DNA from: Pseudomonadota bacterium | Lineage (GTDB): Bacteria > Desulfobacterota > Binatia > Binatales > Binataceae | NCBI GenBank assembly: GCA_021324885.1 | Contig: JAJPIF010000005.1 | Location: 1 to 64,000, forward strand | Length of the DNA: 64,000 bases | Direction of reading: 5' to 3' | Shown: one piece after another, positions 1 through 64,000 of the stretch | Layout: each line of letters starts with the position of its first letter | How positions within the stretch are numbered: the first letter of the stretch is position 1 | The notes under the pieces: generated by a model | The model's database searches: none | The model's input: only the letters and a program-made list of their open reading frames with translations | What the model was told of the DNA's origin: nothing | Position numbers and translations under genes: made by a program

Positions 1-12
1 GTCTAACAGACG

Positions 13-1959
<1,947 letters not shown>

Positions 1960-2010
1960 GCCGGTGGGGGTCGCTTGCGCGACGTCCAGGCCTTGGCTTC
2001 GCGCCCTCGC

Positions 2011-2859
2011 ATGCCAAAAGCTCTGCGCCTTTCAAACGGCGCCACGGTAGCGTTTCCCGCGGTGATGGGGGTGCTTAATGTCACTCCCGATTCGTTCTCC
2101 GACGGCGGATTGTTTCTGGAGCCAGACCTGGCCGTCCAGCGCGCGCTTGAGATGGCGCGGGAGGGTGCCGCCATTATCGACATCGGCGGTGAATCCACGC
2201 GGCCCGGTGCCGTCGAGGTGCCAGCCGAAGAGGAATGTGAGCGAGTCCTCCCGGTCCTGCGCAAACTGGCGCCGTTGATCAACTGCCCGATTTCCGTTGA
2301 TACGCGAAAGGCGCTCGTGGCGCAGCGCGCGTTGGAAGCGGGCGCCGCAATCATCAATGACGTCAGCGCGATGACTTTCGATGCTGAGATGGCGGCGGTG
2401 ATTTCGCATTATCGCGCCGCTGTGGTGCTGATGCATATGCGCGGCACTCCCGCCACCATGCAGCGAATGGCCCGCTACCATGATGTGGTGAAGGAGGTTC
2501 GCGCATATTTGATCGGGCGGGTGCGGGCGGCGCGGTCGGCGGGAATCGCAAAGTCGCGGATTATTCTTGATCCCGGCATTGGATTTGCCAAAAAAAGGAG
2601 TCACAATCTTATACTGCTGGCCGGGCTTTCGCGGCTTTGCCGCCTCGGGTATCCGGTCCTGATCGGCGTGTCGCGCAAGAATTTTATCCGGCAAATTGCC
2701 GGCGAGCGGCATGACCAGATGCTTATGGGCACCGCTGCGGCAGTCTCAATTGCAATCGCGGCGGGCGCGGCCATTGCTCGGGTTCACGATCCGGGCTCGA
2801 TCGCAGCGGCGGTCAAAGTGGCAGAGGCAATCAGCGCGGCGGGCGCCAAAGCAGGTTAA
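2011..2859 (+). CDS. folP: Dihydropteroate synthase
   Basis: Condenses p-aminobenzoate with 6-hydroxymethyl-dihydropterin diphosphate in folate synthesis; cytoplasmic TIM barrel. The N-terminal signature GVLNVTPDSFSDGG, the pterin-site segment INDVSAMTFD, DPGIGFAK and the late GVSRKNFI motif are all present. The frame is open from a TTG at 1975. The ATG at 2011 gives a 282-aa protein with the normal short N-terminus, so I prefer it. It sits between ftsH and cdaA, a known arrangement in deltaproteobacteria and relatives. Confidence 0.95.
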   Translation: MPKALRLSNGATVAFPAVMGVLNVTPDSFSDGGLFLEPDLAVQRALEMAREGAAIIDIGGESTRPGAVEVPAEEECERVLPVLRKLAPLINCPISVDTRKALVAQRALEAGAAIINDVSAMTFDAEMAAVISHYRAAVVLMHMRGTPATMQRMARYHDVVKEVRAYLIGRVRAARSAGIAKSRIILDPGIGFAKKRSHNLILLAGLSRLCRLGYPVLIGVSRKNFIRQIAGERHDQMLMGTAAAVSIAIAAGAAIARVHDPGSIAAAVKVAEAISAAGAKAG

Positions 2860-2928
2860 AGCCGACAAAGGAAAGCAGTTCCTGATACGAACCTTCCGGC
2901 TGAGCCAGACGTGAGAGCGAGCAGCGGC

Positions 2929-2934
2929 TATATT
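2929..2934 (+). promoter_or_regulatory. Putative -10 element just upstream of cdaA
   Basis: The hexamer TATATT ends 8 bases before the cdaA ATG at 2943. No Shine-Dalgarno sequence lies between, and there is no clear -35. If it is used, the transcript would be almost leaderless. Confidence 0.25.
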
Positions 2935-2942
2935 GGTACGCG

Positions 2943-3692
2943 ATGACCCTGAAGCCGGATTTTGTTCCCACCCTTCGATGGATGGACGCGATCGATATCG
3001 CGGTGGTCGCGTTTATCGTGTATCGGATCGCGCTGCTGATCCGGGGAACCCGCGCGGTCCAGATGGTGCTCGGGCTGGCGCTGCTGGGCGTGGCTTACCT
3101 GGCTTCGCAGATGCTCGGGCTGTTTACCCTCAACTGGCTGTTAAACAACTTCCTGGGATCGCTGATGGTGATCCTGGTGGTTATTTTCCAGGCCGATATC
3201 CGCCGCGCCCTGACCCGCTTCGGCTCCGGCCCCTTCTTTGGTTTTCGCGCCACCGATTCGGTTGCCGCCGACGAGCTGGCGCAGGCCGCGGGATGGTTGT
3301 CCGCCCATCGCATCGGCGGCCTGATTGTTTTGGAACGCGAGGTTGGACTGACCGACTATATCGAGGCGGGACGTCCGGTGGACGCGCGCTTGTCGGCCGC
3401 CTTGCTGGAGACGATCTTCATGCCCGGGTCACCGCTGCACGACGGCGCGGTAATTGTTAAGAACGATCATATTCTAGCCGCCAAGTGCCTGCTGCCGCTT
3501 TCCTCCAGCCCTGAATTGGGATCGCTTGGTACCCGGCATCGGGCCGCAATTGGTATAACCGAGGAGACCGACGCGGCGGTAATCGTCGTATCAGAGGAGG
3601 ACGGGACGATTTCTCTGGCCCAGGGCGGCGTGCTCGCGCGCCATCTGGAGCCGGCCACGCTGCGCCAGCAACTGAAGTCTTTGAACCCATGA
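2943..3692 (+). CDS. cdaA: Diadenylate cyclase CdaA (c-di-AMP synthase)
   Basis: Makes cyclic di-AMP from two ATP. The 249-aa protein has three N-terminal hydrophobic helices (about residues 17-34, 38-57 and 62-84) followed by a DAC (DisA_N) domain. The catalytic DGA is at 167-169 in GSPLHDGAVIV, and the second nucleotide-binding motif GTRHR is at 196-200. It is followed directly by cdaR and glmM, the classical c-di-AMP gene order known from Firmicutes, where CdaR and GlmM modulate the cyclase. The upstream region carries TATATT 8 bases before the ATG. Confidence 0.95.
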   Translation: MTLKPDFVPTLRWMDAIDIAVVAFIVYRIALLIRGTRAVQMVLGLALLGVAYLASQMLGLFTLNWLLNNFLGSLMVILVVIFQADIRRALTRFGSGPFFGFRATDSVAADELAQAAGWLSAHRIGGLIVLEREVGLTDYIEAGRPVDARLSAALLETIFMPGSPLHDGAVIVKNDHILAAKCLLPLSSSPELGSLGTRHRAAIGITEETDAAVIVVSEEDGTISLAQGGVLARHLEPATLRQQLKSLNP

Positions 3693-3720
3693 GTCGGGCG
3701 CGCGGAGCGAAGCCGGCGCA

Positions 3721-4674
3721 ATGCTCGCGACGATGCGATTGGCGAGAATCAGAAGTTTTCTGCTGCGCAATCTAAGTCTGCGCATCCTGGCGGTGCTGAT
3801 CGCGCTGGGTCTGTGGTTCTTTGTCAACGCCGGACAACGTGAAGAGCAGCAGAGCATGCTGGTGCCGGTCGAATACCGCGGCCTGCCCAGCGGTCTGATA
3901 ATCGTCAATCGCCGCCCTGATTTCATAAGCCTGACGATTTCAGGGCCGCGCACCCTGCTCTCCCTGCTCGATCCCGGACGGCTGACCGTGCATCTGGATT
4001 TGCGCGGCCTTACCCCGGGCGAAGCCGATATCAAGATCACCCCCGAAATGTTCCGTATCCCGCGCAAGACCACGATCGATCGAATCGTGCCTTCGCAGAT
4101 CACGCTGGACGTCGACCAGATCATGACGCGCGAATTGCCGGTGCGGCTGAGTATCAAAGGTCAGGTGGCCAGCGGTCTGGCGATCAGCGCGATCGATTTG
4201 AAGCCGTCGGTGGTGACGGTGACCGGACCCAGCCACGCGCTGCGCAGCGTCGACGCCATCGATACCATGCCATTCGACGTTCAGGGCGCCGATGAACCGG
4301 TCTCGCGCTATGTGCAGTTGGCCGATGTCGGCACCAAGATCAAGCTTTCCACCAACTGGGTGTTGGCTACGGTCAAGTTGCAGGACGTGGTCACCGAACG
4401 CGAGTTTCATGATGTCGAAGTCTCGGTTCGCAACTCCGATCATAAATTCCTCCTTCATCCTCCGCATATATCCCTGACCGTGCGTGGACCACAGAAAACC
4501 CTGGCCAGCCTCGACCTGGACGGGTCGGTTTACGTTGATGCCCGCGATCTGGGCGTCGGATGGTTTGAAACGCCCGTTCAGGTGGATTTGCCCAAGGGTC
4601 TCGAAGTGGTGCGTGAAAGTCCCGATAAGGTTAGACTACGTCTGTACCGAGCGAAACTTGAGGCACAAGGTTGA
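3721..4674 (+). CDS. cdaR: YbbR-domain protein CdaR, regulator of CdaA
   Basis: 317-aa membrane-anchored protein with one TM helix near residues 19-37 and a large exported part made of repeated YbbR-type beta domains; patterns such as SLTISGPRTLL and SLTVRGPQKTL recur. In characterised bacteria CdaR binds and regulates the diadenylate cyclase from outside the membrane. It begins 28 bp after cdaA. Its TGA stop overlaps the TTG start of glmM in the sequence TTGA, which implies translational coupling. Confidence 0.88.
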   Translation: MLATMRLARIRSFLLRNLSLRILAVLIALGLWFFVNAGQREEQQSMLVPVEYRGLPSGLIIVNRRPDFISLTISGPRTLLSLLDPGRLTVHLDLRGLTPGEADIKITPEMFRIPRKTTIDRIVPSQITLDVDQIMTRELPVRLSIKGQVASGLAISAIDLKPSVVTVTGPSHALRSVDAIDTMPFDVQGADEPVSRYVQLADVGTKIKLSTNWVLATVKLQDVVTEREFHDVEVSVRNSDHKFLLHPPHISLTVRGPQKTLASLDLDGSVYVDARDLGVGWFETPVQVDLPKGLEVVRESPDKVRLRLYRAKLEAQG

Positions 4675-6059
4675 ATTCAGCAACTCGTAGTTCCGCAGCC
4701 CGGCTTTTTGGTACTGACGGCGTGCGCGGAGTCGCCAACCAATATCCAATCACCTGCGAGATCGCCCTTAAGCTGGCCCGGGCACTGGCGCAGGTCTTCC
4801 GCAGTCCCTCCGGACGCCATCGCCGCATCCTGATCGGCAAGGACACGCGACTGTCCGGCTACATGCTGGAAACCGCGATGGCTTCGGGCATCTGCTCGAT
4901 GGGCGCTGACGTAATGCTGGTCGGACCGATGCCGACTCCGGCCATTGCGTTCCTTACGCGCAGCATGCGGGCCGCCGCCGGCGTGGTGATTTCCGCTTCC
5001 CACAATCCCTATCAGGACAACGGGATTAAGTTCTTCTCCCATGAAGGATTCAAACTTGACGACGAAATCGAGCGGCTGATCGAGGAGTTGGTTTTTGACG
5101 AGAGCAAGCTCGATCGGCCGGCAGGTCCGGAGCAGATCGGCAAGGCGATGCGGATCGACGACGCGATCGGGCGCTATCTCGTCTTTCTGAAATCCTGCCT
5201 GCAGCAGCCCAGGCGCACGTTGGACGGAATCAAGGTGGTAATCGACTGCGCCAATGGCGCCGCTTACAAGGTCGGTCCCGACGTGCTCGACGAATTGGGC
5301 GCCGAGGTGATCGCGCTGGGCGTGGATCCCGACGGCAAAAATATCAATTGCGACGGCGGCGCGCTCAATCCCGCCCGCGTGCGTGACAAGGTCCTGGCCG
5401 AGCACGCTGACATCGGTATCGCGCTGGACGGCGACGCCGATCGCGCAATCCTGGTGGACAGCAAGGGCGAAGTGCTTGACGGCGACGACGTAATGGCGCT
5501 GATGGCGCGCGCGATGGCCGCCAAGGGCCGGCTTGCCTTTAACACCGTCGTCGCCACGGTGATGAGCAACCTGGGGCTGGACCAATCATTGAAGCAGGCC
5601 GGCCTGCGGCTGGTTCGCACTGAAGTCGGCGATCCCGCGGTATGCCGCGAGATGCGGGCCAATGGTTACAACCTGGGCGGCGAGCAATCCGGCCATATCA
5701 TCTTTATGGATTGCTCCACCACCGGCGATGGCTTAATCACCACGCTGATGGTGCTCGAGCACATGCTCGATTCGGGTAAGCCCTTGTGCGAATTGCGCGC
5801 GATGCAGCGCTTTCCCCAGGTCCTGCACAACGTCAAGGTCAGCCGTCGCGTTCCCTTCAGCGACATGGGCGATGTTTCCCGCGTTATCGGCGCCGTCGAG
5901 CAACGACTTAACGGGCGTGGACGCGTCTTTGTTCGTTACTCCGGCACCGAAATGCTGGCGCGCGTGATGGTCGAGGGCGAGGACGAGGACGAAATCGAGG
6001 CCGGCGCCCGCGAGATCGGCGCCGCGATCGAAAAGCATATCGGGATTGGCAGCCGTTAG
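4671..6059 (+). CDS. glmM: Phosphoglucosamine mutase
   Basis: Interconverts glucosamine-6-phosphate and glucosamine-1-phosphate for peptidoglycan and LPS precursors. The 462-aa protein has all four phosphohexomutase landmarks: RLFGTDGVRG at the N-terminus, active-site SASHNP with the phosphoserine at 110, the metal-binding DGDADR loop, the GEQSGH sugar loop, and the C-terminal RYSGTE phosphate loop. The best start is the TTG at 4671, overlapping the cdaR stop by 4 bases; no ATG lies before the conserved N-terminus. GlmM is a known inhibitor of CdaA in Firmicutes, so the linkage is functionally meaningful. Confidence 0.96.
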   Translation: MNSATRSSAARLFGTDGVRGVANQYPITCEIALKLARALAQVFRSPSGRHRRILIGKDTRLSGYMLETAMASGICSMGADVMLVGPMPTPAIAFLTRSMRAAAGVVISASHNPYQDNGIKFFSHEGFKLDDEIERLIEELVFDESKLDRPAGPEQIGKAMRIDDAIGRYLVFLKSCLQQPRRTLDGIKVVIDCANGAAYKVGPDVLDELGAEVIALGVDPDGKNINCDGGALNPARVRDKVLAEHADIGIALDGDADRAILVDSKGEVLDGDDVMALMARAMAAKGRLAFNTVVATVMSNLGLDQSLKQAGLRLVRTEVGDPAVCREMRANGYNLGGEQSGHIIFMDCSTTGDGLITTLMVLEHMLDSGKPLCELRAMQRFPQVLHNVKVSRRVPFSDMGDVSRVIGAVEQRLNGRGRVFVRYSGTEMLARVMVEGEDEDEIEAGAREIGAAIEKHIGIGSR

Positions 6060-6075
6060 CGCGGCGATCGGCGCG

Positions 6076-6876
6076 ATGGTCAAGCTGGGTGTCAACATCG
6101 ACCACGTTGCAACGCTGCGCCAGGCGCGCCGGGTCGATTATCCCGACCCTCTGGAGGCCGCGCTGATCGCCGAGCGGGCCGGCGCTGACGCGATTACGCT
6201 CCATCTGCGCGAGGACCGCCGCCACATCGTCGATTCAGACCTGTTCCGGATTGCGCAATCGATCAGAATTCCGCTCAACCAGGAGCTCGCTCCCACTGAT
6301 GAAATGGTCGAGCTCGCACTCAAAGTCAGACCCGCCGAAGTCTGTATCGTGCCCGAGCGGCGCGAGGAGCTGACCACGGAGGGCGGTCTCGACGTGGCCG
6401 GATTGTCCACCCGGCTGGCATCGATCATCAATGAACTCAGGCGGGTCCGTATCGGCGTCAGCCTCTTTGTTGAACCCGACCCGCGCCAACTGGAGGCGGC
6501 GGCCAAGGTCCGCGCCGATCATGTGGAACTCCATACCGGCGCCTACGCCGTCCTGGCCGACCGAGACCTCGCCGACCCCAAACGCAAGCGCAATTGGGAG
6601 TTCAGCGAACCGACGCGCTACGAATTGCAACGCATCCGCGACGCCGTCAAATCCGCCCGCTCTCTGGGGCTGAGGGTAAACGCCGGACACGGGCTCAACT
6701 ACCTCAATACTGTCCCCATTGCGTCGATTTCCGGGCTACAATGGCTGCATATCGGGCATTCCATCGTGGCGCGTGCGGTGATGGTGGGAATGGGACGAGC
6801 GGTGCGCGAGATGAAGACTCTGGTCGCGGGCGCCGCCGGCGCCAGAAAGGCGCTGCGCCTCAAAAGCAAATCCTGA
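6076..6876 (+). CDS. pdxJ: Pyridoxine 5'-phosphate synthase
   Basis: Last ring-closing step of the DXP-dependent vitamin B6 pathway: 3-amino-2-oxopropyl phosphate plus DXP gives PNP. The signature start VKLGVNIDHVATLRQARR, the ITLHLREDRRHI active-site segment and the C-terminal NAGHGLNY and IGHSIVARA phosphate-site motifs are all present. A TTG start at 6046 would overlap glmM. The ATG at 6076 gives the standard N-terminus and 266 aa, so I use it. Confidence 0.95.
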   Translation: MVKLGVNIDHVATLRQARRVDYPDPLEAALIAERAGADAITLHLREDRRHIVDSDLFRIAQSIRIPLNQELAPTDEMVELALKVRPAEVCIVPERREELTTEGGLDVAGLSTRLASIINELRRVRIGVSLFVEPDPRQLEAAAKVRADHVELHTGAYAVLADRDLADPKRKRNWEFSEPTRYELQRIRDAVKSARSLGLRVNAGHGLNYLNTVPIASISGLQWLHIGHSIVARAVMVGMGRAVREMKTLVAGAAGARKALRLKSKS

Positions 6877-6906
6877 CCCCTCGTCTCGCCGGCCCAATTT
6901 AATCCA

Positions 6907-8472
6907 ATGAAGCTGCTAACCGCTGCACAAAGCCGTCAGGTTGATCTCCTCAGCCAGCAGAAATACGGCGTGCCGTCCTATGCCCTGATGACCCGCGCTG
7001 GCGAGTCGGTCGCCGATGAAGTCGCCGCCCGATGGGGACCGGTGTCCGCCCTCGCCCATGGAGTCCTGGTCGTCGCGGGCAAGGGCAACAACGGCGGCGA
7101 CGGTATGGTCGCGGCGCGACGGCTCAAAAAGTCTGGAGCGAAGGTAACCGCCGTATTGCTCGGTCCCATCCAGGCGCTTAAAGGCGACGGCGCGCGAGCC
7201 TGTGCCGACTTTATCAACGCCGGCGGAACGGTCGAGCAAATCGAAGACGAAACCAGCCTGCGTCGGGCTTTCGAAACCCGGCCCGGCGTGATTATCGACG
7301 CCATCTTTGGCACGGGTCTTAATGCGGAAATTCGCGGTCTGCCGCGCACCGCTGTGGATCTGATTAATGACAGCCGGATTCCAGTAGCCGCGGTTGACAT
7401 CGCCTCGGGAGTGAACTCGGACACCGGCGCGATCATGGGAGTGGCGGTGAAAGCATCGCTGACCGTAACCTTCGGCTTCGCCAAGTTTGGACACGTCAGC
7501 TATCCGGGAGCGCATTATTGCGGGGAATTGAAAATCTGCGATATCGGCTTCCCTGGCGCGGCCGTGGATGAAGTGCAGCCATCGGGACGCTACCTGGAAA
7601 GCGCCGAGGTCCGTCCGCTGATCAAGCCGCGCGCCGCCGACGCTCACAAGGGCAACTTTGGCCATCTACTGATAGTTGCCGGCGCGTTGGGCAAAAGCGG
7701 TGCCGCGCTGCTCGCCTCCCGCGCCGCCTTGCGCACCGGCTCCGGACTGGTGACGGCGGCGATTCCCGCTTGTGTTGCCCCGGTGGTCGCCGCCGGCCAG
7801 GCCGAGTTGATGACCGAGCCGATCGCCGATGAGGCGGGCCATTTTGCCGCGCCCGCCGCGATCGAAACCCTGCGCGAGTTGCTCCCGGGCAAGACCGCGC
7901 TCGTCTTCGGGCCCGGGGTGGGCGTCAGCGCCGACACCAAAGAGCTGCTCAACTTCCTGATTAGTGAGGCATCGTCTTCCGGACGGCCCCTGCTGATCGA
8001 TGCCGACGGTCTCAACGCCCTGGCTGAAATCGGATGCGCAAAAGCGCGCGGCGCCAACGGTCCGATCGTGATGACGCCCCACCCGGGCGAGATGGCGCGG
8101 CTGTTGTCGACGGGAACGGCGGCGGTTAATGCCGACCGCATCTCGGCCGCGCGCCGCCTTTGTGAATTGACCGGCGCGCATTGTTTGCTCAAGGGAAACC
8201 GCACGGTAATCGCCAGTCCCGCCGGTGTTGTATACGTCAATTCCTCGGGCAATCCGGGAATGGCGACGGCTGGGATGGGTGACGCGCTGTCCGGTATTAT
8301 CGGCTCGCTGCTGGGACAAGGGATGGAGCCTTTAAGTGCAATGGCGCTGGGCGTGTTTCTGCATGGCGCCGCGGCCGACCGTATCGCGCGGCGCGCAGGG
8401 ATGGTCGGTTATCTCGCCGGCGACGTTATTGCCGAGATCCCTGCAACTCTGGCGGCTTTGGGATATACTTGA
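6907..8472 (+). CDS. nnr: Bifunctional NAD(P)H-hydrate epimerase / ADP-dependent NAD(P)H-hydrate dehydratase
   Basis: Metabolite repair enzyme that restores hydrated NADH and NADPH. Residues about 1-220 are the YjeF_N epimerase domain (GKGNNGGDG nucleotide motif). About 235-515 are the YjeF_C/CARKD dehydratase domain (KGNFGHLLIVAG, MTPHPGEMARLL, and the GMGDALSGIIG motif). The 521 aa are typical of the fused form. There is no SD sequence before the ATG. tsaE starts 12 bp downstream, a pairing common in bacteria. Confidence 0.95.
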   Translation: MKLLTAAQSRQVDLLSQQKYGVPSYALMTRAGESVADEVAARWGPVSALAHGVLVVAGKGNNGGDGMVAARRLKKSGAKVTAVLLGPIQALKGDGARACADFINAGGTVEQIEDETSLRRAFETRPGVIIDAIFGTGLNAEIRGLPRTAVDLINDSRIPVAAVDIASGVNSDTGAIMGVAVKASLTVTFGFAKFGHVSYPGAHYCGELKICDIGFPGAAVDEVQPSGRYLESAEVRPLIKPRAADAHKGNFGHLLIVAGALGKSGAALLASRAALRTGSGLVTAAIPACVAPVVAAGQAELMTEPIADEAGHFAAPAAIETLRELLPGKTALVFGPGVGVSADTKELLNFLISEASSSGRPLLIDADGLNALAEIGCAKARGANGPIVMTPHPGEMARLLSTGTAAVNADRISAARRLCELTGAHCLLKGNRTVIASPAGVVYVNSSGNPGMATAGMGDALSGIIGSLLGQGMEPLSAMALGVFLHGAAADRIARRAGMVGYLAGDVIAEIPATLAALGYT

Positions 8473-8484
8473 GAGGCGAGCGCG

Positions 8485-8955
8485 ATGTTCGTACTGACAT
8501 TACATAGTTCCTCGGCGCGTGAGACCAAAGCGTGGGGACGCCGCCTGGCTTCGCTGCTCAACGGCGGCGAGCTGCTCGGCTTGTCCGGCGAATTGGGCGC
8601 GGGCAAGACCTGCTTCGTCAAAGGCCTGGCGCGCGGGCTCCATCTGCAGGAAGAGCGAATCCTGAGTCCGACCTTCACCATCATCCAGGAGCATGAAGGA
8701 CGGCTGCCCCTTTATCATATCGATCTCTATCGTCTGGATAAGACCGACATCGACGAGCTCGGCCTGCGCGAGTACCTGTTTTCCTCGGGCGTGGCGGCGG
8801 TGGAATGGTTCGAGCGGCTGCGTGAGGCGCCCGAACTCAAGCTCCTCGAGATCCGGATTTCCTTCGACGGCGCCAACTGCCGCAAAATCGAAATGATAGC
8901 CGGCGACGATCGCTACAGCTCGATCCTGCAACGGCTCCAGCAGCAGTTCCTTTAG
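8485..8955 (+). CDS. tsaE: tRNA threonylcarbamoyladenosine biosynthesis ATPase TsaE
   Basis: Small P-loop ATPase that, with TsaB and TsaD, makes t6A37 on ANN-decoding tRNAs. 156 aa with Walker A GELGAGKT near residues 33-40, the family motif SPTFTIIQEHEG, and the DLYRLD motif. It lies 12 bp after nnr and ends 10 bp before the stop of the convergent S53 peptidase gene. No factor-independent terminator is visible in that gap. Confidence 0.93.
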   Translation: MFVLTLHSSSARETKAWGRRLASLLNGGELLGLSGELGAGKTCFVKGLARGLHLQEERILSPTFTIIQEHEGRLPLYHIDLYRLDKTDIDELGLREYLFSSGVAAVEWFERLREAPELKLLEIRISFDGANCRKIEMIAGDDRYSSILQRLQQQFL

Positions 8956-8965
8956 CCAACCAGCT

Positions 8966-11900
8966 TCAGTGCAGCGTAAACGACCCGCTCGGTCCGGTCC
9001 CCGAACTGGTGAACGGCACGAACGGCGGATTGAACGCCTCGATGTACGCCGCTCCCGTCAGCGCGCTGGCCGGCTTGCTGAAGGTAAATTGATTCGAGTT
9101 AATCACCGTCAATGGAATAAGCGGTCCGCCCGGACCCAGACCGCCCAGATTTTGCAGACCGCCGGCCGTGTTGGCAAAAAAGTTGATCACACTGAGCGTG
9201 GAGAAGCCTGCGCCGTTGACCGTGATCGTATTGCCGCTTTGCGTAATCGACGAGATCGAGATCTGCGCCCCGATTGGCACCGCGACCGCGTTGCTCTTGA
9301 CCGCGTAACTGTGAGAGACGCCCGCATTGCTGATTACCAATGAACCGGGGCCGGTGCTGGGAGCGTTTGTTCCGCTGGCGGGCAGCGTAAAGCTGATTTC
9401 AGTGCTGCTCAGTCCCGGATCGCCGGGATTGACAAAAAACGGCCCGACTTTGCCGCCCGTGCAGGCGCAGAACAGGTCCACCGCCACCCCGTTGGTCGTA
9501 TCGAATCCGCTGCCTCCCAGTTTGACTACATTGCCCTGCACCAGCACCGTCTCGACGTTGTCAATCGCGTAGCTCGGATCGCTGCTGGTCGCCGCCAAAC
9601 CGACGCCGTTGACGGTCGTGAGGCTCGGGATGCCGGCAGCGGGAGAACCCTGAAGCAGCGCGTAAGCCACATTGGATGCCTCGAAGCCCTCATCCGTGTT
9701 GATCACCTGCACGGCTACGAAGCCTTCGCCCAGGGGAATCGTTGCAGGGACGGAGACGACCAGCGAAGTTGAAGTCGAACCGGCCGCCGGTTTCAGCGGT
9801 CCGCCATTGATCGGACCACTGGATGTTGCGATGAAGAAGTTCACCACCGATCCGCTGGTGAAATGGCTGCCACCGATCGTGAAATTTGCGCCGACCAGGA
9901 TTACCGATGGCAGGCTGCTGATAACCGGACCGGCGGGTGTGGCGGTCGGCGATGGAGTCGGGGTGCCCGTCTGGGTTGCGGTCGCGGCCGGCGTAGCGGT
10001 GGCTTTGACGCCTGTGCCCGTCGGCGTAGGGGTGGCTTTCAACGGCGTGTTGGTTGGCGTTGCGCTTTCGCCCGGAGTAGCGGTCGGCGTGGGCGTAGGC
10101 GTGGGCGACGCCGACCCGAACGACATCACCAGGTTGTACGCGTTGACGGTGCCGATCCCGGTGGCGAAATCCCATCCGGTGGTTGCGGTATAGGCGGGCT
10201 TAAACGACGAATCCGAGGTCGATAGGACGCCGAATCCCGCGGACGAATCGAAGCAGTTCTGGGAACCGGTGCATGGCACGTCCATGTCGCCCGTCGTCAC
10301 GTCATAGAAGATGCAGGACTTGCCAACCTTGTTGCCCAGTGAGGAATTGCACGACGACGAACCCGAGGCGCCGTACTCTTTGGCAGCCAGCGAGTAATAA
10401 ATGGGATTTGGATTGCCCTGGCGGCTTTTCGCGTGCTGATTGGCCAGCGCCTGAATGGCGGCCATGATTGGCGCGGCAACCGACGTTCCACCGAAGATCG
10501 ACCAGGTGTCGGGAGCACCGGAACACGGTGAGCCGCCGTTGGCGGTATCCGAGTAGCAGACGATATAGCCGTGGTCCCAGACTCCGTCGGCGGCGAACAT
10601 CGCTACGTCGGGAACATCGCGCACGCCGTCGCTGGGATTGCCCAGCACGGACTGCCATGACGGTTTTTTGTATCCGGCACACGTGCCGCTGACCACCCCG
10701 GGCGTCGAGGGCGCCCCGGTGGCGCATCCGCTGGGACCGCCGCTGCCACCCGTAATGTTCAATAAATAGCCCGCGTTGCACAGGCTGGATGGACCGAAAG
10801 TGCTGCTGAACCCCAGATATGCCGCGATCAGGCCGCTTGCGCACGAATCATTCCAGGGAATCTCGGGAATGTACGAAAGCGCGGAACCAAAATTGCTTCC
10901 GTTGCTCGAACTCCAGTAGGTGCTGGTCGTACCGCTGACCGAATCGCCAAAATCCGTACCGCCGACCGCCACGTTGTAGGGCGTGGAGGCGGCTCCGTTG
11001 ACGGCGATGCCCAGGCTGGCGGCCGACTCGAGTCCTTGCCTGAACGGGCCCTGATCGGCGTAAGCGGCCGCCGAATCGCCGGATGCCACGAAGACGGACA
11101 CTCCGGCCAGCACTGCGGTTTGATACAGCGAATTGATAGCGGCGTTGAGCGTCGCGCCCTGGATCGCCTCGGCGACACCGTAGCTGTTGCTGACAATCGC
11201 GGGCGGAGTTCCGGAGGCATTGAGCAGGTTTTGCAGCGCCAGCAATTCCCCGCGAGTGGCTGACGTATCCGCGCACGCAGCCAGTTCGATCGCCGCGCTG
11301 GGCGCCGCCGCGCTCGCCCATTCCGCGTCCAGAATCGCTTCGCCGTCGGCGCCGTTTACGCCCGGGTCAGTGCAGCCGCCCGGATGAATCTGGGAAACGG
11401 AACCCGCGGGAAAGGCAGTCGAAAGGCCGAACGTGGATCGGAAAGTGCTCCAATCGCTCAGCGAAAAAACATCCGATTCCTCGACCACAACGATAGTCTG
11501 GCCCTGGCCCGAGATGGAGGCGGTGAACAGCGGGTTGAAGTCATAGATCGTGGCCAGATCCGCCGGCACGATCGACAGACACGTGCCGCTGCCGGTAAGA
11601 ATTCCGCAGTTCGAGCTGGGGAAAGTGTACGCGGGTTGGGGACGCGGCTTGGGCGCCGGCGCGAAGTTGTTGAGCGATACCACCCCAACGATTGCCGGGG
11701 CCAGCGCCGCCGGAATTTGCGGATCGCTGGCGTTGGCGACATACATTTTTCCATTGACCTGGAAATAATGAATCTGGGTGTGGAACGCCTCCTGAACCTG
11801 GCTCGCATTACCCGAAAAATCAATAACGAGGCGATTGGCGTAAATCCGGTTGACCGTAAATCCGTGCGACTGCAGCCAGTTCGTGACCGTGTCCACATCC

Positions 11901-12259
11901 TGCGGCGCGGGGCCAAATCGTTGGCCGACTTCCTGCGGAGTCAGCCAATGGTGATAGTTCGGCGATCCGGGGTTCTCGACCTCGTCGATGTACTTTTCGA
12001 CTGCCTGCTCCTCTTCCGGCGGACGGCGCAACTGGAGCAGGATGTGGTCCATCGGTAACTGGGGCGCGACCGGACCGCGATCGTTGCGGGCATTAGCTTC
12101 GGGACGGGTATTGCCAGCCAGCGTGACCAGTGCCTTCTCGTCGATTGCGGCGGTAATAAGCGGGCGCGCTGAGCCCCCAATGGCGAACCCAACCGAAAAA
12201 AGGAGCGCCAGGCAGCTCAACCAAAATGGAGCGGCGGGAAGCTTTAACCTGATTCCCAT
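8966..12259 (-). CDS. Secreted S53 (sedolisin/kumamolisin-type) peptidase with C-terminal IPT/TIG-like domains
   Basis: Exported serine-carboxyl peptidase of about 1097 aa. The order is: signal peptide (hydrophobic run after MGIRLKLP), a pro-kumamolisin activation domain with the LTPQEVGQRFGP motif, the S53 catalytic domain with the Glu/Asp pair in GEAILDAEWA and the nucleophile in GGTSVAAP, a Thr/Pro/Ala-rich linker of some 60 residues, and C-terminal beta-sandwich repeats resembling IPT/TIG folds (GSHFTSGSVVNFF, GSGFDTTNG, GAGFSTLSVINFF). The frame is open to an ATG at 12319, but the signal peptide places the likely start at 12259. The family works at acidic pH. It stands alone on the minus strand. 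Confidence 0.88.
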   Translation of the reverse strand: MGIRLKLPAAPFWLSCLALLFSVGFAIGGSARPLITAAIDEKALVTLAGNTRPEANARNDRGPVAPQLPMDHILLQLRRPPEEEQAVEKYIDEVENPGSPNYHHWLTPQEVGQRFGPAPQDVDTVTNWLQSHGFTVNRIYANRLVIDFSGNASQVQEAFHTQIHYFQVNGKMYVANASDPQIPAALAPAIVGVVSLNNFAPAPKPRPQPAYTFPSSNCGILTGSGTCLSIVPADLATIYDFNPLFTASISGQGQTIVVVEESDVFSLSDWSTFRSTFGLSTAFPAGSVSQIHPGGCTDPGVNGADGEAILDAEWASAAAPSAAIELAACADTSATRGELLALQNLLNASGTPPAIVSNSYGVAEAIQGATLNAAINSLYQTAVLAGVSVFVASGDSAAAYADQGPFRQGLESAASLGIAVNGAASTPYNVAVGGTDFGDSVSGTTSTYWSSSNGSNFGSALSYIPEIPWNDSCASGLIAAYLGFSSTFGPSSLCNAGYLLNITGGSGGPSGCATGAPSTPGVVSGTCAGYKKPSWQSVLGNPSDGVRDVPDVAMFAADGVWDHGYIVCYSDTANGGSPCSGAPDTWSIFGGTSVAAPIMAAIQALANQHAKSRQGNPNPIYYSLAAKEYGASGSSSCNSSLGNKVGKSCIFYDVTTGDMDVPCTGSQNCFDSSAGFGVLSTSDSSFKPAYTATTGWDFATGIGTVNAYNLVMSFGSASPTPTPTPTATPGESATPTNTPLKATPTPTGTGVKATATPAATATQTGTPTPSPTATPAGPVISSLPSVILVGANFTIGGSHFTSGSVVNFFIATSSGPINGGPLKPAAGSTSTSLVVSVPATIPLGEGFVAVQVINTDEGFEASNVAYALLQGSPAAGIPSLTTVNGVGLAATSSDPSYAIDNVETVLVQGNVVKLGGSGFDTTNGVAVDLFCACTGGKVGPFFVNPGDPGLSSTEISFTLPASGTNAPSTGPGSLVISNAGVSHSYAVKSNAVAVPIGAQISISSITQSGNTITVNGAGFSTLSVINFFANTAGGLQNLGGLGPGGPLIPLTVINSNQFTFSKPASALTGAAYIEAFNPPFVPFTSSGTGPSGSFTLH

Positions 12260-12376
12260 TATTTGTGGTTGATTTCTGTTTTCTTCGGCTGAATTCTTTA
12301 GGTCCGACGGCCATCTCATAAATGGGCTTGCTTTCCAGTTTTACCGAGCGGCGCAACAAGCGCGGCTCGTGATATT

Positions 12377-12405
12377 ATTAGCTCCAAAGCAAACGTCGGT
12401 GCCAA
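12377..12405 (-). promoter_or_regulatory. Possible sigma70-type promoter for the S53 peptidase
   Basis: Reading on the minus strand, TTGGCA (12405-12400) is separated by 17 bases from GCTAAT (12382-12377), inside the AT-rich stretch about 120 bases upstream of the chosen start. This is a consensus-only prediction. Confidence 0.3.
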
Positions 12406-12772
12406 GATATGGCATCATAATCTTGCTGTAAATAGATAATACATGTTTTTGGTCAAGCTTCTCAGCACGAACATATACGTTTCATTTGTGAATCTTGGAA
12501 GTCTGGATTGGTCAGGATGACAGACAATGAACAAATCGGCGGAGAAATGAAGATAAGCGGGCGCTTCGCGTCAGCGCGCGCCGGACTTGCACGTCAGCAT
12601 CAGGTTCGAGCACGCCAAAGTTCGATTGTTTTTCCGCTTCCCGGCATGATCGATTTGCTCCAATTGGCGCATTAGGCGACAATCCCGAACCAGGATTCAC
12701 GGCCGATTATTGGGGCCGGGGAAGGGCTTTTTGGCTTGAGAGATCGGTGCTTATCCGGTTGCTGGCGTCTGG

Positions 12773-12778
12773 GATAGT
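12773..12778 (+). promoter_or_regulatory. Putative -10 element just upstream of lysC
   Basis: GATAGT ends 6 bases before the lysC ATG. There is no SD sequence in the gap and no convincing -35, so this is a weak candidate for a leaderless start. Confidence 0.2.
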
Positions 12779-12784
12779 AGCGCG

Positions 12785-14023
12785 ATGGCGCTGATTGTTC
12801 AGAAATATGGCGGCACTTCGGTCGGATCGGTCCAACGCATCAAGGCGGTTGCCGAGCGGGTGCTCAGATCGCGCGAGGGCGGGCATGATGTAATCGTGGT
12901 GGTTTCCGCGATGGCGGGTGAGACCAATCGCCTGTTCGGGATTGCCGCTCAACTGTGCGATTCACCCGATCCGCGCGAAACCGACGTGCTGGTCGCAACC
13001 GGCGAACAAGTCTCGGCCGCGCTGCTCGCGATTGCGCTGCGGGGGATGGGACAGCCAGCCATTTCGTTTTTAGCCCATCAACTGCGAATCTCGACCGATT
13101 CCAATCACGGCAGCGCACGGATCAAGTCGATCGACTGCGAAGCCGTGTTGCAGGCGCTCAAAGAGCGGAATATCGTGGTGGTCGCAGGCTACCAGGGAGT
13201 CGACGCGAAAGGCGACATCACGACTTTGGGCCGCGGCGCCTCGGATCTGACGGCGGTCGCGCTGGCGGCCGCTCTTAATGCCGACTTGTGCGAAATTTAC
13301 ACCGATGTTGACGGCGTTTACACCGCCGATCCGAACCTGTGCCCCAATGCCCGCAAGCTCGACCGCATCTCCTACGACGAGATGCTCGAATTGGCCGGCT
13401 TGGGGGCCAAAGTTCTGCAACACCGATCGGTGGAGGTAGCCAAACGCTTTAACGTGCCGCTGACGGTGCGATCGAGCTTTTCTGATGCTCCGGGGACCTG
13501 GGTGGGACAAGAAGATCAATCGATGGAAGAAGTGCTGGTCGCGGGCGTAACCCTCGACCGCAACCAGAGCAAGGTAACGCTCAGCGGAGTCGAAGACCGT
13601 CCGGGTCTGGCCGCTAAGATTTTTGGCCCGATCGCGGCCGCCGGTATCGTTGTGGACATGATCATCCAGAATGCCAGCGCGGACGGCCGCACCGACATGA
13701 CTTTCACGGTGGCGCGCACCGATCTCAAACGCGCATTGGAGCTGGTCGAGGCGATCGCGCGGGAAATCGGCGCCGGCGGCGTGCGCCACCAGGAACAGGT
13801 CGCCAAGGTCTCGATTGTGGGTTGCGGGATGCGCACTCATGCCGGGGTGGCGGCCCGGATGTTCGAAGTGCTGGCGCAGGAAGGCATCAATATCGAAATG
13901 ATCGCCACCTCCGAAATCAAGGTTTCGGTCGTGGTCAACAGCAAGTATGGCGAACTGGCGGTGCGCGCATTGCACGATGCGTTTCTGGGCGGCGGCGCTC
14001 CCGCGGCGCACAAGGCTTCGTAG
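12785..14023 (+). CDS. lysC: Aspartate kinase
   Basis: Phosphorylates aspartate, the first step to lysine (diaminopimelate), methionine and threonine. The 412-aa protein starts with the kinase signature KYGGTSVGS, has FITLGRG-type ([14 protein letters not shown]) and [14 protein letters not shown] motifs, and ends with two ACT domains (about residues 265-400) that normally bind lysine or threonine for feedback control. cimA starts 5 bp after the stop, so the two are probably co-transcribed. Confidence 0.96.
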
Positions 14024-14028
14024 TCGAG

Positions 14029-15693
14029 ATGGGCTCGGCGAAAAAGATTTATCTCTACGACACCACGCTGCGCGACGGCTGTCAGTCCGAGGACGTGTCG
14101 CTCACGGTTGAGGACAAGGTCAGTATTGCGGCGCGGCTGGACGAGTTCGGCTTCGATTACATCGAAGGCGGATGGCCGGGGTCAAATGAGCGCGACGCCG
14201 CGTTTTTCAGCGAGGTCCGCAAACTCAGGCTGCGCCACGCCAGGATTGCCGCTTTCGGCTCGACCCGCCGCGCCAATCTCAAAGCGTCGCAGGACCGTAA
14301 TCTCGAACTGCTCCTGCGCGCCAACACTCCGGTCGCGACGGTGGTGGGCAAAACCTGGGACCTGCACGTGCGCGAGGCCTTGCGAATTTCGCCCGAGCAG
14401 AATCTCGAAGTCATCCACGACACCATTGTCTATTTGAAAAGGCATATCGACGAGGTGATCCTGGACGCCGAACATTTCTTCGACGGCATCGCGGCCAACC
14501 AGGAATTTGCCTTGCAGTGCCTTAAAGCCGCGGCCGACGCCGGCGCCGACTGGATTTGCCTGTGTGACACCAACGGCGGCCGTCTTCCCTTTGAAATCGA
14601 AGCCGGTGTAAATCTGGCTCGCGGCGCGATCGACACCCCGCTCGGCATCCACTGCCACAACGATTCCGATGTCGCCGTCGGCAATACCCTGGCGGCCGTG
14701 CGCGCCGGAGCGACGCAGGTCCAGGGCACAATCAACGGGCTGGGCGAGAGATGCGGCAACACCAACCTGATTTCGGTGATTGCCAACCTTCAGCTCAAGA
14801 TGGGTTATCAGTGCGTCCCGCCCAACCGGCTGAAGTCTCTACGCGAGCTGTCCACGCTGGTCTACGAACTGGCCAATATCATGCCTATAAACCGCCAGCC
14901 CTATGTCGGGCGCAGCGCTTTCGCGCACAAAGGCGGGCTGCACGTCTCCGCCATCCAGCGCAATTCCCGCACCTACGAGCACATCGACCCCGCCCTGGTC
15001 GGCAATGACCGCCGCGTGCTGCTCTCCGAACTCGCCGGCCAAAGCAATATCGTCTACAAAGCCAGGGAGTTCGGTCTCGAAATCGACCCCAAGGATGAAA
15101 AGGTCGGTGTTCTTCTGGCTCAACTCAAACGTCTGGAAGCGCAGGGTTACGCCTTTGACGGCGCCGACGCTTCCTTCGAACTGGTGATGTTGCGGGCTTT
15201 GGGGCTGGAACGCGAGCACTTCCGCCTGGTCAGCTTCCGTGTTTTCGACGATAAATGGGACGAAGAGCAGGCGCCGTTTAGCGAAGCTATCGTCGTGATC
15301 GACGGCCCTGACGGCAAGCGCAGCCGCAGCTCCGCAATCGGCAACGGTCCGGTCAACGCGCTGGATTCAGCACTGCGCAAGGCATTGGTACCTTATTATC
15401 CGAACCTGGCCGGTATGCAGCTCAGCGATTACAAAGTCAGGGTGCTGGACAACGGCGTCGGCACCGGAGCGCGCGTACGGGTCCTGATCGAGTCCACCGA
15501 CGGCAGGCGGCGCTGGGGTACGGTTGGCGTCTCCAACAACGTCATCGAGGCCAGCTGGCAGGCGCTGGTGGATTCCGTGGAGTACAAGCTCCATCGCGAC
15601 TACGCCCGGTCCGCGGCCCGCGTCCGCAGCCGCCGGACCTCCAATGAAAAGCCCGCCGAGCGTGGCGGCGCGATTCGTACCGGAATATCATAA
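14029..15693 (+). CDS. cimA: Citramalate synthase
   Basis: Condenses pyruvate with acetyl-CoA to give (R)-citramalate, the entry to the threonine-independent isoleucine route. 554 aa from the ATG at 14029: an HMGL-type TIM barrel beginning IYLYDTTLRDGCQSEDVSLT, the HCHNDSDVAVGN metal motif, then a C-terminal LeuA-type regulatory dimerisation domain (about 400-530). The SNERD segment and HKGGLHVSAI point to the CimA branch rather than LeuA. The frame extends upstream over lysC, but that part is not this protein. Confidence 0.92.
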   Translation: MGSAKKIYLYDTTLRDGCQSEDVSLTVEDKVSIAARLDEFGFDYIEGGWPGSNERDAAFFSEVRKLRLRHARIAAFGSTRRANLKASQDRNLELLLRANTPVATVVGKTWDLHVREALRISPEQNLEVIHDTIVYLKRHIDEVILDAEHFFDGIAANQEFALQCLKAAADAGADWICLCDTNGGRLPFEIEAGVNLARGAIDTPLGIHCHNDSDVAVGNTLAAVRAGATQVQGTINGLGERCGNTNLISVIANLQLKMGYQCVPPNRLKSLRELSTLVYELANIMPINRQPYVGRSAFAHKGGLHVSAIQRNSRTYEHIDPALVGNDRRVLLSELAGQSNIVYKAREFGLEIDPKDEKVGVLLAQLKRLEAQGYAFDGADASFELVMLRALGLEREHFRLVSFRVFDDKWDEEQAPFSEAIVVIDGPDGKRSRSSAIGNGPVNALDSALRKALVPYYPNLAGMQLSDYKVRVLDNGVGTGARVRVLIESTDGRRRWGTVGVSNNVIEASWQALVDSVEYKLHRDYARSAARVRSRRTSNEKPAERGGAIRTGIS

Positions 15694-15743
15694 GGATGGT
15701 GCAACGTGCTTGCACCGCGGCGCCAGCGAGGTAAGCTCGTTAG

Positions 15744-16463
15744 ATGGGCTTGTTCAGCCGCCTGCGTGAAGATATCCAGGCCGCCTTGGACTGCGATCCG
15801 GCGGCGCGCAACGCGCTCGAGGTTGTGTTGGCTTACCCCGGCCTGCACGCCATCTGGGCGCATCGGCTCGCCCATTGGCTGTGGAACCATCACCTGAAGC
15901 TGGCCGCCCGTCTGCTGAGCGAGATAGCCCGCTGGTGCACCGGCGTCGAGATTCATCCGGGAGCCAAAATCGGCCGCCGTTTGTTCATCGACCATGGGAT
16001 GGGCGTGGTGATTGGCGAGACCTGCGAAATCGGCGATGACGTCCTGATTTACCAGGGCGTGACGCTTGGCGGTACCAGCCTGAAGAAGGAAAAGCGCCAT
16101 CCGACGATCGAGGACCACGTCATGATCAGCGCGGGGGCCTCGGTTATCGGCCCGGTGACTATCGGCCATGGGAGCCGGATTGGCGCTGGCGCCGTGGTGG
16201 TATCGTCGGCGCCGCCATACTCGACTATAGTCGGTATTCCGGGCAAGGTGGTGGAAAGGGACCGCACGCGCGACGTGATGGATCTGGACCACGCCCGCCT
16301 GCCCGACCCGGTAGCCCGCGCGCTCGCCAGTCTGACCGAGCAGCTCAATCGGATCGCGGTCCGCGTTAACGAAATGGAGGAGCGTCAGGACTGCCTGGAG
16401 GACAAGATCGCCGAAACCCCGGCCGCGACCGGCAGACCCAACGCGCTGGATAAGCAGCGTTGA
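15744..16463 (+). CDS. cysE: Serine O-acetyltransferase
   Basis: Makes O-acetylserine for cysteine synthesis. 239 aa of the short EpsC/CysE form: an alpha-helical N-terminal part, then left-handed hexapeptide repeats with [21 protein letters not shown] and GVTLGGT, and a C-terminal extension with a short helix ending DKIAETP. It lies between cimA and a cysteine desulfurase, so cysteine supply and sulfur mobilisation are neighbours. Confidence 0.93.
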
Positions 16464-16589
16464 GCCTGTCCGGCCTCTCCATAGAATTTTCTCATTCAGC
16501 TTTTTTCCCCTGCCGTTTCCCGCCTCGGAACCGATGGGGGGAGGGTGGCACTTCAGTGACAATCAGCGCGGGGCGCTGCTATTCTCAGC

Positions 16590-16595
16590 TATAAT
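16590..16595 (+). promoter_or_regulatory. Perfect TATAAT upstream of the cysteine desulfurase gene
   Basis: TATAAT ends 12 bases before the ATG at 16608. No -35 at the right spacing and no SD sequence is visible. If it is a -10, the mRNA would have a leader of only a few bases. Confidence 0.35.
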
Positions 16596-16607
16596 CAGAT
16601 TTGGTCA

Positions 16608-17774
16608 ATGTCGATATATCTCGATCATAACGCCGGTTCGCCGATTCGGCCCGAGGTGCGCGACGCGATCGGCGCGTTGCTGGAGTCGGGAGCCGCTAAT
16701 CCGTCCTCGGTCCATCGGCGCGGCCAGAACGCCCGCCGCTGGCTGGAGGAGGCGCGCCGCCAACTTGCGCTGCTGATCGGCGCACATCCGCGCCAGGTCG
16801 TTTTTTGCAGCGGCGGCACCGAAGCCAACAACCTGGCGATCGCCGGTGTGATCGCGCTGCCCGCCGGCCGCCGCCGGATCGTGTCCTCCTCAATCGAACA
16901 TTCATCGATTCTAAAGCCGCTGGCGCGCGCCGAGGCTGACGGCATGGAGGTCGTCCGCATCGCGCCGGACCGCCAGGGGCGTATCCAACCCCGCGATGTC
17001 CTGGCGCACATCGACCAGCACACGGCATTGGTGACGCTGGGGCTGGCCAATTCGGAGGTCGGCACGATCCAGAATTTCTTCGGCGTGTCCGCGCAATGTC
17101 AGGCGGCGGGCGCCGTTTTCCATATCGACGCGGCCCAGGCGCTGGGACGAATCGCGGTAGACGTGTCAGAATCGGGCTGTGATCTGATGACGCTCAGCGG
17201 CCATAAGATCGGCGCTCCCGCGGGAATCGGCGCGCTGTTCGTCCGTGACCCGTCCATGATCGTTGCGCAGCTTGCCGGCGGACCTCAGGAGCACGGTCTG
17301 CGCGCCGGCACCCCCAACCTGATCGGCGCAGTTGCTTTCGGCGCCGCCGCTGCAGCCGTCCGCGCGCGGCTGGATGAGGAATCCGCCCGCATGGCCGCGC
17401 TGCGCGACTTTATGTTGTCGCGCCTGATGGCCGAAATCCCCGGCTTGTGCCTCAACAGTCCCGATGATCGCCTGCTGCCCAATACGTTAAACCTGGCGTT
17501 CCCCGCCGTGAGCGGCGAAACCATGCTGATTGCGCTGGATCTCGAAGGGGTCGAAGTGTCGATGGGTTCGGCGTGCGCAGCCGGAGCCGTTGAGCCTTCC
17601 CATGTCCTGATCGCGATGGGCCGCAGCGTGGAGATAGCGCGCAGCTCTTTGCGCCTGAGCCTCGGATGGTCGACGACGGCGGACGAGGTGGAAGAGGCGT
17701 GCCGGCGGATTGTCACCGTGTGGCGGCGGATCGCGCGCAGCGGGAATCGATCGATCGAGGTGCCGGCGTCATGA
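16608..17774 (+). CDS. Cysteine desulfurase (NifS/IscS-type)
   Basis: PLP enzyme that takes sulfur from cysteine as a persulfide, here probably for tRNA thiolation. 388 aa; YLDHNAGSP at the N-terminus, PLP lysine K200 in LSGHKIG, and the mobile-loop nucleophile C323 in GSACAAG. Its TGA overlaps the ATG of mnmA by 4 bases (ATGA), so the sulfur donor and the thiolase acceptor enzyme are translationally coupled. No iscU or iscR follows, so a main role in Fe-S assembly is less supported locally. Confidence 0.93.
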   Translation: MSIYLDHNAGSPIRPEVRDAIGALLESGAANPSSVHRRGQNARRWLEEARRQLALLIGAHPRQVVFCSGGTEANNLAIAGVIALPAGRRRIVSSSIEHSSILKPLARAEADGMEVVRIAPDRQGRIQPRDVLAHIDQHTALVTLGLANSEVGTIQNFFGVSAQCQAAGAVFHIDAAQALGRIAVDVSESGCDLMTLSGHKIGAPAGIGALFVRDPSMIVAQLAGGPQEHGLRAGTPNLIGAVAFGAAAAAVRARLDEESARMAALRDFMLSRLMAEIPGLCLNSPDDRLLPNTLNLAFPAVSGETMLIALDLEGVEVSMGSACAAGAVEPSHVLIAMGRSVEIARSSLRLSLGWSTTADEVEEACRRIVTVWRRIARSGNRSIEVPAS

Positions 17775-18859
17775 GCGAGCGGGTGATCGTGGCGATGTCA
17801 GGCGGCGTGGACAGTTCGGTCGCCGCGGCGATACTCGCCGAGCAGGGTTATGACGTGATTGGCATCGCGATGCGCCTGGCGCCGGAGGGTTCCGATCGCG
17901 GTGGCCGCGCCACTTGCTGTTCGTACGAGGACTTCGAAGACGCGCGGCGGGTGGCCGAGCGCATCAATTTTCCATTTTACGTGATTGATTTGCGCCCGGA
18001 CTTCGCCGCCCGCGTGATCGCGCCATTCGTCGATGAATACCTGCAGGGCCGCACGCCCAATCCCTGCCTGCTGTGCAACCGCGACATCAAGTTCGACCGG
18101 CTGTGGGAACGCGCCGGTGCCCTCGGCGCGAATTATGTCGCCACCGGCCACTACGCACGAATCCAGCGCGACGGCGAAGGCCGCTTCCATCTGCTGAGGG
18201 CGGCCGATTCGCGCAAAGACCAGTCCTACTTCCTTTTTACCTTGAGCCAGGCCCAGCTTGCCCGTACGCTCTTCCCACTCGGTTCGATGACCAAGGACGA
18301 GGTGCGCGCGCGGGCGCGGGATTTGGGCCTGGCCAACGCCGGCAAGCCGGAAAGCCAGGAAATATGTTTTGTGCCCGGCGGCGGCTACGCCGCGTTTGTG
18401 AGTTCGCGCAGCCGCCCTGAACAGATTCGCACCGGCAACGTGATTGACTCCGACGGCCGGGTGCTGGCGCGCCATGCCGGTATCCACCATTTTACGATAG
18501 GGCAGCGCCGCGGTCTCGGCGTTGCCGCGGGCGAGCCTCTGTACGTTGGCGCGATCAGCCCGCACAGCGGCGCAGTAACCGTGGTCAGGCGCGAGCGGCT
18601 CAACGCCACGGGCCTGCGGGCGGCACGCGTAAGCTGGGTGGATCGGCGAATGCGGGAGTCGCGCGATTTGCCGATCGAAGTGAAGATCCGCTATCGCCAT
18701 CCCGCAATCCCCGCGCGGTTGACGATGACGGCGGAAGATCGGGCGCAAGTCCGCTTTGCGCGCGAAGACCCCGCGGTTACTCCCGGACAGGCCTGCGTAT
18801 TTTATCGCGGCGAGGAAGTCCTGGGCGGCGGCTTAATCGAGGGCCCACTGGAAAGCTGA
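17771..18859 (+). CDS. mnmA: tRNA-specific 2-thiouridylase
   Basis: Adds the 2-thio group to U34 of Lys, Glu and Gln tRNAs using ATP and persulfide. 362 aa from the ATG at 17771. PP-loop [10 protein letters not shown], catalytic cysteines in NPCLLCN and ESQEICFVPGG, and the GQRRGLG motif of the substrate-binding domain are present. The reading frame continues upstream over the desulfurase, but that part is not conserved. Its stop and the mtaB start overlap by one base (TGATG). Confidence 0.95.
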   Translation: MSERVIVAMSGGVDSSVAAAILAEQGYDVIGIAMRLAPEGSDRGGRATCCSYEDFEDARRVAERINFPFYVIDLRPDFAARVIAPFVDEYLQGRTPNPCLLCNRDIKFDRLWERAGALGANYVATGHYARIQRDGEGRFHLLRAADSRKDQSYFLFTLSQAQLARTLFPLGSMTKDEVRARARDLGLANAGKPESQEICFVPGGGYAAFVSSRSRPEQIRTGNVIDSDGRVLARHAGIHHFTIGQRRGLGVAAGEPLYVGAISPHSGAVTVVRRERLNATGLRAARVSWVDRRMRESRDLPIEVKIRYRHPAIPARLTMTAEDRAQVRFAREDPAVTPGQACVFYRGEEVLGGGLIEGPLES

Positions 18860-20187
18860 TGCGTTTCGCGATTGCCACCCTGGGTTGCAAGGTCAACCAG
18901 TACGATTCCGCGATGATCCAGGCGCGGCTGGAAGCGGCGGGTCTTCGGCGCTGTGATTTCGATCAGCCGGCGGACGTTTATGTTATCAACACCTGCACCG
19001 TAACCAACCGCGCCGACACCGAAAGTCTGAAACTGGCGCGGCGGGCGCGCCGTCTTAACCCGAGCGCGCGGGTAATCATGACCGGATGCCTGGCACAGGC
19101 GACCCCCGAAAAGCTCGCCGCCGCCCCAGAGGTCGATCAGATCGTAGGTCTGGCACGGATGGAAGACCTGGTGCGTGCGGCAACCTGGACGGATACGCCG
19201 CGGGTGATGGTGGCCGACCTGCGCAAGACCAAAGCCGCGCTCGATATTCGCGCTGTGGTGCCTGAGGGACAGACCCGCGCCTTTTTGAAATTGCAGGAGG
19301 GATGCGATCAGTTTTGCAGCTTTTGTATCGTGCCCTTTTCGCGCGGCGCCTCGCGCAGCGTGCCCCCGCGCCAGGTGCTTGAAGCGCTGGATACGCTGCA
19401 CGAGCGCGGTTTCAAGGAAGTGATCCTAAGCGGGGTCCATCTGGGCGGTTATGGCAAGGATCTCTCGCCACCCATCACGCTGGCGCGTCTGCTCGAGATG
19501 ATTGCCGAACGCTGCCGGATCGCGCGGGTGCGCCTGAGTTCGATCGATCCGGAAGAGCTGAGCGATGAAATAATCGACCTGGTTGCGGATGCGGAAAATT
19601 TCTGCCCCCATTTCCATCTGCCGCTGCAGTCCGGAGACGATGAGATTTTGCAAAGGATGCGCCGGCGATATCGGCGCGAGGATTTCCGCCGGCGCGTGGA
19701 TAGGATTTTGGACCGAATACCCAACGCCGCGATTGGCACCGATCTGATAGTCGGGTTTCCAGGGGAGACGGCCAGGCATTTCGCGCGGTATTTCACTTTT
19801 ATCGAGCGTTTGCCACTGGCTTATTTTCATGTTTTTCCTTATTCCGTTAGAGCGGGTACAACCGCCGCCAAGTTCGGCAACAGGGTATCTGCAGACGAGA
19901 TTACAAGGCGCGCCGCGCGGCTGCGTGAACTCGGTGAAAGCCGCCGGCGGGAGTTCCTGAGACGTTTTATTGGCACCAGGCTTAGAGTCTTGATCGAGGA
20001 AACGCGCGAGCCGCAAACGCAGCAGTTGCGGGGTTACAGCCGTAATTACATCAAGGTGCTGGTCGCCGGCCCCGATCTGCTTAAGAACAATGAAATTGAC
20101 GTCGAGGCAACGGCCACAGACAGTATGGCGCTGGCTGGCAGGATTGTTCAGTCATCAGCCGCAACCGCCTGCGCCAGCCGAAGCTAA
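18859..20187 (+). CDS. mtaB: tRNA t6A37 methylthiotransferase MtaB
   Basis: Radical SAM enzyme converting t6A37 to ms2t6A. 442 aa: an N-terminal UPF0004 domain with auxiliary cluster cysteines C10, C46 and C77, a radical SAM triad C149-x3-C153-x2-C156 in EGCDQFCSFC, then a short TRAM-like tail. With tsaE and mnmA in the same window, several anticodon-loop modifications are represented. Its 3' end overlaps the open frame of rnc by up to 98 bp. Confidence 0.92.
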   Translation: MRFAIATLGCKVNQYDSAMIQARLEAAGLRRCDFDQPADVYVINTCTVTNRADTESLKLARRARRLNPSARVIMTGCLAQATPEKLAAAPEVDQIVGLARMEDLVRAATWTDTPRVMVADLRKTKAALDIRAVVPEGQTRAFLKLQEGCDQFCSFCIVPFSRGASRSVPPRQVLEALDTLHERGFKEVILSGVHLGGYGKDLSPPITLARLLEMIAERCRIARVRLSSIDPEELSDEIIDLVADAENFCPHFHLPLQSGDDEILQRMRRRYRREDFRRRVDRILDRIPNAAIGTDLIVGFPGETARHFARYFTFIERLPLAYFHVFPYSVRAGTTAAKFGNRVSADEITRRAARLRELGESRRREFLRRFIGTRLRVLIEETREPQTQQLRGYSRNYIKVLVAGPDLLKNNEIDVEATATDSMALAGRIVQSSAATACASRS

Positions 20188-20902
20188 GGCTGCGGACCGT
20201 TTTCAGGAAGTCGAGCGGGCCATACAGTACAGTTTCACCCGTCCAGATCTCCTGAGGCTGGCCCTGACCCATCCCAGCGCCGCCGAAGGCACCGATCAGC
20301 ATTACGAACGCCTTGAATTCCTCGGCGACGCCGTCCTCGATCTGGCAATCGCCGACATGTTGATGCGCCATTTTCCCAACGGCACCGAAGGGTTGCTGTC
20401 GCGTGAGCGCGCTTCGATCGTCAACGCCAGAACCCTGGCCGCCAAGGCTGAAAGTATCGGGCTGGGCCGCTCCATTCTGCTGGGCAAAGGCGAGGAGAAG
20501 AGCGGCGGCAGGCACAAAACCTCAATTCTGGCGGCCGGCTTCGAGGCGTTAATTGGAGCAATCTATTGCGATACCGGATTGACTTCCGCCCTGCAAATTG
20601 TGGAACGTCTGTTTGGCTCCGATATTGGTGGACCTTCGGTGGAACGCGATTACAAAACCGAATTGCAGGAAACCGCCCATCGCTGCTATCGGGCCCATCC
20701 GGTGTACGAAGTAATCAGTGAAACCGGCCCCGATCATGCCAAGCGCTTTATCAGCCGAATCCGTATCGGGTCGCGCCAGTTCGGTGTCGGCGAGGGTTCG
20801 AGCAAAAAACTGGCCGAGCAGGCGGCCGCGCGTCAGGCGCTCGACCTGATCAACAGTGAACAGAACGCGCAGGGAGCTTCCGATGACCCCAGACGGCGTT
20901 GA
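20090..20902 (+). CDS. rnc: Ribonuclease III
   Basis: Double-strand-specific endoribonuclease for rRNA and mRNA maturation. The catalytic signature ERLEFLGDAVLDLA lies about 45 residues from the first conserved helix; the second acidic site is in FEALIGAIYCD; the C-terminal dsRBD ends GSSKKLAEQAAARQAL. The ATG at 20090 gives 270 aa but overlaps mtaB by 98 bp with a non-conserved Pro-rich N-terminus. A TTG near 20149 is a plausible later start. It overlaps the era start by 20 bases. Confidence 0.92.
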   Translation: MKLTSRQRPQTVWRWLAGLFSHQPQPPAPAEAKAADRFQEVERAIQYSFTRPDLLRLALTHPSAAEGTDQHYERLEFLGDAVLDLAIADMLMRHFPNGTEGLLSRERASIVNARTLAAKAESIGLGRSILLGKGEEKSGGRHKTSILAAGFEALIGAIYCDTGLTSALQIVERLFGSDIGGPSVERDYKTELQETAHRCYRAHPVYEVISETGPDHAKRFISRIRIGSRQFGVGEGSSKKLAEQAAARQALDLINSEQNAQGASDDPRRR

Positions 20903-21782
20903 GTATCGTGCCGGCTATGTCGTCTTGTGCGGGCGCTCCAACGTCGGCAAATCGACGCTCCTCAACCGCCTGGTGGGGGAGAAAGTCGCAATCGTGACGC
21001 CGCGCCCGCAAACTACACGCCGCCGCATTGTCGGCGTTCGCACCGAACCCGACGCGCAACTGCTCCTGGTCGATACCCCGGGCCTGCACGAAGCCACCCG
21101 ATTGCTGAATCGGCGGATGGTCGAGACGGCGCGCGAGTCGATGGCCCGCGCAGACGTGATTGCAGCGATGGTCGAGGCTGGAGATCGGCTTGAGCCCGCG
21201 GATCGCGCCCTGCTTGCAGAGGTGCGAGCTCTGCAGCATCCGGCGGTTGTGATCATCAACAAAATCGACCGGATAGAGCGGGCGCGGCTGATTCCCCTGG
21301 CCGAGCAATGTTCAAGTGCGCTGCCCGAAGCGGAAATCGTGCCTGTAAGCGCGCTGACCGGCGAAAATGTCGCCGAACTGATTGCCACGCTCAAGCGGAT
21401 TTTACCCGTCGGTCCGCCCTTGATGCCCGAGGATCAGTACACCGACCAGACCGAGCGCGCCCTGGTCGAAGAGCTTATCCGCGAGAAAATCTTCCTTGCG
21501 ATGAGGCAGGAGATACCGTTTTCGACCGCCGTGAAGGTGGAACAGTTCAGCGAACTCGAGCAACGCAACCTGGTGCGAATCCAGGCCAGCATCATTGTCG
21601 ATCGCGACTCCCACAAGGGGATGATCATCGGCAGCGGAGGTCAGCGCTTAAAGAGCATTGGCCAGAGCGCAAGGCTTGAAATCGAAAGCCTGCTTGGACG
21701 CCGAGTTTTCCTCGATTTGCAGGTTAAAGTCGAGAAGAACTGGACCAAAGATCCGCGCCGTCTCGCCGAACTGGGTCTCTGA
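20883..21782 (+). CDS. era: GTPase Era
   Basis: Essential GTPase for 30S subunit maturation that binds the 3' end of 16S rRNA. 299 aa from the ATG at 20883. G1 GRSNVGKST, G3 DTPG, G4 NKID, and a C-terminal KH domain with GMIIGSGGQRLKSIG. The frame opens at a GTG at 20856, but the SD-like GGGAG about 7 bases before 20883 and the family N-terminus favour this ATG. It overlaps rnc by 20 bases, and the rnc-era pair is a conserved arrangement. Confidence 0.95.
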   Translation: MTPDGVEYRAGYVVLCGRSNVGKSTLLNRLVGEKVAIVTPRPQTTRRRIVGVRTEPDAQLLLVDTPGLHEATRLLNRRMVETARESMARADVIAAMVEAGDRLEPADRALLAEVRALQHPAVVIINKIDRIERARLIPLAEQCSSALPEAEIVPVSALTGENVAELIATLKRILPVGPPLMPEDQYTDQTERALVEELIREKIFLAMRQEIPFSTAVKVEQFSELEQRNLVRIQASIIVDRDSHKGMIIGSGGQRLKSIGQSARLEIESLLGRRVFLDLQVKVEKNWTKDPRRLAELGL

Positions 21783-21793
21783 AGCCGGACCTT

Positions 21794-22153
21794 CTATTGG
21801 CGTCCCGTCGCGATCGTGGCTTTGTTGAGCCATTGATCGATAGCCGATCTGCGAAAGCGCCAGTCGCTGCCGACCCGAAAGCCCGGAATACGCTTGTTCT
21901 TGAGCAGGCGATAAATCGTGCTGGGATGGCACAGCAGATATTCAGCAAGCATCGGCACCGTCAAAATCTGATCTTCCTGATCTCCTCTTGAAGGCTTCAT
22001 CGAAACCGGAGCTTGTTTGGCCGATTTGGCCGCCCTGACCTTAGCCACGTTCCCGGGTTCAAACTCGGTCATCGCGTAGCCGTTGCTGGATGCCTTCATA
22101 CGCCGCACCGCTTTATCTTTTTTGGCTGACTTTTTCACCGGCCTGAAGACCAA
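21794..22153 (-). CDS. Excisionase/MerR-like helix-turn-helix DNA-binding protein
   Basis: 119-aa protein with a Lys/Ala-rich, probably unstructured N-terminal 60 residues and a C-terminal winged HTH of the HTH_17/excisionase (BldC-like) type: LTVPMLAEYLLCHPSTIYRLLKNK followed by GFRVGSDWRFRRSAIDQWL. The family includes phage excisionases and small transcription regulators. No integrase, attachment site or other mobile gene is near, so a regulatory role is more likely here. It faces era (11 bp gap) and diverges from der. An internal ATG at codon 19 is an alternative start. Confidence 0.75.
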   Translation of the reverse strand: MVFRPVKKSAKKDKAVRRMKASSNGYAMTEFEPGNVAKVRAAKSAKQAPVSMKPSRGDQEDQILTVPMLAEYLLCHPSTIYRLLKNKRIPGFRVGSDWRFRRSAIDQWLNKATIATGRQ

Positions 22154-22524
22154 CGCTGCAATAAGCTTGCCACGCTTTCCGGCGAGAACAAGAACGCACC
22201 TGCGTGTTGATTCGTTAATCTTAGCAAATGCCAGCTTTCATTTCCAAACCACGCTCCTGGTCCGAAAAAGCCCGTACATGTTGGCGTTTTTCCGGGTCAC
22301 GTACTTTTGCAACGGCTCCCCGCAGCACTTTCACCCGATTTAGCCCAATCGCGCTGGCTCGTTTCCTGGCTCGCCGACGCTTTCCTCGAGCCGATGACGG
22401 CGTGGAACTGTGCCACGCATTTGCAGCGCGGTGACGCACTTTTCCACGCCCCCGTAAGCCGTCGACAAACTCAAGAGCGATGAGCGGATGAGCATTTTCA
22501 AAAAAACCGGTACAATGAACCGCG
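22154..22524. other. Intergenic region between the HTH gene and der
   Basis: 371 bases with short overlapping frames on both strands but no frame with recognisable family signature, SD sequence or coding bias. It must contain the divergent promoters of the two flanking genes; the sequence TACAAT lies at its right end. Confidence 0.4.
22511..22516 (+). promoter_or_regulatory. Putative -10 element just upstream of der
   Basis: TACAAT ends 8 bases before the der ATG at 22525, preceded by an A-tract. No SD sequence is present, again suggesting a leaderless or near-leaderless start. Confidence 0.3.
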
Positions 22525-23937
22525 ATGGCAACTATCCATAAACGCGGGGATATGCCGGCAATTCCAGGAATTGGCCCGGGACTCCCGCTGGTCGCCTTGG
22601 CGGGACGCCCTAATGCTGGTAAATCCACGCTTTTTAATCGGATTACGCGCCACGGTCGCGCGATCGTCAGCGCGATTCCGGGAACCACACGCGATTTGAA
22701 CGTTCTGACTTCGGAACACCAGGGACGTAGATTCGCCGTCATTGATAGCGGCGGCTTGGAGTTGCACCAAAAACATGGACTAAGCGAGCGCGTGGTTTCG
22801 GAAGCGCTCAAGGCTGCTGCCAGCGCGGATCTCGTGATTTTTGTCGCCGACGGGAGGGCTGGATTGAGCGCCGCCGACTCCGAGGCTTTGGAGCTGATCC
22901 GCGAGGTCGGACGTCCGCTCCTGCTCGCCGTAAACAAATTGGATTCCCCAGCGCTGGATTGGGCGGCGGCGGAGTTCCACCGCCTCGGCGTGGAGCGTTT
23001 GTTTCCAATCTCCGCCGCGCATGGTCGGGGTATCGAGGAGCTGCTCGATGCGGTGGTTGAATTGTTGCCGGCCGACGGGGTCAGTTCCGCGGCGCCCGTG
23101 GACCTGCGCATTGCGCTGATTGGCCGCCCCAACGTCGGCAAATCCTCGCTGACCAACCGGCTGGCCGGGGCTGAACGCTCGATCGTGGACACCACCCCCG
23201 GCACCACCCGCGACCCGGTTGATGTACGGATCAGGTCGGGCAATCAGGAACTGATCCTGATTGACACCGCAGGAATCCGGCGTCCGGCGCGGGTGCAGGG
23301 CGAGCTTGAACAGCATGCAGTACGACGCGCTATCGAGGTAATCCGTCGGGCCGAGGTGCTGCTGCTGGTGGTGGATGCGTCGGAAGGAATCACCGACCAG
23401 GATGCGCGATTGGCCCGGCTGGTGGAAACGGAAAACCGCGCGCTGATCGTGATCTGCAACAAGTGGGATTTGGCGGCGCGCGCGGGCCGCAAACAGGCCG
23501 CCTTCACTCGCGACGCCCATCAGCGATTTCCGTTCCTCGAATTCGCCCCGCTGATCTACACGTCGGCCACCACCGGCGACGGCGTACGCGACATTCTGGC
23601 GCAGGCGCTCGAGGTCGGAGCGAATTTCCGCGCCACCTTCCAGACCGCCCACCTCAACCGCATACTTGCACAGGCCAGCGCGTCGATGGATCCTCCGGTT
23701 GTCGCCGGCCGGCGGCTGAATTTGTTGTACGTCACCCAAATCGGCGCTTCGCCGCCGCGGCTGATGTTCTTTTCCAACCTCGAGCGCGACGTCCCGGCTC
23801 ACTATATCCGCTTTCTGGAAAATCGCTTCCGCGCCGCTTTGGGGCTGAGCGGAACGCCGCTGCGCCTGATGTTCCGCAAGCGCGGAGCGGTTAAGCGCGA
23901 ATACAACGAAGCAAAAGACGCCGGACCCAATGAGTAA
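22525..23937 (+). CDS. der: Ribosome-assembly GTPase Der (EngA)
   Basis: Tandem-GTPase factor for 50S subunit maturation. 470 aa with G domain 1 (GRPNAGKST near residue 28, DSGG, NKLD), G domain 2 (GRPNVGKSS near 207, DTAG, NKWD) and a C-terminal KH-like domain ending GTPLRLMFRKR. The N-terminus is about 20 residues longer than in E. coli; an ATG at codon 10 (22552) is possible. The stop overlaps the next small gene by 8 bases. Confidence 0.95.
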   Translation: MATIHKRGDMPAIPGIGPGLPLVALAGRPNAGKSTLFNRITRHGRAIVSAIPGTTRDLNVLTSEHQGRRFAVIDSGGLELHQKHGLSERVVSEALKAAASADLVIFVADGRAGLSAADSEALELIREVGRPLLLAVNKLDSPALDWAAAEFHRLGVERLFPISAAHGRGIEELLDAVVELLPADGVSSAAPVDLRIALIGRPNVGKSSLTNRLAGAERSIVDTTPGTTRDPVDVRIRSGNQELILIDTAGIRRPARVQGELEQHAVRRAIEVIRRAEVLLLVVDASEGITDQDARLARLVETENRALIVICNKWDLAARAGRKQAAFTRDAHQRFPFLEFAPLIYTSATTGDGVRDILAQALEVGANFRATFQTAHLNRILAQASASMDPPVVAGRRLNLLYVTQIGASPPRLMFFSNLERDVPAHYIRFLENRFRAALGLSGTPLRLMFRKRGAVKREYNEAKDAGPNE

Positions 23938-24238
23938 CATCAACTCCGACGCCGATTACCGCCCACCCGCGACAATTGCGCAGATGCGTGTTGGCGATCG
24001 CGGTTTTACTGATCCCAATGCCCTGGCGCCGCTGCGCGACGGCACCAGCTTCCTGCTCGGCACTTTCGAACTGCGCCAGACCCCGGACGAGGTCGCGCGG
24101 ATGGCGGTTGAGCGCGTCGCCGGCGGATGGATCGTTTACGCCAGCCAGGTCAAAGATCCGAACTGGCGCATCAGCCGCGGCTTGCCGTGGCCGGGCGCCA
24201 ACCAGGCCGACCTGATGCCGGTTGTGAAAATTGTGTAA
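23930..24238 (+). CDS. Conserved-looking hypothetical protein, 102 aa
   Basis: Small soluble protein with no signal peptide or TM segment and no family I recognise. It begins [11 protein letters not shown] and has a compact, mixed composition ([39 protein letters not shown]) that looks like real protein rather than a shadow frame. The ATG lies inside the last codons of der (8-base overlap), so it is probably translated with der. Function unknown. Confidence 0.6.
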
Positions 24239-24318
24239 ACGGCAGTCCCGCGCCGCTATTCGTCCGAATCCCCCGGTTGGTTTATAGTAACGCAAGAAGG
24301 CGCGGCAGGCGCTTCCCA

Positions 24319-25851
24319 ATGATTCTAATTCTCGATTTTGGCAGCCAGTACACCCAGTTGATTGCGCGGCGCGTGCGCGAAGCCCACGTGTACTGCGAAA
24401 TCCATCCGTACAACCTGCCGCTTGATCGCATCCGCGCGCTGGCTCCGAAGGGCATCATTCTGTCCGGCGGCCCCGCCAGCCTTTACGAGCGCGACGCCCC
24501 CAATATCGAACGCGCGGTGCTCGAGCTGGGATGCCCGGTGTTGGGCATCTGCTACGGAATGTATGTCATCGCCCAGCATCTGGGAGCGCGCAGCGCTGGC
24601 ACCGCACATCGCGAGTATGGCCCCGCGATACTGACGGTGGACCGGCCCGATGAGCTGTTCGAAGGATTAACCGGCAGCGATCATCTGGTTTGGATGAGCC
24701 ACGGCGATCGGGTGGAAAACCTGCCCAGCGACCTGTGCGCGATCGCCCATAGCGCCAACTCGCCCTACGCGGCTTTCCGCAGCGTCGATGGGCGCCTGCG
24801 CGGCATCCAGTTCCATCCCGAGGTCGTCCATACCCCCCAAGGCGCGACGATTTTGGGCAACTTCGTCCACAGGATCTGCAAAGAGCCGGGCGACTGGACG
24901 ATGGCGAACTTTATCGAGACCAAGGTCGCCGAAATCCACCGGGCGACCGCCGGCGAGGGCCGGGTCGTGATGGGCCTGTCGGGAGGCGTGGATTCCTCTG
25001 TGGCAGCGGCGCTGATCCATAAAGCGATCGGCGATCGTCTGCATTGCGTCTTTGTGGATACGGCTTTGCTGCGCGCGGGCGAGCGCCAGCGGATGGAAAA
25101 GGTTTTCGCCGGTCAGCTTGGTATCCCGCTGACGGTGGTGGATGCGTCGGAGTTGTTCCTGCAGCGGCTGGCAGGCGTGACCGATCCCGAGCACAAGCGC
25201 CGCGTAATCGGCCATACCTTTGTCGAGGTGTTCGAGCGCCAGGCGGCGGCGCTGGGCGGCGCGCGTTTTTTGGGACAGGGCACGCTGTATCCCGACGTCA
25301 TCGAGTCGGTTTCGTTCAAAGGACCGTCGGCGACCATCAAAAGCCATCACAATGTCGGTGGACTGCCGGAGACGATGCGCCTGGAGCTGATCGAACCGCT
25401 GCGGGAGTTGTTCAAGGACGAAGTCCGCGAGCTGGGCCGCCAGCTCGGGCTGCCGCCCGAGATCGTCGATCGCGAGCCGTTCCCCGGCCCCGGACTGGCG
25501 ATCCGGATCATCGGCGAGGTCACGCGCGAACGCCTGGATTTGCTGCGCCGGGCTGATCAGATAGTGATCGAAGAAACTCAGGCGGCGGGACTGAACAATC
25601 GGCTGTGGCAGAGCTTTGCGGTGCTGCTTCCCATCAAAAGCGTCGGCGTGATGGGTGACGGACGCACCTACGAAAGCGTGCTGGCCATCCGCGCCGTCGA
25701 GTCCTCCGACGGCATGACCGCCGATTGGGCCCGGCTCGACCCCGCCGTGCTGGCGCGGATGAGCAGCCGCATCACCAACGAAATCAAGGGCATCAACCGG
25801 GTCGTGTACGATATTACGTCGAAGCCTCCGGGCACGATCGAGTGGGAATAA
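24319..25851 (+). CDS. guaA: GMP synthase (glutamine-hydrolysing)
   Basis: Converts XMP to GMP using glutamine and ATP. 510 aa: class I glutamine amidotransferase domain (nucleophile C78 in GICYGM, with the His/Glu pair in FHPEV), ATP pyrophosphatase domain with P-loop [11 protein letters not shown], and the C-terminal dimerisation domain ending KPPGTIEWE. The frame runs further upstream, but the ATG at 24319 gives the standard [13 protein letters not shown] start. TATAGT at 24283-24288 could be its -10. Confidence 0.97.
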
Positions 25852-25852
25852 A

Positions 25853-27298
25853 GTGACAGTCTGCACGCGCTACGCGCCGAGTCCGACCGGATCGCTGCAT
25901 ATCGGCAATGTCCGCTCGGGCCTGTTCGCCTATCTGTGGGCACGCCACAACGGCGGCCGTTTTATCCTGCGGATCGATGACACCGACCAGGAGCGCTCGA
26001 CCCGCGAATCGCTGGAGGAGATAGTCGCCAGCCTGCAATGGCTGGGCATCGAATGGGACGCCGGTCCGCCGGATCGGCGCTACTTTCAGTCCAGCCGCTT
26101 CGATCGTTACCGTGAAGCCGCTTTGCGTCTGTTGCGCGAGGGTAAAGCCTATCCCTGTTACTGCACGCCCGAGGAACTCGAAGCCAAACGGCGTCAGGCC
26201 GAGCGCGAACGCCGCAAGCCGGGCTACGACGGCACCTGCCGCAACAAGCCCTTTGCGGCCGATTTGCCGCTGCCCGACCGCGGGGCTGGACGCAATTACA
26301 CGATCCGTTTTCGTTCGCCGCGCGAAGGCCAGACCGTGGTCGAGGATCTGGTCAAGGGTCATTCGGTATTCCAGAACCAGGAGCTCGACGACCTGATCAT
26401 CTTTCGCTCCGACGGCGTGCCGACCTACAACTTCGCCACCGTGATCGACGACGCCGATTTCGAAATCACGCATGTTGTGCGTGGTGACGATCATCTGCCC
26501 AACACGCCGCGCCAGATTCAGATTTTCCTGGCCCTGGGGCTTGCGCCGCCGCTTTATGCGCACCTGCCGATGGTGATGGGACTGGACGGGAAGCCGCTTT
26601 CCAAGCGTCACGGCGCGACCTCGGTGTTTGCCTATCGCGACGCGGGTTACTTTCCCGAAACCCTGCTGAATTATCTCGCCCGCCTGGGATGGTCGCATGG
26701 CGACCAAGAAATTTTTTCCAAGGCCGAATTAATCCAATATTTCAGCTTTGAGGCGTGCGGCAAATCCCCTGGAATCTTCAATCCGGAAAAGCTGTTGTGG
26801 CTGAATTTTCACTACCTCAAGCAGCGCAGCGCTGACCAACTCGCGCGCGAGGCGATCCCGTTTATCAAAAGGGCCGGCTACCAGGTACCCCAGGATATGG
26901 CGTGGCTGGAAAAAATGGTCTCGACCTTGCGCGAGCGGGCCAAGACGCTGGTCGAACTGGTGGACTTCGCCCGTTTCTATCTGAGCGACGATATCGCAAT
27001 CGATCCCAAAGCCGCCGCGAAATTTCTGAAACCCGAAATCGTTGAGCCCCTCAAGGCGCTGGTGAAAGGCCTTGGCGCACTGCGCGAGAATTGCACGGAA
27101 GCCGAGGTGCAGAGCGTTTTCGAGCAGGTGCTCGGCCGCTTCGGTTTGAAGCTGGGCCAGCTCGCGCAGCCCGTCCGGGTGGCTTTGACCGGGGGCACCG
27201 TGAGTCCCGGAATCTACGAGGTAATAGCGGTCCTGGGCCGGTCCCGCACGGTGGCCCGCCTCGAGCGCGCGATCGCGATGATCGCTCAGGCGCAGTGA
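25853..27298 (+). CDS. gltX: Glutamate--tRNA ligase
   Basis: Class I aminoacyl-tRNA synthetase charging tRNA-Glu (possibly also tRNA-Gln in lineages lacking GlnRS). 481 aa; HIGH-type motif SPTGSLHIGN near residue 10, KMSKS-type PLSKRHG, and a full anticodon-binding C-terminal domain. It starts with GTG one base after the guaA stop, so the two are coupled. It converges with the acyl-CoA dehydrogenase gene, with 46 bp between the stops. Confidence 0.96.
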   Translation: MTVCTRYAPSPTGSLHIGNVRSGLFAYLWARHNGGRFILRIDDTDQERSTRESLEEIVASLQWLGIEWDAGPPDRRYFQSSRFDRYREAALRLLREGKAYPCYCTPEELEAKRRQAERERRKPGYDGTCRNKPFAADLPLPDRGAGRNYTIRFRSPREGQTVVEDLVKGHSVFQNQELDDLIIFRSDGVPTYNFATVIDDADFEITHVVRGDDHLPNTPRQIQIFLALGLAPPLYAHLPMVMGLDGKPLSKRHGATSVFAYRDAGYFPETLLNYLARLGWSHGDQEIFSKAELIQYFSFEACGKSPGIFNPEKLLWLNFHYLKQRSADQLAREAIPFIKRAGYQVPQDMAWLEKMVSTLRERAKTLVELVDFARFYLSDDIAIDPKAAAKFLKPEIVEPLKALVKGLGALRENCTEAEVQSVFEQVLGRFGLKLGQLAQPVRVALTGGTVSPGIYEVIAVLGRSRTVARLERAIAMIAQAQ

Positions 27299-27344
27299 AT
27301 GCCTGCTCGTGACGAATCCGGCAGTTCTTGAGCGCCGGGATTGT

Positions 27345-28538
27345 TCAACGGGAGCGGGGCAGCCCCAGCACCCGCTCCGCCACGATGTTGCGCTGAATCT
27401 CCGATGTGCCCGCTTCGATCGTATTGGCGCGCGAACGCAAAAACGAGATTTGCCAGCGGCCGTTTTCCACCGCCCGCTCCGACTGCGGCATCAACTGGCT
27501 GGACGCCGTCTCCAGACCCATCGCGGTCTCCTGCATCCGCTGGTTCAGTTCCGACCACAGCAGCTTGAGGATCGAGCCTTCCGCTCCCGGCGTTCCGCCA
27601 TTGATGATGGCGGAGAACACGCGCAAGCAGTTGTACTTGAATCCCTGCAAATCGACGTAATGGCGCATCAACTCCTGCCTGACCACCGGATCGTCCGCCG
27701 CCGTGCGGCCATTGCGGAGCGAGATGCGCGCCAGTTGAACCAGGTCGTTGAAAATTTGCTCGTACCGCACGTACTGCGATAGCGCGCTGGTGCCGCGCTC
27801 GTTGGCCAGCGTGGTCATGCTGACGCGCCATCCGTCGTTGAGCGCGCCCAGCAGGTTTTCGCGCGGGACCTGGACGTTTTCGAAGAAGACCTCGTTGAAA
27901 TCCTGACCGCCATGCATCTGGCGCAGCGGCTTGACCGTGATTCCGGGGCTTTTCATATCGACCAGCAGATAGCTGATGCCCCGATGGCGTGGCGCGTTGG
28001 GATCGGTGCGGACCAGCAGATAACACCAGTCTGCGTATTGCGCGTAGGAGGTCCAGATCTTCTGTCCGTTGACGATAAAGTGATCGCCGCGTAAATCCGC
28101 CCGCGTTCGCAGCGACGCCAGATCCGAACCCGCGTTGGGTTCCGAGAAGCCCTGACACCAGATTTCCTCGGCCTTGACGATTGGCGGCAGGAAACGGCGC
28201 TTCTGCGCGTCGGTTCCGTGCTGGATGATAGTCGGGCCGACCTGGGAAATGGCCAGCGCGTTCAGCGCGCCGGGCGCGCGCACCCGCGCGCATTCCTCGT
28301 TGAAAATCGCCATCTCGACGGCACTGGCTCCCTGGCCGCCGTACTCCTTCGGCCACGCCATCGCGACAAACCCATGCTGGAGCATCCGCCGTTGCCATTC
28401 GCGCAGCATAGCGACGAGCGCCGCGCCTTTGGGGAGTTCGTAACCGGGCGTGCCCCATCCGTCGGGCAGGTTATTTTTCAGAAATTCCCGGACGCGTTTG
28501 CGATACCGCTCTTCGTCCTCGGTAAAGCTGAAATCCAT
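27345..28538 (-). CDS. Acyl-CoA dehydrogenase
   Basis: FAD-dependent alpha,beta-dehydrogenation of an acyl-CoA, passing electrons to ETF. 397 aa from the ATG at 28538 (MDFSFTEDEERYRKRVREFL). All three family domains are recognisable: helical N-terminus, beta middle domain (WCQGFSEPNAGSDLASLRTRA, GQKIWTSYA), and C-terminal helical domain ending AGTSEIQRNIVAERVLGLPR. It belongs to the FadE17/FadE-like large family common in actinobacterial-style lipid and steroid degradation. The substrate cannot be read from sequence. It closely resembles the enzyme at 46257-47438. Confidence 0.93.
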   Translation of the reverse strand: MDFSFTEDEERYRKRVREFLKNNLPDGWGTPGYELPKGAALVAMLREWQRRMLQHGFVAMAWPKEYGGQGASAVEMAIFNEECARVRAPGALNALAISQVGPTIIQHGTDAQKRRFLPPIVKAEEIWCQGFSEPNAGSDLASLRTRADLRGDHFIVNGQKIWTSYAQYADWCYLLVRTDPNAPRHRGISYLLVDMKSPGITVKPLRQMHGGQDFNEVFFENVQVPRENLLGALNDGWRVSMTTLANERGTSALSQYVRYEQIFNDLVQLARISLRNGRTAADDPVVRQELMRHYVDLQGFKYNCLRVFSAIINGGTPGAEGSILKLLWSELNQRMQETAMGLETASSQLMPQSERAVENGRWQISFLRSRANTIEAGTSEIQRNIVAERVLGLPRSR

Positions 28539-28605
28539 CGCTCTTCGATACCGGCGCGCGGCAAGACCGGTCAAGAGCGCCCATCCACGGTCGCCTGCGC
28601 CTGAT

Positions 28606-29439
<834 letters not shown>

Positions 29440-29476
29440 TTTTTTACCTTCAAGCTCAGGCGTTATCCCCAGGCGT

Positions 29477-30625
29477 TCAGTAGCTGGCGAATTGCGGCGC
29501 AGGCGGCCGATCGGACTTCCCGCCCGACAGCAGGTAGCCCGCTGGCACCGAAACCGGATTGCGGTCCCACAGCGCGTAGATGGTATCGACCAGGCCGTCG
29601 GCGCGCATCATGAACTGCCCGTCGCCGCAGCCGTCAAGTTGATCGAAAGGATCGGCCCGGTTCATCTGAATCGTCAACGGCGGCAATCCCTGCGGCGCGT
29701 AAGGCCACGGCCATGCCGTCGATAACATGCCGTAAAAGTTGATGTTGCCGATGCGGTTGAACAGCATCTGATGGGTATGGCCGTGGATTACGGTGACCTG
29801 GCTGAAGGGCTGGAGCAGGGCCTGAACCTGCTCGGCGTCTTCGGTCCAGAAATTCCAGTCGCGATAGTACTTGTAGAGCGGGGAGTGCGAGAATACGACC
29901 AAAGGGGTGGTATGCGGAACCTTGGCTAGATCAGCGGCCAGCCATTTGCGTTCTTCCTCGCCGACCTCGAAGCGCGACTGGATTGGGTTGTCGAGCCCGG
30001 CCACTGTGCGCATCCGCTCCATCGGAGTCATATGCCGCGCGGTCCAGAAGTCCTTTTCGTGGACGCTCATCAACACCACGAAGTGGACGCCTTTCCAGTC
30101 AAAGGAGTAATTGGGCGGTCCGAACATTTCCTGCCAGGCGTCGCCGAGATCGAGAAACCAGTCGTGCTCGCCGACCATCATCTTCACCGGCGGTTTGAGT
30201 TCGGCAAGGATCTGGCGGCCCAGGTCGAGCTGCTGGCGGGTGCCCAGTTGCGCCAAATCGCCGCCGTAGAGCACGAAATCAGGCTGCGGATCGAGCGCGT
30301 TGACGTCCTCCACAGCGCGCACGATGGCGCGAATGAAGCGCTGGTTAAGCGTTCGCTCGTAAAGATGGCTGTCAGAAATATAGGCGATGCGAAAGGGAGC
30401 GCTCCCCTGGTGGCCGACCGTGCCGAAGTCCTTGCTGGTCGCGGCGTTGGCGATTTCGATCAACTGAAAACTGTGCGGCGGCATCAGGCCCCGGGCCATG
30501 ACCGCGCCGGCCGCAGCGGCGGCCGCCTTGAGAAAGGATCGGCGGTCGAGCCAGCGCAAGCCGCGCAGTACCGCGTCTCTTTGCTCCATGTATTTGGTTT
30601 CAACACTTTTGTGCCGAACTGCCAT
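29477..30625 (-). CDS. TAT-exported metallophosphoesterase
   Basis: 382 aa. A twin-arginine signal is clear: DRRSFLK followed by an Ala-rich hydrophobic stretch. The calcineurin-like fold shows DSHLY, GGDLAQ, GEHDW (in place of the usual GNHD), FSHSPLY and GHTHQ, i.e. the dimetal site with one substituted position. The substrate is unknown. TAT export suggests folding with metals before crossing the membrane. It sits between a dihaem peroxidase gene (36 bp) and a cytochrome gene (37 bp), so it probably works with periplasmic redox proteins. An internal ATG at codon 13 (30589) is an alternative start. Confidence 0.85.
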   Translation of the reverse strand: MAVRHKSVETKYMEQRDAVLRGLRWLDRRSFLKAAAAAAGAVMARGLMPPHSFQLIEIANAATSKDFGTVGHQGSAPFRIAYISDSHLYERTLNQRFIRAIVRAVEDVNALDPQPDFVLYGGDLAQLGTRQQLDLGRQILAELKPPVKMMVGEHDWFLDLGDAWQEMFGPPNYSFDWKGVHFVVLMSVHEKDFWTARHMTPMERMRTVAGLDNPIQSRFEVGEEERKWLAADLAKVPHTTPLVVFSHSPLYKYYRDWNFWTEDAEQVQALLQPFSQVTVIHGHTHQMLFNRIGNINFYGMLSTAWPWPYAPQGLPPLTIQMNRADPFDQLDGCGDGQFMMRADGLVDTIYALWDRNPVSVPAGYLLSGGKSDRPPAPQFASY

Positions 30626-30661
30626 GATGACCTCTGGCGATCAATCAGTTGGATGTGGAAG

Positions 30662-31981
30662 TTATCTGCCGCCCAAAAGCGCCGGATTTTCCGCCATCTG
30701 GTTCTGATCGGGCCCGATATCCCCGAAAGGACCCTCGAAACCAGGGCCATTGCGTCCGAGCTGTCCCATCGCGGCAGCGGTGTCGCGCTGCGGGCGGCTG
30801 GTGCGGGATAGCTTCAGTTGCTTTCGGAACTCAACTTGCGCGGCGCTTAGATACTCGGGGCTGGTGAGTGTGGCGAGAAACGCCACCAGGTCGTCGATTT
30901 CCGGCTCGCTCAGTCCCAGCGGGACAATTCCGCCGTCGAGAAACGGATTCTGCACGCCGCCCTTGTTGTAGTGATCCACCACGTCCCACAACGTGGCCTG
31001 CGATCCATCGTGAAAATACGGTTGGGTGACCAGCAGATTGCGCAGACCCATCGTGCGAAAGCCGCCGATGTCGTGCGGATCCTTGGTGACGAGAAATCGC
31101 CCCAGTCCGCTCATGTCGGTCTGAATCGCCAATTCATCCAATTGCTGGGCGCCGCCGCCCCGCGCCAGAAGTGCCAAAGCCTTGCGCGCCAGCGGTACGA
31201 AATTGGATTTGTGTGCGGACACCCCAATGTTGTGGAAACGATTGTCGCTGAACATGGGCTGCGTCGGATTCCATCCGTGACATGACATGCAGCGGCCTTT
31301 ACCGTTGAAAATCGCCCATCCGCGTTTGGCTTGCGCGCTGATCGCGTTTTGATCGCCCGCCATGAAGCGGTCGAAGGCGGAATTGAACGAAACCTGCGTA
31401 CGCTCATATGAAGCGATCGCGCGCTGGATATCGATCATCGTCGCCGGCCCCCCAAAGACGGCCTTGAATTTTTCCTGATATTCGGGGATGCCGTTTACCC
31501 TGGCGACCACTTCGTCGAAGTTCTTCATCCCCATCTCGATCGGGTTGACGATCGGATCCTTCGCCTGGTCCTCAAGGGTCGGCTCGCGTCCATCCCAGAA
31601 CTGCAGAACGTTGAACGCGGCGTTAAGCACGGTCGGAGCATTGCGTTGGCCAAACTGATGATGGATTCCGTCGGAGGTCGGCTGCTGGTCGGTAAATCCC
31701 TTGTCCGGTTTATGGCAACTGGCGCAGGCCTCGGTATTGTCTTCGGACAGGCGCTTGTCGAAGAACAGTTGCTTGCCCAAAGCAACCTTGGCCGGAGTCT
31801 GCGGATTGTCGGGGGGAATTACCCAGCCGTAGAGTTCGTGGGGGAAACCGACCTGGTCAAGCGGCCGCGGGCTCGCCAGAGGACTATTGGATTGGTCGGG
31901 CCCCGCAAATGCAGCCCTGGCCACGATAATGCTGATGAAGCCCAGGAGCAGCAGACCCCATATAATCCGGACTCTGAACAT
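30662..31981 (-). CDS. Dihaem cytochrome c peroxidase / MauG-family protein
   Basis: Exported 439-aa protein with an N-terminal signal peptide and two haem motifs, CASCH (C86-H90) and CMSCH (C231-H235), plus the family patterns LFFDKRLS, QRNAPTVLNAAFN, FWDGREPTLEDQA and MGLRNLL near the C-terminal haem ligand. CcpA-type members reduce H2O2; MauG-type members oxidise protein side chains. The long C-terminus does not decide between them. There is an SD-like GAGGGG before the ATG. First gene of the exported-protein run. Confidence 0.9.
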   Translation of the reverse strand: MFRVRIIWGLLLLGFISIIVARAAFAGPDQSNSPLASPRPLDQVGFPHELYGWVIPPDNPQTPAKVALGKQLFFDKRLSEDNTEACASCHKPDKGFTDQQPTSDGIHHQFGQRNAPTVLNAAFNVLQFWDGREPTLEDQAKDPIVNPIEMGMKNFDEVVARVNGIPEYQEKFKAVFGGPATMIDIQRAIASYERTQVSFNSAFDRFMAGDQNAISAQAKRGWAIFNGKGRCMSCHGWNPTQPMFSDNRFHNIGVSAHKSNFVPLARKALALLARGGGAQQLDELAIQTDMSGLGRFLVTKDPHDIGGFRTMGLRNLLVTQPYFHDGSQATLWDVVDHYNKGGVQNPFLDGGIVPLGLSEPEIDDLVAFLATLTSPEYLSAAQVEFRKQLKLSRTSRPQRDTAAAMGQLGRNGPGFEGPFGDIGPDQNQMAENPALLGGR

Positions 31982-32619
31982 GAGGAGCCCCTCTTTGCCG
32001 ACCCGCCGGGATAACCCGGACGACGATACGTTTATTTTGAGTTGGATTTATTACATCCATATAGCTGGTCTTGTAAAGCACCTGGAATTCGAGTCGCGAC
32101 CAAACTCGGGAGATCATAGATGGCTGCTGATCATCCGGCCTAATCGGCGAAAAGGCAGCCGCTGGTGCGCAACAGTGCGTTCGGCGTATGCAAGATCCAA
32201 TGTGACGATGGCGCGGCGATCCAATGCCGATATCAACTTCGATCGTGCGGCAACGGCTATGGTCTGGGGCTCAGCGCCGACCGCAGGTGGTTCGCCTTCA
32301 GCTTCGGCCCTGAAATGAGCGGGAGGGAAGTTGAAAATGTCGCGATCATAATTCCGAAACGCTCCAGATGGTAAAAGTTACTGTGTTGGTAATTCACGGT
32401 CTGTCGCAAAATTCCGCAATCGCGTGACTAGCTCAGCAGAGGTGGAAGGCACGAATTCTGCTGCTGCAAGGGCGCCCGGTCATTGCGGCGATTACCAGTC
32501 TGCCGCAGGCACAAGTTAAGCGTCGAGGGGGACAGCAAGAAGCGTGCGCTTGTTGATCACACGCAGCGCTTCCGTCCTGCGGCGCCGATCTTTGGTCGGG
32601 CGAAGGCAGGAGAAGTTGG
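31982..32619. other. Long intergenic region upstream of the ATP-grasp gene
   Basis: 638 bases between divergent genes. The only frame with protein-like character is the small one at 32165-32374, listed separately. A stretch reading GACTAGCTCAGC near 32425 looks like a tRNA D-arm but has no matching stems. No hairpin with a T-run was seen. Confidence 0.4.
32165..32374 (+). CDS. Possible small Cys-containing protein
   Basis: 69-codon frame from a GTG, containing four cysteines in the first 30 residues (CKIQC, IQCRYQLRSC) followed by GNGYGLGLSADRRWFAF. The composition is more protein-like than the neighbouring shadow frames. There is only a weak SD (AAAGGCAG) and no family match that I recognise. 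It could equally be a degraded remnant. Confidence 0.25.
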   Translation: MRNSAFGVCKIQCDDGAAIQCRYQLRSCGNGYGLGLSADRRWFAFSFGPEMSGREVENVAIIIPKRSRW

Positions 32620-33768
32620 ATGCCAGCGAGAGAGCCTAGCGAAGGGCGGCCGCGGGCGCTGATAGTCGATCGCAGGGCGGTACTGGGAACTGACGTATGC
32701 CGCAACCTCCGCGCGCTGGGTTGGGAGGTTGACATTTTTTGTCAGCGCCATTCACCGGCATCGCGCTCGCGCTATTTTGCCCGGCGTATTCCAGCGCCGG
32801 GCTTTGGCCGACCTGATGAATACATTGACGCGCTTGAAGCGGCCCTGCGCCGTTTTTCTTACGACGCCATGTTTGTGTGTTCCGAAGAGGTGCTGCAGGC
32901 AATGGCGCCGCGGCTGGCCGCACGCGAATACCGTATCTTTCTGGCGCCGCCCGCCGAGAGCATCAGAACGCTGGCGGCGAAGAGTTCAAGCCTTGCACTT
33001 GCCGCCGAATACAAAGTCCCCGTACCGCTCAGTTTTATCCCCAACGATGAGCGTGAATTGGCCGAGGCGGCGGCGGTTCTTGGATATCCGCTGGTCGTCA
33101 AAGGACAACGGGGCGAAGCCTCTGAAAATGTGCGAGTGGTGCACGGACCGCAGGAGTTAATCTGGAAATATCGAACGGTGAGCGCAAACGAGCGGTCGTA
33201 TGGCGGCAAACCGATTCTGCAGGAATTCATCCCCGGCACTCAATACTCGGTCGGCGGACTTTACCGCGACGGCGCCCCGCTGCGCGTATACGCGTACCGC
33301 AAGATTTTCACTTTCCCGGTCGAGGGAGGACTGACGGCCAAAGCCGTGACCGAACGGCCGCCCGAACTGCTCGAAAATGCCTTCCGCATCTTCCGCGCGC
33401 TGCACTATAATGGTTTGGGACAGATCCAGTTCATTCACGACCCGCGCGACGGCTTGTTCAAGTTCATGGAAGTGAACCCGCGAATCTGGGGTAGTATCGG
33501 ATTGGCCGCGCACGCGGGGGTGGATTTGTTCACGCCTTATCGGGATTTAATCCGGGGGTGCCCGGTGAGGGCGGACCTGAGCTTTCGCGAAGGCGTGCAA
33601 TACCAAAGAGTTACCGTACAACTGCGGCTGATTTCGCGCCGCCCGCGCCATCTGATTAACTTTTTGCGCGATTGTCTGAACTCCCGCGTCATTTCCGATA
33701 TCGACCTTACCGACCCCGGCCCATACATTCCTACCGTCAAAGGCCTGCAACGACTTCTGCATTCATGA
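32620..33768 (+). CDS. ATP-grasp ligase-like protein
   Basis: 382-aa soluble protein of the carbamoyl-phosphate synthase-like ATP-grasp fold: an N-terminal Rossmann-like part, then the nucleotide domain (GYPLVVKGQRGEASENVRVV, ILQEFIPGTQYSVGG) and the metal site KFMEVNPRIWGS. Such enzymes form an amide or ester bond from a carboxylate and a nucleophile through an acyl phosphate. Relatives occur in exopolysaccharide and peptide-tailoring clusters. AGGAG precedes the ATG at good spacing. The stop overlaps the PAP2 gene start by 4 bases. Confidence 0.82.
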   Translation: MPAREPSEGRPRALIVDRRAVLGTDVCRNLRALGWEVDIFCQRHSPASRSRYFARRIPAPGFGRPDEYIDALEAALRRFSYDAMFVCSEEVLQAMAPRLAAREYRIFLAPPAESIRTLAAKSSSLALAAEYKVPVPLSFIPNDERELAEAAAVLGYPLVVKGQRGEASENVRVVHGPQELIWKYRTVSANERSYGGKPILQEFIPGTQYSVGGLYRDGAPLRVYAYRKIFTFPVEGGLTAKAVTERPPELLENAFRIFRALHYNGLGQIQFIHDPRDGLFKFMEVNPRIWGSIGLAAHAGVDLFTPYRDLIRGCPVRADLSFREGVQYQRVTVQLRLISRRPRHLINFLRDCLNSRVISDIDLTDPGPYIPTVKGLQRLLHS

Positions 33769-34337
33769 ATCAAAGCGGACGGAGTGACTGCGTCGAAATC
33801 AGCTGTCTTGGTTATCTGCTTCGTTTGGGAGCCGATTGCGATCGCAAGCTGACGGAAGTTCTTCAGTGCTTTGGCCGGCCACCGCTGGGCTGGCTGATGC
33901 GTTGCGCCGGCGCGCCGGGGGCTCCACGGATCTTTATTCCGGCGGCGGCGTTGTTCACCTTGTTCATTGGCGCGCAGCAGCGCTATCGGGCCGCTTTGGC
34001 GATGGTTGCCTGCGCGTTGCTGACGCTGGGCTGTATTCACCTGAGCAAAGCAGGAATATACCGTGCGCGTCCGCGCGCAACCAATCAGATCGATCGGAGC
34101 ACCAGCTTTCCCAGCGGGCACGCGATTGCGGGAGTGTCGGTTTACGGTGCCGCCGCAATCGCGATTGGACAAATTTATCCCGACATTAAAGAGCCGATAC
34201 TGTTCATGTTCGTAATCGGCGCGCTGCTTATCGGGCTTTCACGAGCCTGTTTGGGTTTTCATTGGCTGAGCGACGTGCTGGCCGGTTTCGCCGTCGGCGC
34301 ATTGATTCTCGTACTATGCACCGCGCTCGGGGTCTAA
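33765..34337 (+). CDS. PAP2-family membrane phosphatase
   Basis: 190 aa from the ATG at 33765 (overlapping the ATP-grasp stop as ATGA). Several TM helices surround the phosphatase signature: KxxxxRPRP-like KAGIYRARPRA, SFPSGHA and SRACLGFHWLSDVLAG. The family removes phosphate from lipid phosphates, including undecaprenyl pyrophosphate. Coupling to an ATP-grasp enzyme suggests a lipid-linked or envelope substrate. The frame also opens earlier, at 33672, but that part overlaps the upstream gene and is not conserved. Confidence 0.85.
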   Translation: MNQSGRSDCVEISCLGYLLRLGADCDRKLTEVLQCFGRPPLGWLMRCAGAPGAPRIFIPAAALFTLFIGAQQRYRAALAMVACALLTLGCIHLSKAGIYRARPRATNQIDRSTSFPSGHAIAGVSVYGAAAIAIGQIYPDIKEPILFMFVIGALLIGLSRACLGFHWLSDVLAGFAVGALILVLCTALGV

Positions 34338-34523
34338 AAGCCGTTGCAGCCGTGCACCGGCGCCGGCAACGATTCCGTGCGCGAGGTTGGCGCCGGCGTC
34401 GGGAGGTTGCACGGCCAGATGCCCCCGCAACCGCTCGCTCCGACTCCTGAAAGAGGACCGGAAAGGCCCTCCGCCACAATGATTTCATGCACTTGAACCC
34501 AGATACTTATTTGCGCATCAGGG

Positions 34524-35942
34524 TTAGCTCCTGGGATAAGCGTCGCTGCCCATTTCCAGGGTGTCCAGGCCTGACCATTCGACTTCGGCGGCGACACGGT
34601 TGCCGATAGTGCGTTCAACCACGGCGAAGAAGGCGAGGGCCAAACTGAAGACCACCACCAGGTTGGTGCAGACGCCGATTAGCTGGGCGAAGAACTGGCC
34701 GCTGTCGCCGAACAGCAAACCGCGAACCGGCCCCGCGACGCCGTTCCAGCCCAACCCGTAACTGCCGTCGGCGAAAATACCCAGCGCCAGCGCTCCCCAC
34801 AGGCCGCAGACGCCATGGACCGCGATCGCACCGACCGGATCGTCGACGTACAGATGGCGTTCCAGCATGATCACGCTCCAATCGGTGATCAGGCCGGCGA
34901 CGATGCCGATGACTATCGCCGCCCACGGCGACACGAACGCGCACGGCGCGGTGATCGCCACCAGTCCCCCGAGCAGGCCGTTGCAGCTGATTGCGATATC
35001 CGGCCGCTTGTACCGCAGCCACATCGTTATCAACGCGGCCAGCGCGCCTGCCGCGCTCGCCAGCATCGTGTTGACGGCGATGAGCGCGATGCGGGCGTCG
35101 GAGGCGGCGAAGGTCGAGCCGCAGTTAAAGCCAAACCATCCAAACGCCAGGATCAGCGTGCCCGCGATGGCCATCGGCAGATTGTGCCCCGGCATCGCGC
35201 CGACCGCTTTGTCGCGGCGGAATTTGCCGATTCGCGGCCCCAGCACCAGCGTGCCGGCCAGGGCCGTAACGCCGCCGGTCATGTGGACTACCGAGGAGCC
35301 GGCAAAATCGACGTGTCCATGTCCCAGGCCGAAATTCATGCCCAATTGCGACAGCCATCCTCCACCCCAGACCCAGTTGCCGTAAAGCGGGTAGAGGAAC
35401 ATCGACATGAACAAGCCGTAGATGAAGAAAGCGGAGAACTTCCACCGCTCAGCCATCGCCCCGGTCGGGATCGTCGCCGCGGTGTCCATGAAAACGACCG
35501 CGAACAAAAACATCGCGAGGCTGCCGGGATCGCTCGCCACGCCCAGCAGACAGAACTTGCTCAGACCGAGCAGACCAAAGCTGTGTGCGCCGGCATGCCA
35601 GACGAGTTCGTGATGGGCGAGGGCGGTCGAGCCCAGCGAAGGATACTGGCCGACGCCGCCCAGCATCAGGCCGTACCCGGTCAGGAAAAATCCGATCAGC
35701 CCGATGGGGTAGATAATCAGATTCATGGCCATCGTGTTGACGGCGTTTTTGGCGCGGGTAAACCCGGTCTCCAGCATCGCGAATCCCAGTTGCATGAACA
35801 TGACCAGGAAACCGGTAATCAGAATCCAGGCCAGATTGAGCGAGGGAACGCTGGCGCCGCCGTCGGCGCCCAGGGCGGCAGCGGGAGCGATCAGCAAACC
35901 GGCGCCAAGTACGGCCAGAGCAAAGCTGCGTGAAGGGCTCAT
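34524..35942 (-). CDS. amt: Ammonium transporter (Amt family)
   Basis: 472 aa: signal peptide-like N-terminus, then 11 TM helices of the Amt/MEP/Rh fold. Seen: the DFAGSSVVHMTGG motif with the first pore histidine and AVHGVCGLWG with the second. The start is the ATG at 35942; an upstream extension of the frame overlaps the kinase gene and is spurious. That ATG overlaps the kinase stop (ATGA), so the transporter is translated with a Ser/Thr kinase. No glnK-type PII gene is adjacent, which is the more usual Amt partner. Confidence 0.94.
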   Translation of the reverse strand: MSPSRSFALAVLGAGLLIAPAAALGADGGASVPSLNLAWILITGFLVMFMQLGFAMLETGFTRAKNAVNTMAMNLIIYPIGLIGFFLTGYGLMLGGVGQYPSLGSTALAHHELVWHAGAHSFGLLGLSKFCLLGVASDPGSLAMFLFAVVFMDTAATIPTGAMAERWKFSAFFIYGLFMSMFLYPLYGNWVWGGGWLSQLGMNFGLGHGHVDFAGSSVVHMTGGVTALAGTLVLGPRIGKFRRDKAVGAMPGHNLPMAIAGTLILAFGWFGFNCGSTFAASDARIALIAVNTMLASAAGALAALITMWLRYKRPDIAISCNGLLGGLVAITAPCAFVSPWAAIVIGIVAGLITDWSVIMLERHLYVDDPVGAIAVHGVCGLWGALALGIFADGSYGLGWNGVAGPVRGLLFGDSGQFFAQLIGVCTNLVVVFSLALAFFAVVERTIGNRVAAEVEWSGLDTLEMGSDAYPRS

Positions 35943-36952
35943 CGTAGCGTACCGCGATAGGCGCCTTGAGTATGTGCGGGCGCGGCCGGAAAGCGGCGCG
36001 CCAGCCATATCAGCAGGCCCAGGATAGCGATCAGTGAGACGAAAAATAATCCAGTCATAAGGATGGTCCGAAAACGTTTCCAACTGGCGCGCGGACGCAG
36101 GCTGGCGGCGCGTCCGGTAATTTGCACGCGGGAGGGATCTTCCAGGTCGGCGAGCATCTCTCGCGCGCTGGGGTAACGGTTGCGCGGCGCGCGCTCGATC
36201 GCCCGCAGCACGATTTCTTCCAGCTTCGGGTCCAGATCGGGCACCCACCTGCTCGGCGGCTGGGGATCGTCGGACGACTTGGCCTTCATCACCGCATACA
36301 CGTTGACGCCTTCATAGGGCAGGTTGGCGGTGAGCATTTCGTAAAGGATCATTCCCAGTGAATAGATATCGGTGCGGGCATCGCCGCGCCGCCCGCTGAT
36401 CTGCTCCGGCGCCATATAGTCGGGCGTGCCGATCGTCGTCGATAGACCGGCCCAGGTCAGGCGGCGCGCGCTCTCGTCCAGGGCGATCCCGAAATCCATG
36501 ATTTTGACTTGATCGTTCTCGGTAACCAGGAGGTTTTCGGGTTTGAGGTCGCGATGGACCACACCCTGGGCATGCATGTAAACCAGCGCGCCGCAGACCT
36601 GACGGGCATAGCCCAGCGCCCGTTGGGGCGCAAAAGGACGCTTGTCGCGGAGCATCGCGCGCAGCGAGACGCCCTCGACGTATTCCATCGCGATATACAT
36701 GCGACTTTTGCGCCGCGGGGTGAGGACCTTGATGATATTGGGATGGTCCAGGCGCTGGCCGATAGCTTCCTCGCGCCGGAAACGCTCGTAGAAGACCACG
36801 TCGGATTCAAACTGCGGATACGGGACTTTGAGCGCGACGGTGTGGCCGCTTTCGGTGTCGATCGCCTTGAGGATCGAAGCCATGCCGCTGCGCGCGATCA
36901 ACTCCGTAATCTGGTATTGGTCGAGTCTCTCCCCGACGCTGACCTCGCGCAC
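35939..36952 (-). CDS. Transmembrane Ser/Thr protein kinase
   Basis: 337-aa Hanks-type kinase. Catalytic K42 (VALK), HRDLKPEN at 133-140, DFG at 153-155 and the APE motif (MAPEQ) are present. The glycine-rich loop is degenerate (ARSGMAS in place of GxGxxG). A single TM helix near residues 298-318 leaves only about 18 residues outside, so there is no PASTA or other sensor domain. The start is a GTG. It is preceded by a PP2C phosphatase gene and overlaps the ammonium transporter start, suggesting a local phosphorylation switch. Confidence 0.9.
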   Translation of the reverse strand: MREVSVGERLDQYQITELIARSGMASILKAIDTESGHTVALKVPYPQFESDVVFYERFRREEAIGQRLDHPNIIKVLTPRRKSRMYIAMEYVEGVSLRAMLRDKRPFAPQRALGYARQVCGALVYMHAQGVVHRDLKPENLLVTENDQVKIMDFGIALDESARRLTWAGLSTTIGTPDYMAPEQISGRRGDARTDIYSLGMILYEMLTANLPYEGVNVYAVMKAKSSDDPQPPSRWVPDLDPKLEEIVLRAIERAPRNRYPSAREMLADLEDPSRVQITGRAASLRPRASWKRFRTILMTGLFFVSLIAILGLLIWLARRFPAAPAHTQGAYRGTLR

Positions 36953-37014
36953 CGTTATACGCCTGGGTTCGCCATCGTTAGGCTGCGCACGTTATCACCG
37001 GCAATTTGAGCCGG

Positions 37015-37860
37015 TCAACGGCCTCCTCGCAGCAAGCTGCGCAGGCGCCCACGCCATCCTGAGGGCGGCAGATTTGCGGGGTCGCATCCGTTATGGGCAA
37101 TCATTACGGCGACGCTGACATTATCGGGGGCTCCGCGTTGATTGGCCTGGTCGATGAGCTGGCGGCAGGCAGCCGCCGGCGGCAGTTTGCGCGCAATCGA
37201 GTCCAACTCCCGATCCTCGAGCATGCTCCATAATCCGTCGGTGCAGACGATCACCCTGTCCCTGGGGCGCAGCGGCATCGTCAGGCGGTCAAGCGAGGCG
37301 ATCAGCTCGCGTCCAAGGCAGCGGCTAAGCGCGGAGCGTTCGGGATGGTTGCGGGCTTCGCGTTCGCTGATCAGCCCCATCCGCATCCGTTCGCCGACCA
37401 CGGTATGATCCTTGGTCAACTGCGCAATCCGCCCGCCACGCAGCAGATAAAGCCGGCAATCGCCAATATGAACGGCGTGCATGACGCCATCGCTCACCGC
37501 AACCGCAGTCAGCGTAGTGGCCATCCGGCGCAGTTCGGGCACGGTCAGGGCGCGGTTATGGATTTCGATATTGGCGCGCTGGACCGCGCGATACAGCCGT
37601 TTGGCGGGACCGATGGAAGGCGGATTTTCCTGATAGGCGGCGATGGTGATCTCGACCGCCATCCGGCTGGCAATCTCGCCGCCCTCGTAGCCGCCCACGC
37701 CGTCGGCCAGGGCAAACACCGCCTCAGTGGGACTTAGGATCGCATGACCGCAGAAGTCCTCGTTGTTCGAGCGCGCGCAGCCGACATCGCTGAGCAGCGC
37801 CAGTTCGAAATCGAAAAGCTCAGGGTCGCCGGTCACTTGCTCAATTCCAGGTTCTGCCAC
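37015..37860 (-). CDS. PP2C-family protein phosphatase
   Basis: 281-aa Mg/Mn-dependent Ser/Thr phosphatase of the Stp1/PrpC type. Metal-binding and catalytic motifs: SDVGCARSNNEDF, ADGVGGYEGGE, VCTDGLWS and DNVSVAV. Likely start is the GTG at 37860 with AAAGG upstream. It lies 62 bp before the kinase gene on the same strand, so the pair is expected to act reversibly on the same targets. Confidence 0.92.
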   Translation of the reverse strand: MAEPGIEQVTGDPELFDFELALLSDVGCARSNNEDFCGHAILSPTEAVFALADGVGGYEGGEIASRMAVEITIAAYQENPPSIGPAKRLYRAVQRANIEIHNRALTVPELRRMATTLTAVAVSDGVMHAVHIGDCRLYLLRGGRIAQLTKDHTVVGERMRMGLISEREARNHPERSALSRCLGRELIASLDRLTMPLRPRDRVIVCTDGLWSMLEDRELDSIARKLPPAAACRQLIDQANQRGAPDNVSVAVMIAHNGCDPANLPPSGWRGRLRSLLRGGR

Positions 37861-37956
37861 TGCCTTTGAATCGTTGCGGGTGGAAAGGCAAAAGGGCGGA
37901 CCGCGCCTGCGGCAGTCCGCCCGTCCATTGAATCCTGTCTGTGCGTCCGTGCCAAC

Positions 37957-39612
37957 TCAGGCGGTCTTGGCAACCACCATCGTCTGCTTGCCGCGCTTGC
38001 GCGAGTTGCGCATGAAGTAGATCGCTCCGTACACGCCCCAGATGACCGAGATCGCCACCGCCATCAGCGGCTCCTTGACGCTGCCCAGGCCTTCGATCGG
38101 TCCGATGATATAGAACGCCATGCAGGCGAAGTTCGCCACGGCGCCGAAAATCGGAATCACCATGTGCTTGAGCCCGTGAAACTCGTGATGCTCGCGGAAG
38201 GCCACGATACAGACGATGTTGGTCAGGCCGTAGAGCATGAAGGTGCCGAAGTTGGATACCAGCGTCACCAGCTGCAGGCCGTTGGGCAAGGCGGAAAGCG
38301 AGGCGTTGGAACTCATGCCGATCGCGTACCACAAGTTGTGCGGCAGACTCGCGATGGTCTTGTCGTCGGGCGCGGCGGCGCCGGCGAAGAAGTAAAGCGC
38401 GGCATAGGCGCCGAGCACGGCCGATATCGTGGCGAGCGTCCAGATTGCGCGATGCGGTGTGAGCGTCTCGCCGTGGAGCAGCCCGAAATGTTCGGGCACT
38501 TCCTCGTCGCGGCCCATCGCATAGGTCACGCGCGCGCCGGTGTTCATGCAACTGAGCGTGGTGCCGATCAGGGCCAGGAAGACCGTGAAGGCTTCCACCA
38601 GCATGAAGGCCTGACCGTGGCCGCCCAGCAGCGAGTTGCCGAGAATGACCATCATGTCGCCGATCGGCGCCGCCGAGCCTTTCGCATCCGCCAGGCTGTA
38701 GGCGCTGCTCATGAAGTAATTGGCGGCGAAGTATTCAATCAGGTAACAGAACAGGCACTGGATGGTCAGCGAAAGCAGAACGCCGCGCGGGATATCCTTC
38801 TTGGGATTTTTCGCCTCTTCGCCCAGCGCGGTAACCGATTCGAATCCGACCAGGAGCAGGATCGCGATGGTTGCCTGCAGCATCATCCAGTTGAAGTTAT
38901 GCGGCAGGACCACCGAGATACCGCTGGGATGCGCCGGGGCGTTGCCGGTCAGCGAATAACTCAACTTTTTCATGGTCCCGTCCAGCGCCATGCCCATCGA
39001 ACCCGCCGGATGGCTCAGGCGATAGGAGATTGCGAGCGCCGAGAAGAACAGCAGCGCGACGATCTGGATCGCATTGATCGCGATGTTGACGTTGGTGGAT
39101 CCGGTCACGCCGCGAAACGCGATATATGCCACGACGTAGGAGAAAACGATCGCCACCAGCGCCATGAAGACCGGGCCGGGCACGCTGGCGCTCATCGAGG
39201 AAGGCGCGATGCTGCCGATGATGTATCCGATCATGACGCCCATCGTCGCGACCATCACGCCCGGATAAACCCAGTAGTAAAGATGCGAAGCCCAACCGAT
39301 CACGAATTTCGCTATGCGGGCGAATTTGTACGCATGCGTGGTGTTGAGAAAAGCCTGCTCCGCGAACAAATAAGAACTGCCTGCGCCGGGGAAAAGCTTG
39401 GCCAACTCCGAATAGGAAATTGCGGTGGCGTAGGCCAGCATCAAAGCGGCAAAAATCCCGGCCCACATCGCCATCCCCGACGGATACGCGTATCCGGCCT
39501 GAACGACGAAGGTGATCCACAGGAAGGCGCCCGGGGCGATCAACGCCATCGCGTTAACGGTCACCCCGGTCAGACCCAAGGTAGGCACCATTTTTGGTTG
39601 TTCTTCCGCCAT
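37957..39612 (-). CDS. APC-family amino acid/polyamine permease
   Basis: 551-aa polytopic membrane protein with about 12 TM helices. The N-terminal TM1 region LTGVTVNAMALIAPGAFLW and PGAGSSYLFAEQAF, plus GFESVTALGEEAKNPKKDIPRG, are characteristic of the APC superfamily. The substrate cannot be assigned. A strong SD (GGAGGGAG) precedes the ATG. It is upstream of, and on the same strand as, the phosphatase-kinase-Amt run, separated from it by 96 bp. Confidence 0.9.
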   Translation of the reverse strand: MAEEQPKMVPTLGLTGVTVNAMALIAPGAFLWITFVVQAGYAYPSGMAMWAGIFAALMLAYATAISYSELAKLFPGAGSSYLFAEQAFLNTTHAYKFARIAKFVIGWASHLYYWVYPGVMVATMGVMIGYIIGSIAPSSMSASVPGPVFMALVAIVFSYVVAYIAFRGVTGSTNVNIAINAIQIVALLFFSALAISYRLSHPAGSMGMALDGTMKKLSYSLTGNAPAHPSGISVVLPHNFNWMMLQATIAILLLVGFESVTALGEEAKNPKKDIPRGVLLSLTIQCLFCYLIEYFAANYFMSSAYSLADAKGSAAPIGDMMVILGNSLLGGHGQAFMLVEAFTVFLALIGTTLSCMNTGARVTYAMGRDEEVPEHFGLLHGETLTPHRAIWTLATISAVLGAYAALYFFAGAAAPDDKTIASLPHNLWYAIGMSSNASLSALPNGLQLVTLVSNFGTFMLYGLTNIVCIVAFREHHEFHGLKHMVIPIFGAVANFACMAFYIIGPIEGLGSVKEPLMAVAISVIWGVYGAIYFMRNSRKRGKQTMVVAKTA

Positions 39613-39800
39613 TCTCTCCCTCCATTAGCCGCCCTGCGTAAGTGCGGGGCCGTCTGCCAGAGGGCAAAAACGGTGCCGCCGCCGGTACTGCAAAATGAAA
39701 CGTCAGGAGAGAGTGGAGCGCTTAAACGATGAGCATCTGCCTGTTTGTCGAGCAGGTAGGCCGCCGATTCATTGCCAAAGGAGTCGGCGAGGTTTCCCGG

Positions 39801-40127
39801 TCAGCGCCGCCTGGGCGTTACCAACCGCAGGTTGCGCTGCTGACCCTGGCGGTTGCGGCTGTCGACGCGCTTGTTGCTGCGCGGGGTGCCGACGCGATTG
39901 CGAGTGCCGCGACGCCGCTCCATCCGGCCCAGCATAAAACCCGTCGCCATCAACAGCCCGATCGCCACGATTACCGCCAGCGCCAGCAACGCCTCGCTGG
40001 TGCGGACCGGCTGCACCGGACGGGGATTGGCCGGCCTGCTGATTTCCGGGACTGCTGCCGAGAGTGACACTTTCGCTATCCACCTTTGAAAATCTGCGCG
40101 ATTCAGAGCAAAAGCTCTGCCACCCAC
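39801..40127 (-). CDS. Possible small membrane protein, 108 aa
   Basis: One clear hydrophobic segment (ALLALAVIVAIGLLMATGF, about residues 46-65) followed by a strongly basic Arg-rich tail. No family is recognised. The opposite strand is also open across the region, so coding status is uncertain; the TM segment favours this strand. Confidence 0.4.
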   Translation of the reverse strand: MGGRAFALNRADFQRWIAKVSLSAAVPEISRPANPRPVQPVRTSEALLALAVIVAIGLLMATGFMLGRMERRRGTRNRVGTPRSNKRVDSRNRQGQQRNLRLVTPRRR

Positions 40128-40304
40128 CGGATAAGAACCGATCTCTTTTTACGTCAGGCTATTGTCGATCCGGCGGCGACTGCGAATGAGAATACCAAAG
40201 GACGCGCAGCGGACTGAAGCCCATAATCCACAAGCCCTCAGAGCGTCGGTCACGGCGGCCCACGGAGAAGGCGGCGAGAATGTGGTCCAGCGAGTTATCC
40301 AGCC

Positions 40305-40775
40305 TTATTCTTTGAACTTCCAGGTATTTTGCGCAGTGCCGCTGATCTTCCATCGCGGCATCACGAAATTCGGATCGGCCGTGGGCTCGAAGACGACCTG
40401 GCAGGGCAAGCCGATGGCCACGGCATCTTCATCGTCCATCATCACGCCGGCCACGCGCGTCAGCGAACCGTCGGGTTCGTGACAATCATCCAGTTCGACC
40501 AGGCCGACGACATAGGGCACCGCGCTGACGAACGCGGCCAGGATCGGCTGCGTGACCACGACATAGCTGTGCAGCACCCCCTTTCCGGAAGTCTCGAACC
40601 AGGTCAGATCCATCGAGGTGCATTTGGCACAGGCGGGGAACGGCGGAAACCATTTGTGGCCGCAATTTTTGCATTGCCGCACCAGGAGTTTGTGCCGTTT
40701 GGTGCCTTCCCACCATTCCGTGGTGTCCTGGTCGGGAATGATGTTGATCTTGCTGTAATCGATTGGTCCGGGCAT
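40305..40775 (-). CDS. DUF35 OB-fold / zinc-ribbon protein
   Basis: 156 aa with an N-terminal rubredoxin-like zinc ribbon (C35, C38, C49, C52) and a C-terminal OB fold with conserved GVLHSYVVV and PYVVGLVELD. Proteins of this family partner with thiolase-superfamily enzymes, either as HMG-CoA synthase/thiolase channel proteins or as the ChsH2-type subunit of steroid aldolase. It lies 31 bp downstream of the thiolase-like gene, with SD GAGG before the ATG. Confidence 0.88.
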   Translation of the reverse strand: MPGPIDYSKINIIPDQDTTEWWEGTKRHKLLVRQCKNCGHKWFPPFPACAKCTSMDLTWFETSGKGVLHSYVVVTQPILAAFVSAVPYVVGLVELDDCHEPDGSLTRVAGVMMDDEDAVAIGLPCQVVFEPTADPNFVMPRWKISGTAQNTWKFKE

Positions 40776-40806
40776 TGATTACCTCGTCAATTTCTCCCTC
40801 GAATAA

Positions 40807-42036
40807 CTAGGCCGAGATGCTCCTCAAAATCAAGGAACTTCCGCGTGTTTCCGTGCCCCATCCAAGACTGGCGCCGAAACGCGCGTCCCTGACCTGACGG
40901 CATCCAGCGGCGCGGTCGTAGGTGTGTCGCCCCTCAGCCCAGCCGGGGCAGGCGTCGTCGGCACGATGGCGCAGTTGGCGCACGACTTCGTTGACCAGGG
41001 CCACGCCGTGGGCATAACCCTCCGACAGATGGCCGCCGGAAAGATTGGTCGGCAGTTGGTGGTCGATACGCAGCCGCCCATCCTTGACGAATTCGGCCGC
41101 CTCGCCGATCCCGCAAAAACCGTAGGCTTCGAGCTGCAGGATCACGGTGTAGGTGAAGGCGTCGTAGATCGAGAGCACGTCGATATCATCGGGGCGGATA
41201 CCGGCCATCCCCCACGCTCGCTGGCGGGCGAAGTTGCCAGCCTGGATATAGGTGCGCGGGCGCGAATGGTTCCATGCGGGATTGTCGGCATAGGTCCGCG
41301 CGCTGCCGCCCATGATGAATACCGGTGGCTGGCGCAGGTCAAAGGCGCGCTCGCGCGAAGTAACGATGAAGGCGGAAGCGACATCGGTTTCAAGGCAGCA
41401 ATCCAGCAGGCGAAACGGCTTTGCCACCCAGCGCGATCGCTGATGGTCCTCGATCGTGATCGGGGCGCGCATCAGCGCCTTGGGATTGAGCGAGGCATGA
41501 TAGCGGAATGCCGCTGCCACTTCGCCGAAGGACCTGGTGCTCGCGCCGAAGTCGCGCAAATAGCGCATGGCGGACGGCGCGAAGTGCTGCGCCGGAGTGG
41601 TAAATCCCCACGGCATGTAGAACTGGGCGTCGCCTTCGGCGCGGCTGGGCGGGACCACGCCGCCCGGCGCCTGCCCGCCCATCCGGCGGCCCGTGCGCCC
41701 GTTCATCGAACGGAAGATGGCGACGGTATTGCAGTAGCCGCCTTCGATCAGGCCGATCGAATGCGCCACCAGCGCCTCGGTCGTCGAACCGCCGCTGAAG
41801 GCCACCGATCCGTAGTTCATCCGAATTCCCAGCGCCTGCGCCACGTTGGTGACGTCGGTGGAATCGGCGATTTGAAAACTGGTGATTGCGTCCACTTCGC
41901 GGGGCGTCAGACCGGCGTCGTCCATCGCCTTCTTGACCGCCTCGCAAGCCATCGACAACGGCGTGCGATGCGACGCCTTCATGAATTGGGTCTCGCCCAC
42001 GCCCACGATACAGTACTTGTCGGTCAATGCTCCCAT
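40807..42036 (-). CDS. Thiolase-superfamily lipid-transfer (SCP-x/Ltp-like) protein
   Basis: 409 aa of the thiolase fold, N-terminal KYCIVGVGETQF. At the usual nucleophilic cysteine position it reads FSGGSTTEAL, and the C-terminal GHP motif is replaced by GGHLSEGYAHG (Y341), with YDAFTY at 291-296. Loss of the catalytic Cys/His with tyrosines in their place is described for the Ltp2 type of steroid side-chain aldolase, which works with a DUF35 partner, and such a partner is the next gene. The actual substrate is inferred only. The C-terminus is about 15-20 residues longer around 360-375 than in standard members but remains in frame. Confidence 0.82.
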   Translation of the reverse strand: MGALTDKYCIVGVGETQFMKASHRTPLSMACEAVKKAMDDAGLTPREVDAITSFQIADSTDVTNVAQALGIRMNYGSVAFSGGSTTEALVAHSIGLIEGGYCNTVAIFRSMNGRTGRRMGGQAPGGVVPPSRAEGDAQFYMPWGFTTPAQHFAPSAMRYLRDFGASTRSFGEVAAAFRYHASLNPKALMRAPITIEDHQRSRWVAKPFRLLDCCLETDVASAFIVTSRERAFDLRQPPVFIMGGSARTYADNPAWNHSRPRTYIQAGNFARQRAWGMAGIRPDDIDVLSIYDAFTYTVILQLEAYGFCGIGEAAEFVKDGRLRIDHQLPTNLSGGHLSEGYAHGVALVNEVVRQLRHRADDACPGWAEGRHTYDRAAGCRQVRDARFGASLGWGTETRGSSLILRSISA

Positions 42037-42257
42037 TGCGCGTCTCTCTATCCGGCGGATGGCTCGGGCGCCATCGCAAACCAGCCTTATAGCGCGACCC
42101 GGCCCCTGGGGTATAGCGATCGCCAGGATTGTCCGGCTGAATTGCGGCGGACCAATGCGCGATCGGGCGATGCATCGCGTTGGTCAAACCGCTAAGGTGT
42201 TGGAGCAGGAAATTTCCCTTCGCTTTTGGGCAAAGGGTCAGGAGTCAGGTTTCGCCG

Positions 42258-43262
42258 TTGATCAAAGTACTGTTGGTGGGCGTGGGCCGATGGGGCTCCA
42301 ATCACCTGCGGGTCGCCCGCTCCCTTCCGGTCGATCTGTTCGTCGCCGACCGCGCGTCTGAGCGCCTGGAGTTGGCGCGCCAGGCGGGGGTCAGCCAATC
42401 GCGGCTCTCGCCGGATCCGACGGCCTTCAAATCCGAGGTGGACGCGGTGGTGATCGCCACTCCCGCGCAGTCGCATTTCGACCTGTGTCGTCAGTTTCTC
42501 GAAGCCGGCAAGGACGTGTTTGTCGAAAAGCCGATTACCTTGAAATCGGCCGAGGCCTTGCAACTGGTTGAATTGGCCCAACGGTGCGGACGGATCCTGG
42601 CGGTCGGCCATATCTTCAGGTTCGACAGCGCGACGCAATGGATGCGCGACGCGGTCGCGGGCGGAGAATTCGGCGCGGTGCGGATCCTGCGCGGATGCTT
42701 CAGCGGATTCAAGCGCCCGCGCAACGACACCGGCGTCATGTTCGCCGACGCGATTCATTTCGTCGATACGTTCAATTTCATCCTCGACCGCTCGCCGCTT
42801 AGCGTGTGCGCCGTAACCGAAGATTTCCTGGGCCGCGGAATGGAGGACGAAGCGCTGATCGTCATGGAATATCCCCCCGCCCGCGGCGGCGGATCAGGGC
42901 ATGTGAACGCCCGGATCGAGGCCGGCTACCATCTCCCCGGCAAGTCCCGCGAGGTCGTGATCGCGGGCGAAAAGATGAGCGCAACCTGCGATTACAATGT
43001 CGCGCAGTACAAGGTGCGGACTTTCCGCAACCATCATGTACGAAAGCCCGGCGGCTTCGAGGCGGCCGAGGGCGAGATGCATCAGCTCGAGTTCTCGCCC
43101 GAGGAACCGCTGCATACGCAGTGGCGCGCGTTCCTCAACTCGGTCCAGACCCGCCAGGCCCCGCTGGCCGATGGGATGGCGGGGTACCGGGCCGTGCGCG
43201 TGATCGAGGCCGCGCTGGAGTCGGCGCGCAGCCGCCGGCCGGTGGAACTGGAGCGGGAGTAA
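42258..43262 (+). CDS. Gfo/Idh/MocA-family NAD(P)-dependent oxidoreductase
   Basis: 334-aa sugar dehydrogenase-type enzyme. Rossmann motif GVGRWGSNHL near residue 8, the catalytic EKP in VFVEKPIT and a conserved HxxD segment (AIHFVDTFNF). A TTG at 42258 gives the natural N-terminus; the frame also opens at 42180. It is the first of three genes chained by overlaps. Together with the aminotransferase it could oxidise and then aminate a nucleotide-linked sugar. Confidence 0.85.
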   Translation: MIKVLLVGVGRWGSNHLRVARSLPVDLFVADRASERLELARQAGVSQSRLSPDPTAFKSEVDAVVIATPAQSHFDLCRQFLEAGKDVFVEKPITLKSAEALQLVELAQRCGRILAVGHIFRFDSATQWMRDAVAGGEFGAVRILRGCFSGFKRPRNDTGVMFADAIHFVDTFNFILDRSPLSVCAVTEDFLGRGMEDEALIVMEYPPARGGGSGHVNARIEAGYHLPGKSREVVIAGEKMSATCDYNVAQYKVRTFRNHHVRKPGGFEAAEGEMHQLEFSPEEPLHTQWRAFLNSVQTRQAPLADGMAGYRAVRVIEAALESARSRRPVELERE

Positions 43263-44356
43263 TGCAGGTGCGCCGCATACCTTTATCAAGACCGTTCATC
43301 AGCGATGAGATCCGCCAGGCGGTGCTCGGCGTGCTCGATTCCGGCCGTTTCATCCTCGGGCCGCAGTGTCAGCAGTTCGAGCGCGAACTGGCGCAGTTCG
43401 CGGGCCGCACACATGCGGTGTTGAGTTCGTCGTGGACGGCGGGCGTTTACCTGCTGCATCTGGCGATGGACCTGCGGCCTGGCGACGAAGTGATCGTGCC
43501 GTCGCACACTGCGTTTCCTTCGATCGAGCCGATGCTGCATTGCGGCGCCCATCCGGTCTTCGTCGATATCGATGACACTTACTGCATGGATCCGGAGTTG
43601 ATCGAAGCCGCGATAACGCCGCGCACGGTGGGAATTCTGCCCGTGCATCTGTATGGCCATCCGGCGGATCTCGATCACATCATCGAAATCGCGCGGCGCC
43701 ATAATCTGTGGGTGATCGAGGATTGCGCGCAGGCTCATGGAGCGCTGTACCGCAACCGGCCGGTGGGATCGATCGGGACGGCCGCGGCATTTTCCTTCTA
43801 CCCGTCCAAGAACCTGACCGTGCTCGGCGACGGCGGATGCGTGCTGACCGATGACAGCGCGATTGCGGAGCGGGTAAGGATGCTGCGCGATCACGGACGA
43901 CGCAGCAAATACACCCATGAGGTGCCCGGGTTCAATCTGCGCTTCAACGAAATCCAGGCGGCAGTCGGCCGCGTGGGACTGCGCCATCTGGCGGAACTCA
44001 ACGCGGGTCGGCGCGCGGCGGCGGCGCGCTACCGCGAACGGCTCGCGGGCGTGGTGGAGTTGCCGCAGCAACGGCAATGGGCGACCGCCGTGTATCACAT
44101 GTTCGTGATCCGCCATCCGCGACGCGACGAGCTCGCAAAATTTCTGCACGAGCGCGGGGTCGAGACCGGCATTCACTATCCGATCCCCAACCATCAACAG
44201 CCTGCGATTACTGCCCGCTTTCGCAAAATTCCGGCCCTGCCGCGCACGGAACAGGCGGTGCGCGAGATTCTTTCGCTGCCAATCCACGGGCAGATTTCGC
44301 TGGAAGAAGTCGATTACGTCAGCGACTGTATCATCGAATTTGCCGGCCGCAATTGA
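43262..44356 (+). CDS. DegT/DnrJ/EryC1-family aminotransferase
   Basis: PLP-dependent aminotransferase of the sugar-nucleotide type, 364 aa from the ATG at 43262 (overlapping the previous stop by one base, TAATG). The PLP lysine is in FYPSKNL; EDCAQAHGA and GYNxR-like GFNLRFNEIQAA motifs are typical. Together with the dehydrogenase upstream and the glycosyltransferase downstream it likely makes and transfers a 3- or 4-amino sugar. Confidence 0.92.
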   Translation: MQVRRIPLSRPFISDEIRQAVLGVLDSGRFILGPQCQQFERELAQFAGRTHAVLSSSWTAGVYLLHLAMDLRPGDEVIVPSHTAFPSIEPMLHCGAHPVFVDIDDTYCMDPELIEAAITPRTVGILPVHLYGHPADLDHIIEIARRHNLWVIEDCAQAHGALYRNRPVGSIGTAAAFSFYPSKNLTVLGDGGCVLTDDSAIAERVRMLRDHGRRSKYTHEVPGFNLRFNEIQAAVGRVGLRHLAELNAGRRAAAARYRERLAGVVELPQQRQWATAVYHMFVIRHPRRDELAKFLHERGVETGIHYPIPNHQQPAITARFRKIPALPRTEQAVREILSLPIHGQISLEEVDYVSDCIIEFAGRN

Positions 44357-45111
44357 GTACTCCACGCTTCAGTATCGTAATCCCCTGCTATAACGAAGAG
44401 GGCAATCTGCCGGTCCTGCTGGAGCGGATTCGCGCCGCCATGTATCCGCTGGAACTGACCTATGAGATCGTGATTACCGACGATTGCAGCACCGATGGAT
44501 CGTGGAAGCTGCTCCAGGAATTGGCGGACAAGGAGCCGCGTCTGCGGGTGCAGCGCTTCGCCTTCAATTGCGGCGAATCCGCCGCCGTATGGGCGGGAAT
44601 CAAGGCGGCTCGCGGCGAATACGTAATCACGATGGACGCCGATTTGCAGAACGATCCTGCGGAAATCCCCCGTTTCGTGCAGGCGCTGGCTCATTATGAT
44701 TGCGTCAGCGGGAGCCGGGTCGGCACGCGCAAATACGGCGACAATCTGCTGCGCGTGCTCACCTCGCGCGTCGGCAACTGGGTGCGCAACCGGCTGAGCG
44801 GCGATCAGGTGAGCGATTCCGGATGCACTTTCCGGGCATTTCGGCGCGAGTGCGCGGCGAACATCATGCCGTTTAACGGGATGCATCGCTTCATGCCGAC
44901 GCTGATCAAGATGGAAGGCTTTCGCGTGGGTGAAATCGAAGTCGTCAATCAGCCGCGCCACGCCGGCCGCAGCCATTATGGTTTCTTCAATCGCCTGGTA
45001 TTCCTGCAGGACCTGTTCGCCGTGCGCTGGATGAAAAAGCGCAAGCTGCGCTACCAGATCGCCGACCGCGTCGAAGCTCAATCCATCGACCGCGCCGCTC
45101 CGCCCGGCTAA
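44353..45111 (+). CDS. Glycosyltransferase family 2 (DPM1/ArnC-like), without C-terminal membrane helices
   Basis: 252 aa starting at a TTG that overlaps the aminotransferase stop (TTGA). GT-A fold motifs: FSIVIPCYNEEGNL, DDCSTDG, MDADLQNDP and SDSGCTFRAFRR. Polyprenyl-phosphate sugar transferases of this kind usually carry two C-terminal TM helices, but here the protein ends with a basic soluble tail. It may still act at the membrane with a partner protein. Confidence 0.88.
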   Translation: MSTPRFSIVIPCYNEEGNLPVLLERIRAAMYPLELTYEIVITDDCSTDGSWKLLQELADKEPRLRVQRFAFNCGESAAVWAGIKAARGEYVITMDADLQNDPAEIPRFVQALAHYDCVSGSRVGTRKYGDNLLRVLTSRVGNWVRNRLSGDQVSDSGCTFRAFRRECAANIMPFNGMHRFMPTLIKMEGFRVGEIEVVNQPRHAGRSHYGFFNRLVFLQDLFAVRWMKKRKLRYQIADRVEAQSIDRAAPPG

Positions 45112-45210
45112 GGGCGGGAGGCTCATTTTTAAGCGAAACTTTCAGCGGCGACCAGAAAGGCAGTCTGGCATCCCCACGCCGCAAAAGGCGTCGCCGGCAG
45201 CCACAATCGC

Positions 45211-46206
45211 TTATGAAGCGAATTCCGGCATGACCTTGGCGGCGAACAGCTCCACCGCTTCAGGGCTGCCCAGCGCGAGCATGTAGTAGGTCATGTTGAG
45301 CTCCTCGATGCGGTAGCGCAGTTCGCGTTTGATCTCGTCGGGCGTGCCAATCAGCGACATCGGCAGACGGCGCACCTCGTCAAGGTCGCTGATGCCGGAA
45401 GCGTCGCCGGCCGACTTCGCCATCGCGTCCGCCTCGCTCTTGGAGGCCGAGATTAAGACCAGGGGGAAGCCCGACAGCTCGATCGAGCCGGGGTCGCGGC
45501 CGGCGGCGGCGGCGAAATCATGAAGCTGCGCGATTCTTTTCTTGAGCAGGGTGTTGTTGAATTCGGCCTGCTGGCTGGCAACGACACTGCCGCGATACAC
45601 GGCCGCGATCAGGTTCATAACATCCGCCTCGCGCCCCGCCACCTCGAGGATCTTTCTGCCCGATCCGCCCATCATGATCGGTGGATGGGGCTTTTGCACG
45701 GGCTTGGGGAAATTATAGGCCTTGTCGATTTTGTAATAGCGTCCGGAAAACGACGGCGCCTCTTCGGTCCACATCGCCTTGAGAATTTTGATTCCCTCGG
45801 CCAGGCGATCGATTCGCTCGGCATTGGTGCCGAAGCCGTAGCCGTAGTTTTCGAATTCCTCCAGTTGCCATCCGGCGCCGAGTCCGGCGATTACCCGCCC
45901 GCCGCTGATCTGATCGAGCGTGGAGAGCATCTTGGCCAGCAGCGGCGGATGGCGAAACTTCATCGGCGAGATAAACGGCACCAGCCGCACGCGTTTGGTA
46001 ACCGCGGCCACTGCGGCCAGCGTCATGTAGCATTCCATCTGCGGCTGCGCGGGAGTTCGTTCGAAATTCAGAAAGTTGGTGCGGGTGAACATGTGGTCGG
46101 CCACCGAGACCGAGTAAAAGCCGAGTTCTTCGGCGCGCTGGGCCCATTCCCGGGCCCGTTTGAAATTGGCGATCGGCAGCACCAGGTTGAACTTTATTTG
46201 CCGCAT
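45211..46206 (-). CDS. LLM-class (probably F420-dependent) oxidoreductase
   Basis: 331-aa luciferase-like TIM barrel: RAREWAQRAEELGFYSVSVADH, QISGGRVIAGLGAGWQLEEFENYG and PIMMGGSGRKILEVAGREADVMN. The sequence resembles actinobacterial-type F420-dependent enzymes more than FMN monooxygenases, but cofactor choice is not certain from sequence alone. SD GGGAG precedes the ATG. It lies in a minus-strand pair with an acyl-CoA dehydrogenase. Confidence 0.88.
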   Translation of the reverse strand: MRQIKFNLVLPIANFKRAREWAQRAEELGFYSVSVADHMFTRTNFLNFERTPAQPQMECYMTLAAVAAVTKRVRLVPFISPMKFRHPPLLAKMLSTLDQISGGRVIAGLGAGWQLEEFENYGYGFGTNAERIDRLAEGIKILKAMWTEEAPSFSGRYYKIDKAYNFPKPVQKPHPPIMMGGSGRKILEVAGREADVMNLIAAVYRGSVVASQQAEFNNTLLKKRIAQLHDFAAAAGRDPGSIELSGFPLVLISASKSEADAMAKSAGDASGISDLDEVRRLPMSLIGTPDEIKRELRYRIEELNMTYYMLALGSPEAVELFAAKVMPEFAS

Positions 46207-46256
46207 TCATCAAACTCCCTGATCTCCGGCCAGGGCCTCAAAGCGATCCACAAGCG

Positions 46257-47438
46257 TCAGTCGGCTTTGGGCAGCGACAGGCCGCGCTGCGCGATGATGT
46301 TTTTCTGCACCTCGATCGTGCCTGCCGCAATCGTGGCTGAGATTTCGTGAATCCATTGACGCTCGAAATTGCCGTCCGCCGGCGCCAGCGGGTCGCCCTG
46401 GGTAAGCTGACCCGACGGTCCGACCAGCTCCAGTCCGACCTGGCCGGCCAACTGCTCGACCAGGGTGTTGTGCACCCGCGCGATCGAACCCTCGATCGCC
46501 GGAACTTCACCGCGCGCCTGCATCGAGATGGCGCGGTAGTTGAGCAGGCGCGCCGCCTGGCAGCGGCAATACAGGTCGGCAATTTTGGCGCGCACGTCGG
46601 GGCGTTGCGACAACGGCTTTCCATCGACCACGGTGTTGCGCGCGTACTCCACCAGCATCTCGATCACGCTGGCCACCTTGGCATAGCGGGCGATGCCGAC
46701 GCGCTCGAAGGACAATCCCGCGACCACCATTGCCCATCCTTCGTTCTTGGCGCCCAGCAGGCAATCGCGCGGCACCGCCACCTCGTCCAGAAACAATTCG
46801 TTGAAGTCGCGCGGCCCCGCCATGCTGCGGATCGGGCGCACCGTGATGCCGGGCGTGCGCATGTCGAGCGCGAACACCGAAATGCCCTTGTGCTTGGGCG
46901 CCTTCTGATCGGTGCGCGCCAGCAGCAGGCACCAGTCGGCGGGGAAATCAGCGTAACTGGTCCAAATCTTCTGGCCGTTGATCACGAAGTGATCGCCGGC
47001 GTCGTCGGCGCGGGTGCGCAACGCGGCGAGGTCGGAGCCGGCGCCGGGTTCGGAAAATCCCTGGCACCAGATCACCTTGCCGGCGGCCATCGGCGGCAGG
47101 AAACGGGCCTTCTGCTCGGGAGTGCCGAAGCGCATGATCATGGGGCCGATGTAGTTGAGATTCATGTACTGCGGGCCGCGCGGTTCGCCGTGCGCCCACA
47201 TCTCCTCGCGCACGATCGCCTGCATCCACTCGTTGGCGGCGGCGCCGCCGTATTCGCGCGGCCATGAAATCGTGAGCCATCCGCGCGCCGCCAGCTTTTC
47301 GCAGATTCGGCGCGTCATCGCGGGCACGCGCTCATCGTCGGAAAACAGGCCGCGCCACCAGTCGGGCAGTTCCTCCTTAAGGAACTGACGGACGGAATTG
47401 CGAAACTCCTTTTCCTCGGGACGGAAATCAAAATCCAT
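46257..47438 (-). CDS. Acyl-CoA dehydrogenase (second copy)
   Basis: 393 aa from the ATG at 47438 (MDFDFRPEEKEFRN), with SD GGAGG. It has the same domain layout as the enzyme at 27345-28538 (WCQGFSEPGAGSDLAALRTRA, GQKIWTSYADF, AGTIEVQKNIIAQRGLSLP). Its diverged C-terminus suggests a separate substrate. The neighbouring LLM oxidoreductase and enoyl-CoA hydratase fit a lipid or steroid degradation block. It diverges from the hydratase gene across 148 bp. Confidence 0.93.
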   Translation of the reverse strand: MDFDFRPEEKEFRNSVRQFLKEELPDWWRGLFSDDERVPAMTRRICEKLAARGWLTISWPREYGGAAANEWMQAIVREEMWAHGEPRGPQYMNLNYIGPMIMRFGTPEQKARFLPPMAAGKVIWCQGFSEPGAGSDLAALRTRADDAGDHFVINGQKIWTSYADFPADWCLLLARTDQKAPKHKGISVFALDMRTPGITVRPIRSMAGPRDFNELFLDEVAVPRDCLLGAKNEGWAMVVAGLSFERVGIARYAKVASVIEMLVEYARNTVVDGKPLSQRPDVRAKIADLYCRCQAARLLNYRAISMQARGEVPAIEGSIARVHNTLVEQLAGQVGLELVGPSGQLTQGDPLAPADGNFERQWIHEISATIAAGTIEVQKNIIAQRGLSLPKAD

Positions 47439-47586
47439 AAAAAACCTCCATGGCCGGGCCGGAGGGTTTAGCCGAGCGTAAATTAGCAAACGGCCTGGGG
47501 CGGAGCATAGCGGCGTGGGCGATTTGACAATGCGGTCCCGCCAATCCTAGCGTTGCCTGGGCAGACTCGGTTCGGAGATCCACGAG

Positions 47587-48423
47587 ATGGCGTACAGCGA
47601 GATCATTTTCACCAAAGCAGATCGGGTGGCGACGATCACCCTCAACCGGCCGCAGGCTTACAACGCCTGGACTCCGACGATGAGCCGCGAGATGCGCGAG
47701 GCGTTTGCCGACGCCGATAATGACGAGAATATCGGCGCGATCATTTTCACCGGCGCCGGCAAGGCGTTTTGCTCCGGCGCCGACATGTCGCTGGTCGGCA
47801 AGCGGGCGGCTTCCTCCGGCGAATCTTCGGCGGCGCGCAGCGCGCCCAGCGCTGCCGCCAGGCCCCGCCGGCCGGGACTGCTGCCCTATCTGCGCGATTT
47901 GCGCACGCCGGTAATCGGCGCGATCAACGGCGTCGCCGCCGGAATCGGATTCACGATTCCGCTGTATTTCGATTTTCGCATCGCCGCGCAAAGCGCGCGC
48001 ATCGGATCGATCTTCTCACGCCGGGGACTGACCATCGAAGACGCTACCGCATACTTTCTGCCGCGCATCGTGGGGCTGGCCAATGCGCTCGACCTGATCG
48101 TGACCGGACGCATGATAAGCGCCGAGGAAGCGCTGCGCCTGGGCTACCTGCACGAAGTGGTGCCGGACGATCAGTTGATGGCGCGTGCGCTCGAGCTTGC
48201 CCGCGACATCGCGCACAACTGCTCCGCGATCAGTATCGCGCAGTCGCGCCGGATGCTGCTCGAGCACTTCAACAGCGATCTCGACACCGTGCTGCGCGAC
48301 GCCGACGAAATCACCAAATGGATGTACACTCTGGACGATATCAAGGAAGGTGTCCGCGCGTTCGCGGAGAAGCGGACGCCGCGCTTCAGCGTTCCCAAAA
48401 CGCTCACTCCAAAGCGCGATTGA
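47587..48423 (+). CDS. Enoyl-CoA hydratase/isomerase family protein
   Basis: 278-aa crotonase fold: TLNRPQAYNAWT, first oxyanion-hole segment GKAFCSGADMS, second GAINGVAAGIG. A low-complexity Ala/Ser/Arg insert after residue 75 is unusual. Hydration of an enoyl-CoA is the likely reaction, but crotonases are diverse. SD GGAG precedes the ATG. Start of a three-gene plus-strand run. Confidence 0.9.
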   Translation: MAYSEIIFTKADRVATITLNRPQAYNAWTPTMSREMREAFADADNDENIGAIIFTGAGKAFCSGADMSLVGKRAASSGESSAARSAPSAAARPRRPGLLPYLRDLRTPVIGAINGVAAGIGFTIPLYFDFRIAAQSARIGSIFSRRGLTIEDATAYFLPRIVGLANALDLIVTGRMISAEEALRLGYLHEVVPDDQLMARALELARDIAHNCSAISIAQSRRMLLEHFNSDLDTVLRDADEITKWMYTLDDIKEGVRAFAEKRTPRFSVPKTLTPKRD

Positions 48424-48465
48424 CCCGCCCTTGCGCTGACCGCGGCCGCTTCGAGGAGGTACAGG

Positions 48466-49233
48466 ATGCCGCAAGCCAGAATCAATGGAATCGATCTCTA
48501 CTATGAGTCGCACGGTCAGGGTCCCGCGATTGTGTTTGCGCATGGCGGGGCCGGCAGCCATCTGAGCTGGTGGCAGCAGGTGCCGGCGCTGTCGGGAAAA
48601 TACCACTGCGTTACCTTCGACCATCGCGGCTTCGGCCTTTCTCATGAATCCGCCGACGGGCCGGGGGCGAGCGCGTTTGTCGAGGATTTGCGCGGCCTGC
48701 TCGACCATCTGGGAATCGAAAAAGCGGCGCTGGTGGGCCAGTCGATGGGCGGATGGACAGTGCTGGGCTTTGCCGCCCGCTATCCCCATCGCACCAGCGC
48801 GCTGGTGTTGTGCGACACGACGGCGGGGATGGACGATCCCGAAGTACTTGCCGAGCAGAACCGGATCGCGAAACGGGCGTCGGGCGGATTGGTGCCCAAC
48901 GCGGTCGCTGACGACTTCCCCACGCGGGAACCGGCGCTTTATTTCCTCTACAGTGAAATCAACCAGCTTAATAATCCGCCCCCGAAGCTGCTCGCCCCAT
49001 TGTTCAATCTGCGCCACGCTCCCGGCGCCCTCCTCCAGCATCACATCCCGACGCTGCTGGTGTGGGGCGACAAGGACGCGCTGATTCCGGCTTCGGCGAT
49101 GGAACTGATGCGCCGGCGCGTGCCGCATGCGCGCACCGAGTTGATACGCGGCGCCGGTCATTCCGTGTATTTCGAGAAAGCAGCGGAGTTCAACTCGATC
49201 CTGTTGGATTTCCTGCGCACCAACGCGGCTTAG
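48466..49233 (+). CDS. Alpha/beta hydrolase
   Basis: 255 aa with the complete hydrolase triad: nucleophile Ser in GQSMGGW, Asp in WGDKDALIP and His in GAGHSVYFEK. The oxyanion motif HGGAGS is near residue 26. A strong SD GAGGAGG precedes the ATG. Substrate unknown; the position between hydratase and cyclase suggests a ring-cleavage or ester/lactone hydrolysis step. Confidence 0.9.
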   Translation: MPQARINGIDLYYESHGQGPAIVFAHGGAGSHLSWWQQVPALSGKYHCVTFDHRGFGLSHESADGPGASAFVEDLRGLLDHLGIEKAALVGQSMGGWTVLGFAARYPHRTSALVLCDTTAGMDDPEVLAEQNRIAKRASGGLVPNAVADDFPTREPALYFLYSEINQLNNPPPKLLAPLFNLRHAPGALLQHHIPTLLVWGDKDALIPASAMELMRRRVPHARTELIRGAGHSVYFEKAAEFNSILLDFLRTNAA

Positions 49234-49257
49234 CCCGCACAAAAGGGAGCACAACTC

Positions 49258-50226
49258 ATGGCCAAGATCGATTTCGACAAGCTGCCCCGCTTCTCACAAC
49301 TCGGGCAGAACGGCACGCCCGAAGGCTCGACCTGGGGTTTGTTCGGCGACGACTACGAACTGGGATGCCTCAATTTTCTGACGCCCGAAGGAATTATCGA
49401 AGCGGCGCGCCTCGTGCAGAAAGGCAAAGTCTTCCGCCTCGACATGAAGGTCGGCTACGGCGAGCCCACGCTGTTTGGCCGCGCCATCGTCAAACACAAG
49501 ATCATCCGCCATGCCGGACCCGACGGTAAAGTCTGGGGGCATGACGACATGCTCGACAACTACAACACCCAGGAAGGCAGCCAGTGGGACGGTCTGGCGC
49601 ACGTGGCCCATCCAAAGCATGGCTTTTACAACGGCGTGGGACAGGACGATATCAAGTCGGGAAGCGGCTCCAAACTGAGTATCCATAAATGGGCCAACCG
49701 CTTCGTCGGGCGCGGCACACTGATCGATGCGTTCAAATATCGCAACGATCGGGGCCGCCCGATCGATCCGCTGACCAAGGCCATCTACAGTCTGGACGAC
49801 CTCAAGGGAGCGCTGGCCGCGCAGCAGACGCAACTGAAGCCCGGCAGCATCCTGCTGGTGCATACGGGATGGATGCAGGCCTATCAGAAGGCGTCGGCGG
49901 AGCGCAAGCGGGAGATGGCGCCGATCGACCAGCTCAAGGCCTGCGGAATCGAGGCCAGCAACGCGATGTGCGAATGGCTGTGGGACAACCGCGTCGCCGC
50001 GATCGGCACCGATTGTCCTTCGGTCGAATCATGGCCCTTTGAGAAATCGCCGCTGCATACCTGGGCGCTGCCGCTGGCCGGATTGCCGCTGGGCGAGCAG
50101 TTTGAACTGGCGCCGCTGGCGGCGGATTGCGCGCAGGACGGGCGCTACGAGTTCATGGTGGTCTCGGCGCCCCTCAACGTCGAAGGCGGAATCGCATCGC
50201 CGCCCAACGCGGTGGTGATCAAATAG
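49258..50226 (+). CDS. Cyclase-family (kynurenine formamidase-like) metal-dependent hydrolase
   Basis: 322 aa of the cyclase/KynB family. The metal site is a variant: EGSQWDGLAHVAHP in place of the usual HxGTHxDxxxH. The ILLVHTGW and TDCPSVESWP segments are typical. Known members hydrolyse amides, isatin or related rings. SD GGGAG precedes the ATG. Confidence 0.82.
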   Translation: MAKIDFDKLPRFSQLGQNGTPEGSTWGLFGDDYELGCLNFLTPEGIIEAARLVQKGKVFRLDMKVGYGEPTLFGRAIVKHKIIRHAGPDGKVWGHDDMLDNYNTQEGSQWDGLAHVAHPKHGFYNGVGQDDIKSGSGSKLSIHKWANRFVGRGTLIDAFKYRNDRGRPIDPLTKAIYSLDDLKGALAAQQTQLKPGSILLVHTGWMQAYQKASAERKREMAPIDQLKACGIEASNAMCEWLWDNRVAAIGTDCPSVESWPFEKSPLHTWALPLAGLPLGEQFELAPLAADCAQDGRYEFMVVSAPLNVEGGIASPPNAVVIK

Positions 50227-50238
50227 TTCAACCTTGTG

Positions 50239-50268
50239 CGCCGTCTGCATGAAAAGTGCAGCCTGGCG
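50239..50268. terminator. Possible bidirectional hairpin between cyclase and engB
   Basis: CTGCA (50245-50249) pairs with TGCAG (50257-50261), and outer CGCC (50239-50242) can pair with GGCG (50265-50268) around small internal loops. It lies between convergent genes. There is no T-run, so termination is only a suggestion. Confidence 0.25.
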
Positions 50269-50278
50269 GATGCAACGT

Positions 50279-50902
50279 TCACCCCTGCTGCTCACGACCA
50301 TGAAAATGCCGGTTTAGCGGAGCGGCCAGGCCGTGGGCGCGCGATATTTTGAACAGGCGGCGGCGCAACGGTTCGAGACCCTCGCCGTCGATAGCCGAAC
50401 AGGGGAACAGCGGCGCGTTTAACGCGTCGAACCGGCGCGCCATCGCGGGTCGCTCGCCGCGGCGGATCTTGTCGCACTTGGTGGCGGCCACGATCAGTTC
50501 GAGATTGCGGCCGCGGACCATCCCGGCCAACTCAAATTCCTCCTCGCGCGGACCGCGCCGCGCGTCGATCAGCAACAGGACCGCGCTAAGATTGACGCGC
50601 TGGGCCAGAAAATCGGTCATCAGGACGCCGATCCTTTGCGCCAGCGCTTCAGGTATCCGCGCGTAACCGTACCCCGGCAGATCGACCAGCGCCAGATTAT
50701 CGCCCACGGTGAAAAAATTGAGCGCCTGGGTCCGTCCGGGGGTGCGGCTGGTGCGGGCGAGCCCCTTAATCCCGACCAATGCGTTGAGCAGCGAACTCTT
50801 GCCGACATTGGAACGACCGGCAATTGCGATTTCACGCCGATCCCAACGCGGGCAATCAACCAGCGTGCTCGCGCTTTTTTCGAAATGACACTGGAGCGAC
50901 AC
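50279..50902 (-). CDS. engB: Ribosome biogenesis GTPase EngB (YsxC/YihA)
   Basis: 207-aa single-domain GTPase for 50S assembly: G1 GRSNVGKSS, G3 DLPGYG, G4 TKCD. The start is a GTG, giving MSLQCHFEKSAS. It is convergent with the cyclase gene and separate from the other two ribosomal GTPases in the window, Era and Der. Confidence 0.95.
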   Translation of the reverse strand: MSLQCHFEKSASTLVDCPRWDRREIAIAGRSNVGKSSLLNALVGIKGLARTSRTPGRTQALNFFTVGDNLALVDLPGYGYARIPEALAQRIGVLMTDFLAQRVNLSAVLLLIDARRGPREEEFELAGMVRGRNLELIVAATKCDKIRRGERPAMARRFDALNAPLFPCSAIDGEGLEPLRRRLFKISRAHGLAAPLNRHFHGREQQG

Positions 50903-51002
50903 GCCTCAGTTTTAGCACATGACAAAAAGCCTGGCGCCGGCCTGGAAATCGCGGACCAACCGCCGGTTCGAGCCCGCCCTTCCCTGCCGGGCCAAGCGCA
51001 TC

Positions 51003-51287
51003 TTAGACCACCAAACCGATAATCCTGAAGGGCAGCATGATTATCGTTCCCACCAGGTGAACAGCGGCCCCCAGCACGCTGTCGGGCTCACTGGTGGTGG
51101 TGGTCGTGGTGGTCGTGGACTGCGGTTGCGATGCGACTGCACCCTGCGGATCCGACGGATAAGAGGCGCTGGCCGGTGTAGTGCTGCGCGTCGTGGTGGT
51201 GGTGCTGGTAGTGGTTGAGCATCCCCAACCTGCCGCCACCATGGCCATCAGAGCCGCCGCCAACAGTTTCCTTGTCCTCATTTTCAC
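51003..51287 (-). CDS. Small putative lipoprotein with Thr-rich tracts
   Basis: 94 aa. A signal sequence of about 22 residues ends in the lipobox-like AAGWGC, so Cys23 would be lipidated. The mature part has low-complexity Thr/Ser tracts and a hydrophobic C-terminal segment (AAVHLVGTIIMLPFRIIGLVV) that may insert in a membrane. No family is recognised. Confidence 0.65.
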   Translation of the reverse strand: MKMRTRKLLAAALMAMVAAGWGCSTTTSTTTTTRSTTPASASYPSDPQGAVASQPQSTTTTTTTTSEPDSVLGAAVHLVGTIIMLPFRIIGLVV

Positions 51288-51368
51288 TTCCTCCTTCGGT
51301 TAGGGGACTGAAGAGGAAGAAGAGGACGGCAATCGCAACCGGTCTCGAAACAAATGCCCTTTTCAGCG

Positions 51369-51719
51369 TCAGGCAAAGGCCTTTTTCAGCGCATCGCGAT
51401 CGAAGCCCGCGATCAGCCGTTTGCCCGCGGCCGTCAGCGGCCGTTTGATTACGCGCGGCTCCTGCGCCATCAACTTGATCGCCTGATCGGCGCTGAGTTT
51501 GCCCGCATCCAGACCCGTCGCTTTGAAGGCGGGGCTCTTCGGATTGAGGAAATCGCGCGGGTCGTGGCCGGCAAAGATCTCCCGCAATTCCTCCTCCGTC
51601 AGCGGCTTTTTGGCGTAATCGCGTTCGACGAGATCAACCTTCAGTTCGGAGCGCAGGAACTCCCGCGCCTGGCGACAGGTCGTTCAGGTTGAACGCCAGA
51701 AAAATCGCGCCTTCTTCAT
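51369..51719 (-). CDS. ArsC/Spx-like thioredoxin-fold protein, probable selenoprotein with in-frame UGA
   Basis: Reading from the ATG at 51719 gives MKKARFFWRST, then TGA (51686-51684), then TTCRQAREFLRSELKV and an intact ArsC-family remainder with GHDPRDFLN, LMAQEPRVIKRPLT and FDRDALKKAF. Total 116 codons plus stop, the normal family length. Members carry Cys-x-x-Cys at the start of the first helix. Here TGA is exactly at the first Cys and C15 is the second, so reading it as selenocysteine gives U12-T-T-C15. A conventional call would start at an internal ATG and keep only 72 residues. The ATG follows 14 bases after the stop of the upstream gene, so they are likely coupled. A Cys-to-stop mutation or sequencing error is the alternative. 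Confidence 0.8.
51651..51668 (-). promoter_or_regulatory. Candidate bacterial SECIS element
   Basis: On the minus strand, GCGCGGG pairs with CCUGCGC (7 bp, one G-U) around the four-base loop AGUU, whose second base is G. The loop begins 22 bases after the UGA. Bacterial SECIS hairpins are known to sit in the coding region just after UGA, with a small apical loop carrying G in its first two positions about 16-37 nt downstream. This hairpin meets all three criteria. Confidence 0.65.
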
Positions 51720-51733
51720 GTGCTCTTTGCGCC

Positions 51734-52342
51734 TTATTCGATGTCGTGCTCACGCACAGGACCAGTGCCCGAATCTCCCGGCCCCGTGATGCTGGTAGTA
51801 AAATGGCCGGCCAGCGGCGGCGCTCCCACGGCGCCAGAAGCCGACCTCGGAGCGCTCGAACTGACCGGCGAGTTTGGATAAACCGGCGTACCGCTCGACG
51901 CGATCGAGGGCGGCGGATTGGAATTGCTGGTCGGCCCCGGCGCCGGCTGCGTCACTGGATAGGACGGGCCACTGAAATGAATTGGGGCGTCGCCACGAAT
52001 CATGTCGGGCGTCAGCACATAGTCGCCGCCCAGCGAACTGCGCCAGATTGAATCGGCCGTTTGCTGATTGCCGCCGGTCAGGGCGTAGCCCGCTCCACCG
52101 GCAATACCGCCCAAAATGGCGTAAACGGTCTTGGCCGGGATGTAGCCGACGTTGGCCAGCAAGGTGGCGGCGCCGATGCCGGCGCCTTTCCAGTTAACTC
52201 CGCCATTTTCCGGTTGCTCCACCTGCGGTGTTCCCGGTGGATTGACCGGCTGCGCCGGCGTGCTCTGGGCCCAAGCGCCCAGCGGCATCATTACAACCAA
52301 GGCGAGTGCCGTGATGGCAAACCTGAAACCTCCGCGTCCCAT
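51734..52342 (-). CDS. Exported hypothetical protein, 202 aa
   Basis: A signal peptide (FAITALALVVMMPLGAWAQ) is followed by a segment with Gly/Ala-rich hydrophobic stretch (VNWKGAGIGAATLLANVGYIPAKTVYAILGGIAGG, split across two short helices) and a Pro/Ser-rich C-terminal half. The central VGYIPAKTVYAILGG resembles small hydrophobic segments of envelope proteins, but I cannot name a family. It stops 14 bp before the ArsC-like gene. Confidence 0.65.
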   Translation of the reverse strand: MGRGGFRFAITALALVVMMPLGAWAQSTPAQPVNPPGTPQVEQPENGGVNWKGAGIGAATLLANVGYIPAKTVYAILGGIAGGAGYALTGGNQQTADSIWRSSLGGDYVLTPDMIRGDAPIHFSGPSYPVTQPAPGPTSNSNPPPSIASSGTPVYPNSPVSSSAPRSASGAVGAPPLAGHFTTSITGPGDSGTGPVREHDIE

Positions 52343-52408
52343 AACTTTATAACCTCCACTTCCTCTGCAACCTCTTCAGTCCCCCGACCTCGGACGGGAC
52401 AGCAAAAG

Positions 52409-53140
52409 TCATTCCGTTTTTACTACCACGTCTGCGGGCAGCAATTCGAGTAGGTAAGCAAACGCGTCATCGACGTAGGCGCGGTCTTTCGATTCCAAAG
52501 TGACTTTGACGCGATATTCGGCGTCTCCAATTCGCGGGTAGGAGCCCAGCAACAACTTGGGAAAACGCTCGAGGCAGGCGTCGAGCAGGGCGGCAATTCT
52601 TCCTTCGCCGGCGCTGGTGTAAATCGCGTGCATAAAATAGGGGTCGCTGGCAAAGCGGGACTTGAGCGCTGCCAGCTTGCCTTCGAACAACTGCGGGATG
52701 CCGGGAAGCATGTAAATATTTTCAATCTGCACGGTCGGAAATATCATCGGCCCACCCTCGATCAGCACCGCGCCCTGGGGAACTTCCGCCATCTTGAGTC
52801 CGGCCTTGTTGGGTCGATCGCCGAAATGCTCCCGGATCAGCGCTTCGAGTTGCGGATGTATTACCACGGGCCGATGCAGAGCCGCCGCAACCCCGGCGAC
52901 TGTAATGTCGTCGTGAGTAGGACCGACCCCGCCCGAAGTAATGACGAAATCGAAGCGCTGCGAGCAGTAGCGCACCTCCTCGGCAATCGCCTCGAGCTCG
53001 TCCGGAACCACCACGATGCGCTTTAACGCCACGCCGATGGCGCGCAGTTCGCGAGCGGCAAAATAAGTGTTGGTATCGTGGATTTTGCCCGAGAGGATCT
53101 CGTTGCCAATAACCACGAGCGCACAACTTCGTTCCTGCAT
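52409..53140 (-). CDS. CinA-type MoCF (molybdopterin-binding fold) protein, single domain
   Basis: 243 aa from the ATG at 53140, matching the standard start ALVVIGNEILSGKIHDTNT. It has the family motif TSGGVGPTHDDITVAGVAAAL and MLPGIPQLF. It resembles the N-terminal CinA/COG1058 domain, which hydrolyses ADP-ribose-type pyrophosphates in some members. The C-terminal nicotinamide-nucleotide amidase domain of full-length CinA is absent. The frame also opens at 53206. Confidence 0.88.
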   Translation of the reverse strand: MQERSCALVVIGNEILSGKIHDTNTYFAARELRAIGVALKRIVVVPDELEAIAEEVRYCSQRFDFVITSGGVGPTHDDITVAGVAAALHRPVVIHPQLEALIREHFGDRPNKAGLKMAEVPQGAVLIEGGPMIFPTVQIENIYMLPGIPQLFEGKLAALKSRFASDPYFMHAIYTSAGEGRIAALLDACLERFPKLLLGSYPRIGDAEYRVKVTLESKDRAYVDDAFAYLLELLPADVVVKTE

Positions 53141-53322
53141 CGCGAGCCCGGCTTTCGCTCTCGCGTCCTGAAACCCGCACCCCTGCGCGCCCGGACGCGT
53201 GGCCATCCAGATTGTACTGAATTATCGCAGGAGCCGCGCGCCGACGGCAAGAGCGCTTGGGGCCAAAATCCGGCGCAATCATCCGGTTGCATCGTAACGC
53301 TTGCGGGCTAGACTAGGCTTGC

Positions 53323-54756
53323 TTGGATGGAAACTTGGCAAGTCCGGCTAACAATCCTCCCCGCCTGATTGGGCTTCTGGTTTTGCTAGCCGCATCCCTC
53401 CTGGCGCTGGCGTCGGCGCGCGATTATGCCGGCAGTTGGAACGACGGCAGCCGCCTGGCCGCCGTTGAAAGTCTGGTCGATTACCACACCTTCCAAATCG
53501 ACCGCTCGATTTTCGTCCACGTCCCGCGCCGTCCCGGCGCCTCTCCCTACGGCAACGAGCCGACTCTCAACCGTTACGGTACGCGCGACGTGGTCCGCAT
53601 CAACGGCCGCATCTATTCCAGCAAACCGCCAGTGCAGGCCCTGCTGATGGCAGCGCTGTACGCCGGCGCGAAGCTCGCGATCGGACTGGACGCCCGGCAA
53701 AGCCCGCGTCTTTTCTGCTATCTGATGACCGTGCTGACTTCGGGGCTCGCCTACGCGCTCGCCATTTGGTGCATCTTCAGAATCGGGCTTGAGGTGGGCC
53801 TTGACTGGAGGCACTCGGCGACGCTTGCGGGCAGTGCCGCGCTGACCACGGTGGCGATCGCGTATGTGCAGGCCGTTAATAATCACATCATCCTGCTGGC
53901 TGTGGCGAGCGGCGTGATACTCAACATATTGCGTTTTCTCGGCGCCCGGCGCAGCGGCAGGACCGGAAATGAGCCGCTTTTCCTGATCGGCGCCTTAAGT
54001 GGATTGGGGTATGCCATGGAGCAGGGCAGCGGGATGGTCCTGCTGGCGGCGGCGCTGATCTGGACTATCTACCGCACCCGAAGCCTGGGGCGGCTGAGCC
54101 TGTTTACGGCGGCCGCGGCGCCGTGGGTGGCAGCGCATCATGCCCTCACTTTTGCGCTCGGCCATACGGTGCGGCCGCTCAACAGCGTGCGCGCGTTCGA
54201 CGCGTTCCCCGGCTCGGCGTTCAGTTCGGGCGACATGACCGGTATCTTTATCCATCGTTCGATATTCAAGACCGCCGGCTACGCCCTGGGGATGCTGTTC
54301 GGGCCGCGCGGTTTTATCGGCCACAATCTCACGCTTTATCTTGCCCTCGTCGCGATCTGCCTGATGCTGAGGAACGCCGATGGGGATTTGCCGGAGTTGG
54401 TTTTCGCCGGATGCTACGCCGGCGGAACGTGGATTTTATATTCGCTGTTTTCCAGCAATTACTCGGGTCTGTGTTGTTCAATCCGATGGTTCGTGCCGTT
54501 GCTGGCACCCGGCTATTACGTGCTGGCGCGATTTCTCAAAGAACAGCCCGAGTACTGGCCCGACTTCCTGATTCTCAGCGGATGGGGTCTGGTGTTTGCC
54601 GTCTTTTTTTGGTGGCAGGGGCCGTGGTCCTCGCGTTTCGTCTTTCTGTGCCTGCCGCTTCAGGGGCTGGCGCTGGCGAGCTGGGCCGCCTGGCGTCTTC
54701 CACGCCTGGGACTCGCACACCTTCCAACTCTTCCTCATGGAATCCGCCAGGCTTAA
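53323..54756 (+). CDS. Polytopic membrane protein, glycosyltransferase-like (ArnT/PMT type)
   Basis: 477 aa, apparent TTG start, around 10 TM helices. The N-terminal periplasmic loop after TM1 contains SLVDYHTFQIDRS, with conserved acidic residues of the kind seen in GT-C transferases, and RINGRIYSSKPPVQALL. The last 20 bases overlap the next gene. No soluble catalytic domain is seen. Function is inferred from topology only. Confidence 0.6.
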   Translation: MDGNLASPANNPPRLIGLLVLLAASLLALASARDYAGSWNDGSRLAAVESLVDYHTFQIDRSIFVHVPRRPGASPYGNEPTLNRYGTRDVVRINGRIYSSKPPVQALLMAALYAGAKLAIGLDARQSPRLFCYLMTVLTSGLAYALAIWCIFRIGLEVGLDWRHSATLAGSAALTTVAIAYVQAVNNHIILLAVASGVILNILRFLGARRSGRTGNEPLFLIGALSGLGYAMEQGSGMVLLAAALIWTIYRTRSLGRLSLFTAAAAPWVAAHHALTFALGHTVRPLNSVRAFDAFPGSAFSSGDMTGIFIHRSIFKTAGYALGMLFGPRGFIGHNLTLYLALVAICLMLRNADGDLPELVFAGCYAGGTWILYSLFSSNYSGLCCSIRWFVPLLAPGYYVLARFLKEQPEYWPDFLILSGWGLVFAVFFWWQGPWSSRFVFLCLPLQGLALASWAAWRLPRLGLAHLPTLPHGIRQA

Positions 54757-56050
54757 GGTCGAATCGGCGGCGCGGCGGCGCGAAAAAGCCTTTCCCTTAT
54801 TGGCCACCGGGCTCATCGTCGCGCTGGCCGGCGGAGTGTTTCTGCGGCTGATCTGGCCCGGCGATATCGAGTACCGCAACGATCAGCTCTGGCTGTTCAA
54901 TCTGACGCAACAGGCCGGCCGCACCGCCCCTTGGCCATGGTTGGGATTGCCGAGCAGCGTGCAGATCCTGGCGCCCGGCATGAGCGTATGGGCGGTAATC
55001 GGATTGGCAAGAATCGCCGGCGTGGCGACTCCCATCGGTCTGGGGCTGGCAATCAAGTGCCTCAACAGCATCGCGATAATCCTGCTGGTGCCGTTTGCTT
55101 ATCTCGTAGTGGCGCCCGCGGAACGCGAACTGTGGTTGTGGGCGGCGGCATTGGAGGCGGTCAATCCGGTTTGCGTATGGCTGGAGCGCAAGATTTGGCA
55201 GCCCTCGATTTTTCCGATCTTCACGCTGATTTTCCTCGCCGCCTGGTGGCGGCGCGCGCGCCCGTGGCCCGCCTTTGCATGGGGACTGATCGGTGCGCTG
55301 CTGGGGCAAATCCAGGGCAGCGGATTCTTTTTCGCCGGCGGCCTGGCGCTTTGGGCCTGGCTGTTCGATCGGCAGCGCGTGGCCTGGAAGTCATGGTTGG
55401 CCGGCAGCGCTGTCGGCACGCTGCCGATGCTCCCGTGGATCGACTACATGGCGCACCAAACCATGCAGGGCGGGATGCCGCACAGCCGCTGGCACAATGT
55501 TCTGGATCCGCGCTTTTACACCGCCTGGTTTTCGATCCCCTTCGGCGTCAATCTGCATGATCCCCTGGGCCGCGATTTCTACCCATTTCTCAAATATCCA
55601 CTGCTCGACGGCGTACCCACTTTCGGCGTGGCCTTGCTCCACTTGCTATTGCTGGCAATGGGCTGCGCAATCCTGTCCGTTGGCGTAATCCGGTTATGGA
55701 ACGACCGGGCCAACTGGCGAGTGTTCCTGACCGGCCGCGAATCGCAGACCGTGTTCACCCAGCAGGCCGCTCTATTTGGCTTCGGCGGCTTGATGACCTT
55801 CAGCGGACTGCCAGGACATATCCATTACCTGATCGTCACATTTCCGCTGATTTTCATTTGGTTGGCGCGCACCGTGCTCAAAGGAGCAGGGCCTTTTGCG
55901 GTTGGGATTGGCGGGCGCCGGATACTGGCGACGCTGTGCGTTCTGGAATTCCTGCTCTCCCTGATGTTCCTGGTGTACATCCATCAGAACCACGGCGCCC
56001 CCGGCGGCGATTTTGGCGTCGTCTGCCAGAAGTGCGCAGTTAACAACTGA
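54737..56050 (+). CDS. Polytopic membrane protein, GT-C-like
   Basis: 437 aa from the ATG at 54737, about 10-11 TM helices. DIEYRNDQLWLFNLTQQAG in the first external loop has an acidic pair after TM1, as in GT39/GT83-type transferases. It is coupled to the preceding membrane protein by a 20-base overlap, so the two probably form a pair. The exact role is not assignable. Confidence 0.6.
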   Translation: MESARLKVESAARRREKAFPLLATGLIVALAGGVFLRLIWPGDIEYRNDQLWLFNLTQQAGRTAPWPWLGLPSSVQILAPGMSVWAVIGLARIAGVATPIGLGLAIKCLNSIAIILLVPFAYLVVAPAERELWLWAAALEAVNPVCVWLERKIWQPSIFPIFTLIFLAAWWRRARPWPAFAWGLIGALLGQIQGSGFFFAGGLALWAWLFDRQRVAWKSWLAGSAVGTLPMLPWIDYMAHQTMQGGMPHSRWHNVLDPRFYTAWFSIPFGVNLHDPLGRDFYPFLKYPLLDGVPTFGVALLHLLLLAMGCAILSVGVIRLWNDRANWRVFLTGRESQTVFTQQAALFGFGGLMTFSGLPGHIHYLIVTFPLIFIWLARTVLKGAGPFAVGIGGRRILATLCVLEFLLSLMFLVYIHQNHGAPGGDFGVVCQKCAVNN

Positions 56051-56167
56051 CTTCCGCAACGAATCCAGCGCGGAGCGGTTGCGGTCTTTTTCTTACTTCT
56101 CTGCCGCAAACCTGATCGCCGCCGCAATCCGCTTTTCACCCTGACGCCGGTCGTACATATTAGCGGC

Positions 56168-57328
56168 ATGGGACCTCTGTCGGGTTACAGAATCGTGGAG
56201 ATGGCGGGGATCGGACCCGCGCCGATGTGCGCGATGTTGCTGGCGGACATGGGCGCCGACATCGTGGTGATCGACCGGGTTGCCGATGCCGGCCTCGGCA
56301 TCCCAGTCAAGCCTGAATATGACTTGCTGCGGCGCGGGCGCCGGTCGGTGGCGCTGGACTTGAAGCAGGCCGAGGCCGTCACAACGGTCTTGCGCATGGT
56401 GGAAAAAGCCGACGCCCTGATCGAAGGCTTCCGGCCCGGCGTGATGGAACGGCTGGGACTGGGTCCCGACGTTTGCCTGGCGCGCAATCCGCGCCTGGTT
56501 TACGGACGGATGACCGGATGGGGCCAGGACGGGCCGCTGGCGCATGCTTCGGGTCACGACATCAACTATATCGGGCTGGCGGGCGTGCTCCATGCCATCG
56601 GACGCGCGGGCGAACCGCCGCTGCCGCCGCTTAATCTGGTCGGCGATTTCGGGGGCGGTGCGCTTTATCTTGCCCTCGGCGTCGTATCGGCGCTGCTGGA
56701 GCGGGAGCGGTCGGGGCAGGGGCAAGTGGTGGATGCGGCGATGGTGGATGGCGCGGCGTCGCTGATGACGCTGATGTTCGGTCTGCATGCGGCGGGAAGA
56801 TGGGCCGACCGGCGGGGCGCCAACCTGCTCGACAGCGGCGCGCCGTTTTACGAAGTATATGAAACCAGCGACGGCAAGTACGTCTGCGTCGGATCGCTGG
56901 AGCCCAAGTTTTACCGCGAATTGCTGCGGCTGACCGGGCTGGAAGACGAAGATTTGCCCGGGCAACACGACAGTTCGTCGTGGCCGATGATGAAGCAGCG
57001 ATTCGCCGCAATTTTCCGCACGAAAACCCGCGCGCAATGGTGTCAGATCATGGAGGGCAGCGAGGTTTGCTTCGCGCCGGTGCTGTCGATGGTCGAGGCG
57101 CCGGAGCACCCGCACAACCGCCATCGCGGGACCTTCGTCAACCAGAACGGCGTCGTGCAGCCCGCGCCCGCGCCGCGGTTTTCGCGCACGCCCGGCGCAA
57201 TCCAGCGTCCGCCCTCAGCTCCCGGAGCAGATACCGCTTCGGCATTGCGCGACTGGGGTTTTTCGGCCGATGAAGTTGAGCGCCTGCTCGGCTGTGGAGC
57301 GGCGGCGCAAACGCCCGCCCGACGATGA
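56168..57328 (+). CDS. CaiB/BaiF family, alpha-methylacyl-CoA racemase-like
   Basis: 386-aa class III CoA-transferase fold. The racemase-type catalytic residues are visible: H130-D131 in GHDINYI, D160 in GDFGGG, and the acidic YEVYET segment near 228-233. In AMACR these residues move the alpha proton of a 2-methylacyl-CoA. That fits branched-chain or sterol side-chain catabolism alongside the acyl-CoA dehydrogenases and the thiolase/DUF35 pair. Its stop overlaps the ATG of the biotin carboxylase remnant. Confidence 0.88.
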
Positions 57329-57489
57329 TTCCCAAAAGCATCCTGATCGCCAACCGCGGCGAGATCGCGATTCGAATCATCCGCGCCGCCGAAATGGAAA
57401 TCCGCACCGTGGCGATCTGCTTTGAAGATAACGGCGGATCGCTGCACCCGGTCAAAACCGACGCCGCCATCGCACTGCGCGCAATCTGA
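57325..57489 (+). pseudogene. N-terminal remnant of a biotin carboxylase / acyl-CoA carboxylase
   Basis: 54 codons beginning with the diagnostic biotin carboxylase start SILIANRGEIAIRIIRAA and continuing IRTVAICFEDNGGSLHPVKTDAAIAL, then a stop. The rest of the 450-1100 aa enzyme is missing in this frame and the two others. The stop lies in the arm of a 10-bp inverted repeat. The ATG overlaps the racemase stop (ATGA), so the original gene was part of that operon. Loss by deletion is more likely than a simple nonsense change. Confidence 0.85.
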
Positions 57490-57517
57490 GGCCTCTCCCC
57501 TCGGAGCGAGGCCTCAG
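57486..57517. repeat. Perfect 10-bp inverted repeat at the carboxylase break point
   Basis: CTGAGGCCTC (57486-57495) and GAGGCCTCAG (57508-57517) are separated by 12 bases. No T-run follows, so it is not a typical terminator. It may be part of a repeat or a deletion scar. The remainder up to 57713 has a run like GGCGGCCCGCCCTACC typical of intergenic repeats, and no gene. Confidence 0.6.
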
Positions 57518-57713
57518 CAGGAAAAAGGTGGCGGGGCAGATCCGCGCATCATCGCGGGCGCGGCGGCCCGCCCTACCAGCAAAATTCAAAAGCGCAGCGT
57601 TGGCCTGCCCCCATCCCAAGCCAGGCTTGCCTTGCCGATTTCCGGGTATCGGAATAACCTGAACCCCGGATGGGCAGCAGGCTTTTTACTTGAGAACATA
57701 ACGGAGTAAAGCC

Positions 57714-60536
57714 GTGTTATCGATCAGCGACAAGGACTACGGAACACCGCCCCGCAATGCGAGCGGGATGGTCGAACTGGAGATCGACGGCAGACCCGTC
57801 AGCGCGCCGGCGGGCACCTCAGTGATGCGGGCCGCCGCGATGCTGGGAGTGAGCGTTCCCAAGCTGTGCGCGACCGATTCGCTGGAGCCGTACGGCTCGT
57901 GCCGCCTGTGCCTGGTCGAAATCGAAGGGCGCAAAGGTTATCCGGCTTCCTGCACCACGCCGGTCGAACCGGGCATGAAGGTCCGCACCCAGACGCCGCG
58001 CGTAGCCGATTTGCGGCGCAACGTGATGGAACTCTATATCTCCGACCATCCGCTGGATTGCCTCACCTGCCCCGCCAACGGCAACTGCGAATTGCAGGAC
58101 ATGGCCGGGGTCGTCGGCCTGCGCCAGGTCCGTTACGGTTACGACGGCAGCAACCATCTGGATGCCCCCAAAGACGAATCCAATCCGTATTTCACATTCG
58201 ATCCATCCAAGTGCATCGTCTGCGCGCGATGCGTGCGCGCGTGCGAGGAGATCCAGGGGACCTTCGCGCTGACGATCGATGGGCGCGGATTCGGCTCCGT
58301 GATTTCGCCCGGGCAAAACGGGCCGTTCATGGATTCGGAATGCGTGTCGTGCGGCGCCTGCGTGCAGGCCTGTCCCACCGCCACGCTGACGGAAAAATCG
58401 CTGATCGAAAAGGGCCAGGCCGAGCACAGTATCGTCACAACCTGCGGCTACTGCGGCGTCGGATGCTCGTTCAAGGCGGAAATGAAGGGCAACGAAGTGG
58501 TGCGGATGGTCCCCAACAAGGACGGGATGCCCAATCACGGGCATTCCTGCGTCAAGGGGCGCTTCGCATGGGGCTACGCGACCCATCCCGATCGCGTGCT
58601 CAAGCCGATGGTGCGCGACAGTATCGAGGAGCCGTGGCGCGAGGCTTCATGGGAGGAGGCGATCGCGCGCGCTGCGGCCGGGATTAAACGCGTCCAGCGC
58701 AAATACGGACGCGGCGCCGTCGGCGGCATCACGTCCTCGCGATGCACCAACGAGGAAACTTACCTGGTGCAGAAGATGATGCGCGCCGCGCTGGGTACCA
58801 ACAACGTCGATACCTGCGCCCGCGTGTGTCATTCGCCGACCGGCTACGGACTCAAGACCGCGTTCGGCACGTCAGCGGGCACCCAGGATTTCGACTCGGT
58901 GCTCAAAGCCGACGTGGTGATGGTGATCGGAGCTAATCCGACCGAGGCCCATCCGGTGTTCGCCTCGATCATGAAGCGGCGTCTGCGTCAGGGCGCGCAA
59001 CTGATCGTGGTGGATCCGAGAAGGATCGAACTGGTCAAAAGCCCGCATATCGCCGCCGCTTACCATCTGCCGGTGCGCCCCGGCGGCAACGTCGCGCTGA
59101 TCAATGCGATGGCGCATGTGGTTGTGACCGAAGGTCTGGTGGACGAGGAGTTCGTGCGCGAGCGCTGCGAGGGACCCGATTTCGAATTGTGGAAGAGCTT
59201 CATCACGCAGCCGCACAATTCACCCGAAGCGGTGGCGGAGATTATCGGCGTGCCCGCGCGCGACATCCGCGGCGCCGCGCGGCTTTACGCCAGCGCCGGC
59301 AACGCTGTCATCTACTATGGTCTTGGCGTGACCGAACACAGCCAGGGCAGCACGATGGTGCTGGGGATGGCGAATCTGGCGATGGCGACCGGCAATCTGG
59401 GACGAGACGGTGTCGGCGTAAATCCATTGCGCGGCCAGAACAACGTCCAGGGCTCGTGCGACATGGGTTCCTTTCCGCACGAGCTGACCGGCTATCGCCA
59501 TATCTCTGACCCCGTGGTGCGCGAAATGTTCGAAAGGGAGTGGGGCGTCAAACTCGACCCCGAGCCCGGCCTGCGTATCCCCAACATGTTCGACGCGGCG
59601 CTCGACGGCAGTTTCAAAGCATTGTACGTGGAAGGCGAGGATATCGCGCAATCTGATCCCAACAGCAGTCATGTGATTGCGGCGCTGCGCGCGATGGAGT
59701 TCGTCGTCGTCCAGGACATCTTCATGAACGAGACGGCGAAGTACGCGCACGTCTTCCTGCCGGGGTCGTCTTTCCTGGAAAAGAACGGCACGTTTACCAA
59801 CTCGGAGCGGCGAATCTCACTGGTGCGCAAGGCAATCCCGCCGCTGGCCGGCAAGGAGGACTGGGAAATCACCGCCGCGCTGAGCAACGCGCTGGGCTAC
59901 CCGATGCAGTACCGGCATCCCTCAGAGATCATGGATGAGATTGCGCGCTTGACGCCGACGTTCGCCGGCGTCAGCTACGACAAGCTGGAGCGCCTGGGCA
60001 GCGTACAATGGCCCTGCAACGACGCCGCGCCGCAGGGCACGCCGGTGATGCACGTCGGCAAATTCGTGCGCGGCAAGGGCAAGTTCACCCTCACCGAATA
60101 TGTGCCGACCGACGAGCGCACGGGTCCGCGCTATCCGCTATTGCTGACCACCGGCCGGGTGCTGACGCAGTACAACGTCGGCACGCAGACGCGGCGCACC
60201 GCCAACGTGCTCTGGCATAGCGAGGACCGCCTGGAGATCCATCCGCATGACGCCGAACAGCGCGGTATTCGCGACGGCGACTGGGTGTCGGTAAGCAGCC
60301 GCGCCGGGGCGATCACCTTGCGCGCGCTAGTCACCGAGCGGGTCGCGCCGGGCGTCGTGTACACCACATTCCATCATCCGGAAACCGGAACCAACGTGGT
60401 CACGACGGAGAATTCCGACTGGGCCACGAATTGCCCCGAATATAAGGTCACCGCCGTGCAGGTGATGCCCTTGCCGGCGGGACGGGTTCCGAAAGGCCGT
60501 CAGCCCATCCCGGCGCAGCTCGCAGCAGCCAAATAG
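57714..60536 (+). CDS. fdhA: Formate dehydrogenase alpha subunit (NAD-type, Fe-S/molybdopterin)
   Basis: 940-aa molybdo- or tungsto-enzyme. In order: 2Fe-2S domain (C52, C63, C66, C80), His/Cys cluster (H112, C116, C119, C125), two 4Fe-4S clusters (C167-C177 and C210-C220), MopB 4Fe-4S cluster (C244, C247, C251, C279), then the bis-MGD catalytic domain. The metal ligand is C372, followed by H373, in CARVCHSP; the codon is TGT, so it is the cysteine form, not selenocysteine. GTG start with SD CGGAG. It is followed by fdsD and fdhD; no beta/gamma (NADH-oxidising) genes are adjacent. Confidence 0.93.
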   Translation: MLSISDKDYGTPPRNASGMVELEIDGRPVSAPAGTSVMRAAAMLGVSVPKLCATDSLEPYGSCRLCLVEIEGRKGYPASCTTPVEPGMKVRTQTPRVADLRRNVMELYISDHPLDCLTCPANGNCELQDMAGVVGLRQVRYGYDGSNHLDAPKDESNPYFTFDPSKCIVCARCVRACEEIQGTFALTIDGRGFGSVISPGQNGPFMDSECVSCGACVQACPTATLTEKSLIEKGQAEHSIVTTCGYCGVGCSFKAEMKGNEVVRMVPNKDGMPNHGHSCVKGRFAWGYATHPDRVLKPMVRDSIEEPWREASWEEAIARAAAGIKRVQRKYGRGAVGGITSSRCTNEETYLVQKMMRAALGTNNVDTCARVCHSPTGYGLKTAFGTSAGTQDFDSVLKADVVMVIGANPTEAHPVFASIMKRRLRQGAQLIVVDPRRIELVKSPHIAAAYHLPVRPGGNVALINAMAHVVVTEGLVDEEFVRERCEGPDFELWKSFITQPHNSPEAVAEIIGVPARDIRGAARLYASAGNAVIYYGLGVTEHSQGSTMVLGMANLAMATGNLGRDGVGVNPLRGQNNVQGSCDMGSFPHELTGYRHISDPVVREMFEREWGVKLDPEPGLRIPNMFDAALDGSFKALYVEGEDIAQSDPNSSHVIAALRAMEFVVVQDIFMNETAKYAHVFLPGSSFLEKNGTFTNSERRISLVRKAIPPLAGKEDWEITAALSNALGYPMQYRHPSEIMDEIARLTPTFAGVSYDKLERLGSVQWPCNDAAPQGTPVMHVGKFVRGKGKFTLTEYVPTDERTGPRYPLLLTTGRVLTQYNVGTQTRRTANVLWHSEDRLEIHPHDAEQRGIRDGDWVSVSSRAGAITLRALVTERVAPGVVYTTFHHPETGTNVVTTENSDWATNCPEYKVTAVQVMPLPAGRVPKGRQPIPAQLAAAK

Positions 60537-60797
60537 GTGCCAGCCGTGGATATCAAGCATCTGGTGAAGATGGCCAATCAGATCGGCGATTTCTTCGCCG
60601 CATATCCCAACCGCGACGAGACGGTCCAATCGATCGCGGTCCATCTGAAAAACTCGTGGGATCCGCGGATGCGCCGGCAGATTATCGACTACGTGGAGCG
60701 CAGCGGCGGTGCGGATCTCAAGCCGATTGTGCGCGACGCCGTGCGGGCCCTGGAAATGCCGCAGCAGATTGCCGCCGAAGTGCCCGGCGACGACTGA
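60537..60797 (+). CDS. fdsD: Formate dehydrogenase delta subunit
   Basis: 86-aa soluble protein beginning IKHLVKMANQIGDFFAAYP, the FdsD-family start. The delta subunit is needed for assembly or activity of the soluble NAD-linked formate dehydrogenase. The GTG at 60537 immediately follows the fdhA stop; a second GTG at 60546 is possible. Confidence 0.88.
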   Translation: MPAVDIKHLVKMANQIGDFFAAYPNRDETVQSIAVHLKNSWDPRMRRQIIDYVERSGGADLKPIVRDAVRALEMPQQIAAEVPGDD

Positions 60798-60819
60798 GCG
60801 CAGCTCCATCTGAGCCACC

Positions 60820-61653
60820 ATGGCGGACTTATCGATCAAAAACCGCCCCGCGGTTCGGTGGCGTTTGAGTCAGGATGGGTTTGATCCGGTTGTGGAAACG
60901 CTCGCGGTCGAGGAACCGCTGGAGATCAGGCTGGGCGGCAAACGCTTCACCCTGACCATGCGCACGCCCGGGCACGACCGCGAACTGGCCGCCGGCTTTC
61001 TGCTCGCCGAAGGCTTTATCAATTCGATCGAGGAATTGGGCGAAGTCCGCGCAGTCACCAACAGCAGGGGCGAGCCCGAACCCAACGCGATCGATATTGT
61101 CCTGTGCGTTCCGGCGGCGGGCTTGCGCGAACGGCTCAAGCGCAACTTTACAATTTCATCAAGCTGCGGTGTCTGCGGCAAAACCAGCATCGAATCGATC
61201 CAACGCCGCATCGAGCCGCTGAAGGACGGCGCAAAATTCCGCGCCGAAACCATTCTCAAACTGCCCCATCTGATGCGTCAGGCGCAGCAGGTTTTCAGCA
61301 CTACGGGCGGGCTCCACGCCGCCGCTCTCTTCCGTCCCGCTGACGCCGAGGGGGTCCAACTTGCCGTCCTGCGCGAGGACGTCGGCCGCCACAACGCCGT
61401 GGACAAGGCGGTCGGCCACGCGCTGATTGAAGGATGGTTGCCGCTCAGCTCTTCGATCATGATGGTAAGCGGCAGGCTGAGTTTCGAAATCGTACAGAAG
61501 GCCGCCGCCGCCTCAATCCCGATCCTCGCGGCGGTATCCGCCCCGTCATCTCTGGCCGTCGAACTGGCCGATGAAATCGGCGTGACCCTGGCCGGCTTCG
61601 TGCGCGATCGCGGCTTCAATGTCTATACGCATCCGCAGCGAATCATTGCCTGA
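60820..61653 (+). CDS. fdhD: Sulfurtransferase FdhD
   Basis: 277-aa protein that carries sulfur from a cysteine desulfurase to the molybdenum cofactor of formate dehydrogenase. The CxxC loop is in SSCGVCGK, and VSGRLSFEIVQKAAAA and REDVGRHNAVDKAVGHAL are family signatures. It lies 22 bp after fdsD, consistent with an operon. Confidence 0.94.
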   Translation: MADLSIKNRPAVRWRLSQDGFDPVVETLAVEEPLEIRLGGKRFTLTMRTPGHDRELAAGFLLAEGFINSIEELGEVRAVTNSRGEPEPNAIDIVLCVPAAGLRERLKRNFTISSSCGVCGKTSIESIQRRIEPLKDGAKFRAETILKLPHLMRQAQQVFSTTGGLHAAALFRPADAEGVQLAVLREDVGRHNAVDKAVGHALIEGWLPLSSSIMMVSGRLSFEIVQKAAAASIPILAAVSAPSSLAVELADEIGVTLAGFVRDRGFNVYTHPQRIIA

Positions 61654-61677
61654 TTGCATTTTGCTCCGAACCCTTGC

Positions 61678-62502
61678 TCAGCCATCACTGCCATTATCTT
61701 TGCGCGACTGCGCGCCGGCCCACGGGTTCAGCAAGGGACGGCCCGCGCCGAGTTGGAACGCGTAGCGCAATGCGCGGGTCACGAATGCCTTGCCCTTTCT
61801 CACCGCATCTTCCATTTCCGCGCCGCGCGCGAGCCACGCCGTGATTGCGGCCGACAAGGCGCATCCGGTGCCGTGCGCCCCGCTGCCTTCGATCCGTTCC
61901 TGCGCCAACTCGATGTAGCGTTGTCCGTCATACAGAAGATCGACCGCGAGTTGCGGCGCCGCCAGATGGCCGCCCTTGATCAGCACTGCGCGCGGACCCA
62001 TTTTGTAAATCACGCGGGCCGCCTCCCGCATCGCTGCGACATTTTGGATTTGAATTGCGCTCAGTGCCTGTGCTTCCGGCACATTGGGCGTAACCAGCGC
62101 GGCGATCGGCAGCAGATGCTTGCGCATCGCGTCCTCGCCCTGCTTGTCCAGCAACCGCGCACCGCCGCTGGACAGGATCACAGGGTCGACGACCGGCGCG
62201 GGCAACCCGAAACTCGAGATTGCGCTGGCGACCTCGGCCACGATTTCAGCATTGCCCAGCGCCCCGGTCTTCATCGCCTGCGGCCGTGAGTGCGCCATCA
62301 GGGCCAGTATCTGGCGTCCCACCATTTCGCGATCCACGACCGCCGTACCCAGAACCTGACTGCTGTTCTGCGCCACCACGACAGTAACCACCGAAAAACC
62401 GTACACGCCCAGCGCGGCGAAGGTTTTGAGGTCCGCCGGGATGCCGGCCCCGCCGCAGGGATCGGTGCCGGCCACGGTCAGGGCAAGGGGCTGGATGCTC
62501 AT
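61678..62502 (-). CDS. thiD: Hydroxymethylpyrimidine / phosphomethylpyrimidine kinase
   Basis: Phosphorylates HMP and HMP-P for thiamine synthesis. 274 aa with VAGTDPCGGAGIPADLKTF at the N-terminus, the ALLTPN-like AALVTPNVPEAQAL, and GSGAHGTGCALSAAIT anion-hole motif. The PCGG and GIPA differ slightly from the common PSGGAGIQA. No room for a TPP riboswitch upstream. Convergent with fdhD. Confidence 0.94.
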   Translation of the reverse strand: MSIQPLALTVAGTDPCGGAGIPADLKTFAALGVYGFSVVTVVVAQNSSQVLGTAVVDREMVGRQILALMAHSRPQAMKTGALGNAEIVAEVASAISSFGLPAPVVDPVILSSGGARLLDKQGEDAMRKHLLPIAALVTPNVPEAQALSAIQIQNVAAMREAARVIYKMGPRAVLIKGGHLAAPQLAVDLLYDGQRYIELAQERIEGSGAHGTGCALSAAITAWLARGAEMEDAVRKGKAFVTRALRYAFQLGAGRPLLNPWAGAQSRKDNGSDG

Positions 62503-62554
62503 CAGATGAGGCTATCACGCTGGTGCCGCCGCTCAAGTATCAGCGGCAATAGGC

Positions 62555-64000
62555 ATGCGGCAAACCGGCGTGTATATGAATCAAATGACCGCGCGGTGGA
62601 TGGATGCCGCGCTGATAAAGCCCGTGGAAGCAGCAGCCGCAGTTCAGGTCGAGGAAAGATATCCGCAGCACAAATGGCTGATCGCGCTGGCGGTAATGCT
62701 CGGCACCGTGCTTGAGATTCTCGATTCCTCGATCGTCAACGTCTCGCTGCCGCACATGCAGGGCAGCTTTTCCGCCAGCGTCGACGAGGTCACCTGGGTC
62801 GTGACCAGCTATCTGGTCGCCAATGGAATCATGATCCCGCTGACCGGATGGATCTCGGCGCGCTTCGGCCGCAAGCGCTATTTCATGCTCTCAGTCAGCG
62901 CTTTTGTCGTTGCCTCCGCAATGTGCGGAGCCGCCCAAACGCTGGACCAGATGGTCATCTTCCGTTTGATCCAGGGTTTTGCGGGGGCCGCGATGGCGCC
63001 GTCGTCGCAGGCCATCATGATGGAAACCTTCCCGCCCCAGGAGCAGCAACTCGCGATGGCAACATGGTCGCTGGGCCTGATGGTGGCGCCGGTGCTGGGT
63101 CCTACGGTCGGCGGATGGATCACCGATAACTGGTCGTGGCGCTGGAATTTCTATATCAACGTGCCGATCGGGTTGATTGCAACCCTGATGGTCTACACGT
63201 TTCTGCATGACCCTCCGTACCTCAAGGTACGGCGCGGGGGAAAAGTGGACTACCTCGGTATCGTCTGCCTCACCAGCGGGCTGGGCCTGATGCAACTGGT
63301 GGCCGACCGCGGGCAGCGCGCCGACTGGTTCTCGACCCCGTGGGTCACTTACGCTACCGCCGCCTGTGCGGTAGCGCTGATTATTTTCACGTGGCGCGAA
63401 TTGGTTTTTCCCGATCCGGTCGTGGACCTGAGCATCTTCAAATATCCGATGTTCACAGTCACCGTGATGCTCACGGTCATGTTGAGCTTTGCGCAGTACG
63501 GAGCAAACCTGCTCAATCCGATCTTTCTGCAGGAATACATGGGATACACCGCGTGGAAAGCCGGACTGGCATTGGCGCCGCGCGCCTTTGGCACCGCTTT
63601 TTCGCTGCTCCTGGTCGGCCAGCTCGCGCGCCGTGGAGTCAACACTCGGACGTTCATCGGACCCGCCTTTATCCTTACGGCACTGGCATTGTGGCGGATG
63701 TCGCACTGGAATTCGCAGATCAGCATGTGGCAAGTGACCGGCCCGGTAGTCCTCCAGGGTATCGGTACGGGACTGGTGTTTCCGCAGTTATCGGCGATTT
63801 CGCTTGCCTCGGTGAGGCGCGAGCGGATGGGTTATGCGTCGAGCCTGTTCAACATGATGCGCAACACCGGCGCGGCGATTGGCATCTCCTTTCTGACCTC
63901 GCTGTTCATCGACCAGCAGCAGATCCATCAATCGCGCCTGACGGAGCATTTCTCGATTTTCGATGCGTGGCGGTTGAGCGAGCAGGCGCCGCGGATGCCG
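62555..64000 (+). CDS. DHA2-type MFS multidrug transporter (EmrB/QacA), truncated by the window end
   Basis: 482 codons from the ATG at 62555, still open at the end of the window. It has the DHA2 14-TM pattern: motif D1 near LEILDSSIVNVSLPHM, motif A GWISARFGRKRYF, motif C LGLMVAPVLGPTVGGWIT. Expected full length is about 510-530 aa. The start could also be the ATG at 62576. It likely exports drugs or organic anions. An EmrA-type partner would be outside the window. Confidence 0.88.
   Translation, partial: MRQTGVYMNQMTARWMDAALIKPVEAAAAVQVEERYPQHKWLIALAVMLGTVLEILDSSIVNVSLPHMQGSFSASVDEVTWVVTSYLVANGIMIPLTGWISARFGRKRYFMLSVSAFVVASAMCGAAQTLDQMVIFRLIQGFAGAAMAPSSQAIMMETFPPQEQQLAMATWSLGLMVAPVLGPTVGGWITDNWSWRWNFYINVPIGLIATLMVYTFLHDPPYLKVRRGGKVDYLGIVCLTSGLGLMQLVADRGQRADWFSTPWVTYATAACAVALIIFTWRELVFPDPVVDLSIFKYPMFTVTVMLTVMLSFAQYGANLLNPIFLQEYMGYTAWKAGLALAPRAFGTAFSLLLVGQLARRGVNTRTFIGPAFILTALALWRMSHWNSQISMWQVTGPVVLQGIGTGLVFPQLSAISLASVRRERMGYASSLFNMMRNTGAAIGISFLTSLFIDQQQIHQSRLTEHFSIFDAWRLSEQAPRMP

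Follow-up and report, generated by a model that had tools for sequence, protein, structure and literature searches.

A PknB-like kinase, a PP2C phosphatase and an APC permease encoded with an ammonium transporter in Binataceae: a candidate nitrogen-acquisition operon

Background

To our knowledge, many bacterial Ser/Thr kinases have neither known signals nor known substrates. In the PrkC/PrpC and PknB/PstP pairs, the gene of a transmembrane Hanks kinase adjoins a PP2C gene. PphA of cyanobacteria is a PP2C phosphatase as well.

As far as the available parts of the literature go, control of nitrogen metabolism by Ser/Thr phosphorylation is an already known kind of regulation. The actinobacterial PknG-GlnX-GlnH system comprises a Ser/Thr kinase that is encoded with nutrient-related membrane genes and controls glutamate and nitrogen metabolism (PMC6069109, PMC9769921); the excerpts available describe PknG as cytoplasmic and acting on GarA/OdhI. 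Cyanobacterial PII is phosphorylated on Ser49, and its phosphatase is PphA; the kinase was still unidentified in 2015, and SpkB was proposed in 2023 (PMC4285133, PMC11863333). In yeast, the ammonium transporter Mep2 is activated by Npr1 phosphorylation at Ser457, although the segment carrying this site is absent from bacterial proteins according to the accessible text of the same source (PMC4852598). An Amt fold can also serve sensing: Ks-Amt5 is described in part of PMC5764959 as an ammonium sensor in which the fold is coupled to a histidine kinase. Another ammonia sensor, outside the Amt family, has been described as well (PMC12918730, seen in excerpt).

The locus reported here resembles each of these systems in one respect and departs from it in others. 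As in the PknG-GlnX-GlnH case, a Ser/Thr kinase gene lies among nutrient-related membrane genes, but the kinase is a transmembrane PknB-like protein accompanied by a PP2C phosphatase, an APC permease and either an ammonium transporter (Amt) or a glutamine synthetase (GS). With the cyanobacterial system it may share Ser/Thr phosphorylation in nitrogen signalling; the accessible portions of PMC4285133 and PMC11863333 describe no Amt/APC operon, and a PII protein of the genome studied here has Ala at residue 49. The likeness to Mep2 would lie in an Amt-family protein under Ser/Thr phosphorylation of its C-terminal region, Mep2 being eukaryotic. Like PrkC/PrpC and PknB/PstP, the locus places a transmembrane Hanks kinase beside a PP2C gene, but without the PASTA ectodomain and with different neighbours. 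The combination of APC, PP2C and kinase genes with Amt or GS does not appear in those parts of the PknG-GlnX-GlnH, cyanobacterial PII and Mep2-Npr1 descriptions that were available, and no title found in searches of the openly licensed PMC literature points to linkage of Amt or GS with a PP2C or a Ser/Thr kinase.

Results

Organization of the locus

The window is a stretch of 64,000 nucleotides from a member of the Binataceae. On its minus strand lie four co-directional genes. The first encodes an APC-family amino acid permease of 551 aa with CAT/ApcT-like fold (37957..39612; Pfam PF13520, 3.9e-20). It is followed after 96 bp by the gene of a Stp1-like PP2C-type Ser/Thr protein phosphatase of 281 aa (37015..37860; PF13672, 2.1e-19) and, after another 62 bp, by that of a PknB-like Ser/Thr kinase of 337 aa with a C-terminal transmembrane (TM) segment (35939..36952; PF00069, 1.8e-50). 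The last gene, for an Amt-family ammonium transporter of 472 aa (34524..35942; PF00909, 4.3e-108), overlaps the kinase gene by four nucleotides: the kinase TGA (35941-35939) and the amt ATG (35942-35940) form a common ATGA at 35939..35942. The listed Amt open reading frame reaches 36248, where it starts with a GTG far upstream, within the kinase gene; the ATG at 35942-35940 is a plausible start, with a predicted signal peptide, judged by eye, directly after it. A sequence-only reading had described PP2C, kinase and amt as one run. All three genes, their strand, the 62-bp gap and the overlap proved correct, but the run was drawn too narrowly and missed the permease gene. We presume that all four genes are co-transcribed.

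That reading had also proposed to look for kinase-amt overlaps in other genomes, and they are frequent. An ATGA at the kinase stop is usable as amt start (starts being predicted) in 27 of 51 kinase-linked loci, namely 26 of the 30 unique loci taken as Binataceae and a single further one (L117). A possible overlap in 26/30 other unique loci assigned to the family suggests more than chance, and its family-wide occurrence led us to reject the idea of a genus quirk. Myxococcota-like loci have a possible amt start 1-3 nt after the kinase stop in 12/16 cases, and in the Geobacter loci (n=3) the gap amounts to at least 300 nt.

Properties of the encoded proteins

In a PDB sequence search, the kinase matches PknB (3.6e-53). 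The VAxK lysine, the alpha-C Glu, HRD and DFG of Hanks-type kinases are present in the window kinase, whose Pfam match is above cut-off, and in 75/75 aligned relatives; the catalytic residues examined are thus kept in 50/50 Amt-linked and 25/25 GS-linked kinases. The proteins are presumably active. Their activity could be unusual, because the glycine loop of Amt-linked kinases reads [AS][RK]SGM and lacks the first two glycines, with Ser replacing the second in 50/50; that of the window kinase is a degenerate ARSGM. A single hydrophobic C-terminal segment is followed in the window kinase by 22 residues and no ectodomain. By hydropathy, the strongest hydrophobic 19-mer reaches a TM-like score in all 75 aligned kinases, and the median number of residues behind it is 19.5 in the 50 Amt-linked and 6 in the 25 GS-linked proteins. 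With so short a tail, the kinase itself would hardly be able to bind an external ligand.

Two described kinase types do not fit. The profile of PASTA-type PknB/PrkC kinases (NCBIfam NF033483) gives 290.6 bits against a cut-off of 450 and covers only the kinase domain (residues 11-277). The PknG type, a cytoplasmic nitrogen kinase with TPR and glnX/glnH neighbours, differs from a 337-aa protein that has a TM segment, Pfam matches to the kinase domain only and other neighbours. The phosphatase matches NCBIfam Stp1_PP2C_phos (NF033484) over almost the whole profile with 209.1 bits, below the curated cut-off of 230, and exceeds the cut-off of Pfam PP2C_2. A single open reading frame encodes both PP2C and kinase in L135, L136 and L138-L141, six loci from Acidobacteria gp5, Geobacter and one Deltaproteobacteria MAG; the two genes are separate in A. 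oryzae.

Both fold and sequence place the permease in the APC superfamily as a CAT/ApcT-like member: the match to PF13520 is above cut-off, and the AF2 model (mean pLDDT 84.1) finds GkApcT (6f34) as its best PDB match, with Z 35.0 and rmsd 2.5 over 414 aligned residues. We rejected deduction of the transported substrate from this fold, because chains of KimA and NKCC1 reach Z 30-32 too.

The window Amt qualifies as an Amt/Mep/Rh transporter (TIGR00836, 377.3 bits; cut-off 343.3) and has the Phe gate (F151, F272), the twin His (H220, H376) and the filter Trp/Ser and Asp. Such pore residues are kept in 46-49 of 49 kinase-linked Amts. Its best PDB sequence match, ahead of E. coli AmtB, is 6eu6, which we take to be the sensor Ks-Amt5. 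Five of seven residues named for the NH4+ site of Ks-Amt5 are present in the window protein; each of the five is also common in Amts unlinked to a kinase (21-25 of 30). We do not regard the protein as a sensor of the Ks-Amt5 type. Ks-Amt5 has a two-ion site with D50 and T51 and a fused histidine kinase, according to the accessible part of PMC5764959, whereas the window Amt carries Ile77 and Tyr78 at these positions and no fused domain. The D50 position is Ile, Val or Leu in 49/49 linked Amts.

The C-terminal tail differs between linked and unlinked transporters. Position 466 is Ser/Thr in 42/49 linked Amts, 3/30 unlinked ones and 2/11 that share a locus with the kinase without following it; all four linked Amts of Geobacter type have Val. 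For position 457 the corresponding counts are 38/49, 0/30 and 0/11. This contrast is confounded, because the linked Amts mostly belong to one clade, whose history alone could yield it. At the level of a guess from alignment, we name S457 and S466 in the tail (...EVEWSGLDTLEMGSDAYPRS) as candidate phosphorylated residues. Thr461 of the window protein (GLDT) was dropped as a phosphosite, its hydroxyl being unconserved: among 49 linked Amts, this position is Ala 24 times, Ser 13 times and Thr 4 times.

Conservation in the family and class

Amt, kinase, APC and PP2C were searched for in the same 96 genomes, 41 of the family (the genome of the window included) and 55 from outside it. The Amt clade of the window occurs in 30/41 family genomes at 70-100% identity, split in two in G031 and G038. 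The kinase is the next match upstream on the same strand in 30/30 of these, once cut by a contig end (G012). The kinase itself is found in 34/41 family genomes, four of which (G003, G015, G026, G036) have no Amt of the window type; in G003, a contig different from that of the kinase carries APC together with PP2C. Seven of the 41, one of them 53% complete, have neither kinase nor window-type Amt. Outside the family, 6/55 genomes carry the kinase, with PP2C on the same contig in 6/6. APC shares the kinase contig in four, is broken into pieces in one more and has a different contig in the remaining genome; in none of the six was an Amt found beside the kinase. Since the kinase occurs without a window-type Amt in 4/34 family genomes and in all six of the other class genomes, Amt is not obligatory. 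At E <= 1e-60, kinase and APC occur together in 35 of the 96 genomes, kinase only in 5, APC only in 1 and neither in 55 (Fisher p 1e-19, phylogeny ignored).

The usual linkage of amt with PII genes is found elsewhere. Around other Amts of the 96 genomes, 29 loci (L065-L077, L081-L096) contain no kinase match, and PII is present in 19; relatives thus carry other, PII-linked Amts (L065-L075). In the genome of the window, which is 96% complete, neither of the two Amts is near a PII gene, so no GlnK-AmtB operon was recognized; all of its four PII matches, three of them weaker (26-46 bits), are on contigs without an Amt match. Lack of conservation together with a separate glnK-amt operon would have spoken against the sequence-only reading; instead, the linkage holds in 30/30 genomes and both own Amts lack a nearby PII gene. 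PII does appear in the stretch around the cluster in L045, L050 and L064. An open reading frame family with an AsnC/Lrp member recurs close to Binataceae loci; many other recurring clusters of neighbouring frames were set aside, as they resemble antisense frames in GC-rich DNA.

Distribution beyond the class

A scan of genome contigs with the kinase only gave 429 loci, of which the best 80 were used, many stretches being cut by contig ends. Among these 80, PP2C accompanies the kinase in 66, APC in 57, Amt in 46, GS in 26, a BBP2 porin in 23 and PII in 18. Combined with the family and class loci, and with repeats removed, they gave 99 unique loci, 60 of them with at least 5 kb upstream and at least 3 kb downstream. 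These 60 contain PP2C in 53, APC in 51, Amt in 34, GS in 17 and PII in 16 cases; Amt or GS is present in 49 and any of Amt, GS and PII in 52, with Amt numbers inflated by the part of the pool that was fetched by Amt (L037-L064). In seven loci APC, PP2C and kinase stand alone among the genes sought, and only two well-flanked kinases (L177, L179) have none of PP2C, APC, Amt, GS and PII, within about 6-7 kb. BBP2 porins (PF07642) lie inside or beside the cluster in 25 of the 99 unique loci.

As a control, we examined the surroundings (10.5-19.5 kb) of other kinases in seven of the same genomes, 40 neighbourhoods in all. They were hand-picked, 19/40 came from A. oryzae, and some of them include more than one kinase. 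APC, Amt, GS, PII and porin were found in none of the 40, PP2C in 5.

The order of genes varies. Amt or GS mostly lies directly behind the kinase, with a start/stop overlap or a short gap; for GS, which follows the kinase in 25 loci, the distance ranges from a 45 nt overlap between matches to a gap of 290 nt. Several Myxococcota loci carry PP2C and APC on the opposite strand. Matches to both Amt and GS occur in three Chloroflexota loci (L169, L170 and L151, the last partial at the end of its stretch). By record titles, the set is present in Binatota, Myxococcota, Geobacter, Acidobacteria, Chloroflexota, Bacteroidota/Ignavibacteriota and Armatimonadota. Contigs of archaeal MAGs (L145, L148) have kinase and PII-like matches and no other gene sought, possibly through a binning error.

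In a tree of 60 module kinases and 36 control kinases, built by a quick method without bootstrap and with several long control branches, the module kinases form one group (SH-aLRT 95), which includes one A. oryzae paralogue (L208, 55% identical) without module neighbours. The group has two branches. The Amt-side branch (SH-aLRT 97; Binatota, Myxococcota, Geobacter, Acidobacteria) holds 37 rows: 24 with Amt, 10 with APC/PP2C only, two others and L208. The GS-side branch (SH-aLRT 98; Chloroflexota, Bacteroidota, Ignavibacteriota, Armatimonadota) holds 24, of which 16 have GS, five APC/PP2C only and three other content. Among rows labelled Amt or GS, a single change between the two is seen.

Discussion

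We lean, by a modest degree, towards the following interpretation. The locus would be one version, that of the Binataceae, of an old operon for nitrogen acquisition, with the kinase/phosphatase pair controlling the permease together with Amt or, in the other branch, with GS. Its core would consist of the membrane-anchored PknB-like kinase, the PP2C phosphatase and the APC amino acid permease, joined by an ammonium transporter (in the branch of the window, sometimes together with PII) or by glutamine synthetase (in the other branch). Kinase and phosphatase would determine whether the transporters, and GS or PII in loci with these as partners, are phosphorylated, so that uptake of amino acids and ammonium and their assimilation could follow nitrogen status. 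Because Amt, GS and PII are alternative partners of the kinase, a role in nitrogen metabolism is suggested, and we infer nitrogen to be the signal.

This is broader than what the sequence-only reading had suggested from linkage, namely Ser/Thr-phosphorylation control of ammonium uptake or of an ammonium-sensing signal, with kinase linkage in place of the usual PII linkage. The linkage is indeed conserved, which supports that proposal in part. The kinase, however, is most often accompanied by PP2C and APC. The focus on ammonium uptake seems too narrow, with GS replacing Amt in the other kinase branch and 4/34 family genomes keeping the kinase without window-type Amt. The Amts of the window's genome do lack nearby PII, but PII is present in 22/99 unique kinase loci, and the two linkages are therefore not mutually exclusive.

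The strongest rival, which we consider unlikely on balance, reverses the roles. Since the kinase lacks an ectodomain, APC and/or Amt might be transceptors through which external amino acids or ammonium are signalled to it, the substrates lying elsewhere, for example among metabolic enzymes or regulators. The TM-like segment and short tails of all 75 kinases would suit such an arrangement, as would the match of Amt to 6eu6 and the 5/7 shared site residues. However, the same five residues are found in most unlinked Amts, D50 is replaced in 49/49 linked ones, and the core persists without Amt. Less probable still, and in our opinion doubtful, is that the pair acts for the APC permease, or in some other homeostatic capacity, and that Amt and GS are mere neighbours in a shared nitrogen-regulated operon. 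No partners are commoner than PP2C and APC, which in seven loci stand without Amt, GS and PII, yet Amt or GS occurs in 49/60 well-flanked loci, mostly directly behind the kinase. That the linkage is a lineage accident with no regulatory meaning seems very improbable: neighbours of common ancestry are not independent and Fisher values ignore phylogeny, but the set is kept in both kinase branches and through rearrangement, and APC, Amt, GS and PII are absent from all 40 controls.

A more far-reaching interpretation can be put forward only tentatively. It would be a widespread, undescribed nitrogen-control system, in which an ectodomain-less Ser/Thr kinase senses nutrient state by way of an APC/Amt transceptor. 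Jointly with PP2C, this kinase would use phosphorylation to switch ammonium transport in the Amt-side branch and glutamine synthetase in the GS-side branch.

Conclusions

In several phyla, the kinase gene lies next to genes for nitrogen transporters, PII or glutamine synthetase, which points to a likely signal and narrows the substrates to a few candidates. The module occurs in the isolates Anaeromyxobacter oryzae and Geobacter argillaceus, the latter having a single Pkinase gene at the threshold used (E <= 1e-20), which is the module kinase. If our assumptions are true, ammonium uptake in bacteria would be under phosphorylation control, as it is in yeast and plants according to the accessible text of PMC4852598.

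Genes at and around the cluster

At 25 of the 99 unique kinase loci, BBP2 outer-membrane porin genes lie within or adjoining the gene cluster around the kinase; these loci belong to Binataceae, Myxococcota and Bacteroidota. Among the stretches fetched around kinase or Amt loci, such porin genes are located at L055 7345-9006 and L056 4936-6456, both tested with PF07642, and at L161 3300-4397, which was assigned by similarity. Close to the cluster in another stretch (L178 4175-4786) lies a gene for an AsnC/Lrp-type regulator. The ORF cluster containing it extends over 29 fetched stretches, the majority from Binataceae, a count that takes in repeats of one contig.

In the window, an ORF of 108 aa (39801-40127) is without Pfam or NCBIfam match, and it adjoins the APC gene in both same-genus genomes, with 50% identity. 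Elsewhere in the window, a 1117-aa ORF (8966-12319) contains a pro-kumamolisin activation domain.

Paralogues and fusion

A second copy of the APC permease (76% identical) is present in the genome that the window comes from, on a contig other than that of the kinase (G000:C23:55629-57266). A. oryzae (stretch L208) harbors a paralogue of the window kinase, 55% identical, which the kinase tree places inside the clade of module kinases; no module neighbours were found around it. In Geobacter argillaceus, PP2C and Ser/Thr kinase are fused in a single ORF of 597 aa (L140 6188-7981), and this fused gene is the sole Pkinase gene of the genome at a threshold of E <= 1e-20.

What the first reader, a model, noticed from the sequence alone, without database searches (positions are those of the whole stretch)
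51369..51719. Probable selenoprotein: ArsC/Spx-like protein with U-x-x-C active site encoded by an in-frame TGA
The ArsC-family frame is intact before and after a single TGA. The TGA falls precisely at the first Cys of the expected CxxC redox motif, giving U-T-T-C. The 351-nt gene then has the normal family length and a start 14 nt after the upstream stop. A routine gene caller would report only a 72-aa C-terminal piece. Sec-containing members of thioredoxin-fold families, including ArsC-like ones, are known in bacteria, but this locus would be easily missed.
Basis: partly seen in the sequence, partly recalled or inferred. Interest (0 to 1): 0.92.

Follow-up and report, generated by a model that had tools for sequence, protein, structure and literature searches.

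The report
Selenocysteine-containing Spx/ArsC-like redox protein, Binatota
A small redox gene in an uncultured soil bacterium almost certainly uses a 'stop' codon to insert selenocysteine, as dozens of its relatives do; this is a well-supported new example of a kind of protein already described, not a new kind.

Summary
The observation and its interpretation both hold. Window 51369-51719 (-) encodes a 116-aa ArsC/Spx-fold protein whose codon 12 (51684-51686) is TGA, giving U-T-T-C. The genome (Candidatus Binataceae, Binatota) has SelA, SelB, SelD (itself with an in-frame TGA) and tRNA-Sec(UCA). In all, 49 homologous loci carry TGA at exactly this codon and 13 carry TGC/TGT; I saw no other residue. 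About 21-22 nt after the UGA lies the conserved [A/G]GU[U/C] apical loop of a bacterial-SECIS hairpin. Its stem is kept by rare codons (AGA, GCA) and paired changes. It is lost in most Cys forms. Three Cys-form genomes lack the Sec machinery altogether. So this is a vertically inherited selenoprotein family with several Sec/Cys switches. By fold it ties with Spx and YffB. It lacks two of the three arsenate-binding arginines of ArsC, so I infer a selenol-thiol oxidoreductase rather than an arsenate reductase. UxxC Spx-type 'arsenate reductase 2' selenoproteins were already listed from ocean metagenomes in 2008, so this is a new member of a known kind. The window protein is under the cut-off of every NCBIfam model it matched. 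Selenium incorporation and activity are untested.

The parts
51369..51719 (-). Selenoprotein gene: 116-aa Spx/YffB/ArsC-fold protein with U12-T-T-C15 motif
51684..51686 (-). In-frame TGA decoded as selenocysteine (residue 12)
   Evidence: TGA in 34 and TGC/TGT in 13 homologous loci at this codon; 15 more TGA loci
51650..51669 (-). Predicted bacterial SECIS upper stem-loop: 8-bp stem (two G-U), AGUU apical loop 22 nt after the UGA
51734..52342 (-). Upstream co-directional gene, probable exported protein with a glycine-rich segment, no family match; conserved neighbour
52409..53206 (-). Upstream co-directional MoCF_biosynth + FAD synthase middle-domain protein (CinA-like); conserved neighbour

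Best explanation
The gene is a genuine selenoprotein gene. During translation the UGA at codon 12 is decoded as selenocysteine by SelB, GTP and Sec-tRNA(Sec), directed by the hairpin immediately 3' of the UGA (inferred from the anatomy and the conserved machinery). The product is a thioredoxin-fold protein of the Spx/YffB/ArsC group. Its selenol (U12) is most likely the attacking nucleophile and C15 the resolving thiol, forming a reversible Se-S bond while it reduces a disulfide or other oxidised substrate (inferred). Shown here: the frame, the conserved TGA/Cys alternation, the SECIS constraint, the machinery and the fold (predicted). Inferred: actual Se incorporation, the oxidoreductase role, and the substrate, which is unidentified. 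The confidence given is for the selenoprotein claim; for the oxidoreductase role I would put about 0.75.
For: Own genome: tRNA-Sec (70 bits, UCA anticodon by ARAGORN), SelB (7.1e-112), SelA (1.9e-170), and SelD (1.5e-112) with its own in-frame TGA. At codon 12, 34 TGA against 13 TGC/TGT, plus 15 more TGA loci. Invariant C/U12, C15, R16, R93 and P94. Hairpin: 29 of 34 TGA forms have a stem longer than expected from synonymous recoding (p<0.05), none of 13 Cys forms; mean stem 6.6 bp vs about 2.4 bp. AGA at codon +7 in 27 of 34 TGA forms vs 1 of 13 Cys forms, where AGA is 3% of Arg codons in the window; GCA at +6 in 27 of 34 vs 1 of 13, where GCA is 9% of Ala codons. In 17 distinct hairpins, 98 of 102 inner pair cells pair, against a shuffle mean of 76, reached in 0 of 5000 shuffles. 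[quoted passage not shown] SelA is present in 46 of 48 TGA genomes. Cys-form genomes G027, G032 and G069 show no SelA, SelB or tRNA-Sec. Fold: pLDDT 91.6; Spx 1z3e and YffB 1rw1 both Z 16.8.
Against: No proteomics, reads or biochemistry. Two TGA genomes (G135, G145; fragmented MAGs) show no SelA or SelB, though G145 has tRNA-Sec. A plain folding-energy test was only weakly significant; the signal lies in the specific loop position and the codon choice. Four TGA forms have a shorter or mismatched stem, and two Cys forms have a 6-bp stem by chance or as a relic. Ten Cys-form genomes keep SelA (or part of it), so Sec is not essential to the protein's role.
Confidence: 0.95

Rival explanations
1. 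The TGA is a sequencing error or a true nonsense mutation in a dying gene.
For: A single TGA in a short gene of a MAG could be either.
Against: The same codon is TGA in 49 loci from many assemblies, with TGC/TGT the only alternative. The protein is conserved on both sides (mean column identity 68%). The codons after the TGA are chosen for an RNA hairpin.
Confidence: 0.01
2. A real selenoprotein, but a redox-controlled transcription regulator like Spx, in which U12-C15 is a sensing switch rather than a catalytic pair.
For: Closest solved sequences are Spx (1.3e-21). Fold Z 16.8 to Spx bound to RNA polymerase alpha CTD. The U-x-x-C positions match Spx C10 and C13.
Against: YffB ties with Spx at Z 16.8. 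The residue aligned with Spx Gly52 is Asp (the alignment is gapped there). The protein ends about 15 residues before the Spx tail. Sec is nearly always used for catalysis (established knowledge). TIGR01617 scores 64.5, under its 75.05 cut-off.
Confidence: 0.12
3. A real selenoprotein that is an arsenate reductase.
For: Pfam ArsC domain (1e-15); U12 sits where the ArsC catalytic Cys12 sits.
Against: Of the arsenate-binding Arg60/Arg94/Arg107 (PMC3169414), only the Arg94 equivalent (R93) is kept; the positions of the other two hold other residues. Scores 35 vs cut-off 106 on TIGR00014. True ArsC homologues, some themselves with TGA, exist separately in Binatota genomes.
Confidence: 0.05

Closest known systems
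'Arsenate reductase 2' selenoproteins (UxxC, cd03032) of the Global Ocean Sampling survey (PMC2398784); listed as NF041106, UxxC in a 2026 review (PMC13188914)
   Same: ArsC/Spx-type fold family, Sec at the first position of a UxxC motif
   Different: Scores only 24 bits on NF041106 (cut-off 85), so it lies outside that curated subfamily; here in Binatota, with one Acidobacteria-labelled homologue. The 2008 sequences themselves were not compared.
YffB (Pseudomonas 1rw1; Brucella 2kok)
   Same: Same fold and length (Z 16.8 to 1rw1, 113 aligned, 31% identity); one retained arginine of the ArsC triad; proposed glutathione-dependent thiol reductase
   Different: Sec instead of Cys, and a resolving Cys at +3, whereas Brucella YffB has a single Cys (PMC3169414)
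Spx transcription regulators
   Same: Fold (Z 16.8), C-x-x-C spacing, conserved RP motif
   Different: Sec in place of the first Cys; Asp where Spx has Gly52; no C-terminal tail
ArsC arsenate reductase, including the UxxS selenoprotein form (PMC1088965)
   Same: Pfam family and position of the nucleophile
   Different: UxxC rather than UxxS; two of three arsenate-binding arginines absent

Membership tests
Bacterial selenoproteins | In-frame UGA aligned with conserved Cys of homologues | tested here: met
   49 TGA, 13 TGC/TGT at the codon
Bacterial selenoproteins | SECIS hairpin: 3-9 nt loop with G in first two positions, 16-37 nt from UGA, stem 4-16 bp, MFE <= -7.5 | tested here: met
   Loop AGUU 22 nt after UGA, 8-bp stem; -14.5 kcal/mol for the 33-nt stretch holding it
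Bacterial selenoproteins | SelA, SelB, SelD and tRNA-Sec in the genome | tested here: met
Bacterial selenoproteins | Selenium in the protein | not testable with these tools
   needs mass spectrometry or 75Se labelling
NF041106 ArsC_rel_Se_1 | Score at or above curated cut-off 85 | tested here: not met
   24.3 bits
Spx/MgsR (TIGR01617) | Score at or above curated cut-off 75.05 | tested here: not met
   64.5 bits for the window protein; a relative from another family of the class scores 89.3
Spx regulator | RNA polymerase alpha-CTD interface (Gly52) and transcription control | tested here: inconclusive
   Asp aligned with Gly52 next to a gap; binding untested
ArsC arsenate reductase (TIGR00014) | Arg60/Arg94/Arg107 triad and curated score | tested here: not met
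   Only the Arg94 equivalent kept; 35.2 vs 106 bits
ArsC/Spx/YffB fold | Thioredoxin-like fold with helical insert | tested here: met
   pLDDT 91.6; Z 16.8 to 1z3e and 1rw1 over 113-114 residues

The most novel reading that the evidence does not exclude
The family is a selenol-based redox switch that binds RNA polymerase like Spx. That would be a transcription regulator whose sensing residue is selenocysteine, tying gene expression to selenium supply or to very low peroxide levels.
Probability: 0.08. Interest if true: 0.65.

Novelty: new member of a known kind. Interest (0 to 1): 0.32.

Why it matters
It documents a selenoprotein family found in several families of the class Binatia, which I could not find described as selenium users in the papers held. 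The family keeps its SECIS through a register shift of the hairpin, and has several Sec/Cys switches, some in genomes that lack the whole Sec pathway. Annotation pipelines will tend to truncate the window gene, because it falls under the cut-off of every NCBIfam model it matched. The set makes a good natural experiment on Sec loss, but the principle is known.

Tried and rejected
Rfam had no matching family near the gene. A fold-energy test against synonymous recoding was weak (4 of 34 TGA forms at p<0.05); it was replaced by a test of the specific loop and stem. MAFFT aligned the hairpins by codon, not by loop, so pair counts were made in loop register by script. A tree-based paired test of Sec with SECIS had too few independent pairs for significance. 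A scan of the window for other TGA read-through genes gave no convincing second selenoprotein. Plasmid records gave only distant Spx/ArsC matches (30-33% identity for the best). Papers naming Binatota with selenocysteine or selenium: one each, neither with the subject in its title, neither read in full. One 2025 selenoprotein paper (PMC12013261) that might bear on this family is not held.

Full report
What is there. The - strand of 51369-51719 encodes a 116-residue protein interrupted once, at codon 12, by TGA. The start lies 14 nt after the stop of the upstream gene, and only a 72-aa C-terminal ORF is found mechanically.

Selenium machinery. The window's genome (4.5 Mb, 30 contigs, 96% complete; named close relatives are Candidatus Binataceae) has tRNA-Sec with anticodon UCA, SelB, SelA and SelD. 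SelD carries its own in-frame TGA near its N terminus, as Sec-type SelD proteins do (established knowledge).

Comparative evidence. Among 96 relatives, and then 148 genomes of the class, the homologues of this family show TGA or TGC/TGT at this codon and nothing else wherever I read it. One search gives 34 TGA and 13 Cys loci; add 15 TGA loci. One TGA locus is from an Acidobacteria-labelled MAG (L063). SelA is found in 46 of the 48 class genomes with TGA; the exceptions are G135 and G145, which are fragmented. G145 does have tRNA-Sec. Of 13 Cys-form genomes, ten have SelA (or part of it), while G027, G032 and G069 show no SelA, SelB or tRNA-Sec. A tree needs at least five Sec/Cys changes on its best topology, but few branches are well supported. 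In genus g15 the Cys trio G016, G027 and G032 sits beside Sec forms, and two of the three lack the pathway. The natural reading is Sec replaced by Cys, then loss of machinery (inference).

SECIS. The TGA forms share a hairpin of type CGCAAGA-AGUU-UCUUGCG shortly after the UGA. In the window the hairpin is 51669-51650, with the loop AGUU 22 nt after the UGA. It meets the published bacterial SECIS model (PMC13188914). Against synonymous recoding with the window's codon usage, 29 of 34 TGA forms have an improbably long stem with a G-bearing loop, against none of 13 Cys forms. The encoded Arg and Ala use AGA and GCA in 27 of 34 TGA forms each, although these make up 3% and 9% of their families in the window. 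Cys forms use them once each in 13. Over 17 distinct hairpins aligned on the loop, 98 of 102 inner cells pair, and no shuffle of 5000 reached that; related sequences inflate such a shuffle test, so it supports but does not carry the case. In the window's genus and G004 the hairpin has moved by one nucleotide relative to the codons, with Glu or Lys in place of Ser, yet the loop stays AGUU. In families f14 and f4 the loop is GGUC, with Leu replacing Phe. This points to selection on RNA structure.

What it works like. The predicted structure (pLDDT 91.6) matches Spx and YffB equally (Z 16.8), ahead of E. coli ArsC (13.4-13.5). U12 and C15 occupy the Spx C10/C13 positions. The arsenate triad is reduced to one arginine, as described for YffB, which binds glutathione and is proposed to be a thiol reductase (PMC3169414). 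I therefore favour a selenol-thiol oxidoreductase. A Spx-like regulator cannot be excluded.

Context. In 34-35 of 47 loci the two upstream genes are the same and co-directional: a MoCF_biosynth/FAD-synthase-middle-domain protein and a probable exported protein without family match. The gene is inherited vertically in a stable place (inference); the neighbours do not reveal its substrate.

Comparison with the known. UxxS ArsC selenoproteins were found in the Sargasso Sea (PMC1088965), and UxxC 'arsenate reductase 2' in the Global Ocean Sampling data (PMC2398784); the 2026 catalogue links the latter to NF041106. The window protein scores 24 bits on NF041106 (cut-off 85) and is under the cut-off of every NCBIfam model it matched. 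It is therefore a separate subgroup of a known kind.

Noticed in passing
L086:3023-3373 (-), L128 and L129 near 3070 (+): Separate true-ArsC-type genes (NPGUGQS, NPGUGNS, NPSUGKS) with an in-frame TGA at the ArsC catalytic Cys, giving UxxS, in Binatota genomes G035, G040 and G115. G035 at the same time has the Cys form of the family studied here.
   Followed up: partly
window 57714-60536 (+): Formate dehydrogenase alpha (TIGR01591, 928 bits) is the Cys form (RVCHSP, residue 372) although the genome has the selenocysteine machinery; fdhD follows at 60820-61653.
   Followed up: partly
window 57331-57489 (+): About 52 codons resembling the N terminus of a biotin carboxylase (SILIANRGEIAIRIIRAAEM...) ending in TGA, with no continuation seen: probably a gene remnant.
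   Followed up: no
G035:C18:23069-23160, C18:25930-26021, C70:11402-11488: Three tRNA-Sec matches above the Rfam cut-off in one genome, two of them under 3 kb apart.
   Followed up: no
window 51734-52342 (-): Probable exported protein with a glycine-rich hydrophobic segment, no Pfam or NCBIfam match, conserved directly upstream of the selenoprotein in 35 of 47 loci.
   Followed up: partly
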